A stretch of DNA of 64,000 bases, taken from assembly GCF_006152115.1 (NCBI RefSeq), contig NZ_VDFU01000010.1, positions 62,001 to 126,000 on the forward strand, given 5' to 3'. This stretch comes from Rubellimicrobium rubrum (GTDB taxonomy: Bacteria; Pseudomonadota; Alphaproteobacteria; Rhodobacterales; Rhodobacteraceae). A model generated the notes under the pieces. It did no database searches and had not been told where the DNA came from. It saw nothing but the letters and a program-made list of their open reading frames with translations. This document shows, piece after piece, positions 1 through 64,000 of this stretch (the first letter of the stretch is position 1; each line of letters begins with the position of its first letter). Position numbers and translations under genes: made by a program.

Positions 1-1700
<1,700 letters not shown>

Positions 1701-1777
1701 GAAGCCGGCCGCTCACGGCGCGGCCCCAGGGCCAAGCTCTCCCGCCATCCCCAACATACGAACGAAGGACACCCGCC

Positions 1778-2659
1778 ATGCAAGGTCCGACCCTTACCCT
1801 CAACAACGGCGTCACCATGCCCGCCCTGGGCCTGGGCGTTTTCCAGACCCCACCCGCCGAGACCACCGCCTCCGTGGAGGAGGCGCTGCGCCGGGGCTAC
1901 CGCCTGATCGACACGGCCGCCGCCTACGGCAACGAGCGCGAGGTGGGCGAAGGCCTGCGCCGCTCTGGCCTTGCCCGTGATGAGATGTTCATCGAGACCA
2001 AGGTCTGGATCAGCGACTACGGCTACGACGAGACCCTCCATGCCTTTGAGAAGAGCGTGGGCAAGCTCGGCGTCGACCACCTCGACCTCCTGCTCCTGCA
2101 CCAGCCGCTGCCCTCGGCCTTCGAGCGCACGCTGGACGCCTACCGGGCGTTGGAGCGGCTCCTTGCCGACGGCAAGGTCCGCGCCATCGGCGTGAGCAAC
2201 TTCATGCCCGAGCATCTGGACCGCCTCCTGGCCGTGGCGTCCGTGGTGCCGGCGGTGAACCAGATCGAGGTCCATCCCTACTTCCAGCAGACCGCGCTTC
2301 AGCGCGAGCACGCCCGGCACGGCATCCTCACCCAGGCCTGGTCGCCCATCGGCGGGATCACCTTCTACCGGGGTGGCGAGAAAGGCACCCTGGAGAACCC
2401 CACGATCCTCGGGATCGCAGAGGCGCATGGGCGTTCGGCCGCCCAGGTGATGCTGCGCTGGCATCTCCAGGCGGGCCGCTCCGCCATCCCGAAGTCCACC
2501 AAGCCTGCCCGCATCGCCGAGAACTTCGATGTCCTCGACTTCGATCTCATCCCCGAGGAGGTCGCCGCCCTCGACGCGCTCGACACCGGCCGGCGCGGCG
2601 GGCCGGAGCCTGACAGCATCACGTTGGAGGCCTACGGCCGGCCCATCCCCGAGGCATGA
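1778..2659 (+). CDS. Aldo/keto reductase, 2,5-diketogluconate reductase-like
   Basis: The protein has 293 residues and begins with LNNGVTMPALGLGVFQ, the hallmark of the 2,5-diketo-D-gluconate reductase / prostaglandin F synthase-like branch. The tetrad is visible: Asp and Tyr in LIDTAAAYGNE, Lys in ETKVW, His in LLHQP. GVSNF and IPKSTKPARIAEN form the cofactor-binding end. It belongs to a different subfamily from its two aldo/keto reductase neighbours, so this is not a simple tandem duplication. A ribosome-binding AAGGA lies just before the ATG. The natural substrate cannot be told from sequence. Confidence 0.92.
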   Translation: MQGPTLTLNNGVTMPALGLGVFQTPPAETTASVEEALRRGYRLIDTAAAYGNEREVGEGLRRSGLARDEMFIETKVWISDYGYDETLHAFEKSVGKLGVDHLDLLLLHQPLPSAFERTLDAYRALERLLADGKVRAIGVSNFMPEHLDRLLAVASVVPAVNQIEVHPYFQQTALQREHARHGILTQAWSPIGGITFYRGGEKGTLENPTILGIAEAHGRSAAQVMLRWHLQAGRSAIPKSTKPARIAENFDVLDFDLIPEEVAALDALDTGRRGGPEPDSITLEAYGRPIPEA

Positions 2660-2718
2660 GGCGGCAACCTGTCCCCCTCCCATCCCACCGTCGTACCCCT
2701 TTGAGAGGACCATCGACC

Positions 2719-3882
<1,164 letters not shown>

Positions 3883-3904
3883 GCGGCGCGGGAGCTCCTG
3901 TTGC

Positions 3905-3928
3905 GGCGCGGACCGCCGGGTCCGCGCC
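3905..3928 (+). terminator. GC-rich hairpin, possible terminator
   Basis: A perfect 9-bp inverted repeat (GGCGCGGAC / GTCCGCGCC) with a 6-nt loop lies 22 bases after the stop of the exported aldo/keto reductase. There is no run of T after it, so intrinsic termination would be weak. It may separate the reductase from the flavodoxin gene. Confidence 0.4.
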
Positions 3929-3987
3929 CTGGCGCCTTATGAAACAGACGAGTCAGCTACCGACCCCATGAGTAGAGGAGCACTCGC

Positions 3988-4647
3988 ATGACGCGATCGA
4001 CTTCAAATCCTGCCAGCCGACTCATCACGCAAGGTGGCTACGAGGCCGACAGGGTCATGGCGCTGTCCGATGCTCTTTCGCGTCGGGCCGTGCTAGCCGC
4101 CCCCGCTGTGCTGGCGCTGACGGCGGGACCGGCAGCCCACGCGGAGACGGCCCACGCCTCGCTTGGCGGCTCGACGACGCTGGTCGCTTATTTCACCCGT
4201 TCTGGGAACACGCGCGTGATTGCGGGGACGATCCACCGTGCGCTCGGCACGGACCTGTTCGAGATCCGGCCGGCGCAGTCCTACCCGGAGGACTACGAGG
4301 CAACCGTCGAGCAGGCGCGAGGGGAACGCGACCGCGGCGACGAGCCGTCCTTGGCCGAGCGAGTCCCGAATGTGGGAAGCTACGAAACGGTGTTCCTCGG
4401 CTTCCCGATCTGGGGCGAGACCGCCCCGCCGGTGATCCGGTCGTTTCTAAGCGCCCACGACCTGCAAGGCACGACGCTGCGGCCCTTCATCACCCATGGC
4501 GGCTATGGCCTTGGCAACAGCCTGTCCGTTCTCGCAAGCCACGCGCCTGGCGCGCGCATCGAGCCGCCGTTCGTGATGGAAGCCGACCAGGAGCGCAGGA
4601 CGCTCAACCAGGTTCGAGGTTGGCTTGGCGAGATTGAGCGCCCATGA
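3988..4647 (+). CDS. Flavodoxin-like protein with Tat signal
   Basis: This is a 219-residue flavodoxin-fold protein. After an N-terminal extension comes a twin-arginine signal (SRRAVLAAP, hydrophobic core, cleavage near PAAHA). The mature part has the FMN phosphate loop YFTRSGNTR and the later GFPIWGETAPP and THGGYGLG segments typical of the flavodoxin_4 group. It probably binds FMN and transfers electrons or reduces quinones in the periplasm. ATG 3988 is preceded by a strong AGAGGAG site; ATG 4057 would give a shorter leader but lacks such a site. Like the reductase upstream it is Tat-exported, which suggests a shared periplasmic redox role. Confidence 0.85.
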   Translation: MTRSTSNPASRLITQGGYEADRVMALSDALSRRAVLAAPAVLALTAGPAAHAETAHASLGGSTTLVAYFTRSGNTRVIAGTIHRALGTDLFEIRPAQSYPEDYEATVEQARGERDRGDEPSLAERVPNVGSYETVFLGFPIWGETAPPVIRSFLSAHDLQGTTLRPFITHGGYGLGNSLSVLASHAPGARIEPPFVMEADQERRTLNQVRGWLGEIERP

Positions 4648-4879
4648 ATGGGTGGAAAAGAAGCCGGCTGCCCACCGATTAATGCGGTAGCAAGAGAGAC
4701 GCATGTCAGGCGACGGCCTCGGATGGCTGAGAGCGGATCAGCGCGCTAATCGTGACTTTCGCGAAGAGCGCCTGCCTGAGCCGTGTCAGGGGTTTGGCCT
4801 TCTCGTAAGTCATGCGCGAAAACATCGCCCGCGCCCTGCGACGGCGTCTGTCCTTGTGAACTCTTCCGCGTGGCGCGTC

Positions 4880-5986
4880 CTAGTTCGGCTTGGGATCCTT
4901 CGGCTTGAGGCCGGAGGGGATGACCCCCGCGTCCTCCAGCCGGCGGATGCGCGCCATCGTATCGGCCATCCGCGTCCCGTGGTTCACGTTGGCTCGCACC
5001 CCCGCGCCGACTCCCGCCGCCAGGGTTTCGGTGACGCCTCGGTTGCCCGCCCGGGCGCGCGCCTGCGAGCCCTGTGTATTGAGGAGCCCGGCCGCGGCGT
5101 AGCGCGCCTGCGAGGCGCCTCCGCTGAGCGCGCCAGCCCCGGCGTTGAGCGCGTCCCCGCCCAGCACCGAGCTGATTGCCGGCATGACGAAGTTGCCCGA
5201 GAGCGTTCGCACGAGGAAGGGGATCACACCGATCATGCCCACAACAAGGAACATCATAGCGAAGAAGGGCATGAGGGCACCCAAGGTCGCGTCCTCGGCC
5301 GGGTCGCCCAGGGTCATAGCCATTTCCTCAGCCATGCCGATGACCGTCGCCATAACCCCGGCGATGACGAGGGGGTACATGGCGAAGCCCACGAAGAGCG
5401 ACAGCCAGCGGTGGAAGTAGTCCTTGGTCGCCTCGAAGAGCGTCGTGGCAATCATCACAGGGGCAATGCCGATGAGAAGGGTGAGCATGATCTTGGCGAA
5501 GATGAGCACCGCGCCTGCGAGTGCGCCCAAGAGGCCCATCATCGCCATGCCGAAGGTCGTGGCGACGGCCCCACCCATCCAGCCCATGTTCTCGGTCACG
5601 GCATTCAGGTACTCGGCGAAGTCGAACATGACTTCATCGAACGCTCTTGCGAACCCTCCAAATGGGATCGAGCCCCCCACGGCCTCCACGATGCCGGCGC
5701 CGAGATCGTCGAGCCCGTCGATGATGGCCGAAGCCACCACGTTGAACTGCACCCAGTTCAGGGCGAAGGCGCTGATGAGCAGGAGGCGCACGACGAGCCC
5801 AACGGCGGTGCTGCCGTCCATGGGACGCATCTGGAGGGCGAGGTTGGTAAATACCAAGACGATCAGGAGCGTCGAGGCTACCATTAAGATACCGCCCAGG
5901 GACCCCGCCACGGCGGCGAAGCTCGACTCGGCCGCCCCGTCGAGAAAGCCCCCGATGGTGTCCACCATCCACGAAACGGGTCCCAT
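4880..5986 (-). CDS. virB6: VirB6/TrbL-family T4SS inner-membrane protein
   Basis: This 368-residue polytopic membrane protein has about six hydrophobic segments (for example near residues 28-50, 65-85, 145-195 and 220-265) and an Ala/Gly-rich cytoplasmic tail ending in many charged residues. The organisation matches VirB6/TrbL, which forms part of the inner-membrane complex around the translocation channel. It is the last gene of the virB operon, 10 bases after an exported protein of unknown function. A VirB6 at the end of the operon, rather than between virB5 and virB8, differs from the Agrobacterium order. Confidence 0.85.
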   Translation of the reverse strand: MGPVSWMVDTIGGFLDGAAESSFAAVAGSLGGILMVASTLLIVLVFTNLALQMRPMDGSTAVGLVVRLLLISAFALNWVQFNVVASAIIDGLDDLGAGIVEAVGGSIPFGGFARAFDEVMFDFAEYLNAVTENMGWMGGAVATTFGMAMMGLLGALAGAVLIFAKIMLTLLIGIAPVMIATTLFEATKDYFHRWLSLFVGFAMYPLVIAGVMATVIGMAEEMAMTLGDPAEDATLGALMPFFAMMFLVVGMIGVIPFLVRTLSGNFVMPAISSVLGGDALNAGAGALSGGASQARYAAAGLLNTQGSQARARAGNRGVTETLAAGVGAGVRANVNHGTRMADTMARIRRLEDAGVIPSGLKPKDPKPN

Positions 5987-5995
5987 AGCGTTCTC

Positions 5996-6574
5996 CTACC
6001 AGTTGCCTTGAGCTTGGCAGATGCGCCGTGCGTCATCGTGAAGGCCGCTAGAAAGAAGCTGGAACTCGTGCCTGACCTCCCTCAGCGCTCTATTGGTCAT
6101 CGCAGCATACTTCTCCTGATATTCGGCTTCGGCTGCGTCCCAGGGCGGTGCCTTGACGGCGCAGGAGCAATCGCCCGTAGCCACGATCTGTTCGTAGCTG
6201 CGCGTCTGATAAATCTCTGAAATCACCAAGCCTCGTATCGAGTCCCAGCCTTTCAGCTCCTCGATCCAAGAAGGCCGAGGTTCGCGGTCGGGGCAGGTTC
6301 GGTACTCGCTCGCGGCGCGCGGTGCGCTCATGTCGGGCGGTGTGAAGTCGCTCAGGCCGGACGTCCCCCCCGCGTCCGGTGTCGGCTCCTGGGCGGCCGC
6401 CTCGTCCTCCGTCATCGGCGGCGCGGCCGGGGCGTCGATCTGGGGAACAACCAGCTCCTCCCCGGCCCCGGGGGGAACCGGCTCGTCGGAGGCGTCCTGC
6501 GCCAGACCCGCCGCCCCGAACCCTGCCAGGGCCACCGTCAAGGCGAGGCTGATCCGCGTCGTGGTCGTCGTCAT
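5996..6574 (-). CDS. Exported protein of unknown function in T4SS operon
   Basis: I do not recognise a named family. The 192-residue product has a clear signal peptide (residues 1-25, ending GLAQDA), a Pro/Glu/Ala-rich spacer to about residue 90, and a compact C-terminal part with four cysteines (CPDRE, DCSC and RICQ). Paired cysteines fit a periplasmic disulphide-bonded protein. It lies 20 bases downstream of virB11 and 10 bases upstream of virB6, so it is almost certainly translated from the operon mRNA and is probably an accessory subunit of the secretion apparatus. Confidence 0.7.
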   Translation of the reverse strand: MTTTTTRISLALTVALAGFGAAGLAQDASDEPVPPGAGEELVVPQIDAPAAPPMTEDEAAAQEPTPDAGGTSGLSDFTPPDMSAPRAASEYRTCPDREPRPSWIEELKGWDSIRGLVISEIYQTRSYEQIVATGDCSCAVKAPPWDAAEAEYQEKYAAMTNRALREVRHEFQLLSSGLHDDARRICQAQGNW

Positions 6575-6594
6575 CGTTCCCTCCTTCGCGGCGC

Positions 6595-7632
6595 TCAGGC
6601 CGCCTGGTCGTCCTCGGGGCGCACGCCCGGCAGGTAGAACTCGGTGGGCCCGCGCCGGTCCTCGTGCCGGCCCACTTGGAGCACCACGTCGATGGTGCCC
6701 TCGATGTAGGCGAGGATCTCGGCGTAGGTCATGGGGAGTTGCGCCTTGGAGGCGGCAATGGCCAGGCGCTTGACCGCAAGCTGGGGCGTCTCGGCGTGCA
6801 GTGTCGTCATCGAGCCGCCGTGGCCGGTGTTGATGGCCTCCAAGAAGCTCATGGCCTCGCCGCCCCGCACCTCGCCCAGGATGATGCGGTCTGGCCGCAT
6901 GCGGAGGGTCGAGGTCAGGAGCCGGTCGGGGCTGCGCTCGCCTGCGTCCCGGTCGGCCAGGAGCGTGACCACGTTGGGCTGCCTGGGGTGCAGCTCGGCT
7001 GCGTCCTCGATGGTGACGATGCGCTCCGTGGCCGAGACGTGGTCGAGCAGCTTGCGGAGCACCACCGTCTTGCCGGTGTTGGTGCCGCCCGAGACCACCA
7101 GGTTGAGCCTGTGCTGGACGCAGAAGGCCAGCGCCGCCTCCAGATCACCCGAGGTCACCACCTCGCGCAGCCGGGCGTTGCGCTCGCGGCGGCGCGCCTC
7201 CAAGCTTTGCGGCTGGTCATAGAGCCACTCGAGCTTGATGGCGTCGAGTGGCACGGAGGAGAAGAAGCGCAGCGAGATCGCGGGCGCGGCCCCCTCGACC
7301 GCCGGTGCCGTCACCACCTGCGCGCGGATGGGTCGTCCGTTGTAGAGGATCGACACGCTGATAATGGGCTTCTTGTCGGAGAGCTGCGCGCGCGCCGCCG
7401 AGGCGATGCGGCTGGCGAAGTCTCTCACCTCCTGCGGTCCCAACGTGACCTCCAAGGGGTGCATGAAGTGGTCGCCCTGGAACTCGCCCCACACCCGGCC
7501 GTCCGGGTTGATCGCGATCTCGATCACATCCTGCCGGCGCACGGCGGGGCCCAGCCGCTGCAGGGAGGCCGAGAGGTAGGAGTCCGCGACGGGGTCGGCG
7601 GGGGAGGGGACGAGGGTCGGGCCGGCCGTCAT
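6595..7632 (-). CDS. virB11: VirB11 secretion ATPase
   Basis: This 345-residue protein is a hexameric traffic ATPase of the VirB11/PulE family, powering pilus assembly and substrate transfer at the cytoplasmic face. The Walker A loop GGTNTGKT lies in the middle, followed by the Asp box region (TIEDAAEL), the Walker B-like RIILGEVRG and the His box GHGGSMTTLHAE. The N-terminal domain is complete, so the enzyme looks functional. It overlaps virB10 by four bases (ATGA), indicating coupled translation. Confidence 0.95.
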   Translation of the reverse strand: MTAGPTLVPSPADPVADSYLSASLQRLGPAVRRQDVIEIAINPDGRVWGEFQGDHFMHPLEVTLGPQEVRDFASRIASAARAQLSDKKPIISVSILYNGRPIRAQVVTAPAVEGAAPAISLRFFSSVPLDAIKLEWLYDQPQSLEARRRERNARLREVVTSGDLEAALAFCVQHRLNLVVSGGTNTGKTVVLRKLLDHVSATERIVTIEDAAELHPRQPNVVTLLADRDAGERSPDRLLTSTLRMRPDRIILGEVRGGEAMSFLEAINTGHGGSMTTLHAETPQLAVKRLAIAASKAQLPMTYAEILAYIEGTIDVVLQVGRHEDRRGPTEFYLPGVRPEDDQAA

Positions 7633-9029
7633 CCCAGAAGCTCCAGGTCGCGGTCGACCAGGACGGTGATGCGGGCGCCCTGGTCGACGTAGATCGTGGG
7701 CGCCACGGACAGGTACTCGTCAAGGACGGAGCGGCTGGCATCCTCCACGTCCCCGCCGAGCTCCTCGGCGAGCTCAGCCGCCAGTGGGTCATCCACGGAG
7801 GCCGCCGCCGCCGAGGGTAGAGCAGCAATCAGCGACACCAGCGCCGCCGAGCCGAAGCGGGTGCCCAGGCGGCGATCGATCCTCCCATCCGTCCCCGAGC
7901 GGCCCAGCTCGTCCGCGCCATAGGCCGCGATGGTCACCGACTGGCCGTCTGGGGTGATGATGCGGTCCCAGGCCACCATGAGGCGGCGCTGCGTGGCTTC
8001 GACCTGGCTGTTGTAGCGGCCGATGAGCTTGGAGCCGCGCGGGATCAGCACGCGGGTGCCGTCGTAGCTGTGCACGTCCTCGGAGACGACCGCACGGATG
8101 GTGCCCGGCAGGTCGGAGGCGATGGCGGTCTCCAGGACCGCTTGGATGACGGTGCCCTGGATGACGGTGCGGGACGGGTTGGCGATCACAACAGCCTGCT
8201 CCACATCGGCAGCCCTGGCGCCTGAGCGCAGGAAGTCCTCGTTCGGCCCGAGCCCGGAGGTGCCGCCTGCGCTCCCGTCGTTCGGGGCGGAGGCCGATCC
8301 GCCGAAGGCCACGATGGGGGAGCTGATCCGCGCCTGCCGCAGCTCCTCGGCCTGGGCGCGACGCTCCTCCAAGGCGGCGAGCCGATCGGCCTCCCCGTCC
8401 GCCAGAGGCGGCGCTTCGAGGCCGCCTTGCGGCAGCTCCGGCACTCCTTGGCCGAACTGCGCGGCCTGCAGTCGGGCCTCCAGGCCCTCGGCGCGCAGCC
8501 GTTGCCGCTCGGCCTGCCGCTCGGCGTCCTCCAGCGCCTCCTGCATGTCCTCGGACTGCTCTGCGAGGTCCGTGATCCGGGCACTCAGGCTCTCGATCTG
8601 GTCGGCGCTCCCGTCCTCCTGCGGCTGCGCCGCCGCCTCGCGCATGGCCTCGAGCTCGGCCTGCAACTCGGCCAACGTTTGCATCATCGCCTGCTCGGAC
8701 GCGGAGGGACCGGATGGCAGGTCGAGAGCCTTGGAGGGCTGGGCTGCGACCGGGACGGGTTGCGGGGTCGCGGCGGCGGTCGGCGGGGTCATGGTCTCGA
8801 ACCCCTGGCCCGTGCCCTGCCAAGGCTCAGGCTCCGCCGTCGCCAGCGTGGCCTCCGGCTCGCCCGAGCCGTGAAGGGCATAAGCCAAAGCCACGGCCGC
8901 AAAGCCGATGACGGCCATCCCGCTCAAGGCCTTGCCTAGGAGCGCTGGAGGGCGCCCACCCTTGCCGCGCCGGCCGTCGCTTGGCTCGAGGCGGTCGTGG
9001 AGCGCCGTGAAGTCAGGATCGTCCGTCAT
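7629..9029 (-). CDS. virB10: VirB10/TrbI T4SS core protein
   Basis: The 466-residue protein has a short cytoplasmic N-terminus, one transmembrane helix (about residues 33-50), a Pro-rich periplasmic stretch, a long Gln/Glu/Ala-rich coiled coil (about 110-225) and a C-terminal TrbI/VirB10 beta-barrel domain with VLETAIASDLPG and IPRGSKLIGRY. VirB10 spans both membranes and senses ATP use to open the channel. The coiled coil is long for the family. It overlaps virB9 and virB11 by four bases on each side. Confidence 0.93.
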   Translation of the reverse strand: MTDDPDFTALHDRLEPSDGRRGKGGRPPALLGKALSGMAVIGFAAVALAYALHGSGEPEATLATAEPEPWQGTGQGFETMTPPTAAATPQPVPVAAQPSKALDLPSGPSASEQAMMQTLAELQAELEAMREAAAQPQEDGSADQIESLSARITDLAEQSEDMQEALEDAERQAERQRLRAEGLEARLQAAQFGQGVPELPQGGLEAPPLADGEADRLAALEERRAQAEELRQARISSPIVAFGGSASAPNDGSAGGTSGLGPNEDFLRSGARAADVEQAVVIANPSRTVIQGTVIQAVLETAIASDLPGTIRAVVSEDVHSYDGTRVLIPRGSKLIGRYNSQVEATQRRLMVAWDRIITPDGQSVTIAAYGADELGRSGTDGRIDRRLGTRFGSAALVSLIAALPSAAAASVDDPLAAELAEELGGDVEDASRSVLDEYLSVAPTIYVDQGARITVLVDRDLELLG

Positions 9030-9730
9030 GAGGCTCCCTCCGGCTCAAGGGCCTGCACGCAGACCACTTGGTCGCCCAGGCGCAGCACCCAGCGGGCGTT
9101 CACGCCGGAGACGCGCACGACCCCGTCCTGGCGCGTCGTGCTGTTGGCGGTGTGCTCGCCGCCCTCTGGCCCGACCCGCAGGACGGCCGGCAAGGGCGCG
9201 TTCGGGGCGAACTGGAAGTAGGTAAAGGTGCCGTCGTCCGAGACCGCTATGGGGGCGAACTCCGCCTCGCCGCTCACGCCGTAGCGGTAGGTGGGCGCCC
9301 GGGGCACGACCGCGTTCCTCGGCGGGGCGGATGCGCCGGGATAGGCGAAGCGCACGACGTAGTAGGTGGGCCCGCCTCCTTCCACGACGTTGAAGTAGTA
9401 GCTCCGCAGATTGGTGTAGACGTTGATGTTGGTGCTCACCCCCGAGGCCCTGGGCTTGACCGCGAAGGCCTGACCGCCCGGAATGCCGTCGAACTGGAAG
9501 CCTTCGGTGTCCCCCGCGACGATGGACTGGATGGTCTCGCCGGGGGCGAACTCCACGGTGGTCACGTTGAGGAGCGTGGTGTTGATCCGGTACACTTGCC
9601 CATCGACGTAAGCTGCCACGCGCACCCGCTCGTCATGGCTGCCGCGGCTTGGCGCCACCTCGGCCGAGGCGGCCCCGGCCAACGCCGCGATCAGGCCCAG
9701 GCTGAGTCCCAGAGGGCGTATCCGGCGCAT
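9026..9730 (-). CDS. virB9: VirB9 T4SS outer-membrane complex protein
   Basis: The start is set at the ATG complementary to 9728-9730, giving a 234-residue precursor with a normal signal peptide (MRRIRPLGLSLGLIAALAG). The longer frame to 9799 would run into virB8. The N-terminal beta domain with FAPGETIQSI and the C-terminal VirB9/CagX domain with Tyr-rich strands (TYRYGVSG) are present. VirB9 joins VirB7 and VirB10 in the outer-membrane core ring. Only two bases separate it from virB8, and it overlaps virB10 by four. Confidence 0.92.
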   Translation of the reverse strand: MRRIRPLGLSLGLIAALAGAASAEVAPSRGSHDERVRVAAYVDGQVYRINTTLLNVTTVEFAPGETIQSIVAGDTEGFQFDGIPGGQAFAVKPRASGVSTNINVYTNLRSYYFNVVEGGGPTYYVVRFAYPGASAPPRNAVVPRAPTYRYGVSGEAEFAPIAVSDDGTFTYFQFAPNAPLPAVLRVGPEGGEHTANSTTRQDGVVRVSGVNARWVLRLGDQVVCVQALEPEGAS

Positions 9731-9732
9731 CG

Positions 9733-10386
9733 TCACTCCTCCAGCCTGTCGGACGTGATGGCGTACTCCCGCACCACGAAGCCCAGGGGGTTGCCCCACA
9801 CCTCGTCGATGCTGCGGCGTTCCTCGGGCGCGAAGCCGAACAGGAGCGTAGCGGTGAAGTTGCCTGTGGTGATGCCGTCGCGGTTGGTCAGGCGCTTCCT
9901 GAGCCGCACCTGGGCGCGGTCGTTGGTGATGAGCGCGATGCTCAGCACCTCCACGTCGATGCGGGCGTTCTCGCCGTAGGCCTCCGGCGGGTAGGCATCG
10001 TGGCCGGAGGTCCAGAGCGCGCGCAGGGTGTCGGCCGCGCCGCCCTCGCTCATGGCCAGGGTCCGGCGCACGCGGAGGTCGTTGTCGAGCTGGTTGTAGG
10101 TCTCGCGGTCGGTCACGTAGCGGAACACCTGGGCCTGGATCACCGCCGGGCGCTCGGCGAGCGAGACGGCCCGCACGGTGGCCTCCGGCAGCGCCAGGCC
10201 GGTCTCGGGGTCGTAGGCGACGAGAGCCGGGGGCGGGTCCTCGTCAAAGACCGCCACGGCGGCCGCTGCGAGGCAGCCCGTGACGCCAAAGAGCGCGCTC
10301 GCGCCGGCGATGGCCTTCCAGACCCGCTCGCGCCGGCGCGCCCCGTAGATCAGCTCTTCCTCAAGGATCTCGCTCATACGGTTCAT
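9733..10386 (-). CDS. virB8: VirB8 T4SS inner-membrane assembly protein
   Basis: The 217-residue protein has a short cytoplasmic N-terminus, one membrane helix at about residues 28-48, and a periplasmic NTF2-like VirB8 domain including ETYNQLDNDLRVRRTL and the C-terminal NPLGFVV motif. VirB8 nucleates assembly of the channel and contacts VirB5, VirB9 and VirB10. An internal ATG three codons downstream is an alternative start. It begins 10 bases after virB5. Confidence 0.93.
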   Translation of the reverse strand: MNRMSEILEEELIYGARRRERVWKAIAGASALFGVTGCLAAAAVAVFDEDPPPALVAYDPETGLALPEATVRAVSLAERPAVIQAQVFRYVTDRETYNQLDNDLRVRRTLAMSEGGAADTLRALWTSGHDAYPPEAYGENARIDVEVLSIALITNDRAQVRLRKRLTNRDGITTGNFTATLLFGFAPEERRSIDEVWGNPLGFVVREYAITSDRLEE

Positions 10387-10396
10387 GGGGCGGGTC

Positions 10397-11221
10397 TCAG
10401 TTCATGTCCGGGAGCGTGAAGTCGACGTACTCGCGCTCGGCCGCGATGGTGGCGGCGTCGATGACCCCCGCCTGGCCCGCGCCCACGGTGGCGACCGACT
10501 GCAGGCGCAGCATCTCGAGCATGATGATCCCGATCTCGGCGGTGACGCGGGTGTTGTGGTCGATGGAGGCCTTGAGGTCGGCCTGATCGCCGATGCCGGC
10601 CACCAGCGTCTCGATGCGGGAGGCAGCCTGGCCGGCGTTCTCGTGGCTGACCTGGGCCGCCGCGCTCATGGTCGCTCCCGTGGTGGCGCGCGTGGCGATC
10701 CGCTGCGCCTCCTCGTCGGTGCCCACGCCGTCGCCGGGGGTGCCCGTCGGGTCGGACGGCCCAGTGCCGGATGGATTGCCGGCTGCCATGTGCTCCAGGG
10801 TGGCGGCGTCGAAGCCCGCCTCGTTCAGCACGCCCTCGATCCCCTCGCGCATGCGGCTCGCGTTGGGGCCGGTGAGCTGCGACCAGTCGCCGGTCTGCAC
10901 GGCCTGGATGGAGGCCACGACGTCGGTGAAGTTGCCGCCCAGGAGGTTGTCGAGCTCGCCGCCCATGACGAGCTCCATGATGTCCCGCTCGCCGGACAGC
11001 GCTTCATAGGTCTCGGTGAGCTTGGCGTATTGATCCTGCAGGGTCTGGAGCTGCTCCAGCGCGTTGTCGAGAAGGTCCGACTGGATGCCGAAGTCCTCCA
11101 GCATCTGGTCGAGCTGGGCGATCTGCTGGGCGATGGAGCCGAAGTCCACCACGGGGATGGCCGCCTCGGCGGCCGGGGCCAGCGCCAACGCAAGGGCGGT
11201 CGAAAGCAGGAGGCGCTTCAT
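10397..11221 (-). CDS. virB5: VirB5-like pilus-tip/minor pilin protein
   Basis: This is a 274-residue exported protein: signal peptide residues 1-20 (cleavage after EAA), then long amphipathic helices rich in Gln, Leu and Ala, a Gly/Thr/Pro linker in the middle, and a C-terminal helix with ETLVAGIG and EIGIIMLEMLRLQ. This is the layout of VirB5, the minor pilin that helps adhesion and pilus growth. Its last 50 or so residues closely resemble the tail of the transglycosylase encoded just upstream, ending YVDFTL against YTDFTL. It overlaps that gene by four bases. Confidence 0.82.
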   Translation of the reverse strand: MKRLLLSTALALALAPAAEAAIPVVDFGSIAQQIAQLDQMLEDFGIQSDLLDNALEQLQTLQDQYAKLTETYEALSGERDIMELVMGGELDNLLGGNFTDVVASIQAVQTGDWSQLTGPNASRMREGIEGVLNEAGFDAATLEHMAAGNPSGTGPSDPTGTPGDGVGTDEEAQRIATRATTGATMSAAAQVSHENAGQAASRIETLVAGIGDQADLKASIDHNTRVTAEIGIIMLEMLRLQSVATVGAGQAGVIDAATIAAEREYVDFTLPDMN

Positions 11222-12402
11222 TCCAGGGTCTCCAGGGTGAAATCCGTGTAGTCGCGCTCGGCGGTCATGGCGGCGGCCATCGCCACCTGCTCGGCGCTCA
11301 GGGGCTGGGTGTGGGCCGCCTGCAGCCGCACCATCATCACCATCAGGCGGGCGATCTCGGCGCGGGCGTAGGTGTTGAGGCTCATGGCCTCCTCGGCGTC
11401 GGCGGTCGCCCTGATGCGGGTGACAATGCCGCGGAGCCGGGTGGCAGCGGCCGCGATCTGGGCTTGCGTGTGCCCGGCGTAGATCATCGCCGCGTCGGCT
11501 GTCAGCGACAGGGTGGCGCCCGCCAGGAGCACCGGGTCGATGGTGCCCAGGGCGTCGATGCCGCCCACAAGGCCCAGGTAGCTGTTGTACTTGGCCGGGA
11601 TCGCCTTGACGTAGCCCTGGGTCTCCTCGAAGGGCGGCACGCCCCCGTACTTCTCCACCGCGCCCGGACCGGCGTTGTAGGCCGCCAGCGCGAAGACGAC
11701 GTTGCCGTCAAAGGCCTGGAGCTGCTGGCTGAGGTAGCGGGCGCCACCCTCGACCTGGAGGTAGGGGTCCTCGTAGTACTCCGGGTAGATGCCGAGGCTC
11801 TGGGCCGTGTCGGGGATGATCTGGGTGAGCCCGAAGGCCGCCGCCGGGGAGCGTGCACCCACCTGGAAGCGGCTCTCCTGCCAGATCAGCGCCTGCAGCA
11901 AGCAGCGCCATTGCACGGGCGAAAGGCCAGCCGCCGCGACGCCCGGGTAGCCCGCCGTGTCCTTGGCGACCTGGATGATGAGCTCCTCGACGGTGACAGC
12001 GGCGTCGCCGAAGAGCCGCGGCGCGGCGGGGTTGGGATCTTCGGGGCCGTAAAGGACGGCGGCTGAGGCGGGCGTGGTGCCGTCGCCCTCCAGCGCCGCG
12101 ATCGCGGCCGGGGTGCCGGACCCGTCGGTGGCGGAGACGGAGGCCAGGATGCGATCCAGGGCCGCGAGCTGGCTCCTCTCGATCTCCAGAACCTGCGCCT
12201 CGTTCGCCAGCCGGTCCGCCTGCAGGGCCAGGTCCTCGCCCTTCTGGGCGATCAGGGCCTCCTCGCGCAACTCCAGACCTTCGTCATGGACCGACCCGCC
12301 CCCAAAGACGCCGCCGAAGAGCCCGTCGAGCAGCCCAGCCTCGCCGGGGACGGGGAGGACCAGCACCAGGGCGAGCGTCGAGGCGGTCAGGGCCTCACGC
12401 AT
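11218..12402 (-). CDS. Lytic transglycosylase with VirB5-like C-terminus (VirB1 role)
   Basis: The ATG complementary to 12400-12402 gives a 394-residue precursor with a signal peptide (MREALTASTLALVLVLP). A Gln/Glu/Leu-rich helical part is followed by an SLT domain with the catalytic Glu in WQESRF, the FGLTQIIPDTA motif and AAYNAGPGAVEKYGG. After it comes a VirB5-like tail (EIARLMVMMVRLQ, then AERDYTDFTL). The enzyme should open peptidoglycan locally for the secretion channel. The fused VirB5 tail might tether it to the pilus tip complex; that is inference. It overlaps both the lipoprotein gene upstream and virB5 downstream. Confidence 0.85.
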   Translation of the reverse strand: MREALTASTLALVLVLPVPGEAGLLDGLFGGVFGGGSVHDEGLELREEALIAQKGEDLALQADRLANEAQVLEIERSQLAALDRILASVSATDGSGTPAAIAALEGDGTTPASAAVLYGPEDPNPAAPRLFGDAAVTVEELIIQVAKDTAGYPGVAAAGLSPVQWRCLLQALIWQESRFQVGARSPAAAFGLTQIIPDTAQSLGIYPEYYEDPYLQVEGGARYLSQQLQAFDGNVVFALAAYNAGPGAVEKYGGVPPFEETQGYVKAIPAKYNSYLGLVGGIDALGTIDPVLLAGATLSLTADAAMIYAGHTQAQIAAAATRLRGIVTRIRATADAEEAMSLNTYARAEIARLMVMMVRLQAAHTQPLSAEQVAMAAAMTAERDYTDFTLETLE

Positions 12403-12553
12403 CCCCGTCCAACTCCCCGGCCACGGGCCGGAACTCGCAGGGCGTCTCGCCCTCCAGGAGGTTGAAGCAGGTGGCCGTGGGGCCTTGGTAGGTCTCGCAT
12501 CCACCGAGCCCCAGGGCGGCGAGCGTCAGAGCCAGGATCAGTCGGGTCCGCAT
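12395..12553 (-). CDS. Small VirB7-like lipoprotein
   Basis: This short gene sits between virB4 and the transglycosylase and encodes 52 residues. It has a lipoprotein signal with the lipobox LGGC (cysteine at residue 19), then a short mature part of 34 residues with two further cysteines (ATCF, TPCEF). Its start overlaps the virB4 stop by one base (12553) and its end overlaps the next start by eight, so it is embedded in the operon. Size, lipobox and position suggest the VirB7 subunit that anchors VirB9 in the outer membrane. The family is too short and variable for certainty. Confidence 0.72.
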   Translation of the reverse strand: MRTRLILALTLAALGLGGCETYQGPTATCFNLLEGETPCEFRPVAGELDGDA

Positions 12554-14925
12554 CACAGCCTCCAGAAGTCGGGCCGGGACCGCCAGTCGGGGCCCGCGCG
12601 TTGCTCGCCCTTCTCCATTCCGCCCAGGATGGTGAGAAGCGGTCCCAAGGCGCTGAGATTGGCGTCGATCAGCGTGGAGCCCCGGTCGTCGCGCACCAGG
12701 GCGGCTCGCGACCCGACCGACCCCTCCAGGAGCATCCCCAACTCCTTGTCGTTGAGGCCCAGCATCTCGTAGTCGGAGGCCCGGGCCCGGAGGTTGGGCA
12801 GCAGGATCTGCGTGGGCACGGCCTCCACGATGGTCTTGCCGGTGCGGGTGTGTTCGAGCTGGCTCGCGTACTGCGTCATCATCACCACCACCGCATTCTG
12901 CTTGCGGGCGGTGACGAGCCAGTTGGAGAGGCGTTCCGCAAAGTACGTCGTGTCGAGCGCCTTCCAGGCCTCGTCGACGACGATCACGGTGGGCCGGCGG
13001 TCCTCGATCAGGCGCTCGACGCGGCGGAAGAGGTAGGAAAGGACCGCCATGCGCTCGCGCTCGCTCTCGCTGTCGAGGATGCCCGTCAGATCGAAGCCCA
13101 CCACCTCGCCCGCGAGGCTGAAGGTGTCGGCCCGGCTTTGCCCGAAGATCCAGCCGTAGCGACCCTCGCTGGTCCATTCGTGGATGCGCTCGCTCAGGTC
13201 GCCGGCGTCGTCCGCCCCGCCAAACAGCGAGGCGAGGTCCGTCCAGTTGCGCAGGTGCGACGGCGCGCCCGCGTTCTGCCGGACGACCTCGGCAATGCGG
13301 TTCGTCTGCACGGGCGAGAGCGGCCGATCGGGGCGGGTCAGGAGCGCCACCAGCCAGTCGGCGAGCCACGCCTGTCCGCGCTCGTCGGTTTCCAGCCAGA
13401 GGGGATTGAGGCCCGTGGGCACGCCGGGGCGGATCGGCGCGTAGGAGCCCCCCATGGCCCGCACTGCCATCTCCAGGCCGGCCCGATAGTCGAACACGAC
13501 GACCCGCGCATCCGCGCGCCGCGCCATCGCCATCAGGAACGCCGACAGCACCGACTTGCCCGAGCCGGGGCGGCCCAGGATCAGGGTATGCCCCGAGGTG
13601 GGCTCGCGGTCCGGGCGGCCCGCCTCGTGGTAGGAGAACCAGAAGCCCGACCGCTCCGGCGTAGGAAACATGGTCAGGGGCGTGCCCCAGGGCGTCTCCT
13701 GCGCGCGCTTGCCAAGCGGCGTGCGATGGAAGGCCGAAAGGTCGGCGAAGTTGCGGTTGGTGAGGGGCGCCTTCCGGCTCCGCATGACGGCGTTGCCGGG
13801 AGCTTGTGCGAAGTAGTGGGTCTGTCCCGCGAAGCTCTCGTTGATGAGGCCAACACCATGCTCGGCCGCGATGTTGCGGACCTCGCTCGCAAGGCTGTCC
13901 AGCTCGCCTGGCGTGGCGGCGAACACGGTCACGGTCATGTGGTGCTCGCCGAAGATGAGGCGGCGGGACTCCAGGTCGTCGTGCGCCTCGTCGAGCTCGG
14001 CCAGGAGCGACACCGCCCCGTCCTCGCCCGTCCGCATCAGGCGCTTCTGACGCTTGATCCGCTCGGCCATCAGGTTCGAGTTCACCGGGACGAACGAGTG
14101 CGTGACCACCATGTCCACGGGGAGGCTCAGCCCGTCGAACATCCCGACCGTGGTCTTGGCGGGGTAGGTCTTGATGGCGAAGGTGGTCCCGTACTTCCGC
14201 CCCACCACGCCCTCCGAGAGGGCGAAGCGCGCGCCCTTGAAGCTGACGCGCGTGTTGGCGACGTCGTGGGCCAGGACGTCGAAGCGCGACCCCTGGTGAA
14301 GCGGCAGCTCCTCGCCCGTGTTCAGGCCGCCCAGGAACCCCAGGAGCTCGCCGGTCGAGGCCAAAAGCCGACGCGGGCGCATGGTCCCGAAGCTCGACAG
14401 GATGAAGCCCACGACCTCGTTCAGCTTGCGCAGGCTCTCGGCCGTCTCGGCGCGCAGGGTGTCCACCGACCGGCGGGCGAAGAACGGAACCTTGGCGCCC
14501 AGCTCGGGCCGCTTCATCACCGTCAGCGTCAAGGTCTTGTCGCGCATCCCCATCGTGTCGAGGTGCGCCCGCCAGCGGGCGTCGAGCGCGGCGGCGAAGT
14601 CACCGCCCTCGATGGGGCGCAGCTCGTGCCGAAGCGCCTTCGAGACCTTGTGGACGTAGAAGGCGTAGCCCGGCCCCACCTGGGCCACGAGTTGCGCAAA
14701 CAGGCTCTTGGTGCGATCCAGAAGCTCGTCCTCGGCCGTGGCGCTGTTGAGCCCGTCGAGGCGGACGCATTGGAAGAGCTCGTTGCCGCGCGTTCGCACC
14801 GTTCCGTCGTCCACCAGGGAGACGTAGGGCAGCATTCGCGCGAGATGCCGGTCCGACCGGCGCGGCCGGGGCAGCAGGCTTGCCGGATCGAAGGAGGCGG
14901 CCTCCTCGACGGTGTCACGGGGCAT
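12553..14925 (-). CDS. virB4: VirB4 secretion ATPase
   Basis: This 790-residue protein matches full-length VirB4/CagE ATPases. The N-terminal domain is followed by a RecA-like ATPase with Walker A GRPGSGKS (about residue 450) and Walker B VIVVDEAWKAL (about 650), plus a C-terminal motif with MMTQYASQLEH. VirB4 energises pilus biogenesis and substrate transfer at the inner membrane. It overlaps the end of virB3 by eleven bases and the following lipoprotein start by one. Confidence 0.95.
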   Translation of the reverse strand: MPRDTVEEAASFDPASLLPRPRRSDRHLARMLPYVSLVDDGTVRTRGNELFQCVRLDGLNSATAEDELLDRTKSLFAQLVAQVGPGYAFYVHKVSKALRHELRPIEGGDFAAALDARWRAHLDTMGMRDKTLTLTVMKRPELGAKVPFFARRSVDTLRAETAESLRKLNEVVGFILSSFGTMRPRRLLASTGELLGFLGGLNTGEELPLHQGSRFDVLAHDVANTRVSFKGARFALSEGVVGRKYGTTFAIKTYPAKTTVGMFDGLSLPVDMVVTHSFVPVNSNLMAERIKRQKRLMRTGEDGAVSLLAELDEAHDDLESRRLIFGEHHMTVTVFAATPGELDSLASEVRNIAAEHGVGLINESFAGQTHYFAQAPGNAVMRSRKAPLTNRNFADLSAFHRTPLGKRAQETPWGTPLTMFPTPERSGFWFSYHEAGRPDREPTSGHTLILGRPGSGKSVLSAFLMAMARRADARVVVFDYRAGLEMAVRAMGGSYAPIRPGVPTGLNPLWLETDERGQAWLADWLVALLTRPDRPLSPVQTNRIAEVVRQNAGAPSHLRNWTDLASLFGGADDAGDLSERIHEWTSEGRYGWIFGQSRADTFSLAGEVVGFDLTGILDSESERERMAVLSYLFRRVERLIEDRRPTVIVVDEAWKALDTTYFAERLSNWLVTARKQNAVVVMMTQYASQLEHTRTGKTIVEAVPTQILLPNLRARASDYEMLGLNDKELGMLLEGSVGSRAALVRDDRGSTLIDANLSALGPLLTILGGMEKGEQRAGPDWRSRPDFWRL

Positions 14926-15193
14926 AGTGCGTCTCGCCGTCCTCGGAGCGGGGGAGCCTCGGCGGGGTGTGCTGCATCACCACCCGGACCACGTCGAGGA
15001 AATGCGGGTCCCAGTCGGCCGCCTTCCAGATTGCAGGGTAGGCGAGCAGCGCCGCCACCCCGACCGCCCAGTGCTGGACCCACAGGAACAGCAGGGCCGA
15101 CCCGAAGAGCCAGCCGGCTGCGTAGAGGATCGGCAGGCCCAGGAGCTTGGCGGGCCGGATAAGGCCGATGAAGAGCCGCGTCTGATCCGCCAT
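14915..15193 (-). CDS. virB3: VirB3 inner-membrane protein
   Basis: The start complementary to 15191-15193 gives 92 residues, the normal VirB3 length. It has two closely spaced membrane helices (about residues 18-55, with LPILYAAGWLFG and AVGVAALLAYP) and a soluble C-terminus containing WDPHFLDV, where VirB3 proteins usually keep an Asp-Pro pair. VirB3 works with VirB4 in pilus assembly. It lies between virB2 and virB4 as in most virB operons. Confidence 0.9.
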   Translation of the reverse strand: MADQTRLFIGLIRPAKLLGLPILYAAGWLFGSALLFLWVQHWAVGVAALLAYPAIWKAADWDPHFLDVVRVVMQHTPPRLPRSEDGETHYAP

Positions 15194-15204
15194 GGGCGCT
15201 CGCC

Positions 15205-15489
15205 TCAGGCGAAGATCGTGGCGGCGATGACAGGCGCCGAGGCGACGCCGACGATGGCGACGAGCACCATGATGGCGCGCGACCAGTCGATGTAGCCAAA
15301 GAGCCACGCCAGGAAGACGCCCATCAGGGCGAGCGTGCCCACCACGAGGCCCAGGGGGCCCACGAGCGCATCCACGATGCCCTGAAGCACGTTCTGGACG
15401 GGTGACAGATCCACGGTCTGCGCCAAGGCCGGGCTGGCGACCATCAGGGCTACGCCAAGCCCGACGATCATAGTGTTTTGTAATTGCAC
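15205..15489 (-). CDS. virB2: VirB2 major pilin
   Basis: The 94-residue precursor has a signal peptide ending in ASPALAQ and two hydrophobic helices in the mature part (ALVGPLGLVVGTLALMGVFL and a segment ending AIVGVASAPVI) separated by a short polar loop with FGYIDW, the typical cyclic/TraA-like VirB2 pattern. I chose GTG at the complement of 15487-15489 because AGGAG lies nine bases upstream; the internal ATG six codons later would also give a signal peptide. It starts only two bases after the stop of the transglycosylase gene upstream. Confidence 0.88.
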   Translation of the reverse strand: MQLQNTMIVGLGVALMVASPALAQTVDLSPVQNVLQGIVDALVGPLGLVVGTLALMGVFLAWLFGYIDWSRAIMVLVAIVGVASAPVIAATIFA

Positions 15490-15490
15490 G

Positions 15491-16192
15491 TCAGGGTTCT
15501 CCTCTGAGCCGCGCAAAGACCGCCAGCACCTTGCGGACGTGACCTTGCGTTTCCTGATAGGGCGGAATGCCGCCGTATTCCGTGACCGCCTCGGGGCCTG
15601 CATTGTAGGCCGCCAAAGCTAATTCCGGCGATCCGAAGCGGCCCAATTGCATGAGCAGATACCGCGCCGATCCGTCGAGGTTCTCCCGCCAGTCGTGCGG
15701 GTCCACCTCCAGAAGCGAGGCGGTGCCGGGCATCAGCTGACCCAGCCCGATGGCGCCCACGGGGCTCCGGGCCCGCGGGTTGTAGCCGCTCTCGATCTCG
15801 ATGTTGGCGCGGTACAGGTCGACCCACTCCGTGACGCTCAGCCCGGCCTGCCGGAGGGCCGTGTCACCCGCGTAGCGCAGCGCGGCCGCGTCGATCGCGG
15901 CCAGGACCTCGGGGGCGGGGGCGTGGCTCGGCGAGGCCCGCGTCATCAAGGCCGACGCCAGCTCCAGCGGCTCCGCAGCCTCCTCCTCCGAGCCGAACAG
16001 CACGACGTCTTGCGTATCGCCCTGTGCGGAAACGCCATAGTGCCTTGCAAATCCGCTGCCGCTGCTGGCCTCCAGCGTCCCATCCTCGCGCATCACGAGG
16101 ACCAGGCCATCGCTCAGGGCCGGACTGGCGGCGGCCCCGAGCGCAAGCCCTAGGGCCAGGACGAGAGAGCTAGTGCCGCCGTGGGCCGTGAT
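15491..16192 (-). CDS. Lytic transglycosylase (VirB1-like), start unresolved
   Basis: The C-terminal two thirds form a soluble lytic transglycosylase domain with catalytic Glu in NIEIESGYN, the IGLGQLMPGTA motif and ALAAYNAGPEAVTEYGG. An apparent signal peptide (LVLALGLALGAAASPALS) precedes it. No ATG, GTG or TTG occurs in frame near that signal; the frame stays open to 16456 but that part overlaps the upstream gene out of frame. The gene may use a rare start or ribosomal slippage, or may carry a small error. The coordinate given is the first codon of the signal-like segment. This is the second transglycosylase of the operon. Confidence 0.75.
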   Translation of the reverse strand: MTAHGGTSSLVLALGLALGAAASPALSDGLVLVMREDGTLEASSGSGFARHYGVSAQGDTQDVVLFGSEEEAAEPLELASALMTRASPSHAPAPEVLAAIDAAALRYAGDTALRQAGLSVTEWVDLYRANIEIESGYNPRARSPVGAIGLGQLMPGTASLLEVDPHDWRENLDGSARYLLMQLGRFGSPELALAAYNAGPEAVTEYGGIPPYQETQGHVRKVLAVFARLRGEP

Positions 16193-16526
16193 GGAGAAGG
16201 TTGTGGCTGAGGCGCCCCCCTTCCTCCATGGGCACCATGACCGAGCGGAAGCCCAGGCTGTGGAGGAAGCTGATGAGCCCGTTGGCCGTTCGGAACTCCC
16301 GAGGCTTGTCGCCGCCCTCGGCGTCCCGCCGCGCCGAGACCAGGAGCCGTTCGCTCTGACCATCGAGCGAGACGCAAAGGATGTGCCATAAGCCATGCCA
16401 GAAATATGCCTTCTGCACGGGCACCTCCGAGCAAATGACAACGGCTTGATAGCCACGACTCAAAAGCTCGCGCAGTCCCTCTTCACTCACCACGTCGGGC
16501 CCTTGATTTGGCATGAAACGATCCAC
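16170..16526 (-). CDS. Hypothetical protein, first gene of T4SS operon
   Basis: No family is recognised. The 118-residue product has no signal peptide or membrane helix; it begins with MDRFMPNQGP and contains EEGLRELLSRGYQAVVI and ANGLISFLHSLGF, which look like an alpha/beta domain. An alternative start four codons in (MPNQGP) is possible. Its 3' end overlaps the transglycosylase coding region, so translation is probably coupled. It is the promoter-proximal gene of the operon, divergent from a small secreted protein, and might be regulatory, but nothing in it proves that. Confidence 0.6.
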   Translation of the reverse strand: MDRFMPNQGPDVVSEEGLRELLSRGYQAVVICSEVPVQKAYFWHGLWHILCVSLDGQSERLLVSARRDAEGGDKPREFRTANGLISFLHSLGFRSVMVPMEEGGRLSHNLLHHGPRRH

Positions 16527-16688
16527 GGATATTGGGTCCGCAACCGTATCTACCCGCCCCCGCAGCTATGAGGGGAGGCTACGATTGCATAAGGACGTGA
16601 TCAAGCCCCATGTTATACTTAAGGGCGAGAATGGGTTTACAACACAACCTGAAGTAGGAAAAACGGAGTTCCGTCAGGAGGTTAGCTC

Positions 16689-16982
16689 GTGTTCACAAAG
16701 CTGTCATCATTGTTCCTCCTTTTCGCCATGGTTGCGGCGCCGGTGAAAGGACAGGAGCTGGGCTGCTTCCCTCCCGTGCGCCCGTTCGTCCCGAGCGACC
16801 CTCGGGATGTTGAAGCCTACTCCGACCTCATTCGCCAAGACTTCGAAACCTACATTGTGGATTTCGAGGCCTACCTGCGTTGTCTCGACACGGAGCGAGC
16901 ACGCGTGTTTGTCGAAGGACAGGAGGTCATTCGGGAGTATGGAGCGTTTCAGGAAATAGTCGAAAAGCTGCGGCCGCGGTAG
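16689..16982 (+). CDS. Small secreted protein of unknown function
   Basis: The 97-residue precursor starts at GTG with an excellent AGGAGG site seven bases upstream. It has a signal peptide (LSSLFLLFAMVAAPVKG) and a mature part of about 75 residues with two cysteines and a pattern of acidic, Tyr-rich helices (DLIRQDFETYIVDFEAYLRC). I do not recognise a domain. It is divergent from the type IV secretion operon with a 162-bp region between, so both may share regulation. Confidence 0.65.
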   Translation: MFTKLSSLFLLFAMVAAPVKGQELGCFPPVRPFVPSDPRDVEAYSDLIRQDFETYIVDFEAYLRCLDTERARVFVEGQEVIREYGAFQEIVEKLRPR

Positions 16983-17114
16983 GGCAGGGGCCTTCGGGAG
17001 GCTAAAGCGACCGGTCGCGAGCCGCGCATTTTCCAACGCTAGAACTCGGGCAGAGTCCGACGGCCATTTTGCAACTGGCTGAGACCAGCAGACCCCGTCG
17101 ACGGGAGAAAGCGA

Positions 17115-17255
17115 AAGAGCCGCTCGCCGCTGGGCAGTCCCCTGCGATGCTGGGCATCACAGGGGACAGGAGCGACGGTTGGGCGCTTCGGCCCCGTCAA
17201 GGCTTGTCCTCTGCGCGCCACACCGCGCCTGCGGGAAGCCTGGACCGGGCCTTCA
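17115..17255 (-). repeat. Structured dispersed repeat, copy A
   Basis: Read on the minus strand, this matches copies at 36585-36722 and 40455-40586. Arms 17236-17251 and 17190-17205 pair over 14 of 16 positions. A second stem, 17137-17150 with 17154-17167, pairs over 14 positions, one of them a U-G wobble in this sense. The conserved ends are GGCCCGGTCCAGG and GGACTGCCCAGCGGCGAGC. The 16983-17304 gap holds nothing else I can name. Confidence 0.75.
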
Positions 17256-17304
17256 CGGCCATACAGCTCTTTGCTTTCAAACGGATGTGACTCAGAGTCT
17301 CCCC

Positions 17305-17760
17305 ATGCCGATCGCTCCCGAGAACCGCTGGCTGTATCCGATCGACTGGCCCGAGCTGTCGCGGCTGATCCGCTTCGAGCGGGCCAAGGGCCGGTGCGAG
17401 CGATGCGGTCGACCGCACGGGCGGAACGTCGTCCACTTGGGCGACGGCATCTGGTGGGACGAGGAGCTAGGGCGCTGGCGGGACGGCCGCGGCCGGCGGG
17501 TGCGGGGGCTACTCCCGCCCCAGCTTCTCGAAGCCCAGCAGCCATCGTTGGACGGCTTCGACCCCGTTGCATGGCTGCCCATCACCCGAGTGGTCCTGGC
17601 CAGTTGCCATCTTAAGCACGACCCGAGCCGCAACGGGCCGCGCGATCTCGCCGCGCTTTGCCAGCGCTGTCACATGCTTCACGACGCCCCCGAGCATCGG
17701 CGCACGCGCTGGCGCAAGGCGTTCGTGCGGAGAGCTGTTGGAGACCTGCTCGGGCGCTAA
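17305..17760 (+). CDS. HNH endonuclease-like protein
   Basis: ATG 17305 gives 151 residues. A CERCG pair near residue 31 and a CQRCH near residue 120 form the two zinc half-sites; ASCHLKHDPSRN with DLAALCQRCHMLHD is the layout seen in HNH proteins. The function is probably nucleic-acid cleavage, substrate unknown. It is longer than the bare HNH domain because of a WW/DEELGRW-rich insert between the half-sites. It stands alone between structured repeat A and an IS30 element, so it may be accessory DNA. No methylase or restriction partner is visible. Confidence 0.7.
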   Translation: MPIAPENRWLYPIDWPELSRLIRFERAKGRCERCGRPHGRNVVHLGDGIWWDEELGRWRDGRGRRVRGLLPPQLLEAQQPSLDGFDPVAWLPITRVVLASCHLKHDPSRNGPRDLAALCQRCHMLHDAPEHRRTRWRKAFVRRAVGDLLGR

Positions 17761-17910
17761 ACGTGCGTCGGCCACTACGGGGCTTTGCTCGAAAGCTTAG
17801 GCAGGCTCGCGATTTGCGCGTCACTGCGAGTAAGCCGCCCTAAGCAGCCTCGGCCAAAAAAGGTCAGCATATTTGACATAAGAGTTATTATGCGACTGCG
17901 ACCTGTAGCC

Positions 17911-19031
17911 GGGTGAGCGCTACCCTGAAGCGCGACTTTCGAGTCTTCTCAATCTGTTGAGCCTCGAAAGGACACCCGATGAAGCGCACCTACTCCCAAC
18001 TGAATGACGAGGAACGCCGGAAGCTGGAGCTGTGGCGGCAGGCCAAGATCAGCCCGGACGTCATGGCCGAGAGGCTCGGGCGGCATCGATCCACCATCTT
18101 TAGGGAACTCAAGCGCAACCACTTTCGCGATGAGGCCATGCCGAAAGTTGCGGGTTACTACTGGATGGTGGCCAAGATGAAGGCGGCGATCCGGCGCGCC
18201 AAGGAGCGCAAGCTGATCCGCCACGCCGACCTTCAGGGCCAGGTCATCGACCGGATCAAGGCTGGCTGGACGCCCGAACAGATCGCCGGGCGCATGCGCT
18301 TCGAAGGTGCAAAGCCGCGTGTATGCCAAGAGACGATCTGTCGCTTCGTTTATTCCAAGGAAGGCATGCAGCACGATCTGTGGTGGTATCTGCCCGAGCA
18401 TCGCCGCAAGCGCCGCCCGCGTCGCGCCCGCAAGCGCCAAGCCCCAAATTTCCGTCCCGAAAACAGCATCCTGTTCCGTCCGGACGACGTCGCGCATCGG
18501 CGTCAGTTCGGTCATTGGGAGGCGGATCTGGTCTTGTTTCGGCAGAAGTTCGGCCCAAACAACTTGACCTCGCTGGTCGAGCGCGTCAGTCGGTTCACGG
18601 TCCTGCTGCCCAATGCCGACCGCCGCACCAGGCCGATCATGGCCAAGCTGGTGGCGGTGCTGGGCTCCCTGCCCTTCAAGGCTCGTCGCTCGATCACCTT
18701 CGACCGGGGCTCGGAGTTCATCGATTGGCCGCATCTTCAGGCGGGTGCCGGGGTTCAGACCTGATCTCGCGACCCGCGCTCGCCATGGCAAAAGGGCACG
18801 GTCGAGAACACCAACCGCCGCATGCGGCGCTGGCTGCCCCGCGACATCGACCCGACATCGATCTCCGGCCCCCATCTGAAGGCGATCTGCGATCGTCTGA
18901 ACGCCACGCCGCGCAAGTGCCTGGGCTGGAAAACACCGTCCGAGGTGTTCCGCGAAAAGGTCTTGGACCGGCGCGCCTGACCCACAATGATGACCTCAGC
19001 TCGAAAGTCGCACCTCACGTGGCGCTCACCC
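17911..19031 (+). mobile_element. IS30-family insertion sequence
   Basis: The terminal inverted repeats, 17911-17943 and 19000-19031, share GGGTGAGCGC at the outer end and GCGACTTTCGAG at the inner end. The trinucleotide gcc is found on both sides (17908-17910 and 19032-19034), a fitting target duplication for IS30. One transposase gene fills the inside, but it contains a stop codon. Confidence 0.85.
17979..18980 (+). pseudogene. IS30 transposase with in-frame stop
   Basis: The coding frame runs for 333 codons, the normal IS30 length, but codon 262 is TGA (18762-18764). The first part has the N-terminal HTH (RLGRHRSTIFREL) and the DDE core Asp residues in HWEADL and FDRGSEF. After the stop the same frame continues with SPWQKGTVENTNRR, which holds the catalytic Glu, and ends in VFREKVLDRRA. 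IS30 proteins usually have a Trp codon here (TWFCDPRSPWQ), so a single change of TGG to TGA plus nearby drift is likely. Without readthrough the enzyme lacks its catalytic Glu. Confidence 0.88.
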
Positions 19032-19146
19032 GCCGACTACAACTTTGAGAGACCCTGCCGAGAGCTCTTGGCACGGCACGGAACGTGTTCACCAGCCGGG
19101 CATTCCCTACTTGCCTTCATCCTGTCCGCTGCGGTGAGCAAGTCCG

Positions 19147-21099
19147 ATGATCCGTCCCATTCCGCCGCAAGGCTGGCCCACTCATGGCGGCGAGATGGGT
19201 CAGCGCATCCGCACCCACGATTGGGCTAGCAGCCCCACAGGTGCTCTGGAGACCTGGAAGCAGAGCCTCAGGACGGCGGTGGACCTCATGCTGGCCAGCG
19301 GCTTTCCCACGGTGCTCCATCTCGGTCCAGGGGGCACGATCCTTTACAACGACGCGGCCATTCCGCTCCTGGGGAGCGGGCACCCTGCGGCCCTGGGCCG
19401 TTCCATCGGCGAGATCTGGCCCGAGGCGCGGTCTGGATGGGAGCCGGTGCTCAGGCGCAGCCTTGCTGGGGAAACCGTGATGCTGGCCAATTTGCCCCAT
19501 GCCATCTGGCGGGGCGGTCGGAAGGTAGACGGGTGGTTCACCTTCTCGTCGTATCCGTTGCGGGACGAGGACGGCACTGTTGCGGGCGTCAATATCGTCT
19601 TCATCGACACCACCGACCGCCTCGCGGCCGAGCGCCGACGTGACGAGGTGGAAGCCCGGCTGCGGGACAGCGAGGAGCGTTCCCGGATCATCGTGGAGAC
19701 GGCTCGGGATTATGCCATCTTCAGCACCGACCCCACGGGCCGCATCGAGACTTGGCCGCCGGGGGCGGAAGCAGTGTTCGGCTGGAGCGCAGAAGAGGTG
19801 CTTGGCCAACCTGTCGACATCACCTTCACGCCCGCGGACCGGGCCAAAGGGGTGCCCGACGAGGAACGGAGGCTAGCCGCTTCCCGAGGCTCGGCTGCTG
19901 ACGTGCGCTGGCACCAGCGCAAGGACGGCACGCAGGTGTTCATCGACGGCGTGACGCGCCCAATCACCGGCCCCGACCATGCGCTGCGAGGGTTCGTGAA
20001 GGTGGGCCAGGACGTGACCGATCGTCAGGCCATGGAGGCCGCGCTGCGGGAAAGCGAGGAGCGCTTCCGCCAGTATGGCGAGGCCTCCTCGGACGTATTG
20101 TGGATCCGGAACGCCGAGACGCTCGCGTTCGAGTACATCAGTCCTGCCTTTGAGGCCGTCTATGGCCTGAGCCGGACGGATCTGCTGACCGGCAACCAGG
20201 TCCGACGCTGGGCCGAACTGATCCATCCCGGCGACCGGGCCACGGCCTTGGACCATCTTCGTCGGGTCCGGGCGGGCGGGAGCCTGCTGAGCACCTTCCG
20301 CATCCAGCGGCCCGTCACGGGCGAAGCTCGCTGGATCCGCGACACGGGGTTCCCGCTCCTGGACGCTGGTGGCCGGGTTCAGCGCGTGGCCGGTATCGGG
20401 CATGACGCGACCGAGGAGGTGGAGCTCAACGACCGGCTTCGACTGCTGGTGGGGGAGCTTCAGCATCGTACGCGCAACCTCCTGGCCGTGGTCTCGGGGC
20501 TGAGCAAGAAGACCTTGGCCGGCAGTGGATCGCTGGAGGACTTCCGAGCGCGCTTCGGAGCCCGCCTGGACGCCTTGTCGCGCGTCAACAGCCTTTTGTC
20601 GCGCCTGGAGGACGGGCACCGCATTGCCTTTGACGAACTTCTTGGGGCTGAGCTTTCGGCCCACGGCGTAACCGACACAAAGACTCGATCATCACACGTG
20701 ACGCTGAAGGGACCACCGGGCATTCTCCTGCGGTCCTCCAGCGTGCAAACCTTTGCCCTGGCGCTTCATGAACTCACGACCAACGCTCTGAAGCATGGGG
20801 CCCTGTCCCAGCCCGGGGGATGGCTTGAGGTGCGGTGGAGGCTTCTGGATCATGGGCGCCATGAGAAGCGCCTCGAGGTCGTCTGGCGGGAAACCGGCAT
20901 TGCTGTTCGTGCCGACAACGATGACCACCCGCCCCGACGTGGCTACGGCCGGCACCTCATCGAGCAGGCGCTGCCCTATCAGCTCGGCGCCGAGACAGAC
21001 TACAAGTTGAGTTCCGAAGGTGTCCGTTGCATCATCACGGTGCCGCTCTCCTCCACCATGGCGGGGACGTCAGGAGAGGTGGACGAGCCAGATGGCTGA
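19147..21099 (+). CDS. PAS-containing HWE histidine kinase
   Basis: This 650-residue soluble kinase has three PAS domains (about residues 20-155, 165-295 and 300-430) and then an HWE transmitter: the phospho-accepting His in LQHRTRN, the N box HELTTNALKHGAL, and the WRE motif near the end. There is no membrane helix, so it senses a cytoplasmic signal or light/redox through a PAS-bound ligand. The second PAS ends [10 protein letters not shown], a module repeated in two other sensors of this window. It overlaps by eight bases a single-domain receiver, its likely partner. Confidence 0.93.
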   Translation: MIRPIPPQGWPTHGGEMGQRIRTHDWASSPTGALETWKQSLRTAVDLMLASGFPTVLHLGPGGTILYNDAAIPLLGSGHPAALGRSIGEIWPEARSGWEPVLRRSLAGETVMLANLPHAIWRGGRKVDGWFTFSSYPLRDEDGTVAGVNIVFIDTTDRLAAERRRDEVEARLRDSEERSRIIVETARDYAIFSTDPTGRIETWPPGAEAVFGWSAEEVLGQPVDITFTPADRAKGVPDEERRLAASRGSAADVRWHQRKDGTQVFIDGVTRPITGPDHALRGFVKVGQDVTDRQAMEAALRESEERFRQYGEASSDVLWIRNAETLAFEYISPAFEAVYGLSRTDLLTGNQVRRWAELIHPGDRATALDHLRRVRAGGSLLSTFRIQRPVTGEARWIRDTGFPLLDAGGRVQRVAGIGHDATEEVELNDRLRLLVGELQHRTRNLLAVVSGLSKKTLAGSGSLEDFRARFGARLDALSRVNSLLSRLEDGHRIAFDELLGAELSAHGVTDTKTRSSHVTLKGPPGILLRSSSVQTFALALHELTTNALKHGALSQPGGWLEVRWRLLDHGRHEKRLEVVWRETGIAVRADNDDHPPRRGYGRHLIEQALPYQLGAETDYKLSSEGVRCIITVPLSSTMAGTSGEVDEPDG

Positions 21100-21463
21100 T
21101 CTCCCGCCATGCCCCACCCTGGAGGGGTGTCGCGTGTTGGTGGTGGAGGACGACTTCGTCGTGGCCGAGGATCTGCAGGACGAGTTGGAGCAGCAGGGGG
21201 CCGAGGTGCTGGGTCCGGTGGCCACGGTGGAAGCAGCTCTGAGCCTCCTGGAGTCTGGTCCCCTTCCCGAGCGCGCCATCCTCGATGTCAACCTTCGAGG
21301 GACCATGGTCTTTCCCGTCGCTGATGCCCTGCGTGGGCGGGGCATCCCCTTCGTGTTCGTCACCGGCTACGACCATGCCGCCCTGCCCGCGGCCTACGCC
21401 GGCGTGAGCTGCTGCGAGAAGCCCACCGACATGCCAGCGCTGGTCCGACTGCTCATGGCGTAG
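21092..21463 (+). CDS. Single-domain response regulator
   Basis: ATG 21092 gives a 123-residue CheY-like receiver with no output domain. The acidic pair is in VVEDDFVV, the phosphorylated Asp in AILDVNLRG, the Thr in FVTGYD and the Lys in CCEKPTD. It overlaps the 3' end of the HWE kinase upstream, so the two are co-translated. Single-domain receivers paired with HWE kinases often act as phosphate sinks or relays toward general stress control; which applies here is unknown. Confidence 0.93.
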   Translation: MADLPPCPTLEGCRVLVVEDDFVVAEDLQDELEQQGAEVLGPVATVEAALSLLESGPLPERAILDVNLRGTMVFPVADALRGRGIPFVFVTGYDHAALPAAYAGVSCCEKPTDMPALVRLLMA

Positions 21464-21558
21464 ATCACGCCCGACCAGTCGGCCTCCGTCCCGTGCAATG
21501 CCGCATGGGAGTGATCGCAGCTCTACTCTGTTGCCCCGCCATGCTTTTGCGACAGAAC

Positions 21559-22668
21559 TCAGGGTAGGAGTACCTCGATGACGACCCGCAGGCCCTCGGG
21601 CGCATACTCACGAGAGGCGGTCATCTGCGCGTGACCGCTCAGGACGCGATCAAGAAGCTGGGAGCCAAAGCCATGTCGCGTCGGAGTTGCCACTGTAGGT
21701 CCTCCCCTCTCCGTCCAGCGCAGGCTCAGACACCGGCTGTCCGCGTCTTGCCTCAAAGACCAGCTCACCGCGAGCGATCCCTCCTGGACTGACATGGCGC
21801 CGTACTTGGCCGCGTTGGTCGTGAGCTCATGCACGACCAAGCCAAAAGGCACCGCGATCTCGGTGGGCAAGGTGACATCGGGTCCGTCGAGCCACACGCG
21901 ATGACCTGTCGCGTCGTCATAGGGGCCGAGCTCCGAGCAGAGCAGGAGTCGAAGGTCGGCCGTGTCGCTGCCGTCCTTGATGAGCAGGTCATGCGTGTTG
22001 GCCAGCGCCAGAAGACGGCCGTTGAACAGGTCCTCGAAGATCGTCAGGGACTCACAAGATCGGATCGTCAAGCGTGCGATCGCTTGGACCGTGGCCAGGG
22101 TGTTCTTCACGCGGTGGTGGGACTCGGAGACCAACATAGCCGCTCGCTGCTCGGCCTGCTTGCGCTCCGAGACGTCACGGGCCACGCACACCAGCCGCTG
22201 GACCTGGCCATTCTCGAGGACTGGTGCGACCGAGACGTCCCACCACGTCGGAGTCCCCCGCCCGCTTTGCGCCATGACCTCGAAGCGAGCAGGCCGACCC
22301 TCCCTTGCGGCGTCCAGCGCGCAACGCACAACTTCGGCGCTCTCGGCGGGCCAGAGCGAGACCCAGTCGCGGCCTGTCACATCGCCTGGTTCCCTGCTCT
22401 CCAGAGCGCTCAAGCCAGCGGCGTTGGTGTGGGACAGTCGTCCATCCAGTTCCACGACCATGATGCCGTCGGGCACGGCGTCGAACACCGAGCGCAGGAA
22501 TGCTACTGGCTCCTCGCGCCTGTCGGATCTGGCCATCCCTCCGGAACTCTCGACCTGCCGGCTCACAGCCGCTGAGGTCCGGTCAGGTCCAGACTCGGTC
22601 GAGGCCGACAGGGGAAACACCGGCGTAAAGAGATCCGAGAGCCCAGCAAGGTCGATATACTCCGTCAT
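21559..22668 (-). CDS. PAS-HWE histidine kinase
   Basis: The 369-residue protein has an N-terminal leader of about 45 residues, one PAS domain (about 50-165) and an HWE/HisKA_2 transmitter with the phospho-His in SHHRVKNTL, the N box HELTTNAAKYGAM and the WTE motif. It is soluble. Its start overlaps by four bases the stop of a Crp/Fnr regulator, so the regulator and kinase form a two-gene operon. No receiver lies next to it on this strand. Confidence 0.92.
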   Translation of the reverse strand: MTEYIDLAGLSDLFTPVFPLSASTESGPDRTSAAVSRQVESSGGMARSDRREEPVAFLRSVFDAVPDGIMVVELDGRLSHTNAAGLSALESREPGDVTGRDWVSLWPAESAEVVRCALDAAREGRPARFEVMAQSGRGTPTWWDVSVAPVLENGQVQRLVCVARDVSERKQAEQRAAMLVSESHHRVKNTLATVQAIARLTIRSCESLTIFEDLFNGRLLALANTHDLLIKDGSDTADLRLLLCSELGPYDDATGHRVWLDGPDVTLPTEIAVPFGLVVHELTTNAAKYGAMSVQEGSLAVSWSLRQDADSRCLSLRWTERGGPTVATPTRHGFGSQLLDRVLSGHAQMTASREYAPEGLRVVIEVLLP

Positions 22669-23438
22669 GCCTCATACCCGGTCCAGACTGGGTAAACACC
22701 GGGCAGCACCCGCTCGAAATGCTCGACCACTGCGTTGTGGCAGGCGCAGGCCGTGGCCTCCAGGGCAGCCCGATCAATCACGGTGATGCGCCCGCGGGAG
22801 TACGAGATCAGCCCCCGGGACTGCAGCGAGATCGCTGCACCGTTTACGGTCGAGCGCTGCACGCCCAGCATCTCGGCCAGGGACTCCTGGGTGAGCGGGA
22901 TCTGGCGCTGACCGACCCGGTCCTGCGCGGTGAGGAGCCAGCGGCAGAAGCGCGGCTCGAGACTGTGCAGCACGTTGCAGGCCACCGACTGGAGCACCTG
23001 CGCGATCATGCAATCAGCGTAGCGGGCGAAGGCATCCCGCAGGGTGGGTGAGTGGGACTTCAGCTCCTCGAGCTGCTCGGAGGCGATCCGCAGCGCCGAG
23101 CCACCGATCTGCACGACCGCTCGGGCGAAGGCCGGCTTATGGCCCAGCGAGACGATACCGCCAATGGCCCCTTCGCACCCCACAGTGGCCGTCTCGGCCA
23201 GAGCTCCGTCGGGCAGCGCCACCACAAGCGAGATCATGGTGCCTTCACAGGGGAAGTGACAGAAGCTGACATCGTCTCCTTCCTTGAACACCACCTGCCC
23301 GCGCCCAAGCGCAACCGGCGTCAGATGAGGTGCAAGAAGAGCAAAGTCCTGCTCCCGAAGTCCAGCCAGCAAGCGATTGGCGGGCGCCGCCCCGTCCACC
23401 ACTCGGCGTGCCTGTGCCGCCTGTCCAACCCATGCCAT
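22665..23438 (-). CDS. Crp/Fnr-family transcription regulator
   Basis: ATG at the complement of 23436-23438 gives 257 residues. A cyclic-nucleotide-binding-like beta barrel (ALGRGQVVFKEGDDVSFCHFP) is followed by the long dimer helix and a C-terminal winged HTH (LTQESLAEMLGVQRSTVNGA). It lacks the N-terminal cysteine cluster of FNR, so an Fe-S sensor is unlikely. The gene precedes and overlaps a PAS-HWE kinase. It is related to the next upstream gene, sharing the FCHFP/VHFPCD and LQSVACN blocks, so they are probably old duplicates. Confidence 0.88.
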   Translation of the reverse strand: MAWVGQAAQARRVVDGAAPANRLLAGLREQDFALLAPHLTPVALGRGQVVFKEGDDVSFCHFPCEGTMISLVVALPDGALAETATVGCEGAIGGIVSLGHKPAFARAVVQIGGSALRIASEQLEELKSHSPTLRDAFARYADCMIAQVLQSVACNVLHSLEPRFCRWLLTAQDRVGQRQIPLTQESLAEMLGVQRSTVNGAAISLQSRGLISYSRGRITVIDRAALEATACACHNAVVEHFERVLPGVYPVWTGYEA

Positions 23439-23612
23439 TGTTGCGCCTGTCCCTTCTTTGCGCAGGCGCACCGTCCGTAACGTCCAATGGCCTTTGTTGT
23501 TGCTGCCAGCATAGTGCTGCAGTTGCAGGATGTCTGTCTGCAAGCGGACATAAGCGAGGATTGTTCCTGAACTGTTCGGCCCGGCGTAGTGGCTTGCCCC
23601 CGGGCTCGGGCG

Positions 23613-24368
23613 TCAGGCGACGTCGGCGGAAAGCACGTCGGGCAGAACGTGTTCATAGTGCTTGCGCACAGCCAACTGACATCTGCAGGCCGCCTTCTCG
23701 AGACCCGCTCGGTCGAGCACGCGAACCCGGCCCCGGGCGTAACTGATCAGCCCACGGGCCTGAAACTCGGTCGCGGTCTTGGTCACATAGGTGCGTGTCG
23801 CCCCGAGCATCCGACTCAGATGCTCCTGTGTCAGCGGCAGTTCGGCATCGCCATGGCCGTTCTGGTAGGCCAGCAACTTGCGGGCCATGCGCTGCTCAAG
23901 GCTGTGGTGCTGGTTGCAGGCCACAGACTGGAGCAGCTGCGAGAGGAGGCAATCGGCGTAGCGAGCAAACGTGTCAGCCAGTCTTGTCGACTGCGCCTTG
24001 GCCGCATCAAGGGCCTCTACGTCGATGCGCCACGCGTCGCCCGGGATCTGGACCACCGCGCGTGCAAAGGCCGGCTTGGGACCGCGGCTCACAAGTCCAC
24101 CAACGGCGCCCTCACGGCCGATCAGCTCCGTTTCGGCGGACTGACCGTCGTTCCTCACCACATTGAGAGATACCAGGGTGTGGTCACAAGGGAAATGGAC
24201 GGAGCCGACGTCGTCACCTGGGTGGAACAGCGCTTCGCCCTGAACAAGCGACACTAACGACAAATGGGGCCAAAGAAGCGCCCGGTCCGCAGCCGAGAGC
24301 TTGACCAGCAAACCGCTGCGGCAGAGGACGTTGTCGCCTGTGGTTCTCGGGGGACCATTTGCCACCAC
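23613..24368 (-). CDS. Crp/Fnr-family transcription regulator
   Basis: The most likely start is GTG at the complement of 24366-24368 (or the next codon, also GTG), since AGGGGAGG lies just upstream; this gives 251 residues. The cNMP-like barrel (GEALFHPGDDVGSVHFP), dimer helix and HTH (LTQEHLSRMLGATRTYVTKT) are present. No FNR-type cysteine cluster exists. It lies 174 bases upstream of, and in line with, the related regulator, though separate transcription is possible. Confidence 0.85.
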   Translation of the reverse strand: MVANGPPRTTGDNVLCRSGLLVKLSAADRALLWPHLSLVSLVQGEALFHPGDDVGSVHFPCDHTLVSLNVVRNDGQSAETELIGREGAVGGLVSRGPKPAFARAVVQIPGDAWRIDVEALDAAKAQSTRLADTFARYADCLLSQLLQSVACNQHHSLEQRMARKLLAYQNGHGDAELPLTQEHLSRMLGATRTYVTKTATEFQARGLISYARGRVRVLDRAGLEKAACRCQLAVRKHYEHVLPDVLSADVA

Positions 24369-24629
24369 ACCTGCCTCCCCTCTTGAGGGCGTGCTCGCAA
24401 CGCCGACTTTGCCGCCCCCTGCCCTTGTTGGGTCTTCGCGCCGGGAGATATGGCGTGAGGCTTCTGTGTCCAGACTGTCAGCATGCCCAGAATGCGCGCC
24501 CCCGAAGCCGTCCAGATCCATTAGCCCATATAGTGAAGTCTGATCCGCATGTCCGGTGTACGACCGAGGCTGTTGGCGAAGCTAGGGCGGCGAAGAGTAT
24601 CTGAGCATAGGCTTGGGATTGGTTGCTTC

Positions 24630-25082
24630 TTAGTAGATGTAGCGGATCTGGTCGGTCCAGTACCGCTCCATGCGCTTGAGGGCGCGCGTGATCTCGTCCA
24701 TCGCGTCGGCATCGAGGATGGCGCGGGTGGTCAGCCCCTCGGCATGCGTGGCGAACAGCTTGGCCACGATGTCGCGCAACTTGCGGCCCTTGTCCGTAAG
24801 CTTGACCCGCACCGAGCGGCGGTCGATCTCGCTCCGCTGGTGGTGCATGTAGCCCAGGTCGACCAGCTTCTTGAGATTGTAGCTGACGTTCGAGCCCTGG
24901 TAGTAGCCGCGGGTCTTGAGTTCCCCGGCCGTGACCTCGTTGTCGCCGATGTTGAACAGCAAGAGGGCCTGGACGGGGTTCACGTCCAAGATGTTCAGCC
25001 TCTCGAACTCGTCCTTGATGACGTCGAGCAGCAGGCGATGAAGTCGTTCCACCAGCGTCAGCGCATCGAGATAGCTGCGCAT
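24630..25082 (-). CDS. ldtR: MarR-family regulator, LdtR-like
   Basis: The 150 residues from the ATG at 25080-25082 contain the conserved LdtR pattern: VERLHRLLLDVIKDEF, ALLLFNIGD, TRGYYQGSNVSYNLKKL and DRRSVRVKLT, ending MERYWTDQIRY. LdtR in Rhizobiales/Rhodobacterales controls cell-wall and stress genes as a winged-helix repressor. Relatives usually have 10-20 more residues before this Met; the frame is open further upstream, so the true start may be earlier. The decayed IS5-type sequence ends only about 100 bp upstream, which may have altered its promoter or N-terminus. Confidence 0.85.
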   Translation of the reverse strand: MRSYLDALTLVERLHRLLLDVIKDEFERLNILDVNPVQALLLFNIGDNEVTAGELKTRGYYQGSNVSYNLKKLVDLGYMHHQRSEIDRRSVRVKLTDKGRKLRDIVAKLFATHAEGLTTRAILDADAMDEITRALKRMERYWTDQIRYIY

Positions 25083-25189
25083 GAACGCGGCATCCCGGGC
25101 CGGGAGGATGGAATCGACGGGTGTCCGGACATTCGTGTCACAGGCTCCAGTCAGACACTTTGGTCTCAATTTAGAGGAGAATTTCCAAG

Positions 25190-25875
25190 ATGGGCTTAAC
25201 AGCGCCCAACAGAGCCTTGTGATCTGCTTCGGGCTGACGAGGGCGCGGCAGGGGGTCACATAGGCTTTGTAAATGTCGGCCCGGCGCTCGTAGCGGACAG
25301 CGAGGCGGCGGAAGCGGTTGAGCCAAGCCGAGGGTCTCTCGACACCCCATGTGTGCCGGCCCAGCCTCTCGCTCGTCTCCACGCACAGTCGGCCGATGCG
25401 GGGCGCGATGGATCGGGCGCGGCACTCCTTGCGGCAACGCCGGTGATCGTAGGCCTTACAGGCTGTGGAGCTTCTTGAGGCGTTTGCGGGGCCGCCCTCC
25501 GTCCGCCCTCCACGCCGGGCACCGCGTCGAGAGTGGGCGTCAGCATGAGGCTGTCGGGCCGGTTCGCGGGGCTCAGGCGGATCCCGAGCGGAGTGCCTCG
25601 TTGGTCGGCCACAAGGTGGCGCTTGCATCGCCCGCTTCGGCCCGCGATCTGTCGGGTCCGGACCGGTCTCGGCCCCACCTTTTTGCCACTATAAAGGCGC
25701 TGTCCAGGCTCGCCCGGCTCAGTCCAGGTGCCCCCCATCCAGCAGACGCTTGAGGAGCACGCGATGGAGCCCGGCCTAGGCGCAGCCTCCTGCCAATCCC
25801 GGAGCCTGCGCCAGCAAGTCATGCCCGAGCAGCACAGCTCGCGCGGCAGCATCTCCCGCGGAATAACCGAACGCC
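25190..25875 (-). pseudogene. IS5-family transposase remnant
   Basis: Pieces of an IS5-type DDE transposase can be read on the minus strand but in two frames. First comes REMLPRELCCSGMTCWRRLRDW, then a drifted middle with KRHLVADQRGTPLGI, and, after a frame change near 25470, KAYDHRRCRKECRARSIAPR and ERLGRHTWGVERPSAWLNRFRRL. The N-terminal part is missing and several frameshifts are present, so no transposase can be made. It lies just upstream of the LdtR-like gene. Confidence 0.75.
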
Positions 25876-26307
25876 CCTCCGCTTAGCTGGCCTAAATCTG
25901 CGTCGGGCGTGCCTGGGGTCTTTTGTGCTGGCGCAAGGTGATAGGCAGTTAGGGGGCGTCGCAGCCGCCGTGCCCCCCGGACGGCATGAAACCGGGCTGG
26001 CACCTTCACTGCCGCCTGATTGACTACTTGAGGGCACGAAACACCGCCGCAGACGCCCCCTCGGTATCTGGTGTGGAGACCTGCGCTTGGAAACGGAAAA
26101 GCGCAGGCTGACGGATCGTGAAGGAGCAACCCTGCAGCCTGCGTCAGAGTTGCATCGGTCGCCCCGCAGCTTACGCCGGGTCTGGACCGCCTCAAGAATG
26201 GGCAGTCGAGCTGGCTTGTTGCAGTTGGACGTGTCAGCTGAAGGACACTGCCATGGACGGACAGAATGACATCCGGCCCCGCCACTACAACCATCATTGC
26301 CTGAGTA
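25876..26307. other. Gap without recognisable gene
   Basis: About 430 bases between the decayed IS5 transposase and a DUF433 gene. Frames are open here and there, but none shows domain-like composition, a ribosome site or homology I recognise. The part nearest the IS may be further decayed element sequence. Confidence 0.5.
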
Positions 26308-26658
26308 TTAAGGTTGGCTGTTTGCCTGATGCTGATTGCGCAAGTGAGCCACGGGTTGCGGATGGTCGGGGTCGAGGAAGGTGACTCTGCTGTCACCATG
26401 TTCGGGCTGCGTGACCAGCATGCCTGGCACACGGTCCGCTCGGACCAGAGGCGCGCGTTGTGCGAGTTTGAGGGCATAATCGACGGCTGCGGCAAAGGCT
26501 TGTCGGGGGACGCGCGGATAGCGCCGGCACATCTCGTCCGGAGTGACTCCGGCCAGGATCATATCCACCACTCCCGCAACGGTGAGCTCGGTGCCGCGCA
26601 CCGTGGGACCGGAGCCTGAGTCCGAAGTCCGCGGATCAATCCATTCATGGCCGGACAT
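26308..26658 (-). CDS. DUF433 domain protein
   Basis: ATG at the complement of 26656-26658 with a good AAGAAGGAA site upstream gives 116 residues. The core has the DUF433 signature: GPTVRGTELTVAGVVDMILAGVTPDEMCRRYPRVPRQ in parts, a small winged-helix-like fold found in antitoxin-type and regulatory proteins. The C-terminal 35 residues are not conserved. DUF433 genes often sit next to a PIN-type toxin; none is seen beside this one, so it is a lone copy here. Confidence 0.75.
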   Translation of the reverse strand: MSGHEWIDPRTSDSGSGPTVRGTELTVAGVVDMILAGVTPDEMCRRYPRVPRQAFAAAVDYALKLAQRAPLVRADRVPGMLVTQPEHGDSRVTFLDPDHPQPVAHLRNQHQANSQP

Positions 26659-26721
26659 CTGATTTCCTTCTTTAGGCGAGTTCATCCACGGTAGCTCGCT
26701 CTCCAAGCACGGCCGGATCAA

Positions 26722-27058
26722 TCGGAATGATCGGCGGTATTACGCTTGGAACGCGGTATCCATTGAGGTTGGGCCTATAAACCATCGCGCTGAACAGAGC
26801 CGTTGTTGGGCCTCGGTTCACCGCGGTCATGCTCCTCGCTGATAAACGCGGAGCGGACGAGGTGGAGCATGGACCTGTGCCAATGGGTCGAGGGCCTGAT
26901 CAGGGACGCAACGGCGCAGGATGCGGAACGTGGTTCGCGGTGCTGGGTTCATGTGGAGGAGCGCTTGGCCGAGATGCGCCGTGGCACGCAGGCCAAGCAC
27001 CACTCACGTCTGCCGCAAGTTGGCCTACGTCATCCCAACTCCGCCGCCGTTCAGTTGC
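26722..27058. other. Intergenic region, possible small ORF
   Basis: About 340 bases between the DUF433 gene and the 3' end of a large hybrid kinase. One frame on the plus strand from ATG 26869 (after GAGGTGG) could encode 76 residues (MDLCQWVEGLIRD...), but it runs into the kinase gene and has no recognised domain. I do not annotate it as a gene. Confidence 0.4.
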
Positions 27059-30000
27059 TTAGCCTTCCGCGTCCGCGATCATCTTCCGAACGCGCGTGAC
27101 GAGGGTCTCTATGGCGAACGGCTTGGTCATCATCTCCATACCCGGGTCCAAGAAGCCGCTCGCCTGGGCTGCGGTTTCGGCGTAGCCCGTCATGAACAGC
27201 ACCTTGAGCTCCGGACGCCATGCCCGCGCGGCATCCGCGAGCTGGCGGCCGTTGAGCCCGGGCAGGCCGATGTCGGTGACGAGAAGATCCACCTGTCCCT
27301 CCGCTTGCAGGAGCTTGAGCCCCGACGGCCCGTCTTCGGCCTCTACGATGTGATAGCCCAACCCTGCCAACGCCTCGACCACCAGAGCGCGCACGATGGG
27401 CTCGTCTTCCACGACCACGACCGTCTCGCCCCCGCTCACGAGCAGATCGGCCGCTGTCTCTGTTCGAGTCTCGCCGGTGCCCTCCGTCACGCCCTGATGG
27501 CGCGGGAGGTAAAGCGTCACCGTCGTGCCCTGGCTCGTTCTGGAGCGAAGCTGAACATGTCCGTTCGACTGCCGGACAAAGCCGTAGATCATGGACAGAC
27601 CGAGGCCGGTGCCTTGGCCCAAAGGCTTGGTAGTAAAGAACGGATCAAAAGCGCGGGACATCACCTCCGGAGTCATGCCTACCCCGCTGTCCGTGGCCTC
27701 GATCGTGACATACTGGCCCGGACGGAGATCGCCGATCCGTGCCGCCGACGCTCGATCAAGTTCCACTGTGCCGGTTACGATGCCGATCCGGCCGCCGTCC
27801 GGCATGGCGTCCCGTGCGTTGATCGCAAGGTTCAGGATAGCGCTTTCAAGCTGGTGCGAGTCGCAAAGCGTGGGCCACAGGTCCGTGGCGGTTGCAATGT
27901 CGAGCTGGATGGTCTCACCCAGGGTACGGCGCAGCAGTTCCTCCATGCCGGTCACGAGACGGTTGGCGTCGACCGGCTTGGGGTCGAGCGGCTGGCGGCG
28001 CGCAAAGGCCAGGAGGCGGTGGGTGAGCGCCGCCGCCCGCTGGGCCGACGTCATGGCAGCAGTGGCGTAGCGGTCGAGCCGGCTCGTGTCGCCCTGGGCC
28101 AGCCGACTCTGCATGAGGTCGAGCGCACCGATGATGCCGGTCAGCAGGTTGTTGAAGTCGTGCGCGAGCCCCCCGGTGAGCTGGCCCACGGCCTCCATTT
28201 TCTGGCTTTGCCGCAGCGCTTCCTGGGTTGCCTCCAGCTCGGTCTCGGCGCGCAGCCGGTCGGAGATGTCGTAGGCCGTCTGAGCCGCCCCGATCGGGCG
28301 GCCTTCGCGGTCGCGCAGCACGCTGAAGCGTACTTCAAAGGGGACCCGCTCGCGCGCGGGATCGCCAAAGGTCTCGACCACAACGAACTCTTCGCCACCA
28401 AAGGCCCGGCTCCAGTGGGCAGCGACCTGCGCCCGGTGCTCGGGCAGGTCCGCCAGCAGGTCGAGAAGGTTGTCGCCCACCTGCGGCTGCTTGCCGTAGA
28501 TGCGCTCGAAGGCCGTAACCAAGGCCGGATTGAGAGCTAGGATACCGTGGTGGAGGCTGCAGGCGATGGTCGCCGCATCGGAGTTTTCCACGATGTCGGC
28601 CAGCACACGGCGCTCGGCCACCACCTTGGTCACACGGGTCTCCAGGGTCTCGTTGAGGCGCCGGAGGTCGGCCTGGGCGCGCCGCTCGTCGCTCACGTCC
28701 ACGATGACGATCATCGCGCCCGTGATCTCACCGGCTAGGCTGCGAAGAGGAATGCCATCGACCCGGGTCCAGACCTGCCGGCCGTCACCAGGGCGGAACA
28801 GGAACTCAATTCCTTGCGCCGTTTCCCCTCGGAGTGCGCGGGCGCCCGGGTAGCGGTCGCGGGCCAAAGGTTGGCCGCTCTCATCCCAAGCTATCCAGCA
28901 GGTGTCTCCTGGAGCGAGCTGGGAAGGCAATCTTCCGTCTGGCAGGAAAACGCGAAAGGCGGGGTTGGACAGGGCCAGTTGTCCGTCATCCCCCATAAAT
29001 CCTACCCCAACAGGCAGATGCTCGATCAAAGTGGCTAGACGGGCGCGCTCCTCCCGGAGCCGCGCCTCGCTGGCGCGTAGTCCTTCTTCCGCACGACGTT
29101 GCGCCTCGATGCTGCTGAAGGCGGTCACAGCCGCGACAATGACGCCGGCCTCATCGCGCACGGGCGCGCTGCTTACCGACAGGCGCCGGCGCTCCTCGCC
29201 CTCAGAGCCGCCCAGGCGGTAGACCATCTCCTCCTGCTCGATCGCGGTGCCTGATCGCAAGGTCCGAACTGTGGGGTAATCCTCAGGCCCATACGGACGT
29301 CCGTCCGGGTGGATGGCTCCGAAGCCCCGATAGCGGCCCAGGTCCTCGCCTTGGGGCCAGTGGCCCAGCAGTTCGGCCGCTTTGTCATTGAGTGCGAACG
29401 ACCGTCCTCCCGGCCACGAGGTGATCGAGATCCCGATCGGAGCCTGCCGTATCACGGCATCCAGCAGTCGGCGCTCGGCTTGGAGCCGTGCCTCACTCTC
29501 GCGCAGCGCTTTCTCGTGAGCTCGTCGTTCGGTGATGTCGCGGGAGATGGCTAGGAGCCGCTCGGGCCGGCCATCCTCACCCAAGATCGGGCTCACCGTG
29601 ATATCCCAGCACCGACGGGTACCCTTGAGTGTCGCCACCTCCGCTTCGAAGCGCGCCGTGCGGCCTTCGCGTGCGTCGGCTAGCGCCGCCTCGGCTTGGA
29701 CACGGGCGGGTTCGTCCATCAGTCCGGACCAGGGCCGGCGCTGGTAGGGAGCGAAGTTTCCTATTCCCATGGCGACCTGGCCATGTCTGTTCATGAACTG
29801 GAGCGCGCCATCGAGGTCGAGCACTTTGATGCAGTCCGAGGAAGTCTCCAGCAAGTGGTTGACGAACTTGCTTTCCGTGTGCTGATGCCCACGCCGCTCG
29901 ATCTCCAGCATCACTAGGTTTGCCAGGGCCTGGAGCTTGGCTTGCGCCTTGGCGTCGAAGTCCTCGCGTGGCTCAGGCGAGACTACGCAAAGAGTACCGA

Positions 30001-30424
30001 GCTTGTGGCCGTCGGGCGTGCGGAGCGGCGCGCCGGCGTAGAAGCGGATGAAGGGGCGATGTGTCACAAAGGGACTGTCCCGGGTGAGCGGGTTCGTCCG
30101 GGCGTCGTGGACGACCATGACGCCCTCGCCCTGGATGGTGGTGGTGCAAAAGGACCAATCGCGGGGCGCTTCGCGCGGACCATTGGGCGCCCGCGCCTTG
30201 AGCCATTGCCGGTTTGCATCAATCAGCGACACCTCGGCGATGGGGGTATCAAAGAGGGTGCGCGCCAGCTCTACAAAGCGATCGAAGACAGAATCGTCCG
30301 GCGTGTCGAGGATGCTATAGCGGTGCAAGGCAGCTAGGCGCGCCTGCTCCCAAGACGGGGAGCCAGGCTCGTCCACCTTGGCTGCTTCTACGCCGCCCGC
30401 GGCGGACAGGTTGTCTTGCCTCAC
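27059..30424 (-). CDS. Hybrid histidine kinase with GAF and PAS domains
   Basis: This 1121-residue soluble protein has an N-terminal GAF domain (about 30-175), four PAS-like domains (about 195-320, 330-455, 460-590 and 605-730), a HisKA domain with phospho-His in [11 protein letters not shown], a HATPase ([31 protein letters not shown]) and a C-terminal receiver with Asp in [10 protein letters not shown]. It is a phosphorelay hybrid kinase without membrane helix. An IS3 element lies 313 bp upstream of its start, so the promoter region is close to a recent insertion. No HPt or output regulator is adjacent. Confidence 0.95.
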
Positions 30425-30737
30425 GTTCGTTAGTCCCGTTCTGACTTCGTTCCACCCCTGCCGTCATGCCAAATACTTCGCTTCTCTGGAAGCGGCTAAA
30501 CCTAAGATTGTAGAGTTTCCGGATTAGATAAACCTGAACGAGGCAGGAACGAGACGTAGAACAGCCCATTCTGGGACCGAAAAAGCCTTGCAGGAGCAAT
30601 AAGCGGAATGTTCTAGAGAAAAGGCCATCTAGACGCCACCGGGCGACAACCGCAGCGAGATCAGTCCCAGGTGGTTGCTCCGTTAAGGTTCACTAGAGCG
30701 GAGATCTGCGATCTGGCGGCCAAACCCTAGATAGGCG
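30425..30737. other. Intergenic region before the IS3 element
   Basis: About 310 bases between the start of the hybrid kinase (minus strand) and the left end of the IS3 element. It presumably holds the kinase promoter. I see no gene, clear hairpin or recognisable promoter boxes. Confidence 0.5.
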
Positions 30738-30800
30738 TGACCTGAGCCCCTGTTTCTCCTCCACGGATGGCTAGAGTCCGATCCTGAGGAGGGACGGACG

Positions 30801-31067
30801 ATGAAGAAGAGCAGGTTCACCGAGGAGCAGGTGATCGCGATCCTGCGGGAGCAGGAAGCGGGCGTGTCGACGGCCGAGGTGTGCCGCCGGCACGGGATCA
30901 GCAGCGCGACGTTCTACGCGTGGAAGGCCAAGTTCGGCGGGCTCGACGTGAGCCAGGCGCGCAAGCTGAAGGTGCTTGAGGAGGAGAACGCGCGGCTCAA
31001 GAAGCTTCTGGCCGAGGCCATGCTGGACGCGGCGGTGCTGCGCGACGTGGCGGCAAAAAAGTGGTGA
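30801..31067 (+). CDS. IS3 transposase OrfA
   Basis: An 88-residue DNA-binding protein with an HTH ([36 protein letters not shown]) and a leucine-zipper-like helix ([20 protein letters not shown]). It binds the element ends. Its 3' end contains AAAAAAG (31055-31061), a slippery site where a -1 shift would fuse it to OrfB. Confidence 0.95.
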
Positions 31068-31924
31068 CGCCCACGGCGCGCCGGGCCGCAGTGGTGCACG
31101 CGCGGGCGGCCTTTGCTTTGTCCGAGAGGCGGGCCTGCGTGGCCTTGGGCTTTGATCGGAGCTCGATGCGCTACCGCAGCGGCCGAGACGACGATGCCGA
31201 ACTGCGAAAGCGGCTCCGTGGCCTGGCCAGCGAACGACGCAGGTTCGGCTGGCGACGGCTGATGATCCTTCTCGCAAGAGAAGGGATCACGCCGAACCAC
31301 AAGAAGCTCAGGCGCATCTACGGCGAGGAGCGGCTCCAAGTCCGACGTCGGGGCGGGCGCAAGCGGGCGCTCGGCACCCGTGCGCCAATGACCATTCCGC
31401 AGGGCCCGAACCAGCGCTGGAGCCTGGACTTTGTCACGGACGCCTTGGCTGACGGGCGGCGCTTTCGGGTGCTGGCCGTGGTGGACGACTTCACCCGGAA
31501 GTGCCTAGCTCTGGTTGCGGACACGTCGCTGTCGGGTCGGCGTGTCGCGCGCGAGCTCAATGCCCTGATCGCCACTCGGGGCAGGCCGCTGATGGTGGTG
31601 AGCGACAACGGCACCGAGCTGACCTCGACGGCGATCCTGCGGTGGAGCCAGGACCGCGAGGTCGAATGGCACTACATCGCCCCCGGCAAGCCGCAGCAGA
31701 ACGCGTTCGTCGAGAGCTTCAACGGCCGCCTGCGCGACGAATGCCTGAACGAGACCCTGTTCTGGAGCCTCGACCACGCCCGCTCGGTTCTTTGTGCCTG
31801 GCGGGACGACTACAATCATGTGCGTCCGCATGGCGCCCTGAAGGGGCTGACGCCTGCTCGGGCCGCCGAGCTTGCATGCGCCACAAACGATGACCACAAC
31901 AGCAACCCCGGGCTCCAGCCATGA
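31061..31924 (+). CDS. IS3 transposase OrfB (DDE integrase)
   Basis: The 287-residue frame encodes the catalytic part, normally made as an OrfAB fusion by -1 frameshifting at the A-run just upstream. The DDE residues are visible: Asp in [10 protein letters not shown], Asp in [11 protein letters not shown] and Glu in [18 protein letters not shown]. The ISAH-type helices precede the core. No stop or shift interrupts it, so the enzyme looks functional. Confidence 0.95.
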
Positions 31925-31995
31925 ACGGAGGAGATCAGGGGCTCAGGTCAGGCGCCATCTGAATAGCCGCTGCGCTCGCACCGTCAGAGCTTTGG

Positions 31996-32009
31996 TTGAC
32001 TCAGATCAA
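31996..32009 (+). promoter_or_regulatory. FNR/FnrL box upstream of hemerythrin-like gene
   Basis: The palindrome TTGACTCAGATCAA matches the TTGA-N6-TCAA FNR consensus exactly. It lies 67 bases before the hemerythrin ATG, with GATAGCCT about 20 bases after it, a spacing suitable for activation. The IS3 element ends 45 bases upstream. The same 14 bases recur at 33431. Confidence 0.85.
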
Positions 32010-32075
32010 CGGATCAGGGCGTTTCAGCTGATAGCCTTAGGTCGACGCGGTTAAGGTACCGAGCGGGAGAGGGTC

Positions 32076-32555
32076 ATGCCGCAATCGAGATCTATCGCTT
32101 CCACAGAACCGGCCGGACTTCTGGCGGACCTGGATGCCTGTTTTGCCGAGCAGGACAGTCTCTGCAGGAGCCTTGAGGAGCTGGCCGACAGCTTGCCCGA
32201 GCGCCTAAACACCTTAGGAGCCGTGCTCCTGGTGGGGCGCCTCAGCGCGCTGCTCAGGCGGGCTCATCATCTCGAGGAGACCCAGGTGTTCCCGATCCTG
32301 GCCTCGGCTCCGGTCAGGATGCACGGGGACCTCCGGCCGATCCTCAACCGCTTGCGTGCCGAGCACACTGAGAATGAGGACTATGCCTTGGATCTGGAGG
32401 ACACGTTGGCTGAGTACTGGGCGCGGCCGGTGGCCCGTGCGGACGCCGAGCGACTGGGATACCTTTTACGCGGCCTTTTCATCAGTCTGCGCCGGCATGT
32501 CGCTCAGGATCGCGACTGGGTCCGCCCGCTCCTGCGGGAACTGGGAGCGCCCTGA
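32076..32555 (+). CDS. Hemerythrin-like HHE protein
   Basis: The 159-residue all-helical protein matches the HHE/hemerythrin fold: HHLEETQVFP supplies a His and Glu, RAEHTENEDYA a His, and RRHVAQDRDWV a His and Asp. The first helix has EQDSL where most relatives have a His, so one iron ligand may be missing. Such proteins bind a di-iron centre and sense or store O2 or NO. Its 3' end overlaps by 52 bases the end of the convergent fnr gene, and an FNR box lies upstream, so it is probably part of the low-oxygen regulon. Confidence 0.8.
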   Translation: MPQSRSIASTEPAGLLADLDACFAEQDSLCRSLEELADSLPERLNTLGAVLLVGRLSALLRRAHHLEETQVFPILASAPVRMHGDLRPILNRLRAEHTENEDYALDLEDTLAEYWARPVARADAERLGYLLRGLFISLRRHVAQDRDWVRPLLRELGAP

Positions 32556-33271
32556 GATCCTTCACCAGCCGCGTTCCTCAAGGCCTCGTGGTCGGCCACC
32601 ACCAGACTGCGACTAGTCTCCAGGCTGATGATGCCGGCCTTGCGCAGGCTGGTCACCTGTCGGCTCACCGTCTCCTCGGTGAGGCCCAGGAAGTCGGCAA
32701 TGTCGGCCCGCCCAAGCGGGATGTCGAAGGCGCTCTCTCCCTGCTCCTCCGGGTCGGCACGCCGCGCCACCAACAGGAGAAAGGATGCTACCCGCTCGCT
32801 TGCGGACTTGCGCCCCAGCGTCAGCATCCATCCGCGGGCGTCGTCGAGCTCGCGCAAAGCCTGCTCGTGCAGCCGCTGGTGCAAGGCGGGCGCCTCACGC
32901 ATCAGCTCTTCTAAGGTTTCTCGAGGGAACGAGCAGAGGCGCACAAAGCCGGCTGCTTCGGCGCGAACCTCGCTCGTCTGGGCAAAGGGGCGTCCCAGAA
33001 AGTCGGGCGCGAACTGGAGTCCAACGATCTGCTGACGGCCATCGGGGAGCGTCATGGTGAGCTTCACGACTCCGGCCAGAATGTTGGAGTAGCGCCTGAC
33101 CGGCTCGCCTGGGGCCAACAATTCGGCCCCGGGAGCGGCCTCATGGCGGACCGTATGACGGCTCAGGCGCACGAGTTGGGAGGGCTCGAGCACGCCACAG
33201 ACCCCTCGGTGCCGCGCCTCGCACGAGAGGCAAAGTCGCGGGACGTCGGAGTTGTGAACATCGAGCCGCAT
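32504..33271 (-). CDS. fnrL: FnrL-type oxygen-sensing regulator
   Basis: The 255-residue Crp/Fnr protein has cysteines at residues 14, 17, 25 and 113, the pattern of FnrL/FNR proteins that bind an oxygen-labile 4Fe-4S cluster. The HTH (RADIADFLGLTEETVSRQ) has the Glu-x-x-Ser-Arg recognition pattern for TTGAT-type boxes. Both flanking genes carry a perfect TTGA-N6-TCAA site, so this regulator most likely controls them in low oxygen. It is transcribed toward the hemerythrin gene. Confidence 0.92.
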   Translation of the reverse strand: MRLDVHNSDVPRLCLSCEARHRGVCGVLEPSQLVRLSRHTVRHEAAPGAELLAPGEPVRRYSNILAGVVKLTMTLPDGRQQIVGLQFAPDFLGRPFAQTSEVRAEAAGFVRLCSFPRETLEELMREAPALHQRLHEQALRELDDARGWMLTLGRKSASERVASFLLLVARRADPEEQGESAFDIPLGRADIADFLGLTEETVSRQVTSLRKAGIISLETSRSLVVADHEALRNAAGEGSQGAPSSRRSGRTQSRS

Positions 33272-33430
33272 GCCTGCTCTCTTCTGGCCAAGCTATTCGT
33301 CACCTGTAGCACCGGCATGGACAGGCAAGGATGGCGGCCTTGCTCAGGGAAAGGTGCGAACTGCCTTGCTCTCCAGCTGGATCGATAGGAGCAGTTTCTA
33401 GGCCCACGCTACGCTCGATAGCTTCTGCAG

Positions 33431-33444
33431 TTGACTCAGATCAA
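33431..33444 (+). promoter_or_regulatory. FNR/FnrL box upstream of cytochrome c peroxidase
   Basis: The sequence TTGACTCAGATCAA, identical to the box at 31996, lies 57 bases before the peroxidase ATG, with CTAGCCT about 22 bases downstream at a similar distance as in the other promoter. Being palindromic it could also act on the divergent fnrL gene 160 bases away. Confidence 0.87.
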
Positions 33445-33501
33445 CCCGCCGAGAACCGTGGCCTGCTAGCCTCCGACTATTGCTCACCGAGAGGCATCGC
33501 C

Positions 33502-34668
33502 ATGCTAAGACTTGTTCTCCTGACCTCCGCTCTGGCCCTGACAACCGGTATGGTGCTGGCGCAGCAGGATGGCACGCCGGAGCAGCAACCGGCGCAGGAA
33601 GAAGCGCCAGATCAGGCAGAGGTCACGCCGGCCGAGGTCACGCCGGCCGAGATCGCGCCAGGGTACGCCACGGACGAGGATCTCCGCCAGGCTGCACAGG
33701 ACCTTTTCGATGTCATCCTGCCCGCGGCTCCTCCCACCGATGAGGTCCATGCGGCGCAGCGTGACCTCGGCGCCATGCTGTTCTTCGACCCGCGCATGTC
33801 CTCCTCGGGGCTGTTCTCCTGCCAAAGCTGCCACAACGTAGGCATGGGTGGTGTGGACGCGCTCCCGACCTCTGTGGGCCATGGCTGGCAAAAGGGTCCG
33901 CGCAACGCGCCCACCGTCTACAACGCCTTGTTCAATGGCGCCCAGTTCTGGGACGGTCGTGCCGCCGACTTGGCCGAGCAGGCCATGGGGCCGGTCCAAG
34001 CCGCGGTTGAGATGAACAACACCCCCGACCAGGTCGTGACCACCCTTGAGTCCATGAAGGAGTATCTCGACGCCTTCGGCGAGGCTTTCCCCGACGAGGC
34101 CGAGCCGGTGAGCTTTGCCAACTTCGCCACCGCCATTGCCGAGTTCGAGGAAACGCTGGTCACCCCCGGTGCAGGCTTCGACCGGTGGTTGACAGGCGAT
34201 GACGCGGCCATGTCGGACGAGCAGAAACGCGGCCTTGCCCTGTTCATGGACTCGGGTTGCGCCGGCTGCCACAATGGGGTGAACTTCGGCGGGCACGACT
34301 ACTATCCCTTCGGCGTCGTCGAGCGGCCCGGGGCCGAGGTGCTGCCCGAAGGCGACCGCGGCCGCTTTGCGGTGACCGAGACCGCCTCGGACGACTACGT
34401 GTTCCGCGCGGCACCCTTGCGCAACGTGGCGATCACGGCGCCGTACTTCCATTCGGGCGCGGTCTGGTCACTCCCCGAGGCCGTCGACATCATGGCCAAT
34501 GCACAACTCGGCACCGAACTGGCCGAGGCAGACATCGGCGCCATTGTCGCCTTCCTCCATAGCCTCACTGGCGAGCAGCCGCGGGTCGAGCACCCGGTCC
34601 TGCCGGCCCGGACCGAAGCCACGCCGCTGCCCAACCCCTTTGACGATATCATGGAGCAAAGCCGGTAG
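33502..34668 (+). CDS. Di-haem cytochrome c peroxidase
   Basis: ATG 33502 gives a 388-residue precursor with a signal peptide (MLRLVLLTSALALTTGMVLAQ). Two CxxCH haem sites, CQSCH near residue 108 and CAGCH near 254, with intervening MauG/CcpA motifs (KGPRNAPTVYNALFN, DGRAADLAEQA, APLRNVAITAPYFHSGAV), identify a bacterial di-haem peroxidase that reduces H2O2 in the periplasm. Between signal and domain there is a Pro/Glu-rich linker with an EVTPAEVTPAE repeat. An FNR box precedes it. Confidence 0.93.
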   Translation: MLRLVLLTSALALTTGMVLAQQDGTPEQQPAQEEAPDQAEVTPAEVTPAEIAPGYATDEDLRQAAQDLFDVILPAAPPTDEVHAAQRDLGAMLFFDPRMSSSGLFSCQSCHNVGMGGVDALPTSVGHGWQKGPRNAPTVYNALFNGAQFWDGRAADLAEQAMGPVQAAVEMNNTPDQVVTTLESMKEYLDAFGEAFPDEAEPVSFANFATAIAEFEETLVTPGAGFDRWLTGDDAAMSDEQKRGLALFMDSGCAGCHNGVNFGGHDYYPFGVVERPGAEVLPEGDRGRFAVTETASDDYVFRAAPLRNVAITAPYFHSGAVWSLPEAVDIMANAQLGTELAEADIGAIVAFLHSLTGEQPRVEHPVLPARTEATPLPNPFDDIMEQSR

Positions 34669-34870
34669 CGCGCTCGGGCCTGTTACCACGATCGACACGA
34701 TCGGTTCCTGCGCCTCGCAGGGACCGACATCGGCATATTTCAAGGATCAACCTGCGCCCGCCACTCAGGGTCGTGGGCCTTCCAAGCGCCCAAGCATCGC
34801 CGACCTTCTGGGGACGTCGCTAGGCGGGTCACAGACGCAGGCCGAACAAAGATCACAAGGAAGACCGTTC

Positions 34871-36454
34871 ATGAGAACCGGCCAAGCGACTGACCAGCTG
34901 ACCTCAGGAGCCTTGAGGCCATCTGCAAAGCTCCTGCCTTGTGCCCCGCAGACTTCATTTGTGGCTGTTTCGGCAGCTATTGCTAGCCTCACCTGGACCA
35001 CCCCTGCGCAAGCCCATGTGAAGTGGTTTGCGCCCTACATCGTCGGGGCTCCCCCGCAGCCCCTTGGCGCCACCCTGACCAACGTCTGGTTCTGGACAGC
35101 CATCGTGCTCGTGCTGGTGTTCTTCCTGGCCACCCTGGCTTTCGAGCGCTTGCCCGCTGGCCAGGGCGTGCTCGACCGCATGGACCGCCTCACCAATCCG
35201 TTTTGGGGCCGGGCGGACGATTTCATGCGCGTGGCGATCGGCACCTTCTTTGTGGCCATCTATGCCGTGGGCGGGGTCTATCTCACGCCGGATCTGGCCA
35301 CCCCCAACGAGTGGGTCTCCTGGTTCCAGCTCCTGATCGCTGGGGGCCTCTTCTGGCGCAAGACCATGCCGCTCTCAGCCCTGGGCATCATCCTGCTCTG
35401 GGCTTTGGCTCTGACCGACTACGATCTGTTCCACCTCCTCGACTATTTGGCCTTAGGCATCGGCGTTGCAGGCTACCTGGTGCTTGCCGCCTCCGACCGA
35501 CCCGGCTGGTTCCGGCACCGCTTCGAGGTGCTGCGCTGGGGCATTGCCATTGCGCTGATGTGGTCAAGCCTCGAGAAGTTCGCCTACCCCGAGTGGTTCA
35601 GCCCCCTCGTGAAGGAAAAGCCGTTTCTCACCTTCGGGATGCCCGAGCACGTGTTCGTGCCCATGGCGGGGGTGGCCGAGTTCACCATGGGCTTCGGGCT
35701 TCTCTGGACGCCCCTGGTCCGGCGGCTCTCCGCCGTGGCGCTCATCGTCATATTCTTGTCAGCGGTCTGGCCCTTCGGGCGCATCGACATGGTGGGGCAC
35801 GCGCTCATCATGAGCACCATCTTTCTCGTGGCGCTCGACCCCGAGCGCGAGGTCCACTTCGTGCCCCGCGTGAAGCAGGCCCTCGCGGGCGTGCCGCTGG
35901 GGCTGGCCACCGCCATGGTCGTGCTCATCGCCGGCTATTGGGGCACGCACCGGACCATCTACGGACCCGAAGGAGACCCCGAAGCGGTTGCCGCCGCAGC
36001 CGCGATGGCGGCCGAAGGCATGGCCACCCACTCCCACAACCCGGAGCAGCCGCATGGGCCCATGGCCGCGGGCGGAATCGGGGCGCCGCCGGACAGGGGT
36101 GAGGAGATACAGATCACGGGCCCTGCTGTGGATGCGCCTGCGGATCATGCTGTGGTAGCACAGGAAGCTGCAACGCCCGACGCCGCGTTCGACGCCATGA
36201 TGGCAACCATGCATGACATGCCGGACATACCGGCGGCGTCGACGGGCGCGGTGAATGCCGACTTCCTGCGGCTGATGATCCCGCACCACCAAGGTGCTGT
36301 GGACATGGCCGCCATTGTGCTGGAGCAGACCGACGACCCAGAGGTCCGCGCCTTGGCCGAGCACATCATCGCGGAGCAGGAGGCAGAGATCGCCGAGATG
36401 GAGACCATGCTCCAAGAACTGGGCGCTGAGCCGCCGGTGCCACCGGCGGAATAA
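34871..36454 (+). CDS. Membrane protein fused to DUF305 domain
   Basis: ATG 34871 follows AAGGAAG and gives 527 residues. The N-terminal 380 residues hold about nine membrane helices, with segments such as WFWTAIVLVLVFF and ALMWSSLEKFAYP; the layout resembles DoxX-like proteins, though this is not certain. A His-rich linker (THSHNPEQPHGP) leads to a C-terminal DUF305 domain (FLRLMIPHHQGAVDMA, AEHIIAEQEAEIAEME), a ferritin-like periplasmic fold often linked to copper. The fusion suggests metal or redox handling at the membrane. It lies 203 bases after the peroxidase, probably in the same FnrL-controlled unit. Confidence 0.85.
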   Translation: MRTGQATDQLTSGALRPSAKLLPCAPQTSFVAVSAAIASLTWTTPAQAHVKWFAPYIVGAPPQPLGATLTNVWFWTAIVLVLVFFLATLAFERLPAGQGVLDRMDRLTNPFWGRADDFMRVAIGTFFVAIYAVGGVYLTPDLATPNEWVSWFQLLIAGGLFWRKTMPLSALGIILLWALALTDYDLFHLLDYLALGIGVAGYLVLAASDRPGWFRHRFEVLRWGIAIALMWSSLEKFAYPEWFSPLVKEKPFLTFGMPEHVFVPMAGVAEFTMGFGLLWTPLVRRLSAVALIVIFLSAVWPFGRIDMVGHALIMSTIFLVALDPEREVHFVPRVKQALAGVPLGLATAMVVLIAGYWGTHRTIYGPEGDPEAVAAAAAMAAEGMATHSHNPEQPHGPMAAGGIGAPPDRGEEIQITGPAVDAPADHAVVAQEAATPDAAFDAMMATMHDMPDIPAASTGAVNADFLRLMIPHHQGAVDMAAIVLEQTDDPEVRALAEHIIAEQEAEIAEMETMLQELGAEPPVPPAE

Positions 36455-37001
36455 GTCCTGAGAGATCGCCTGCGGACATGTCATTCTGCTCAGGGTGATG
36501 CCCTTGGCGCCACCCTGCCGTTTGAGGGCCCTAAACCGCCCTTCTGTCCGCGCAACCTGTTGGTCTCTGCAGATTGTCTGGCGTGGAGACCCGGTCAGGG
36601 CTTCCCGCAGGCGCGCTTGGCGGGCCGCAGACAAGCTTTAACTGGGTCGGAGTGCCCTACCCTTGCCCCAGTTCCCTGCGAGACTTGGCATCGCAGGGAA
36701 CTGCCCAGCGGCGAGCGGTTCCTGCCCCCGGCTTTACCATCAGCCGTGCGGGTTATTGATTGCTCGCCATGAGAGCGGCTCCTCCCTCGAAGCTCGAAAA
36801 CGACAGGTGTTATTCTCAACGACATATTTTTCGGTCATGCGACTTCCGGGTGTAGCTGGCCCCTGCCCCGCCCTTCTCGGTGCATATTGGTCAAGACGAG
36901 ACCCGGAGCTGAGCAGACGTGCTCTGATCAGTGCACCTGACTTGCACGCAGCCCAAACCTCTGAAGCGCTGCGTCGGGCGGGCGGATCGAAACTCACGAT
37001 T
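36455..37001. other. Intergenic region with repeat copy B
   Basis: About 550 bases between the DUF305 fusion gene and the OLD nuclease gene (opposite strand, tail to tail). The main content is structured repeat copy B. The part from 36740 is AT-richer than its surroundings (around ttattctcaacgacatattttt) and shows no gene. Confidence 0.6.
36585..36722 (+). repeat. Structured dispersed repeat, copy B
   Basis: Outer stem 36588-36603 with 36633-36648 pairs at 15 of 16 positions counting G-U. The second stem, 36670-36681 with 36691-36702, is a perfect 12-bp hairpin (AGTTCCCTGCGA). It ends in the conserved GGAACTGCCCAGCGGCGAGC. It lies 131 bases after the DUF305 fusion gene. Same orientation as copy C. 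Confidence 0.78.
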
Positions 37002-38897
37002 TTAACAGAACCTCGACAGAAGGGTCGTCCAGCAATCCAAGACCGCGTCGTCGGCGTAGCGGCCGAGGCGCGTCCGCAGGCGCTCCTTGACGCCTAGCGA
37101 GAGGCGGACCTTCCAGTCCTGGGCGAGGTCGAAGCCCTCCGCCTGGGCCCAGGCCCTGATCTGCGGCACGATGGGCTGAGCCGGGTCGTGCGCGTCCTCG
37201 AAGGGACGTCCGGCTCGGCGCTCCATCCGGTCGAGCACCTCGACGATCAGCTCGGGCGGCATGAGGTCCTCGACCTCGGTCCCCATCTTGCCTGCGAGAA
37301 CCTCGTCGGTGGTGATGACGCGGTCCGTGAACCCCGCGTAGAGGTCCTCGCGCAGGGCCCTCGCGGCCTGCTGGCCTGCCTGGTCGCCGTCGAGAAGCAC
37401 GAAGGGCAGGACGTCGTCGCGGCCCATGAGGATCGCTGCGATGAGCTTCGCGGTTCGGGCTCCGCCGGATGGCGGGAACACCAACTCAGCCTTGGGCGCG
37501 ATCCTACCCTGCCCGATCAGGGCGTTCTTGATCCCCGACAGGTAGTGCTGGTCCGAAGGCCCCTCGACGATCACAGGCGTGCAACCAAGCAGGAGGCTCT
37601 CGGCGACAGTCAGGTTGAGGGCCGAGTGGACCGCATAGGTCGCGCCGGCATCCCGCTCCCCCCCTTGGCGGCGTGCCTGCCCCAAGTCGCTAGAAGCGGC
37701 CGTGCCGCCGTCGGCCGCTACGAAGACCTTGCGGACACGGTCGAGACGGTCGCCGTCGATCAGGAAGGGCGAGTGGGTGGTGAAGAGGAGCTGGTTGGTT
37801 GATGCGAGGCCGTCGAAGAAAGCCGACAGGTCGCGCTGGGCGAGGGGATGTAGAGAGTGGCCAGGCTCATCGAGGAGCACGACGGCGTTCTCATGGCTGG
37901 CCTCGCTCTCGTAGGTGAAGACCAAGAAAAAGCTGAGGAACCACTGCAGGCCCGCGCTGCGGTTCTCCAGCTCAATCTCCTCGGGACGGCGCGCGTCGGA
38001 CACGAAGATGCGGAAGTAGTTGCCATCCGCAACCAAGCGGAAACGGTAGTCGCCCTGCTTCCACCACTCCTTGAAGCTCCGGGTCAGCTTGGCGGAGGCC
38101 GACTGGAGGAGGGCCTGGCGCTCGCGGAGCTGCTCATCGTCTCGCACGATCTCCGCTTCGGTCTTCGCGTCCGAGGTCGTGACGTTGCCGTAGTAGTCCC
38201 TCGTTTGCGTGACGCCGGTGGCGCGCCCTAGCTCCAGCACCTCCTCGGGGCTGAGGCCCACGAGCTTAAAAAGCACCTTGAGCGTACGCGCCTTGGCCGC
38301 CTCCTTCTGGCCGAGGTCCGTGCGCTTCAGGTTCTCAACGACCTGCGGCAGGTATATCTGCGCATCGAGGTTGCCGTAGTTGGAGTAGTAGACGAAGGCG
38401 GGAAGCCGCCTTTGTAGCTCATCGAAGAGATCTGGTCCCTTGGTTGTCGCCGCGACGGCGTCAGCTTCACCCTCCTCGTTGGCAGTCACTACGCCGGGCC
38501 TAGCGAGAGCACCTAGGAGATTGAACCCAGGGGCATCGGGAAACCTGAAGAGGTAGCGCCCGTCAAAGTCCCTTATCACCTCCAGGGTCGCGGTCGTGTT
38601 GGGGTCGGCCCCGTGCCGCTCGGCGAGGGCGCGCTCGTCAGGATCCAGCTCGAAGACGCAGACGATGAAGTCGTGCTCGCCGGGACTCGCGCGCATCTCG
38701 GCGAAGTGCGCGCGCGGCATGTCGTCGAGGATGCTGATCGCCCCGTCGCCCGACGGGTTGAGCTTCCACAAGGGTAGCAACAGGTTGGTCTTGCCAGCCT
38801 CGTTCTCGCCGATCAGAGCGGTAACGTCGGAGACGTCGATCCAACCGCTATCGACCACGGAGCGGAACTGGGTGACGCGAAACTTCCTGAGCTGCAT
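37002..38897 (-). CDS. OLD-family ATPase-TOPRIM nuclease
   Basis: ATG at the complement of 38895-38897 gives 631 residues. The N-terminal ABC-type ATPase has Walker A GENEAGKTN near residue 30, a signature helix (NRSAGLQWF) and Walker B VVLLDEPGHSLHPLA. The C-terminal TOPRIM has the Glu of VIVEGPSDQHYL and the Asp pair of LLDGDQAG. This is a stand-alone OLD (overcoming lysogenization defect) type nuclease, known to act in phage exclusion or DNA repair. There is no UvrD-like helicase next to it, so Gabija is not supported. HigA lies 105 bases upstream on the same strand. Confidence 0.88.
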   Translation of the reverse strand: MQLRKFRVTQFRSVVDSGWIDVSDVTALIGENEAGKTNLLLPLWKLNPSGDGAISILDDMPRAHFAEMRASPGEHDFIVCVFELDPDERALAERHGADPNTTATLEVIRDFDGRYLFRFPDAPGFNLLGALARPGVVTANEEGEADAVAATTKGPDLFDELQRRLPAFVYYSNYGNLDAQIYLPQVVENLKRTDLGQKEAAKARTLKVLFKLVGLSPEEVLELGRATGVTQTRDYYGNVTTSDAKTEAEIVRDDEQLRERQALLQSASAKLTRSFKEWWKQGDYRFRLVADGNYFRIFVSDARRPEEIELENRSAGLQWFLSFFLVFTYESEASHENAVVLLDEPGHSLHPLAQRDLSAFFDGLASTNQLLFTTHSPFLIDGDRLDRVRKVFVAADGGTAASSDLGQARRQGGERDAGATYAVHSALNLTVAESLLLGCTPVIVEGPSDQHYLSGIKNALIGQGRIAPKAELVFPPSGGARTAKLIAAILMGRDDVLPFVLLDGDQAGQQAARALREDLYAGFTDRVITTDEVLAGKMGTEVEDLMPPELIVEVLDRMERRAGRPFEDAHDPAQPIVPQIRAWAQAEGFDLAQDWKVRLSLGVKERLRTRLGRYADDAVLDCWTTLLSRFC

Positions 38898-39002
38898 TCG
38901 TGATCCACATGTTCGGCGACCTGGCACTTAGCCTAGTGCAGTTCAGGCTGAGGGAGGTCGTTGAGCTGGTAGCCAGACAACCGTGTCGCTTCTGGCCCTT
39001 CT

Positions 39003-39287
39003 CTACGCAGCCCGCCTCGGCAACCGGCGCACGGCCTCGCCCGCCTCCTGCTCGGCCTGCACCAGCTCCCACTGTGCCTGGAGGTTGAGCCAGAACTGCG
39101 GCTCCATCCCGAACCAATGGCCGAGGCGCAGCGCTGTGTCGCCGGTGACGCCCCGCTTGCCCGCGATGATCTGGCTGACGCGGTTCGGCGGCACGGCGAT
39201 CTGGCGCGCGAACTCCGTGGGGGTGATCCCCAGCTCCTCCAGCTCGTCCTTCAGGACGGCCCCGGGATGGACGGCTCGCATGAACAT
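39003..39287 (-). CDS. higA: HigA antitoxin (XRE family)
   Basis: The 94-residue protein begins MFMRAVHPG and has the HigA layout: VHPGAVLKDELEELGITPTEFARQI, then PPNRVSQIIAGKRGVTGDTALRLGHWFG, an XRE-type HTH, followed by PQFWLNLQAQWEL. It binds HigB and represses its own operon. A strong AAGGAGG precedes the ATG. It lies 17 bases after higB, the toxin-first order typical of HigBA. Confidence 0.95.
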   Translation of the reverse strand: MFMRAVHPGAVLKDELEELGITPTEFARQIAVPPNRVSQIIAGKRGVTGDTALRLGHWFGMEPQFWLNLQAQWELVQAEQEAGEAVRRLPRRAA

Positions 39288-39304
39288 AGGTGACCCTCCT
39301 TGGC

Positions 39305-39589
39305 CTAGTGGTAGTCCACGATCTCGACCGCACTGGGGCCTGCCTGCCCGTCCGGCCACTCGAAGCACACGCGCCACTGGTCGTTGACACGGATCGACCA
39401 TTGCCCGGCCCGATCCCCCCTGAGCGCCTCCAGCCGGTTGCTGGGCAACGCCCGCAAGGCGTCGAGAGACGGCGCGGCGTCGAGGATGGCGAGCCGCTTG
39501 GCCGCCTGCGCCTCGATGCCTGAGAATGCCTTCACGAACTCGCCCCCGGCGAACCGCTCCGTCTTCTTGTCGCGGTAGCCCAGGATCAT
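39305..39589 (-). CDS. higB: HigB toxin (RelE-like mRNA interferase)
   Basis: The 94-residue protein has the RelE/HigB fold: MILGYRDKKTERFAGGEF at the start, AAKRLAILDAA and LRALPSNRLEALRGDRAGQWSIRVNDQWRVCFEW with the conserved basic and Trp residues of the active site. HigB cuts mRNA on the ribosome. It is the first gene of the pair, ahead of higA and the OLD nuclease on the same strand. Confidence 0.95.
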   Translation of the reverse strand: MILGYRDKKTERFAGGEFVKAFSGIEAQAAKRLAILDAAPSLDALRALPSNRLEALRGDRAGQWSIRVNDQWRVCFEWPDGQAGPSAVEIVDYH

Positions 39590-39609
39590 AGACAGAATAG
39601 GTAGCGACC

Positions 39610-39626
39610 TTGACGGTGTACGTCAA
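39610..39626 (-). promoter_or_regulatory. Inverted repeat upstream of higB, likely HigA operator
   Basis: A perfect 6-bp inverted repeat with 5-bp spacer, TTGACG-gtgta-CGTCAA, ends 21 bases before the higB start. On the minus strand TTGACG could also serve as a -35 box. Position and symmetry suit autorepression by HigA. Confidence 0.55.
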
Positions 39627-39901
39627 TCGTCAACGGGCGCATGTGGAATGGTGGCAGTGGTCAGAAGGTCACGAATTCTGCTACGCTCAAGTCAGGCCGA
39701 GATGGATGTCGCTGCCTGTGCAAACCTGCTGGGTCGCCCCTTCCAAAGCTCCATACGTCGGGATGCTGGCCCGCTCGCGCCTGGCACGAACGTCGAGCAG
39801 GATAGCCATGTCCGGCCCAGCTCGTCCCAGAGCGTGCCGCCCCAGCCGTTCAGGCATACGATCCTTAAGCCCAGCTCCTTCGATGGGCAGGGAAGACCGA
39901 C

Positions 39902-40372
39902 ATGCCACCTGTTACCATCCGCCCGCTGCGCCCTGACGATGGACCGCACGCAGCGCGGGTCTTCTTCGACGCCGTGCGCGAGGGCACCCGGGCGCACTAC
40001 ACCGAGGCGCAGCGGCGGGCCTGGGCGGGCGAGCCTCCCGGCCCGGACAGCTGGCGCGACCGGCTCTGGGGCGTGGAGGGCTTCGCGGCCGAGGAGGAGG
40101 GCCGGCTCGTGGGCTTCATGACGATCGCCGGGACGGGGTACATCGACATGGCCTTCGTGGCGCCCGCGGCCTTGGGCCGGGGCGTGGGCTGGCGGCTCTA
40201 CCGCGCCGTGGAGGGAAGGGCGCGGGAGCTTGGCGCCTCGGTGCTCACGACGGAGGCGAGCCGGATGGCCCGGCCGTTCTTCGAGCGGCAGGGTTTGTCG
40301 GTGATCGCGGAGCAGGTCGTGGTCATCCGCGGCGTGGTGCTGACCAACTACTGGATGCGGAAGGTGCTGTGA
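39902..40372 (+). CDS. GNAT acetyltransferase
   Basis: The 156-residue single-domain GNAT protein has the acetyl-CoA loop VAPAALGRGVGWRLYR, an early TIRPLRPDDGPH and a late RPFFERQGLSVIAEQ typical of the C-terminal motif B. The substrate cannot be told. It starts 313 bases from higB in the opposite direction and is followed by structured repeat copy C. Confidence 0.88.
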   Translation: MPPVTIRPLRPDDGPHAARVFFDAVREGTRAHYTEAQRRAWAGEPPGPDSWRDRLWGVEGFAAEEEGRLVGFMTIAGTGYIDMAFVAPAALGRGVGWRLYRAVEGRARELGASVLTTEASRMARPFFERQGLSVIAEQVVVIRGVVLTNYWMRKVL

Positions 40373-40454
40373 GCCGCGGCGTGCAGGTCGGCAAGGGCGC
40401 AAACGAGTGGCTCCACTTCAGCAGAATTCTTGAATTGTTGGCTGGTGACGGCGC

Positions 40455-40586
40455 GGGAGGCCCGGTCCAGGGGTCCCGCAGGCCCGCCCGGGGCCGAGGA
40501 CAATCCTGGACGGGGCCGGAGCGTCCCATGCTTTCCTATGTTCCTTCGGTGGCCTGCCATCCGAAGGGACTGCCCCGCGGCGAGCA
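40455..40586 (+). repeat. Structured dispersed repeat, copy C
   Basis: Outer stem 40459-40471 with 40505-40517 pairs at 12 of 13. The second stem, 40540-40549 with 40561-40570, has 10 pairs, one G-U. It shares the GGCCCGGTCCAGG start, TCCCGCAGGC and the GGGACTGCCCCGCGGCGAGC end with copies A and B. It lies 83 bases after the GNAT gene. Confidence 0.78.
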
Positions 40587-40622
40587 ATCTTTCTTGACGG
40601 CGCGGCTCCAGCGGCAAGCCCC

Positions 40623-40639
40623 GGGGGCTGTCTGCCCCC
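40623..40639 (+). terminator. GC-rich hairpin with ggatattt tail
   Basis: GGGGGC and GCCCCC pair around a 5-nt loop, followed by agtccccggaggatatttgacgaagg. I recall similar hairpin-plus-tail sequences after many genes in Rhodobacterales. It directly follows structured repeat C and may end transcription from the GNAT gene. Confidence 0.45.
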
Positions 40640-40908
40640 AGTCCCCGGAGGATATTTGACGAAGGTGAAAGGCAGACAGCTCTGCTCGCGCACAGGATCC
40701 TTGCACGACCAAGTGGGCCACTGCGGCAGGCACGAGGGAGGCGTTTGCTGGACACAAGATCACCGGACACAGTTTCCGAACGCCAGAAGGCAGCTCGATA
40801 CCTTCCACAGTTCCCTCTGCCCGGGATGTCCGGACAGGGTCGTCTGGCAAACACCTCGTGTGTCGTTCCTAGGCTGCGCCCAGCTGCTCTGACGTCGCAT
40901 GAACGAAG

Positions 40909-42615
40909 CTAGTGCTGGGTGGGCCGTTGTTGTTCGTTCTGGGCCTCTGCCATGGCTACACTCAATGCAGCCGCAAGTTCATCCAGACGATACGGCTTGG
41001 ACAGGATGCGAACCCGTTCCGCTTCGGCCTGCCGTTTGGCTGCTTCGGCGTAACCGCTGGTCAGGAGCACGGGCAACCCGCGACGGCGCGATCGGATCTC
41101 ACGGGCGAGGTCCACACCATTCATCCCGCCCGGCATCATGATGTCCGAGAACACCACATCCACTCGGCGCCCGTTGGCCAAGGCCCCGAGCGCGGCTGCG
41201 GCACTCGCAGCCCGGGTCACCTCATAGCCGAGCTGCTGAAGCATCTGGCCCACCAGCTCGGCGACCTCATCGTCGTCCTCGACGAGGAGCACGCAGCCAG
41301 TTCCCCCGGGATGCTGTCGCTCGACGTGGAGGTCGACCAGATGATGCTGATCGGCTGCGGGCTGCTCCTCGGTCCGGGGCAGATACAGGCTGATGGTGGT
41401 GCCGCGGCTTACCTCGCTGTCGATCTGAACACGTCCCCCGGACTGGGTGGCGAAGCCATGGACCTGCGCAAGTCCAAGGCCGGATCCCTTGCCGATGTCC
41501 TTGGTCGTGAAGAACGGCTCGAAGACCCGGGCGCGCACCTCGGGCGTCATCCCTGTGCCGGTGTCGGTAATCGAAAGGCAGACATAGTCGCCGGCTTGGC
41601 TGTCGACCCGGCACCCAGGGCAGTTCTCGGCTCTCACGACGATGGTCCCGCCGTTCGGCATCGCGTCCCGTGCGTTCACGGCGAGGTTCAGCACCACGAG
41701 CTCCAACTCGCCGGGGTCTACCTCAACGGGCCAGAGATCGTCCGCGAAGGCGAACTCCACATGCACATCGCCCCTGAGACTGCGGTCGAGCAGCTCGCGC
41801 ATGCCGCCGATCTGGCGCACAACGTCCACAGGCTCGGGCTTGAGCTCTTGCCGCCGCGAGAAGGCCAGAAGCTGACGGGTCAGCCCGGCACCGCGTTGCG
41901 CCGCCTGCTGCATACCTTCGATCAGCCGCTCCTGGCGGTCCGGGTGGGCACCCTTTTTGAGCATCTCCAAGCCCCCCGAGACCACCATCAGGAGGTTGTT
42001 GAAGTCGTGCGCGACGCCGCCCGTGAGCTGGCCGATGGCCTCGATCTTCTGCGCTTGGCGAAGGACCTCCTCCACGCGGGCGCGTTCCTCCATCTGGGTG
42101 CGCAACTCGGCGTTCGCTTTCTCCAGCTCGCGCGTACGCTCCGCGACGAGATCTTCCAACTCCTGAGCGGCTCGCTCACGGGCCGCCAGCAACGCGCGCA
42201 CCTCGTACTGACGTTCGCGCGCCCGCACGGCCGTCTGGATCGTGCTCGTGAGCGTGATCGGCTGGATGGGCCGCTCGAGAAGCGACACGTTGCGCAGCGC
42301 CCCGACCAGCCTCTGGCGCCAAGCCATCACGGCGGGCTGCTCCTGATGGCTGGTCAGCACGACGAACGGCAGGTCCGACCAGGCGGGCTGACCCTCGACC
42401 CATTCGGTCAACGGCCCGGTCTCCTGTCCGAAAAGGCCCTCCTCGGCGATGAACACGGCCGCGGCGCCCGTCCCGATTGCATCCAGCAAGCTCGCAAGAC
42501 TGGCGCAGACCTCCACGTCCAGGCCAGCGCGGCGCAGCAGATGCGCCGATGCGGCTCCGTCCCGACCAATGGGCGCGAAGATCAGAACGCGGGTGTCGGG
42601 ATCAGCGGGCCCCAT
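40909..42615 (-). CDS. Hybrid histidine kinase with pseudo-receiver
   Basis: The 568-residue protein begins with a receiver-like domain (about 8-125) in which the usual phospho-Asp position reads VFIAEEG, so it cannot be phosphorylated normally. A coiled coil (about 130-190), a HisKA/HATPase with phospho-His in [11 protein letters not shown] and [19 protein letters not shown], and a C-terminal receiver with Asp in [10 protein letters not shown] follow. It is soluble. It overlaps by 14 bases the KaiC-like gene upstream, so both act together. The pseudo-receiver plus kinase recalls the CikA architecture of clock input, but this is only a resemblance. Confidence 0.9.
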
Positions 42616-44125
42616 TCTCCTCGCCCGGCATGAGAGGGATCTTGTCCCCGTGATACTCGGGAGTGCCGGAGAAGATGCCGCTGAACTCCCTGAGCGGCGG
42701 CCCGAGGCTGATCCCCTGAGGGCTCAAGCGGAACTCTCGGATGGAGTGCTCGTGATCGCCGCTCCGCTTCTTGACCACCGAGAGCGCGCGCCGGACCGTC
42801 CCGGCCACCTCGAAGTAGCGCAGCATCAGCACCGAGTCGCTCAGATAGCTGATGTCAAGGGGCGTATCCATCGGGCCCACAAGCCCGTGCTGGGCCAGCA
42901 CCAGGATCGTGAGCACGCCCTGCTGGCCGAGGTAGCTCAAGAGCTCGTGCATCTGCAGGATGAGGAAGCGCTCGTCAGGCATGGCGTTCAGGTAGCCATT
43001 GAGGCTGTCGATGATGACGACACGCGCGCCGTCGTCCTCCACGCTGCGCCGCACGTTGGCTGCGAACTGCCCCGGCGCCATCTCGGCGGGATCGATCTGC
43101 TGGAAGCGGATCCGGCCCGAGTCCAAGTGCTCTTGGAGTGGTAAACCCAGGGTTCGAGCCCGAGCCTCAACGGTCCCGCGACCCTCGTCAAAGGCGAAGA
43201 AGACGGCATGCTCACCACGTTCTGCCGCCGCGATGACGTAGGTCAGGGCGAGGGAAGACTTGCCCACTCCCGCCGCGCCGATGAGAAGCGCATTCGTGCC
43301 GCGCTCCAGCCCGCCGCCGAGGAGCTTGTCGAGCTCGGCGTTCCCGCTTGGGGTGAACTCGCCCACGAACGACTTGTGGTGTTCCGCCGCGACCAGCCGG
43401 GGGAAGATGTTGAGGCCGCCCTTCTCGATGGTGAAGTCGTGGAAACCGCCTCGGAACTGGATGCCGCGCATCTTCACGACCCGGAGGCGCCGCCGCTCGG
43501 CGCCGTAGTCGATGGCGAGCTGCTCGAGGAGCACCACGCCGTGCGAGATGGAGTGAAGCTGGAGGTCATCTTGCTGAGCCGAGAGGTCGTCCAGCAGGAC
43601 GACCGTGCAGTTCCGGCTGGTAAAGAAGTGCTTAAGCGCAAGGATTTGCCGGCGGTAGCGGAGCGGGCTCTGTGCCAGGAGGCGCAGCTCGGACAGGCTG
43701 TCGAGGACCACCCGGGTCGGGTTGAGCCGCTCGACCTGCTCGAAGATGAGCTTCGTGGTCTCGCTCAGCTCCATCTCGGCCGGGTGGAACACCGTAAGTT
43801 CGCGCTCGGGGTCGAGCGTTGTCTCGGGCGGCACCAACTCAAAGATGTCGAGACCGTCCAGCGACCAGCCGTGGCGCCTGGCCACGAGGCTCAGCTCGCG
43901 CTGGGTCTCGGACAAGGTGATGTAGAGCACGCGCTCGCCTTGCCGGACGCCCTCCAGCAGGAACTGCAGCGCGATGGTCGTCTTACCGGTGCCGGGGCGG
44001 CCCTCGTAAAGGTAGAGGCGGTTTGCGTCGACGCCGCCGCCCAGGATGTCGTCGAGACCTGCGCTGCCGGTGGAGATGCGGGGCGAGTCTTCGTCCAAGT
44101 CGTCATCCGTCAGCATGCTGGCCAT
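42602..44125 (-). CDS. kaiC: KaiC-like dual-RecA ATPase
   Basis: The 507-residue protein has two RecA-type KaiC domains, close to the length of cyanobacterial KaiC. The first has GLDDILGGGV and Walker A GRPGTGKTT, the second ELDKLLGGGL and Walker A GAAGVGKSS. Each has Walker B-type segments (VVLDSLSEL and VVIIDSLNGY). The C-terminus KKRSGDHEHSIREF is the KaiC signature. No kaiA or kaiB is present in the window, so this is one of the KaiC proteins that work in signalling or stress outside a full clock. It overlaps a hybrid kinase gene downstream. Confidence 0.92.
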   Translation of the reverse strand: MASMLTDDDLDEDSPRISTGSAGLDDILGGGVDANRLYLYEGRPGTGKTTIALQFLLEGVRQGERVLYITLSETQRELSLVARRHGWSLDGLDIFELVPPETTLDPERELTVFHPAEMELSETTKLIFEQVERLNPTRVVLDSLSELRLLAQSPLRYRRQILALKHFFTSRNCTVVLLDDLSAQQDDLQLHSISHGVVLLEQLAIDYGAERRRLRVVKMRGIQFRGGFHDFTIEKGGLNIFPRLVAAEHHKSFVGEFTPSGNAELDKLLGGGLERGTNALLIGAAGVGKSSLALTYVIAAAERGEHAVFFAFDEGRGTVEARARTLGLPLQEHLDSGRIRFQQIDPAEMAPGQFAANVRRSVEDDGARVVIIDSLNGYLNAMPDERFLILQMHELLSYLGQQGVLTILVLAQHGLVGPMDTPLDISYLSDSVLMLRYFEVAGTVRRALSVVKKRSGDHEHSIREFRLSPQGISLGPPLREFSGIFSGTPEYHGDKIPLMPGEENGAR

Positions 44126-44593
44126 CGCCCTACTCCGTCCTGTGCTGCTCCCCCCTCACCCATGTGGGACGGACCACTGCGCCCTAGCGCCGAAAGTGAT
44201 GCAAGGCTTTGCCGCTGCCGGCCCAAGCTAACCAACAACAAGCCATGCTGGAAGCCGCTTTGGCTGTCGTCATGCTACCTTATGTTTGCAGGACCCGGCG
44301 GCTGTCCAGCGAACATCAATAACGGGCCGTCGCGCGAAGATCGTGATCTCCTTCTAAGGTGGCAAGCCAAGTCTCGTCAGTACCTTGGCTTGTACGCAAG
44401 TCAGGTGCGGAACTGACTCGATGTGAGGTCTCGGGGGCTCCCGCTGTCGTTCCGAGAACGCCTTCGTTGATGCTGGACGCGGCGGCGATCCAAGACGTAC
44501 TCCATGGACGGCTTGCGTGAGGTCTGACAAGGCTTGCCCGGGGCGTCCCGCAAGCGGCCGATTGCGGGACGGCGACGACAAAGGGAGGCGGTC
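44126..44593. other. Divergent intergenic region
   Basis: About 470 bases between the KaiC-like gene and the serine recombinase, which are divergent. It must hold promoters for both and contains the 10-bp inverted repeat at 44544-44571. No further gene is recognised. Confidence 0.5.
44544..44571 (+). repeat. 10-bp perfect inverted repeat upstream of recombinase
   Basis: CGTCCCGCAA and TTGCGGGACG form a perfect inverted repeat with an 8-bp spacer, 22 bases before the recombinase ATG. It could be a leader hairpin, an operator or part of a recombination site. No T-run follows. Confidence 0.65.
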
Positions 44594-45163
44594 ATGGGGG
44601 CGGTGCTGGGCTACGCGAGGGTGAGCACAGGCGACCAGGACCTCACGGGCCAGCGGCTGCGGCTTGAGGCCGCCGGCGCCATCCGCATCTTCGAGGACGT
44701 ACGCTCCGGCAAGGCCCTGGACCAGGAGGGCCTCCGGGCGCTCCTCGACTACGCGCGTCCCAGTGACACACTAGCCGTGGTGCGCCTGGACCGGCTGGGG
44801 CGCTCGCTCAATGAGCTCCTCGCGATCGTGGAGGAGCTGAAAGGTCGGGGCGTGAGCCTCCTGAGCCTGGAGGAGCGGATCGACACAAGCAGCGCCGCGG
44901 GCGAACTCGTGTTCCATGTGTTCGGCGCCATCGCCCACTTCGAGCGCCGGCTCATCGCCGAGCGCACCCGCGACGGGATCGCCGCCGCGCGCGCCAAGGG
45001 CAAGCGGCCCGGCCGCCAGCCCGTGGACCGCGACAAGGTGGCGGCCGCGCTCACGCTCGTGGAGGCGGGGCTCTCGCCCACGCAGGCCGCGCGGCAGGTG
45101 GGCCTGGGCCGCGCCACCGTATACCGCGAGATGGCTCTGACCGGCGTGAGGAGGAGCGCGTGA
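44594..45163 (+). CDS. Serine recombinase (resolvase/invertase)
   Basis: ATG 44594 follows GGGAGG and gives 189 residues. The catalytic domain has the nucleophile Ser11 in YARVSTGDQDL, the arginines of RLDRLGRS, and the E-helix ending in LIAERTRDGIAAARAKGKRPGR; an HTH (GLSPTQAARQVGLGRATVYREM) closes it. It is a Tn3/Hin-type small serine recombinase. Its stop overlaps the GTG of the next gene, a hybrid kinase, which is an unusual pairing. No transposase is adjacent. Confidence 0.93.
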   Translation: MGAVLGYARVSTGDQDLTGQRLRLEAAGAIRIFEDVRSGKALDQEGLRALLDYARPSDTLAVVRLDRLGRSLNELLAIVEELKGRGVSLLSLEERIDTSSAAGELVFHVFGAIAHFERRLIAERTRDGIAAARAKGKRPGRQPVDRDKVAAALTLVEAGLSPTQAARQVGLGRATVYREMALTGVRRSA

Positions 45164-48100
45164 CCGAGGAGAGCCCGACGCCGGCCGGCTCGACCGTGCC
45201 CGAAGCATCCCTGCCCGGCACCGAAGCGGCCTGCGCCGAGCCCACTTGGCGCGAGGCGGACCGGCTGGCCGCGCTCGAACGCTACGCCATCCTCGACACC
45301 GGCCGCGAGGCCGCCTTCGACGAGGTGGCCGAGCTTGCGGCCGACCTCCTCGACGCGCCCATGGGGGTGGTCAACCTCATCGCGTCCGACCGGCAGTGGT
45401 TCAAGGCCGAGGTGGGCATCGGCACCGACAGCCTGCCCCTGGACGTGTCCATCTGCCGGCACGCCATCCTCCAGCCGGGCGTCATGGTGGTTCCCGACCT
45501 CCGGGACGACCCGCGCTTCGAGGGCAACCCGCTGATCCACGTCGCGGGCGGCCTGCGCTTCTACGCAGGCGCTCTCCTCGAGACGCCCGAGGGCCTGCCG
45601 CTCGGCACCGTCTGCGTGCTGGACCGCGAGCCGCGCCCCCAGGGCATCAGCGAGCGCCAGCACCGCGCCCTCTCGATCCTGGCCTCCCAGGTCATAGCGC
45701 AGATCGAGCTGCGCCGGGCCAAGGAGGAGGTGCAGGCCACCGCGCGGCGGCAGGCGTTCCTGCTGCGGCTCGACGAGGCGCTGCGCGCTGCCACCTCGCC
45801 CGACGAGGCCAAGGCCGCGGCCGCCGAGCTCCTAGGCCGCGATCTGGACGTCGGGCGGGTCACCTACATGGAGGTGGACGAGGACGCGTCCGAGACGCGG
45901 GTGACGTGCGAGTACCTCGCCCATGGCATGCCGCCCTCGGTCGGGGTCTATCGGCTGGCCGAGCTTGGCCCGGTGTTCGAGGCCTACCGCACCGGCGAGC
46001 CCTTGGTCGTGGAGGAGCACCGCACGGACCCTCGCACGGCGGCGCTGGCGCGCCTGCCCGAGTTCGCGGCCACGGGCGTGCGCAGCGTCCTCGGCGTGCC
46101 GCTGCTGAGAGCCGGGCGCATCGTGGGCGTGCTTGTCGTCAACGACGCGAGCCCGCGCCGCTGGACCGGCGCAGAGATCGAGCTTGTCCAAGCCGTGGCC
46201 GAGCGCACGCGGGCGGCGGTCGAGCGGGCCGCGGCCGAGGCGGCGCTGCGGGAGAGCGAGGCGCGGGCTCGGGAGCAGGCCGACGAGATCGCGGCCATCT
46301 ACGCGGCCGCTCCTATAGGACTCACCGTGCTCGACACCGGGCTGCGCTACGTGCGCATCAACGACCGGATGGCGGAGATCAACGGCCTGCCCACGGCCGA
46401 GCACATCGGCCGCACGGTCCGTGAGGTGGCGCCCGACCTCGACGACAAGGCCATCGAGACGCTCCGTCGCGTGCTCGCGGGCGAGGCGGTCATGGGCGTC
46501 GAGTTCACCGGGACGACCCCCGCTCAACCTGGCGTCGTGCGCATCTGGCGCGAGAACTGGCTGCCACTCAGGGACGCCTCGGGCGCGGTTGTGGGCGTCA
46601 CCATCTCGGCCGAGGAGGTCACCGAGGAGCGCGCGGCCGAGGCGGCGCGGCGCGCGAGCGAGGAGCGCTTCCGCGCCATCGTGGAGACCGCCACCGACTA
46701 CGTGATCTTCACCACGGACGCGGAGGGTCGGATCGTGACCTGGACCGCGGGCGCGCAGGCGGTGCTGGGGTGGACGGCCGAGGAGGCCGTGGGTCAGCCC
46801 GCGGACATGACCTACACGCCCGAGGACCGGGCCCAAGGTGTGCCGGAATGGGAGCGCCGCACAGCCCGCGAGGAGGGCCAAGCCCCCAACGTGCGCTGGC
46901 ATCGGCGCAAGGACGGCACGCGCGTGTTCATCGACGGGGTGATGCGCCCGCTCGACGGGCAGGACGGCGCACCCTCGGGCTACGTGAAGGTGGGCCAGGA
47001 CGTGACCGACCGCCGGGCCATCGAGGAGGCGCTCCGGGCGAGCGAGGCGCGCTTCCGACTCATGGCGGACGCCGTGCCCCAGATCGTCTGGATCACCGAC
47101 GCGGAAGGCCGGACCGAGTTCTTCAACAAGCAATGGACGGACTACACCGGCGCGGCCTATGAGCCGGCCACCGCGGCCGAGGTCGCGGCGAGCTTTGTGC
47201 ATCCAGACGACGCCGAGGCGACGGTGACGTCCTTCGACGAGGCGCGGCGGACAGACGGCACCTTCCTGGTCGAGCACCGCATCCGCTCAAAGGCGGGGGA
47301 CTGGCGCTGGTTCCTGGTGCGGGGCGAGCCTTACCGCGACTTGAGCACCGGCGCGGCTCTCCGCTGGTTCGGCGCCTCCGTCGACATCCACGACCGCAAG
47401 CGGGCCGAGGCGGCGCTCCGCGAGCTCAACGACACGCTGGAAGCGCGCGTGGCCGAGCGCACCGCCGAGCGCGAGCAGCTCGCGCGCATCGTCGAGACCA
47501 CGGGCACGCTGATCCAGGCGCTCGACACCGATCTCCGCTGGATCGCCGTCAACCGCGCTACGTCCGACGTGCTCGACCGCCTCTACGGCCGCCGCCCCCA
47601 CCTGGGCCAGAGCCTCCATGAGTTCTTCGCAGGTATGCCCGAGCACCTGGCCGAGGCGCGCGTGCCCTGGGACCGAGCACTGGCGGGCGAGGCCCTCACG
47701 ATCATGGCGCCCTTCGGCGACCTCGGCCACGAGCGGCGCACCTTCGAGCTCACCTACGAGGTGCTGCGCGACGAGGACAGCCGCGTCACGGGCGCGCTCA
47801 TGACCGGCTTCGACGTGACCGAGCGCCTGCGCGACCAGGCCCGCCTGGCCGAGGCCGAGGAGCAGCTCAGGCAAGCGCAGAAGATGGACGCCATGGGCCA
47901 GCTCACCGGCGGCGTGGCGCACGACTTCAACAACCTGCTCACCCCCATCGTCGCGGTGCTCGACCGGCTTCAGCGCCAAGAGGTGATCGGCCCACGCGAG
48001 CAGCGGCTGATCACGGGGGCCGCGCAGTCCGCCGAGAGGGCCCGCACGCTCGTGCAGCGTCTCCTGGCCTTTGCGCGTCGCCAGCCCCTTCAGGCCGTAG

Positions 48101-49005
48101 CAGTGGACGTGGCCGACCTGGTCCGTGGCATGACCGACCTCGTGGCCAGCACTACAGGGCCGCAGGTGCGCGTGGCGGTGGAGGTGGCGGACGACCTGCC
48201 CCCGGCTAAGGCCGACTCTAACCAACTCGAGATGGCGCTCCTGAACCTTGCGGTGAACGCCCGTGACGCCATGCCGGAGGGCGGCACGCTTCGGATCAGC
48301 GCGACGGCTGAAACAGTGGAAGCAACAGCCAACCGAAAGCGCGTCCCCACCCACGCTCCCAAGCTCGCGCCCGGCCGCTACCTGCGCCTGTCGGTGGCCG
48401 ACACCGGCTCCGGCATGGACGAGGCCACGCTCGCGCGTGCCGTGGAGCCCTTCTTCTCCACCAAGGGGGTCGGCAAGGGCACGGGGCTCGGCCTCAGCAT
48501 GGTTCACGGCCTCGCCTCCCAGCTCGGCGGCGCGCTCGCGATCCAAAGCCGGCCGGGGCTCGGCACCAACGTCGAGCTGTGGCTGCCGCAAAGCCATGAG
48601 GCGCCGGAAGCGGCGATCCGGCCACCCCTGGCAGCACCGAACGGGCCGCGCGGCACGGCGCTGCTGGTGGACGACGAGGAGGCCGTGCGGCTCTCCACGG
48701 CCGACATGCTGGGCGAGCTGGGCTTTCACGTCCTGGAGGCGGCCTCGGCCGAGGAGGCGCTCGCCGCCATGCGAGACGGCGCACGGGTCGACCTCGTGGT
48801 CACCGATCACCTCATGCCGGGCATGACGGGCTCGGACCTCGCGCGCGCCGTGCAGGCGCTACGCCCGGGCCTGCCAATTCTGGTGGTCTCAGGCTACGCT
48901 GAGAGCGAGGGCCTCGCCCCCGACCTGCCCCGCCTCGCCAAGCCGTTCCGCAAGGATGAGCTCGCGGCCAGCCTTGCGAGCCTCAGAACCTCAGGAGCAT
49001 CGTAG
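45160..49005 (+). CDS. Large hybrid histidine kinase with two GAF and four PAS domains
   Basis: The GTG start overlaps the recombinase stop by four bases (GTGA). The 1281 residues comprise GAF (about 35-180), GAF (205-360), PAS (about 375-490, 505-625, 630-755 and 775-895), HisKA with His in [11 protein letters not shown], HATPase with [23 protein letters not shown] in parts, and a receiver with Asp in [10 protein letters not shown]. It is soluble. The first GAF and the transmitter are closely related to those of the hybrid kinase at 27 kb. The second PAS contains the [10 protein letters not shown] module shared with two other sensors. Confidence 0.95.
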
Positions 49006-49147
49006 AGCACCACAGAGGCGACGCCTGTTTGCGCCGAGCTTGTGCACGCCCCAAGCACCTGAGGCGCTTGCGCAAGACGAGGGGACAGCAAGTCACAAAT
49101 TCTGTAGTGATCGGCCATCGGCACGGCAGACCGAACCTGTTGTTTGG

Positions 49148-50047
49148 TCACGTCCTGGAGGTCAGCCACACGCCCGCCAGCGTCACGGCGAGGCCGGCGA
49201 ACATGGCCGGGGTCAGGGGCTCGGCGAACAGCGCCCAAGCCCAGAGCATCGTGACCGGCGGGCTGAGGTAGATGGCTGCGCTCACCTTGGCTACGGGGAA
49301 GAGCCGTAGGCTGGTGTAGTAGACCGAGTAGGTGGCGAAGGTCGCGATCAGCACCAGCCACGCCATGCCGAGGGCGAAGTCCCGTGTCAGGGGCGGAGCC
49401 AAGCCGTCGCCCGCCACCAGCGCGCAAAGGCCGAACAGCGCCGCGCCGGTGAGCGTCTGGATGCAGAGGCCCTGGTGGACCGGGATGTGCAACTCGCTCC
49501 GTCCCTTGTGCAGGACCGAAGCGAAAGCGAAGATCAGCATCGAACCCACCGTCAACCCATAGGCCCAAAGCGGCGCCACCCCGACGGTCAGGCTATCGAA
49601 GGACACGATCAGCACGCCGGCCACCGCGACCGCCGTGCCCAGCCACTGCCGCCCGCTCAGCCGTTCGCCCAGAACCGGCTGCGACAGCGCCGCGATGGCC
49701 AGCGGCAGGAGGTCCGAGATCAGCGCCACGAGCCCCGTAGGCACGCGCTGCTCGATCGCCAGCGCGAAGCCGCCCAGGTAGAGGAACACCGCCATCACCC
49801 CGAAGGCTATCTGCGACAGCACCACGCGCAGGCTTAGGCGCGGCCCGAAGGCCAGCGCGAAGGGCAAGAGGATGACCCCCGACAGCAGCGTGCGCCAGAA
49901 CAGGAGCAGGAAGACGCTCGCCTCCTCGTTGGCGAAGCGGATGCCCACGAAGCCCGAGCTCCAGCCGATCACCAGCATCGTGGCCATGGCGGGCCAGAGG
50001 AGGCGGTGCCGGTTCGGCGCGGTCGGGGACAGGGCGAGGTCGGGCAT
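49148..50047 (-). CDS. DMT-family (EamA) transporter
   Basis: The ATG complementary to 50045-50047 gives 299 residues with ten predicted membrane helices in two EamA repeats (IGWSSGFVGIRFANEEA in the first, ATYSVYYTSLRLFPVAKVSAAIYLSPP in the second). It belongs to the drug/metabolite transporters, exporting small metabolites or amino acids. A longer frame to 50116 has no better ribosome site. It stands alone between two sensor genes and shows no operon partner. Confidence 0.92.
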   Translation of the reverse strand: MPDLALSPTAPNRHRLLWPAMATMLVIGWSSGFVGIRFANEEASVFLLLFWRTLLSGVILLPFALAFGPRLSLRVVLSQIAFGVMAVFLYLGGFALAIEQRVPTGLVALISDLLPLAIAALSQPVLGERLSGRQWLGTAVAVAGVLIVSFDSLTVGVAPLWAYGLTVGSMLIFAFASVLHKGRSELHIPVHQGLCIQTLTGAALFGLCALVAGDGLAPPLTRDFALGMAWLVLIATFATYSVYYTSLRLFPVAKVSAAIYLSPPVTMLWAWALFAEPLTPAMFAGLAVTLAGVWLTSRT

Positions 50048-50123
50048 TGGGGGGCTCGGAACGCAGGAAGCTGCCGGTCCGGCATAGCGAGGCCCACAGA
50101 GTAGCGCACATGACAATTTTCGA

Positions 50124-53016
50124 TTAAGCCATGAAGATAGTCTGATTTATGTCATGCCTTCTTGCGCGACGTCGCAGGGCCTCTAATGCTATCTGGCACA
50201 CACACACGAGCGCCGTTATGACCTCCGCCTCGCGCCGATCGGTGACGTCCTGGCCCACTTTGACAAAGCCCGCGACCGTGCCATCCAGGGCAAGCAGCGG
50301 CCGCGCTGTTCCCTCGATGAAGACGCGGGTTCCGTCGCGGCGCTGGTGCCAGCGCACATCGGACGCGTGGCCTGTCTCGCGCGCCCGCTGCCGCTCCTGC
50401 CGGGGCGCGCCAGCCGCGCGGTCCTCAAGCGTGAAGGTGATATCGATGAGCTGGCCCACGACTTCCTCGGCCGACCAGCCCAGCACCTTCTCCGCTCCTT
50501 GGGACCAGGTCTCGATGCGTCCCTCCACGTCGGTGGTGAGGCTGGCGTAGTCCGTCGCGGTCTCCACGATGGCGCGAAGGCGCTCCTCGCTGCCGCGCAG
50601 CGCCTGCTCCGCCCGGGCGCGCTCGACCTCCGCCCAGGCCCGCCCGGCGAGCGCTTCGGCGAAGGCGACCTCCTCGGGCCTCCACCGGCGCGGCGCAGCG
50701 CGCTGGCTCGTGGAAAGCACCGCGTGCAAGGTCCCCTCGGTGAACACTGGCACCGCGATGCCGGCCGCCATGCCGCGCGCGGATAGGGCCGCCCTCGTGG
50801 CCTCCGGGACGCGCGGGTCCGTCGCGGCGTCCTCATAGGCCACCGAGCGGCCGTCGAGGTGCTCGGCCGCGAAGGGGTCGGCGGGGTTGATGGGCCATGG
50901 CGGAGGCTCCTCCACCCTGCGGCCGTCCTCGATCACGCGCTCGGTGACGTACGCCTGCGCGACCCGGTCCACGACCGCCCAAAGCGTGCGCTCCGTGCCC
51001 AGGCGCTCGGCCAGCAGGCGGCAGGCGGCCTCCTCGATAGAGGCAGGGTCGGAGAGGCCCCGCACGGCGTCCGAGAAGCGCACGAGGAAGGCGTTGCGCT
51101 CGTCGCGCTCCCTCAGCGCCGCCTCCGCCCGGGCCCGTTCCACTGCTGCCCAGGTGCGCTCGGCCGTCTCCCGGGCCAGGGCGACGGCAATGTCCGACCA
51201 GGGCCGGATCACCGTGTCGCCCAGGAGCAGCGTGGCCACGAGCTGGCGGCCCTTGACCAGGGGCACCCCGAGCATCGACCGGAAGCCCAGGTCGGCGTAG
51301 CGCCCGCGAACGCGCGGGCTCAGGAGCTCGAAGCGGGCGTAGTCCGGGGCGTTCAGGGTCTCGCCCGTCCGGAGCAGGTCCAGGAACTCGGGGACGTCCG
51401 AGACGTCGTGCTCGCCCGCGAGCGAAGGCAGGCCCTCGCGCGCGGCGTCCCGCAGCACGCGTGCCACCGTGCCCGCCTCGTTCCACTCGACATAGTAGCA
51501 CCAGCCCGCATCGAGCTGCTCGCGCAGCAGCGTCGTCGCGGCGGCCTGGACCTTGGCCGGGTCGGCGAGCGGGCGCAGCGCATCCGAAAGCCTCAGGAGG
51601 AACGCCTGCCGCTCCTCCTGTTCGCGTAGCGCGTCCTCGGCCGCCTTGCGGGCAGTGATGCTCTGCAGGGTACCGAACACCCGGGCCGGCCGGCGGTCGT
51701 GTTCTGGTCCGGCGAAGGTGACCTGCCCGTGGCTCAGCACCCAGGGCTCGCCGAGGGGGCCCGTGCGGCTCAGCCGGTGCTCGAAGGCAAACCGGCCGTC
51801 TGACGTGCCATCCATCGCGCGGGCGAGGTCGGGGTCGATGCGCGGGCGGTCGTCCGGGTGGACGACGTGCTCCAAGATCTGCGCGCCGAGGAGGGGCTTC
51901 CCCTCGCCGATCCCGACCATCTCCTTGAACCGCTCGTTGGCGGTCAAGTGGTCGCTGACCAGGTCCCACTCGTAGATGGCTAGGTCTGTGGCCTCCATGG
52001 CGAGATGGAGGCGCACCTCATTCTGTCGCAGCGCTGCCTCCGCCCGCGCCCGCTCCACGGCCGCCCAGGTGCGCTCGGCCGTATCCTCGGTCATCGATAC
52101 CTCGGCCGGCGTCCAGTCGCGGGGCCCGGGCGCATGGACCGTCAGGCCCGCGGCGAGGCGGCCCCCCTTCACCAGCGGCACGCCGACGTAGGCCCCGACC
52201 TGAATGTCCGCAAAGCTTTGCGCCTCCGCCGCGCGGTGCTGACGAGCGACGTCGGGGACGACAATGGGCTGGCCCGCGAGATGTCGCTCAAGCAGTTCGC
52301 GGCCGAACGACCCCACGGGGTGGCGTCCCGCAAGGGACGGCACGTCCTGCCTGTAATCGGCCGCGATGGACGTAGCTCTCGCCGTCCACCTCGTAGTAGG
52401 CGACCCGGCTCGCTCCCAGCTGCTCCCCCAGCACGCGGGCGGCCTCGGCCTGGATCGCGACCGCATCGCCAAGCGGCCTGAGCGCGTCCGCGAGGCGCAG
52501 GAGGAACGCTTGGCGCGCCTCGCTCTCGCGCAGCGCGGCCTCGGCCGGGAGCCGCGCGCCCACCTCGAAGCCGGTCATGTGCACGGCCAGGACCCTGCCG
52601 TCCTCCCCCTGCACCGGCGTGAGGTAGACCTCGAACACCTCGCCGCCCTCGCGGCTCACGTCGAGTGGCTGGGCGGGCACGCGCACCGCCTCGCCTGCGA
52701 AAGCGCGGTCGTAGAGATGCGCCACCGTGGCGTACGCTTCAGGCCAGGTCTCGGGGAGAGGGCGGCCGAGCGCACCGGGGTGGCGGTCGCCGTAGAGCCG
52801 CGCGGCGGCGTTGTTGTAGAGGAGCACGCGCTCCGGCCCCACCGCGATGGAGGACACCAGTGGGCTCGCCAGCATCAGGCTCACCACAGCCTTCAGCTCC
52901 TCGGGCCAGGCTTCTGGAGGCCCTAGGGGCGAGGCGGCCCAGTCGTGGGCCCACAACCGCCCCGCCATCTCGCCGGAGCCGGGGGGCCAGGTCTCGCGTT
53001 GCGTCCTCGCGTCCAT
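50124..53016 (-). pseudogene. Broken multi-PAS/GAF sensor lacking kinase domain
   Basis: Two frames together form one long sensor. From ATG at 53016 the first frame encodes a PAS (WAHDWAASPLGPPEAWP) and starts a GAF (RVAYYEVDGESY). Near 52368 one extra base moves the sequence to the second frame, which continues the GAF (IAADYRQDVPSLAGRHPVGSFGREL) and then a PAS, two more GAFs and a final PAS ending [11 protein letters not shown]. It stops 30 or so residues later without HisKA or HATPase. So it is both frameshifted and lacking a transmitter. It may be a decayed hybrid kinase, or a sensory protein if the shift is an error. Confidence 0.82.
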
Positions 53017-53504
53017 CGTGCCAGTCCTCGCCTTCACGATTGCAGAGCGACAATGCGCAAAAGGCGCCGTTGGCTCCATTAGGGCAGCCGATCGGGCCAT
53101 GAAGGCGAGCCCTGCCTGCCTGTTCTCCTTGGCTGCCTCGCGACATCGACCCGACATCGATCTCCGGCCCCCATCTGAAGGCGATCTGCGATCGTCTGAA
53201 CGACACACCTCGCAAGGGCCTGGGCTGGCGAACGCCGGCCGAGGTGTTCCGCGAAAAGGTCTTGGACCGGCGCGCCTGACCCCCGATGATAGCACCAGTT
53301 CGAACGTCGCACGTCACGTGGCGCTCACCCACGCCTGCCTGCGAGCACAGCCTGTCACACAGGATGAGCAGTCCTGTACGGCCTTGGATAAACTCGTCAG
53401 CAGATTGCTGGGGCGGACGCTGCGTTTGTCACGTTTCCCTGACTGCGTTGCGCCTGCCCTAGTGCTACATGGTAGTGTGGCCCGGAGCTGCGCACCCTGA
53501 CCCC
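53017..53504. other. Intergenic region with IS30 remnant
   Basis: About 490 bases between the broken sensor and a Crp/Fnr gene. The middle is the 3' end of an IS30 element. The rest (from 53331) shows no gene or clear promoter. Confidence 0.6.
53129..53330 (+). mobile_element. IS30 3'-end remnant
   Basis: About 200 bases closely match the right end of the IS30 element at 18.8-19.03 kb, including the final transposase codons (VFREKVLDRRA, stop at 53280) and the right inverted repeat ending GGCGCTCACCC at 53330. The 5' nine tenths of the element is gone. Differences from the other copy are scattered, so this is an older, independent insertion or deletion scar. Confidence 0.85.
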
Positions 53505-54251
53505 ATGTTGTTTACCAAGGCATTCACATCCCAGGCGCTGGCCGCCAAACTGGAAAGCCTGGTGGACCTATCCACGGAGGAGCGCTCTTCGCTGGGTGCT
53601 CTTCCGATCAGGCAAGTCGATGTGCCGGCAGGGGAGCTGATCTGTCGTGCGGGTGACCAGCTGTCCAGCTGCTTCATTGTGCTGGAGGGGTTTGTCAGCC
53701 TCTCGAAGGAGACTGCGGCGGGTACCCGGCAGATCACGGCCTTCGCCCTCCCCGGGGACATGCCGGACCTACTAGGGCTCCATCTTAAAGTGGCCAACCA
53801 CGACCTTGCCGCAATCACACCCTGTCGTCTGGCCTCCGTGGAGCACTCCGATCTTCGCAGTCTGTGTCGAACCTTTCCTGCGATCGCCGAAGCGCTCTGG
53901 ACCTCCACTCTGGTGGCGGGCTCCGTATTCGAGGAGTGGGTCGTGAATGTCGGCTCCCGCAAGGCGACTAGTCGGCTGGCTCACCTCTTTTGCGAGATGA
54001 TGACGCGTCTGGAGGCCTTGGGTCTGGCCCGGAATGACGTGTGCGACCTGCCCCTGACCCAGGTCCATCTTGCCGAGGCGACCGGCCTTTCCAGGATCCA
54101 CGTCAACCGGTCGCTTCAGGAGCTAAGAAAGCAGGAGCTGATCACCTATACGAATGGACGGCTGACCATTCACGACCGCACGGGCCTGGCCCAAATGGGG
54201 CAGTTCGATCCTGACTACCTGCATGTCCCCCGGCCCGGGTGGCGCACGTAA
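53505..54251 (+). CDS. Crp/Fnr-family transcription regulator
   Basis: ATG 53505 gives 248 residues (an earlier ATG at 53469 adds twelve). The cNMP-like barrel (VPAGELICRAGDQLSSCFIV), a long dimer helix and an HTH (LTQVHLAEATGLSRIHVNRSL) are present. It has no FNR cysteine cluster. It is more like the short-chain Crp regulators common beside sensor genes in alphaproteobacteria. A BLUF photoreceptor gene follows 106 bases downstream on the same strand. Confidence 0.87.
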   Translation: MLFTKAFTSQALAAKLESLVDLSTEERSSLGALPIRQVDVPAGELICRAGDQLSSCFIVLEGFVSLSKETAAGTRQITAFALPGDMPDLLGLHLKVANHDLAAITPCRLASVEHSDLRSLCRTFPAIAEALWTSTLVAGSVFEEWVVNVGSRKATSRLAHLFCEMMTRLEALGLARNDVCDLPLTQVHLAEATGLSRIHVNRSLQELRKQELITYTNGRLTIHDRTGLAQMGQFDPDYLHVPRPGWRT

Positions 54252-54357
54252 GCCTCGGGCCAACCTCGTCGTATTAGTACCTTTGTCGTAGTCGTATCGC
54301 TTGACCGATCCTGCCTGCTTCACATGTCCTCTAGAAGAACAAGTGGCGAGGCGAGCC

Positions 54358-54768
54358 ATGGCGCCCACCCGACTGATCTACGCCTCGACCCGCACAGACC
54401 AGAGCGCGGCCGCCCTGGATGCCATCTTTGACGTGTCGCGTGCCTACAACCTCCGGGACGACATCACCGGAGCCCTGATCGTCAGTGACAAGCATTATGT
54501 GCAGCTGCTCGAAGGCAACCGTTCTCTCATCAGCCAATGCATGATGCGCATTGCGCACGACAGCCGGCACACCGAGATCGAGCTCATCGCCGTCAACCTG
54601 GTCCCGCACCGCTTGTTTGCTCGGTGGAGCCTGCACCGGATCGAAACGCCCACCCTCGAAGCAAGGACGCTGGAGCCCTTCCTCATCGACGGAGCCTTCC
54701 AGCCCAAGCTCATGCCACAGCTTGCCATCGAAGACCTCTGCCGGGTCCTCTCCAGCGAGGCGGACTAG
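54358..54768 (+). CDS. BLUF-domain blue-light photoreceptor
   Basis: ATG 54358 gives 136 residues. The BLUF residues line up: Tyr8 in RLIYAST, Asn31 in SRAYNLRDDITG, Gln49 in YVQLLEG and Trp90 in FARWSLH, with Leu where many have Met two residues later. The domain binds FAD and senses blue light by rearranging the Tyr-Gln hydrogen bonds. There is only a short C-terminal tail, so output must go through a partner protein, perhaps the Crp/Fnr regulator just upstream. The in-frame TTG at 54301 is a less likely start. Confidence 0.92.
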   Translation: MAPTRLIYASTRTDQSAAALDAIFDVSRAYNLRDDITGALIVSDKHYVQLLEGNRSLISQCMMRIAHDSRHTEIELIAVNLVPHRLFARWSLHRIETPTLEARTLEPFLIDGAFQPKLMPQLAIEDLCRVLSSEAD

Positions 54769-55135
54769 TTCGCCTCGTTAGGATGGGACCACTGGATCGG
54801 TTGGACCTTATGGTCGAGTAGGGAACTGGCTGGCTACTCACGACCAGCATTCCACAACTTGCGACTGTTCCGGGGAGGCCATGCCTAGGCCTGCGACAAC
54901 TGTTCGCACGAAACCTCCGCGAATGCATTGCCTTAGTCCTTAAGTGTAACATTTGATACGTTATGCCCCTGAGGCACATTAGCCGTCGCTGGGTTCGCCT
55001 GAACGGCCAAAGCGCAGAACTGGGTGTCCGCTTGCGTGGACACCTTCTATCAGCAGCAAGGCCAGAACACGCCAAAGCTCACCTGAAGCACAGCCCAGAT
55101 GCCGGACACCATGGGCCAATGAAGGGATCTGCGGA
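54769..55135. other. Intergenic region without recognisable gene
   Basis: About 370 bases between the BLUF gene and a hypothetical gene. It includes an AT-richer stretch (taagtgtaacatttgatacgttatg) that could hold a promoter; nothing else is recognised. Confidence 0.5.
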
Positions 55136-55666
55136 ATGAACGATGAAAGCTGGGGCGCAACAGCCTCGCCGAATGCACCTGCGACCCACCCCAGCCCTTC
55201 TCTGGCCAGCGCACTACCCCGCACCCAGGACGAGCCAAGTCAGCTAGCCGAAGCATCAAATGCGAGCCCAAGTGGCCTGCGACCGATAGCACCGTCCCAT
55301 CCGACCCTACTCACCTTCCACCCGCAAGACAGCCGGACCATCGGAGGCGATGTGCGACAAGGGGCGCCTCGTTCCCAAGAGCGATGGACGGACGCGGTCT
55401 CGGCACTTCAGGCGGGCCAACGGCTTGTGCAAACGGACCTGACGGACCTGCTCTGTGCTCCGCCGACGAATGACGACTCAGTCTGGCGCCTCCGCGAATG
55501 CGCTCATGGCTACGCCGAAGCGGCCGATCTGCTGCTCCTGGCCATGGTAGAATGCGGCGCTCCCATAACTTGGATTGCAGCAACCGAAGAGCTCTTTGAC
55601 TTCTTTCGGCAGGCTGAAGAAGAGATCCAGGACCGACTGATAGGCCCCGCTCGGCGAGTGCTGTGA
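55136..55666 (+). CDS. Hypothetical protein
   Basis: A 176-residue frame from ATG 55136, with a GAAGGGA eight or nine bases upstream. The first 90 residues are rich in Pro, Ser and Ala and look disordered; the rest has helical heptad character (ADLLLLAMVECGAPITWIAATEELFDFF). No domain is recognised, and codon use alone does not prove it is expressed. The opposite strand also has open frames, so this remains tentative. Confidence 0.45.
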   Translation: MNDESWGATASPNAPATHPSPSLASALPRTQDEPSQLAEASNASPSGLRPIAPSHPTLLTFHPQDSRTIGGDVRQGAPRSQERWTDAVSALQAGQRLVQTDLTDLLCAPPTNDDSVWRLRECAHGYAEAADLLLLAMVECGAPITWIAATEELFDFFRQAEEEIQDRLIGPARRVL

Positions 55667-55880
55667 ACCTGACAGGGATCACGGGATCCTAGCGGACCGG
55701 CAGCAAGAGCGAGCGGAGGTCTCGGCGGAGATCAGGAACCCTAAAATGTTAGGACAGCAAGAACCAAAGAGCCACTCCTGCAGTTAAGTAACAAATGTTA
55801 ACCTTGTGGTCGGATCGATTTGCTCATCCGCTTTGTCCGGAGAGGTTTGATCGGCCACAACTGATGCTGAGGTGGCTGCC

Positions 55881-56096
55881 ATGCCCCGAGACGATATGCG
55901 CCACACCTACGTGCCCTATGGATCGAGTGAAACGACCAGCTCCATCGACGAGTGCATCCGCCCCTGCCTACGGCACGCCTATCCCTTGCTCCACGACCCT
56001 GTGGATGACCGCAGGTTCCAACAGGTGCTCGAGGCCTTGGCTCAGAGACTCCGTCCGGCAGCCATTCGTGCCGAGGAGCGCCCGTCAGTGTCATGA
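55881..56096 (+). CDS. Small NepR-like protein
   Basis: ATG 55881 follows GAGGTGG and gives 71 residues. The middle reads IRPCLRHAYPLLHDPVDDRRFQQVLEAL in parts, which resembles the conserved core of NepR anti-sigma factors: I-x3-LR-x2-Y, then (E/D)PV-x-(D)R(F), then L-x2-L. NepR holds the stress sigma factor EcfG until PhyR, activated by HWE kinases, takes it away. Several HWE kinases are in this window but no PhyR or EcfG, so the role is open. An upstream GTG at 55872 is possible but weaker. Confidence 0.5.
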   Translation: MPRDDMRHTYVPYGSSETTSSIDECIRPCLRHAYPLLHDPVDDRRFQQVLEALAQRLRPAAIRAEERPSVS

Positions 56097-56280
56097 TCGT
56101 TCATTGGAGCCCCTCGCCGCCCGGCAATCGCTTACTTAGGTCGGCATACTTGTCATACTTTAGGTTATGCGCATTTTGCTTGCCCGCTGCTCGCTTCACG
56201 TGAGGTTGGCAATGGTGCGCAGACAACAATGATGAAGTCGGTATGCGACGGGCCCTTGTTCCTCCTTTGAGGACGCTTCA

Positions 56281-58557
56281 GTGTCGAAGGTCATGACGTA
56301 TTGGGCTCATTCCGGTTCTGCAGCCGACCGGTCTGACTGGCAGCCCCTTCCCCATCATCTTCATGGCGTAGCTGTCCTTGCTGCCGACGCTGGGCGTCGC
56401 CTTGGGATCGAACGAGCGGCGCGCCTTGCAGCGCTCCTCCATGATCTGGGGAAGTACAATCCTGCCTTCCAGAAGCGGATCGCAGGCGGCAAGGAGCGCG
56501 TCGACCACTCGACCGCGGGCGGCGCGATCCTGAAGGAGCTAGCACAAGGCCGGGACCGTCTTGTGGCTGACCTTCTCGCGTATATCATCCTGGGGCACCA
56601 CGCCGGGCTGCCAGACGGTATGGGGGCAGGAGAGAGCGGGACGGTGGCCGCGCGGCTTGCCGCTTTTGATGCGTCTTGCCTCGATCCAACTTGGAGGGAC
56701 GAGATTGCATTCGACCTTGCCGGCGTCGCCGACGAGGTCAGTTGCAAGGTGCGCTGGCAGATCGACAAGTATGGTGCCCTCGACCCCATCGGCCGCTTCG
56801 ACCTGTCGCTCATAGTTCGCATGATCTTCTCGTGCCTCGTTGATGCCGACCGGCGCGACACCGAGGATCACTATGTCTGCATCGGTCAAGAGCCCGCGCC
56901 CGACCGCGACTGGCCAAACCTCCAGGCGATCTTGCCCGATCTCATCGCCCGCTTCGACACTCATATGGCCACAAAGGCGCAGGAGGGTACGCTGAATGGC
57001 CTGCGGGGAGATATCCTCGCGCACGCCCGCGCCAAGGCCGCGCTGCCTCCCGGACTTTTCACCCTCACCGTGCCTACTGGCGGTGGCAAGACGCTCGCCT
57101 CGCTTGGTTTCGCGCTCGACCATGCCCGCGCGCAGGACTTGAGGAGGATTGTCTACGCCATCCCTTACACCTCGATCATCGACCAGACCGCGTCGATCTT
57201 CCGCGAGGTTCTAGGGGACAGTGTCGTTCTGGAGCACCACTCCGCCATCGAGGAGGCTGAGGGTCATGCCCGCGAGGGCCGCGACAAGCTCAAGCTCGCC
57301 ATGGAGGATTGGGCTGCGCCTGTGGTGGTGACCACCAACGTCCAGCTCTTCGAGAGCCTCTTCGCCGCCCGCCCCTCCCGCGCGCGAAAACTCCATAACC
57401 TCGCGGGGAGCATAATCGTGCTGGACGAGGCCCAGACGATCCCACGCCCCCTGTTGGAACCATGTGTGCGTGCGATCGATGCGCTAGCCAACCATTGGGG
57501 CTGCACCGTGCTCCTCTGCACGGCGACCCAGCCAGCCTTCCAAAAAGGTTGTCTTGCGCTTCCCCTGACGGTAGAGCGCGAGCTCGCTCCAGATCCGGTC
57601 GCCCTCGCCTCACGCCTGCGCCGGACGCGGATCGAGCGAGCTGGCCCGATGGACGATGAGGTCCTTGTTGCGGCGCTCGCGGTCGAGCGGCAGGCCTTGG
57701 TGATTGTCAATTCGCGTCACCACGCGCTGGACCTCTACCGCCTGGCCAAGGCCAAGGCCAAGGGCCTCGACGGCCTCGTCCATCTCACCACCCGCCAGTG
57801 CGCCGCTCACCGTCGTGCGGTGCTGTCTGAGGTGCGCCGCCGTCTCGCCGGGGGCGAGCCCTGCTGCGTGGTAGCGACGAGCCTCGTGGAAGCAGGGGTA
57901 GACCTCGACTTCCCTCGCGTTTGGCGTGCCGAGGCGGGACTCGACTCCATCATCCAAGCTGCAGGGCGCTGCAACCGCGAGGGCCGGCGTCCAGCCGACA
58001 AGAGCATCGTTACTGTGTTCTCGACTCCTGGCCGCAAGCCTCCCGCCGAGGTAGCGGGTCTTGTCGCCGACATGGCGCGGATGATGGATCGGCACGACGA
58101 CCTTCAATCGCTGGCAGCCATCGAGGACTATTTTGCCGAGGTTTACTGGCGCCTAGGCGAAGGACTCGACGGCAAGAGAGTCATCCCGCATCTGTCGGTG
58201 TCTAACACCGGAACCGACTTCGCCTTTCGCTCCATAGCCGAGAACTTCCGCATGGTTGAGAGTGAGATGCTACCTGTGGTGGTGCCCTACGACGAGGTGG
58301 CGCGGGTGGCGGTCCGGCAACTGGGCGTTGAGTCTATCACGTCGGGACGGCTCCACCGCGTTCTCCAGACCTACCTCGTGCAGGTTTCGCCGAAGGACCG
58401 GGACGCGCTGATCCGAGGCGGGCATGTGGCCTTCGAGCGCCCAGACCTCAGGGGCGACCAGTTCGCCGTTCTGCGGGAAGGAAGCGGGCTCTACCGCCAA
58501 GATGTCGGGCTCCTGTGGGAAGAGGCCGGCCTGCTGCCGAGTGGCGGCATTCTCTGA
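56281..58557 (+). CDS. cas3: Cas3 helicase-nuclease (type I-C)
   Basis: The 758-residue protein starts at GTG and has an N-terminal HD nuclease (HLHGVAVLAADAGRRLG, ALLHDLGKYN) and a superfamily 2 helicase: Walker A VPTGGGKTL, DEAQ box VLDEAQTIP, and motif VI with QAAGRCNREG. It is the nuclease-helicase recruited by Cascade to degrade the target. The frame is intact. It is the first gene of the cas operon, and 183 bases upstream hold an AT-rich stretch suitable for a promoter. Confidence 0.95.
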   Translation: MSKVMTYWAHSGSAADRSDWQPLPHHLHGVAVLAADAGRRLGIERAARLAALLHDLGKYNPAFQKRIAGGKERVDHSTAGGAILKELAQGRDRLVADLLAYIILGHHAGLPDGMGAGESGTVAARLAAFDASCLDPTWRDEIAFDLAGVADEVSCKVRWQIDKYGALDPIGRFDLSLIVRMIFSCLVDADRRDTEDHYVCIGQEPAPDRDWPNLQAILPDLIARFDTHMATKAQEGTLNGLRGDILAHARAKAALPPGLFTLTVPTGGGKTLASLGFALDHARAQDLRRIVYAIPYTSIIDQTASIFREVLGDSVVLEHHSAIEEAEGHAREGRDKLKLAMEDWAAPVVVTTNVQLFESLFAARPSRARKLHNLAGSIIVLDEAQTIPRPLLEPCVRAIDALANHWGCTVLLCTATQPAFQKGCLALPLTVERELAPDPVALASRLRRTRIERAGPMDDEVLVAALAVERQALVIVNSRHHALDLYRLAKAKAKGLDGLVHLTTRQCAAHRRAVLSEVRRRLAGGEPCCVVATSLVEAGVDLDFPRVWRAEAGLDSIIQAAGRCNREGRRPADKSIVTVFSTPGRKPPAEVAGLVADMARMMDRHDDLQSLAAIEDYFAEVYWRLGEGLDGKRVIPHLSVSNTGTDFAFRSIAENFRMVESEMLPVVVPYDEVARVAVRQLGVESITSGRLHRVLQTYLVQVSPKDRDALIRGGHVAFERPDLRGDQFAVLREGSGLYRQDVGLLWEEAGLLPSGGIL

Positions 58558-58641
58558 AACCACTTGACGGGTCCGTGAACAGCCGTCCATGTTCCCCTTG
58601 TGTTCAGGCCTTAGCGCTTGAACTGAGGATGGAGGTTCTGG

Positions 58642-59340
58642 TTGTCCTTCGGCATTCGCCTCCGCGTCTCTGGCCCCTATGCCCTCTTCACAAGACCAGA
58701 GCTAAAGGTTGAGCGTGTCACCTACGATGTTATCACTCCCTCGGCCGCCCGTGGCATTCTCGAGGCGATCCACTGGAAGCCTGCCATTCGGTGGGTGATC
58801 GACCGCGTCCACGTCCTTTCGCCCATCCGCTTCCAGAACGTTCGCCGTAATGAGGTCGGCCACAAAGCTTCTGTGGCGAACGTCAAGAGAGCCATGACTC
58901 GCGCCGACCTCAACGGCCTCCGCCTCGTTGTAGACGAAGACCGTCAGCAGCGCGCCTCGACCGTGCTCGTGGCTCCCGACTACCTGATCGAGGCTCACTT
59001 TGAGATGACTGCGCAGGCTGGTGAGCAGGACAAGCCCGCTAAGCACCACGAGATGTTCATGCGTCGCGCCGAGCGCGGCCAGTGCTTCCACCAGCCCTGT
59101 CTTGGCACCCGCGAGTTCGCAGCCGAGTTCACCCTTCTACCCGCGGGCGCGCCTGTGCCTCAACCACCCGAGGCCGCGCGCACGGCCGAACTGGGCTTTG
59201 GTGAGCCGCGCGACCTCGGCCTTATGCTTTGGGACATCGATCACGCGGCGCCGGGAAAGCCCTCGCTCTTCTTCCGCAGCCGGCTCAAAGACGGCATCAT
59301 GGAAGTCCCGCAGCCTGGCTCGGCCGAGGTGCTGCGATGA
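58642..59340 (+). CDS. cas5c: Cas5c (Cas5d) crRNA endonuclease
   Basis: The TTG start follows GGAGG. The 232-residue protein begins SFGIRLRVSGPYALFTRPELKVERVTYDV and continues with PSAARGILEAIHWKPA, the Cas5d/Cas5c signature. In type I-C this protein replaces Cas6: it cuts pre-crRNA and caps the 5' handle. Its end overlaps cas8c by four bases. Confidence 0.93.
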   Translation: MSFGIRLRVSGPYALFTRPELKVERVTYDVITPSAARGILEAIHWKPAIRWVIDRVHVLSPIRFQNVRRNEVGHKASVANVKRAMTRADLNGLRLVVDEDRQQRASTVLVAPDYLIEAHFEMTAQAGEQDKPAKHHEMFMRRAERGQCFHQPCLGTREFAAEFTLLPAGAPVPQPPEAARTAELGFGEPRDLGLMLWDIDHAAPGKPSLFFRSRLKDGIMEVPQPGSAEVLR

Positions 59341-61073
59341 GCGTGCTGGCTTCCCTGGTGCGCGCCTACGACCGTCTGCCCGATGCGCCACCCTTTGGCT
59401 TCTCGCCCGAGAAGGTTGGCGCGGTGGTGACCCTGCGCCCTGATGGCTCGGTCGTCGCGGTAACCGACTGGCGGACCGAGGGCAAGAAGCGCCAGCCCAG
59501 GCCGATGTTGGTGCCACGGCCCGTCAAGCGCACGGTTGCCATTGCCCCGAACTTCCTTTGGGACAAGACCGCCTACGCATTGGGCCTGACTGCTGGGGCG
59601 GGCAAGCGCACAGCTGAAGAGCATGCGGCCTTCAAGGCCCGCCATGCCGAGTGGCTGACCGGCACGGAGGACGAGGGGCTCCGCGCCTTTCTGATCTTTC
59701 TCGACGGCTGGACGCCCGATCCCAGCGCCCTGCTTGGCTGGAGCGACGAACTCCTCGACCTCAACGTCGCCTTCGCACTAGGACAGGAGTTCCTGCACGA
59801 CCGTCCTGCCGCGCGTGAGGCTTGGCGGATCGCCCAAGGAGAGGGGGTCAAAGACGCTCAGGCCTGCTTGGCAAGCGGCGAGGTGGGCCCCGTTGCACGC
59901 CTTCATCCCGCAATCAGGGGTGTCTGGGGAGCGCAGTCCTCGGGGGCGAGCCTTGTTTCCTTCAACCTCGATTCCTTTACGTCCTACGGCCACGAGCAGG
60001 GCGACAATGCGCCTATCTCCGAGGCCTCAGCCTTCGCCTACGCCGCGGCACTGAACCATTATCTCAGGACGGGCAGCCAGAACCGCGTCCAGATTGGCGA
60101 CGCCTCGGTGGCTTTCTGGGCCGATGCAGAGGATCGGGCGGCGGGTCAGGAAGCAGAGTCGATCTTTGCGGGCTTTCTGGCTGAGCCCATCAAAGCAGGC
60201 GCCGCCGAGGACGCGGCCCAAGCCAAGCTCGTCGCCGACAAGCTCACCCGGATCCGCCGCGGCGAGCCGCTGGCTGAGGTCGAGCCAAAGCTAGCGGAAG
60301 GCGTGCGCTTTCACGTTCTAGGCCTCGCCCCCAACGCCGCACGGCTGTCGGTGCGCTTTGCCTGGGAGTCGAGCTTCGGCGCGCTTACCGCACATTATCA
60401 GCGCTTCCAGGCCGACATGGCCATCGAGCCGCCTGCCCGGACTCCTCACCCGCCGCTGTGGCAGTTCCTTCGCGAGCTCGCGGTTCAAGGAAAATCCGAG
60501 AACGTGCCGCCGAAGCTTGCGGGCGAGTGGCTGCGGGCGATCCTGGCGGGCACCCGCTACCCCGCGACGCTGCTCACGGCCGTTCTGATGCGAACACGCG
60601 CTGACCAAGAGATGAACGCGCTTCGCGCGGCGATAATCCGGGCCGTGCTGGTCCGCAACTTCGAGAAGGAGGTGCCCGTGTCCCTCGATGAGGACAACCC
60701 CAGTCCCGCCTACCAGCTCGGCCGTCTCTTTGCGGTGCTGGAGGGGGCCCAGTATGCCGCCTTGGGGCGGGTCAATGCTCCTATTGGCGACCGCTATTAT
60801 GCGGCCGCCTCCTCTACGCCTGCCCGGGTCTTCGCGCCGCTCCTACGCGGCCTCAAGGTTCACGTGGCCGACGCCCGCAAGCGGGGCCGAGGCGGCTGGA
60901 TCGAGCCGCGCGTGGCCGAAATCATGGACCGCTTGCCTCCGGACCTGCCACGGGCGCTGCGTCTTGAGGACCAGGGCCGCTTTGCTATCGGCTATTATCA
61001 CGAGAAGGCAAGGCGGCCGGCCAAGGCCGAGGAGGAAACTGTCATCGAAGACGTCCAGGAAGGTACCCCTTAA
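59337..61073 (+). CDS. cas8c: Cas8c (Csd1) large Cascade subunit
   Basis: ATG 59337 overlaps the cas5c stop (ATGA). The 578-residue protein starts MSVLASLVRAYDRLPD and matches Csd1/Cas8c, with RPMLVPRPVKRT, NFLWDKTAYALG and SFNLDSFTSYGHEQGDNAPIS in parts. It recognises the PAM and holds the non-target strand. The length is normal and no shift is seen. Its stop overlaps cas7 by one base. Confidence 0.93.
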   Translation: MSVLASLVRAYDRLPDAPPFGFSPEKVGAVVTLRPDGSVVAVTDWRTEGKKRQPRPMLVPRPVKRTVAIAPNFLWDKTAYALGLTAGAGKRTAEEHAAFKARHAEWLTGTEDEGLRAFLIFLDGWTPDPSALLGWSDELLDLNVAFALGQEFLHDRPAAREAWRIAQGEGVKDAQACLASGEVGPVARLHPAIRGVWGAQSSGASLVSFNLDSFTSYGHEQGDNAPISEASAFAYAAALNHYLRTGSQNRVQIGDASVAFWADAEDRAAGQEAESIFAGFLAEPIKAGAAEDAAQAKLVADKLTRIRRGEPLAEVEPKLAEGVRFHVLGLAPNAARLSVRFAWESSFGALTAHYQRFQADMAIEPPARTPHPPLWQFLRELAVQGKSENVPPKLAGEWLRAILAGTRYPATLLTAVLMRTRADQEMNALRAAIIRAVLVRNFEKEVPVSLDEDNPSPAYQLGRLFAVLEGAQYAALGRVNAPIGDRYYAAASSTPARVFAPLLRGLKVHVADARKRGRGGWIEPRVAEIMDRLPPDLPRALRLEDQGRFAIGYYHEKARRPAKAEEETVIEDVQEGTP

Positions 61074-62026
61074 TGTCCGAGCCTCTCGCCCGCCGGATCG
61101 ACCTCGTTCTCCTCTTCGACGTGACGAACGGCAACCCCAACGGGGACCCCGATGCGGGTAACATGCCCCGTATGGATCCCGAGACGGGCCACGGTCTCGT
61201 GACCGACGTCTGCCTCAAGCGGAAGGTCAGGAACTACGTCGAGCTCACACGCCAAGAAGCGGGCCATCACATCTACGTCTCAGAAGGCGCGGTCCTCAAT
61301 GACAAGCACCGCCAAGCCTACGCAGCCGTACGCGAGGGCGACGCCTCTGTCGCCAAGGCCGCGAAACTCACGCCGAAGTCCGATGAGGAGGCCCGGCGCA
61401 TTCGCGACTGGATGTGCGCGAACTTCTGGGACATCCGCGCCTTTGGCGGTGTGCTGTCCACCGGCATCAACGCGGGTCAGGTGCGCGGCCCCGTCCAGTT
61501 CGCTTTCGGCCGCTCGATCGAGCCAGTGCTGCCACTCGAGGTCTCCATCACCCGCATGGCCGCCACCAACGAGAAGGAGAAGTCGGACCGGGCTGAGGGC
61601 GAGGACGCCTCGGAAAAGCGCGGCGACAAGCGCACGATGGGTCGCAAGCACGTTGTTCCCTACGGGCTCTACCGCTCCCACGGCTTCGTCTCGGCCGGGC
61701 TCGCGAACAAGACCGGCTTCGCTGAGGCCGACTATGAGCTCCTGCTCGCCGCCCTTGCCGAAATGTTTGAACACGACCGCTCGGCCGCGCGCGGCGAGAT
61801 GGGAACACGCGCGCTGATCGCCTTCGAGCACGACAACAGCCTTGGCCGCGCTCCTGCCCATTCGTTGTTCGATCGGGTCCGGGTAGGCCGCCAGGTGCGG
61901 GGCGAGTTCATGCCGCTGGGCGAGCGGACCGACAATCTTCCCCCCGCGCGGGCCTTCTCGGACTACGCAGTGGCGGTGGACATGGAAGGATTGCCCGAGG
62001 GTGTCTCGGTCCGGCAGGTGATCTGA
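61073..62026 (+). CDS. cas7c: Cas7c (Csd2) Cascade backbone
   Basis: The start overlaps the cas8c stop (TAATG). The 317-residue protein has the Csd2 motifs VLLFDVTNGNPNGDPDAGNMP and LSTGINAGQVRGPVQF in parts, and KHVVPYGLYRSHGF. It forms the helical backbone along the crRNA. The gene looks intact. Confidence 0.95.
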   Translation: MSEPLARRIDLVLLFDVTNGNPNGDPDAGNMPRMDPETGHGLVTDVCLKRKVRNYVELTRQEAGHHIYVSEGAVLNDKHRQAYAAVREGDASVAKAAKLTPKSDEEARRIRDWMCANFWDIRAFGGVLSTGINAGQVRGPVQFAFGRSIEPVLPLEVSITRMAATNEKEKSDRAEGEDASEKRGDKRTMGRKHVVPYGLYRSHGFVSAGLANKTGFAEADYELLLAALAEMFEHDRSAARGEMGTRALIAFEHDNSLGRAPAHSLFDRVRVGRQVRGEFMPLGERTDNLPPARAFSDYAVAVDMEGLPEGVSVRQVI

Positions 62027-62670
62027 TGGAGGCCGTAGAGGAGGATCCAATCCCCCTCTCGGCACTCCAGCATGCTGTCTACTGCCTACGCCAGGCTGCG
62101 CTTATCCACCTCGAGCGGGCCTGGGCTGAGAACCGTTTTACCGCTGAGGGGGCGGTGCTGCACGAAGTTTCGGACAAGGGTGGCGCGCGTCGTGCTCGCG
62201 GCGTCCGGCGGGTCCACGCGCTGCCCTTGGCCTGTAAACGGCTCAACCTCGCGGGCAAGGCCGACCTTGTCGAGTTCCACCCGGGCTCGGATGGCGAGAT
62301 CCCTTATCCCGTCGAATACAAACGTGGCCGACCCAAGCTCCATCGCGCCGACGAGGTGCAACTCTGTGCTCAAGGCCTATGCCTTGAGGAGATGACCGGG
62401 CGCCCGGTCCCCGAGGGTGCCATCTTTTATGCCGAAACCAAGCGGCGAACGGTCGTGCCCTTCGACGCTTCCCTTAGGGCCGAAACTGAGGACGCAGCTC
62501 GCGCAATGACCGAGGTGTTGGCATCGGGCATTACGCCCCCGCCCACCCCGCACCGAAGCCGTTGCCGCGCCTGCTCGCTCCTTGACCTTTGCCGCCCAGA
62601 TGCTGTGGCACGACCGGTCCGAGCCTGGCGCGAGCGCATGATCGGGCGGGCGCTCGCGGAGAGGCCGTGA
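62026..62670 (+). CDS. cas4: Cas4 adaptation nuclease
   Basis: The start overlaps the cas7 stop (TGATG). The 214-residue RecB-like protein has a cysteine in QHAVYCLRQ, GKADLVEFH and PVEYKRGRPK as active-site parts, and three cysteines near the end (CRACSLLDLC) for a 4Fe-4S cluster. It selects PAM-proximal prespacers for Cas1-Cas2. Confidence 0.95.
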   Translation: MEAVEEDPIPLSALQHAVYCLRQAALIHLERAWAENRFTAEGAVLHEVSDKGGARRARGVRRVHALPLACKRLNLAGKADLVEFHPGSDGEIPYPVEYKRGRPKLHRADEVQLCAQGLCLEEMTGRPVPEGAIFYAETKRRTVVPFDASLRAETEDAARAMTEVLASGITPPPTPHRSRCRACSLLDLCRPDAVARPVRAWRERMIGRALAERP

Positions 62671-63701
62671 AGCGCCTCCTCAACACCCTTTACGTCACCA
62701 CCGAAGGGGCCGCGCTCCGCAAAGACGGCGAGAACCTTGTGGCCGAAGTCGAGGGCGACGAACGCGCACGCGTGCCTCTCCACATGCTGGCCTCGGTCGT
62801 GCTTTATGGCCCCATCCTCGTCTCCCCTGCTCTAATGGGAGCTTGCGCCGGCGCAGGGATCACGATGGTCCTCCTTGACCGCGCGGGCCGGTTCCAAGCC
62901 CGCGTCGAGGGACCGGTCACCGGCAACGTGCTCCTGCGCCGCGCCCAGTACCGAGCGTCTGATGCCGCCGAGGACATCGTGCGCTCGATTGTGCTGGGCA
63001 AGATTGCCAACCAGCGCGCTGTCCTGATGCGCAGCTTGCGCGACCACGGCGAAAGCCAAGATCGCGCTGCCCGTGAGGCCGTCGAAGCCGCAGCCGAGCG
63101 CATGGCGCACGTTCTCCGCCGGGTTGAGCGTGCCGACGAGACGGTGGACGCGCTGCGCGGCTCCGAAGGGGAGGCTGCCAACCTTTACTTCGCCGTCTTC
63201 GGCCATCTAATCCGGTCGCCCGATCCGGGGCTTGCGTTCCGCGGTCGCTCGCGCCGCCCGCCGCTCGATCCAGTCAATGCGGTGCTGTCCTTCCTCTACA
63301 CGCTCCTTGCCCATGACTGTCGCTCGGCCTGCGAGGGGGTCGGGCTCGACCCTGCCGTAGGCTTTCTGCACCGCGACCGCCCCGGCCGGCCAAGCCTTGC
63401 GCTCGATCTCATGGAAGAGCTGCGCGCGCCATTTGCTGACCGGCTTGCCCTTTCGCTCATCAATCGTCGGCAAATCAGAGAGCGGGATTTTCGGTTGCTC
63501 GACGGTGGAGCCGTGGTGCTTTCGGACGACGCGCGCAAGCTGGTGCTCACGGCTTGGCAGGAGCGCAAGCGCGAGGAACGCACCCACCCTTTCTTGGGAG
63601 AGAAGGCCCCCTTCGGCCTTGTGCCCTGGCTCCAAGCCCAGCTCTTGGCGCGCCATCTACGCAGCGACCTCGACGCCTACCCACCCTGGTTTTGGAGTTG
63701 A
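62667..63701 (+). CDS. cas1: Cas1 integrase
   Basis: GTG 62667 overlaps the cas4 stop (GTGA) and starts at the homology boundary (KRLLNTLYVTTEGA). The 344-residue protein has the metal-binding Glu in GSEGEAANLYF, the His in FLHRDRPGRPSLALDLMEEL and the following acidic residue. It integrates spacers with Cas2. Earlier in-frame ATG 62589 would overlap cas4 heavily. Confidence 0.95.
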   Translation: MKRLLNTLYVTTEGAALRKDGENLVAEVEGDERARVPLHMLASVVLYGPILVSPALMGACAGAGITMVLLDRAGRFQARVEGPVTGNVLLRRAQYRASDAAEDIVRSIVLGKIANQRAVLMRSLRDHGESQDRAAREAVEAAAERMAHVLRRVERADETVDALRGSEGEAANLYFAVFGHLIRSPDPGLAFRGRSRRPPLDPVNAVLSFLYTLLAHDCRSACEGVGLDPAVGFLHRDRPGRPSLALDLMEELRAPFADRLALSLINRRQIRERDFRLLDGGAVVLSDDARKLVLTAWQERKREERTHPFLGEKAPFGLVPWLQAQLLARHLRSDLDAYPPWFWS

Positions 63702-63704
63702 GGA

Positions 63705-63995
63705 ATGCTGGTGCTTGTGACCTACGATGTGAGCGTCACCGACGCGGAAGGTCCGAAGCGGCTGCGCCGGGTGGCGAGGGCGTGCCAGGACTGGGGTCAA
63801 CGCGTGCAGGCCTCGGTCTTTGAGGTAGAGGTTGACCCTGCGCAGTGGACCAAGCTTCGTGCTCGGCTCGAGTCCATCATCGACCCTGCGCGGGACTCCT
63901 TGCGCTTCTACCATCTTGGCTCCAACTGGCAGCGGCGGGTGGAGCACGTTGGCGCCAAGCCGGCCCAAGACTTGGGCGGGCCGCTGATCGTGTGA
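63705..63995 (+). CDS. cas2: Cas2 adaptation protein
   Basis: The complete 96-residue protein begins [13 protein letters not shown], with the usual ferredoxin-like pattern and [14 protein letters not shown]. It bridges two Cas1 dimers. It starts three bases after the cas1 stop and its own stop is five bases from the window end; an array would be expected further downstream. Confidence 0.95.
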
Positions 63996-64000
63996 CGGCC

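What the first reader, a model, noticed from the sequence alone, without database searches (positions are those of the whole stretch)
17115..17255. Three-copy structured repeat with compensatory changes (copy A)
Copies at 17.1 kb (minus), 36.6 kb and 40.5 kb (plus) share the start GGCCCGGTCCAGG and the end CTGCCC(A/C)GCGGCGAGC. Between them lie two stems. Differences between copies often keep pairing: in stem 2, pair 3 is C-G in A and T-A in B; pair 6 is C-G in B and T-A in C; pair 8 is G-C in B and C-G in C. In the outer stem, G-C in A and C becomes A-T in B, and an A-copy mismatch is a U-G wobble only in this orientation. That suggests selection on an RNA, so this could be an undescribed small RNA or structured mobile repeat.
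Basis: seen in the sequence. Interest (0 to 1): 0.85.

Follow-up and report, generated by a model that had tools for sequence, protein, structure and literature searches.

The report
Likely second-strand start site on plasmids
The repeat is one copy of a folded DNA signal that also occurs on single-stranded-DNA phages and on many transferable bacterial plasmids, most likely the place where the second DNA strand is started after single-stranded DNA enters or forms in a cell.

Summary
The three copies are real and their stems covary strongly (22 aligned copies: 23 of 35 pairs with double changes; score 0.459 against 0.160 shuffled). They are not a local small-RNA family. The own genome holds 14 copies at E below 1e-7, 8 of them on four contigs with relaxase genes; the window itself lies in a plasmid-like contig. 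Of the plasmid or genome contigs I looked at, 13 carry exactly two detected copies, all 13 pairs in opposite orientation. BLAST stepping stones lead to 248 plasmid records (E 0.01) and to inoviruses and microviruses. A model from ten copies taken outside this genome and its relatives finds only A, B and C in the window (E 4.7e-8 for C, 0.0022 for A, 0.041 for B). In ten of ten contigs classed as ssDNA phages the element lies on the main coding strand; in E. coli 48 of 48 places are plasmid-borne. Best reading: a complementary-strand origin (single-strand initiation signal) working as folded ssDNA, probably primase-type: CTG at the foot of hairpin 2 in 28 of 31 copies, no sigma70 signature. No Rfam match. 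The function is inferred; ten paper searches showed no description.

The parts
17119..17259 (-). Copy A, whole element
   Evidence: cmsearch R1 117.5 bits (A was among the copies R1 was built from); model R2, built without it, 18.5 bits, E 0.0022
17190..17251 (-). Copy A module Y: long stem with conserved internal loop (TCCCGCAG ... GAGGACA)
17137..17167 (-). Copy A hairpin 2
   Evidence: helix 5: 99.0% of cells paired
17121..17137 (-). Copy A foot CTGCCCAGCGGCGAGCG; CTG at the base of hairpin 2
36580..36719 (+). Copy B, whole element, between the convergent ORFs 34499-36454 (+) and 37002-38927 (-), both with Pfam domains
   Evidence: (114.9 bits); R2 13.5 bits, E 0.041, weak on its own
36588..36648 (+). 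Copy B module Y stem
36671..36701 (+). Copy B hairpin 2
36701..36717 (+). Copy B foot
40451..40588 (+). Copy C, whole element, between the convergent ORFs 39902-40372 (+) and 40909-42615 (-), both with Pfam domains
   Evidence: (115.6 bits); R2 36.8 bits, E 4.7e-8
40459..40517 (+). Copy C module Y stem
40540..40570 (+). Copy C hairpin 2
40570..40585 (+). Copy C foot CTGCCCCGCGGCGAGC

Best explanation
The element is a single-strand initiation signal (complementary-strand origin) of mobile DNA. When the replicon is single-stranded (a conjugative T-strand, a displaced circle, an infecting phage genome), the strand that carries it 5'-3' as written folds into a long stem with a near-fixed internal loop (module Y), then a second hairpin, then the foot CTGCC...CGGCGAG. 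A host priming enzyme, most likely DnaG-type primase, recognises the folded strand; a primer starts at the CTG at the foot of hairpin 2 and is copied into the hairpin, and the replicative polymerase extends it. Plasmids often carry two copies in opposite orientation, one per strand. Shown by sequence: the family, the fold, the plasmid and ssDNA-phage distribution, coding-strand polarity in the phages, inverted pairs. Inferred: function as ssDNA, priming, primase, start at CTG.
For: Model R2, built from ten copies none of which comes from this genome or its relatives (seven viral-collection contigs of unknown host, three of them inoviruses; two Pseudomonas plasmids; one Ochrobactrum plasmid), finds A, B and C in 64 kb and nothing else to E 1; on 80 control loci (596 kb) its best E is 0.32. 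Reciprocally R1, built from 12 own-genome copies, has matches to E 0.1 in 28 of 33 phage and plasmid loci, best 2.7e-12. BLASTN of the P. putida plasmid copy in the phage collection gives 33 records to E 1; the five whose taxonomy I read are Microviridae or filamentous phages. Pattern scans of viral contigs gave 32 and 3 stretches; I classed ten of the 35 as ssDNA phages, and in 10 of 10 the element is on the main coding strand, which is the packaged one in these families (recalled). E. coli: 48 of 48 places on plasmids, in 44 of 5,426 genomes. 13 of 13 plasmid or genome contigs with exactly two detected copies have them in opposite orientation. The own contig carries Rep3, VirC1, ArdC and a T4SS coupling protein outside the window. 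CTG at the foot in 28 of 31 copies, no sigma70 signature. The G4 record marks its primer start at a CTG 3 nt past a hairpin: same geometry.
Against: No experiment. Window copies have no direct BLAST match to plasmids at E 1e-3 (copy A) and only chance-like ones at E 1 (copy C); the link is by stepping stones and profiles. Copy B alone scores 13.5 bits with R2, no better than the best control (13.8). R1 gives control matches at E 0.0024 and 0.034, in loci chosen for sharing the foot, so R1 matches near 30 bits are marginal. R1 has no match to E 0.1 in L232 (chicken microvirus), L233 (Pf1), L234, L235 (G4) and L270; R2 has none to E 0.01 in the first four. The viral contigs were found by a pattern from module Y, so R1 matches in them are partly built in, and the microvirus copies listed show no GGC(G/A)A foot. 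The ten phages fall into about five lineages; the other 25 stretches were not classed and some (L240, L254, L268) have the element opposite to the main coding strand. L245, a probable phage dimer, has two copies in the same orientation. CTG is absent from 3 of 31 copies, all among the ten from elsewhere. 31 of the 44 E. coli records are one strain series with vector-like plasmids.
Confidence: 0.72

Rival explanations
1. A small non-coding RNA family carried by plasmids and phages, expressed from double-stranded DNA.
For: Strong covariation; better folding on that strand for A; B and C lie between convergent genes.
Against: No Rfam match; no sigma70-like site above shuffles within 60 nt of 31 copies; inverted pairs, coding-strand polarity in ssDNA phages and plasmid restriction in E. 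coli are not expected of an sRNA as such. Other promoter types were not tested.
Confidence: 0.12
2. A single-stranded promoter of the Frpo type: RNA polymerase starts on the folded strand, for early genes and/or a primer.
For: Type II and Y-only copies lie near ardC, parB-like and virC1 genes typical of leading regions; TTGA stands in the outer stem of 18 of 22 aligned copies (my count).
Against: Best -35/-10 scores with 16-18 nt spacing, summed over 31 copies: 218 against 215.7 (sd 3.9) in 20 shuffles on the element strand; 219 against 214.1 (sd 2.6, largest shuffle 219) on its complement, which is at the top of the shuffle range; 0 of 31 copies reach 10 of 12. The TTGA stem pairs change with compensation in some copies. 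Alphaproteobacterial -10 variants were not modelled.
Confidence: 0.15
3. Origin of transfer (nic site plus inverted repeat) or another relaxase-binding site.
For: Copies on C43, C50, C53 and C56 flank relaxase genes; ACTG|CCC loosely recalls MOBP nic sites (recalled).
Against: The same element sits beside different relaxase types (PF03432, MobA_MobL, and MobV in records L222 and L272), occurs as inverted pairs, and is on ssDNA phages, which have no relaxase-driven transfer (recalled).
Confidence: 0.04
4. Miniature transposable element or transposon-end debris.
For: Dispersed copies in one genome.
Against: Compensatory changes; flanks of A, B and C do not align well; copies near rep or mob genes on unrelated plasmids and on phages. 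Empty sites and ISfinder were not tested.
Confidence: 0.03

Closest known systems
G4-type complementary-strand origin (phage G4 ori_c, DnaG-dependent)
   Same: Intergenic, on the coding strand; several hairpins; primer start at a CTG just 3' of a hairpin (annotated in NC_001420: primer 3970-3997, origin 3998).
   Different: No match of R1 (E 0.1) or R2 (E 0.01) to the G4 stretch; no stem like module Y seen in it; foot sequence differs; primase use here is inferred.
Frpo / ssi elements of F and other enterobacterial plasmids
   Same: Plasmid-borne folded ssDNA near leading-region genes (passages of PMC11541004, PMC7690428 and PMC10104558 seen).
   Different: Frpo presents -35/-10 boxes to RNA polymerase; none seen here. 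The known ssi sequences were not at hand for a direct comparison.
ssiA / ssiB of RSF1010 (IncQ)
   Same: Two initiation signals in the oriV region (title in the reference list of PMC7690428); their inverted arrangement is recalled.
   Different: RSF1010/R1162 uses its own MobA-linked primase (title in the reference list of PMC5714925); the elements here sit on backbones with several different Rep and Mob proteins. Sequence not compared.
sso of rolling-circle plasmids (pT181) and the phiX174 ssi
   Same: Convert ssDNA circles to duplex using host enzymes (passages of PMC5714925).
   Different: pT181 sso uses RNA polymerase and phiX174 a primase complex (same passages); no sequence comparison made.

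Membership tests
Single-strand initiation signal / complementary-strand origin (general kind) | Conserved secondary structure on one strand | tested here: met
   strand preference itself is clear only for copy A
Single-strand initiation signal / complementary-strand origin (general kind) | Found on replicons that pass through ssDNA, on the strand that is single-stranded | tested here: met
   10 of 10 contigs classed as ssDNA phages have it on the main coding strand; T-strand polarity on plasmids not tested
Single-strand initiation signal / complementary-strand origin (general kind) | Primes DNA synthesis on single-stranded template | not testable with these tools
   needs an origin-deleted M13 or in vitro assay
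G4-type ori_c (DnaG) | Sequence homology to G4 ori_c | tested here: not met
   no R1 or R2 match in L235
G4-type ori_c (DnaG) | CTG primer start next to a hairpin | tested here: inconclusive
   CTG at the foot in 28 of 31 copies; start point unproven
Frpo-type ssDNA promoter | -35 and -10 boxes presented in the folded strand | tested here: not met
   sigma70 consensus only
RSF1010 ssiA/ssiB | Recognition by a plasmid-encoded primase | not tested
   no search for primase genes near the copies was made
Known RNA family (Rfam 15) | Match at gathering threshold | tested here: not met
   0 matches in the window and in 13 further loci
oriT | Relaxase nic site | not testable with these tools
   context argues against (see rivals)
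Transposable element | Terminal repeats, target duplication or empty site | not tested
   only the poor alignment of the flanks of A, B and C was seen

The most novel reading that the evidence does not exclude
One folded ssDNA signal family, read by a conserved host priming enzyme, is shared as the second-strand origin by inoviruses, microviruses, small mobilizable plasmids (possibly including the pBBR1 vector origin) and large conjugative plasmids of Alpha- and Gammaproteobacteria. Its two modules can be permuted (foot hairpin first, module Y second, plus a third hairpin) and Y can stand alone, as if the sites were interchangeable parts.
Probability: 0.6. Interest if true: 0.85.

Novelty: new variant of a known kind. 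Interest (0 to 1): 0.75.

Why it matters
How incoming plasmid and phage ssDNA is turned into duplex is known from few models (G4, phiX174, M13, F, RSF1010; recalled). A family that spans ssDNA phages and broad-host-range plasmids would mark, by sequence alone, where second-strand synthesis may start on hundreds of records, including resistance plasmids, and would help to explain why such plasmids work in many hosts. It can be tested in ordinary cloning vectors.

Tried and rejected
Rejected or weakened. (1) An sRNA specific to this genome: homologues on phages and plasmids. (2) Rfam member. (3) oriT: see rivals. (4) Sigma70-type ssDNA promoter. (5) G4 homology: none found. (6) Coding sequence: mechanical ORFs overlap all three copies, but seven ORFs at or beside the copies have no Pfam match above its curated cut-off.

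Led nowhere. The genome contigs pattern scan gave 114 stretches, 80 of them listed; R2 finds nothing at E 0.1 in those 80, so I take them as chance matches and used them as controls (R1: 47 of the 80, a further 9 with best E 0.27, the remaining 24 not given). Two viral hits of a foot pattern lie in contigs whose ORFs look like phage tail genes and were treated as chance. BLAST of copies A and C and of the C56 copy against plasmids gave no or minor hits; the C50 copy has no phage match at E 1. Four small Paracoccus plasmids with related relaxases (L182-L185) and L025, L186-L188 carry no R1 match at 1e-4 or R2 match at 0.01. R1 in the family: 2 of 248 genomes, the own one included; in the genus 3 of 8, own included; R2 in the phylum 3 of 299, own included. 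The family and phylum searches used strict filters that scored 10 or 12 candidates per genome, so these are lower bounds. Ten paper searches ran (one search found no paper); their listings show no description of this element; subscription journals are largely missing from that library.

Full report
The observation. Three copies of about 140 nt lie at 17119-17259 (-), 36580-36719 (+) and 40451-40588 (+). On a MAFFT alignment of 22 copies (A7: 13 from the own genome, 8 from the genus relatives G248 and G251, 1 from G072), 23 of 35 pairs have a change on both sides; 94.2% of cells are paired against 75.9% in shuffles, covariation score 0.459 against 0.160, 0 of 500 shuffles as high; sliding the partners by one column lowers the score to 0.116 or 0.168. 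Six of the 28 matches were left out of that count as short, weak or near-duplicate (L017 7600, L018 222, L019 3869, L172, L173, L174 3866).

Anatomy. Read 5'-3' on the element strand: a closing stem (78.8% of cells paired); module Y, a long stem with a near-fixed internal loop TCCCGCAG ... GAGGACA around a small variable hairpin; a linker; hairpin 2; and the foot CTGCC...CGGCGAG. Some copies have a longer Y (GGTGGTGCGGCCCGCAG ... CGAGGACCCGG). Mechanical ORFs overlap the copies, but none of seven tried has a Pfam match above cut-off.

The genome. The window is C2:62001-126000 of a 104-contig draft. R1, built from 12 own-genome copies, finds 21 matches to E 0.1 in the own genome, 14 of them below 1e-7, the 12 training copies included. 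Eight of the 14 are on four contigs (C43, C50, C53, C56) with relaxase genes: a NikA/MobC-like protein and a MobA/VirD2-type relaxase on C56, a very similar ORF on C53, MobA_MobL relaxases on C43 and C50. The C56 Rep resembles replication protein A of rhizobial plasmids. C2 itself, outside the window, carries ArdC, VirC1, a Rep3 initiator and a T4SS coupling protein, so the window is probably plasmid DNA.

A permuted form. Type II copies have the foot hairpin first, then Y, then a third hairpin (four folded). There are seven long matches in three of eight genus genomes, one on C2 at 48400, and shorter Y matches, several on the same contigs.

Wider homologues. BLASTN of a type II copy finds 305 plasmid records to E 1, 14 with at least 80% cover, best 9e-36; of the C50 copy, 123 records to E 1. 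The copy on a 2,292 bp P. putida RepL/MobV plasmid finds 248 plasmid records to E 0.01 (104 conjugative, 57 mobilizable, 87 non-mobilizable by PLSDB), 33 phage records to E 1 and, in 5,426 E. coli genomes, 48 places in 44 genomes, all on plasmids and none on chromosomes. Of those 44 records, 31 are one strain series (Esc1-31); the 3,333 bp member I opened carries the element upstream of a 220-residue Rep, which I take from recall to be the pBBR1 replicon, with marginal model scores (R2 E 0.0015, R1 E 0.00026). Of the eight plasmid sequences shown, five keep a GGC(G/A)A foot (one of them, Roseovarius, in the permuted order); the X. citri, X. euvesicatoria and K. pneumoniae feet have diverged.

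ssDNA phages. Of the phage hits I read the taxonomy of five: two Rhizobium microviruses, a chicken microvirus, Pf1 and a Pf-like phage. Pattern scans for module Y in viral contigs gave 32 and 3 stretches. I classed ten as ssDNA phages: L270 (Phage_F capsid, Rep), L250 and L267 (Rep), L243 and L244 (Zot-family assembly protein, Phage_CRI), L242, L257 and L266 (G2P-type Rep, in L266 below its cut-off; secretin in L242 and L266), L255 by its protein resemblance to L250, and L245 by flanks shared with L255. In 10 of 10 the element is on the main coding strand; L242/L257, L243/L244 and L245/L250/L255/L267 look related, so this is about five independent cases. The other 25 stretches were not classed; in some (L240, L254, L268) the element is opposite to the main coding strand. 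Inovirus copies such as L242 share the full architecture with the window copies, down to ACTGCC...CGGCGAG; the microvirus copies listed show module Y without that foot.

Independent tests. R2, built from ten copies not taken from this genome or its relatives (hosts of the seven viral contigs unknown), finds in the window only C (E 4.7e-8), A (0.0022) and B (0.041); on 80 control loci its best is E 0.32, 13.8 bits, so B is not significant alone. R1 gives 31 matches to E 0.1 in 28 of 33 phage and plasmid loci (best 2.7e-12), including a second, inverted copy on the P. putida and P. fragi plasmids; none in L232-L235 and L270. Its controls gave matches at E 0.0024 and 0.034, so matches near 30 bits are not counted as proof.

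Inverted pairs. Plasmid or genome contigs I looked at with exactly two detected copies of any form: own C30, C34, C50, C53, C56, C77; G251 C81 and C125; G248 C13; G072 C24 (L181); L222; L223; L272. All 13 pairs are in opposite orientation (in L272 the second copy was seen by BLAST and by motif, not by a model; in L181 it is a weak R2 match). Several of these plasmids are related. Exceptions and other cases: the phage contig L245, probably a dimer, has two copies in the same orientation; C43 has a convergent pair plus a weak third; C2 has A (-), B (+), C (+), one type II and a Y. Many PLSDB records with more than one place were not examined.

Mechanism. Replicons that seem to share little but a single-stranded stage share this fold, on the coding strand where polarity could be read; in these phage families that strand is packaged (recalled). 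That is what one expects of a complementary-strand origin. CTG stands at the foot of hairpin 2 in 28 of 31 copies (my reading of the feet printed; absent in L222, L227, L252): 21 of 21 from the own genome and relatives, 7 of 10 from elsewhere, these ten having been picked for a recognisable foot. The G4 record places its primer start at a CTG three bases past a hairpin, and that E. coli DnaG starts at CTG is recalled; hence the primase reading. A sigma70 search in the 31 copies with 60 nt flanks gives shuffle-like scores on the element strand and a score at the top of the shuffle range on its complement, with no copy reaching 10 of 12, which disfavours the RNA polymerase type (Frpo), though non-consensus promoters are not excluded. 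That plasmids need one signal per strand is inferred.

Known or not. No Rfam match; no match to the G4 stretch by R1 or R2. I saw passages, not whole texts, of PMC11541004, PMC5714925, PMC10104558 and PMC7690428: they speak of Frpo/ssi and sso elements; this element is not described in the passages seen. The listings showed no title on it, and one search found no paper. The 1991 ssi set and older subscription literature were not available, so an earlier description of one member cannot be excluded.

Noticed in passing
window 62589-63701 (+): A Cas1 gene (PF01867, E 1.2e-101) on what looks like a plasmid contig; CRISPR array and other cas genes not examined.
   Followed up: no
window 37002-38927 (-): An AAA_15/AAA_21 ATPase (the latter described as putative AbiEii toxin) next to copy B; possible defence gene.
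   Followed up: no
L179 8400-8562 (C2:48400-48562), L175, L191, L197: Permuted (type II) form of the element with a third hairpin; highly similar matches on plasmids of the Roseobacter group.
   Followed up: partly
L271 1723-1862: Copy upstream of Rep on a vector-like plasmid that looks like the pBBR1 replicon (recalled identity); marginal scores (R2 E 0.0015, R1 E 0.00026).
   Followed up: partly
L245 4406-4546 and 9899-10057 (+): An 11 kb viral contig with two same-strand element copies and repeated microvirus-like flanks; probably a dimer or chimaera of two microvirus genomes.
   Followed up: no
window 18831-19031 and 53130-53330: A 201-nt direct repeat, 91% identical, 34 kb apart.
   Followed up: no
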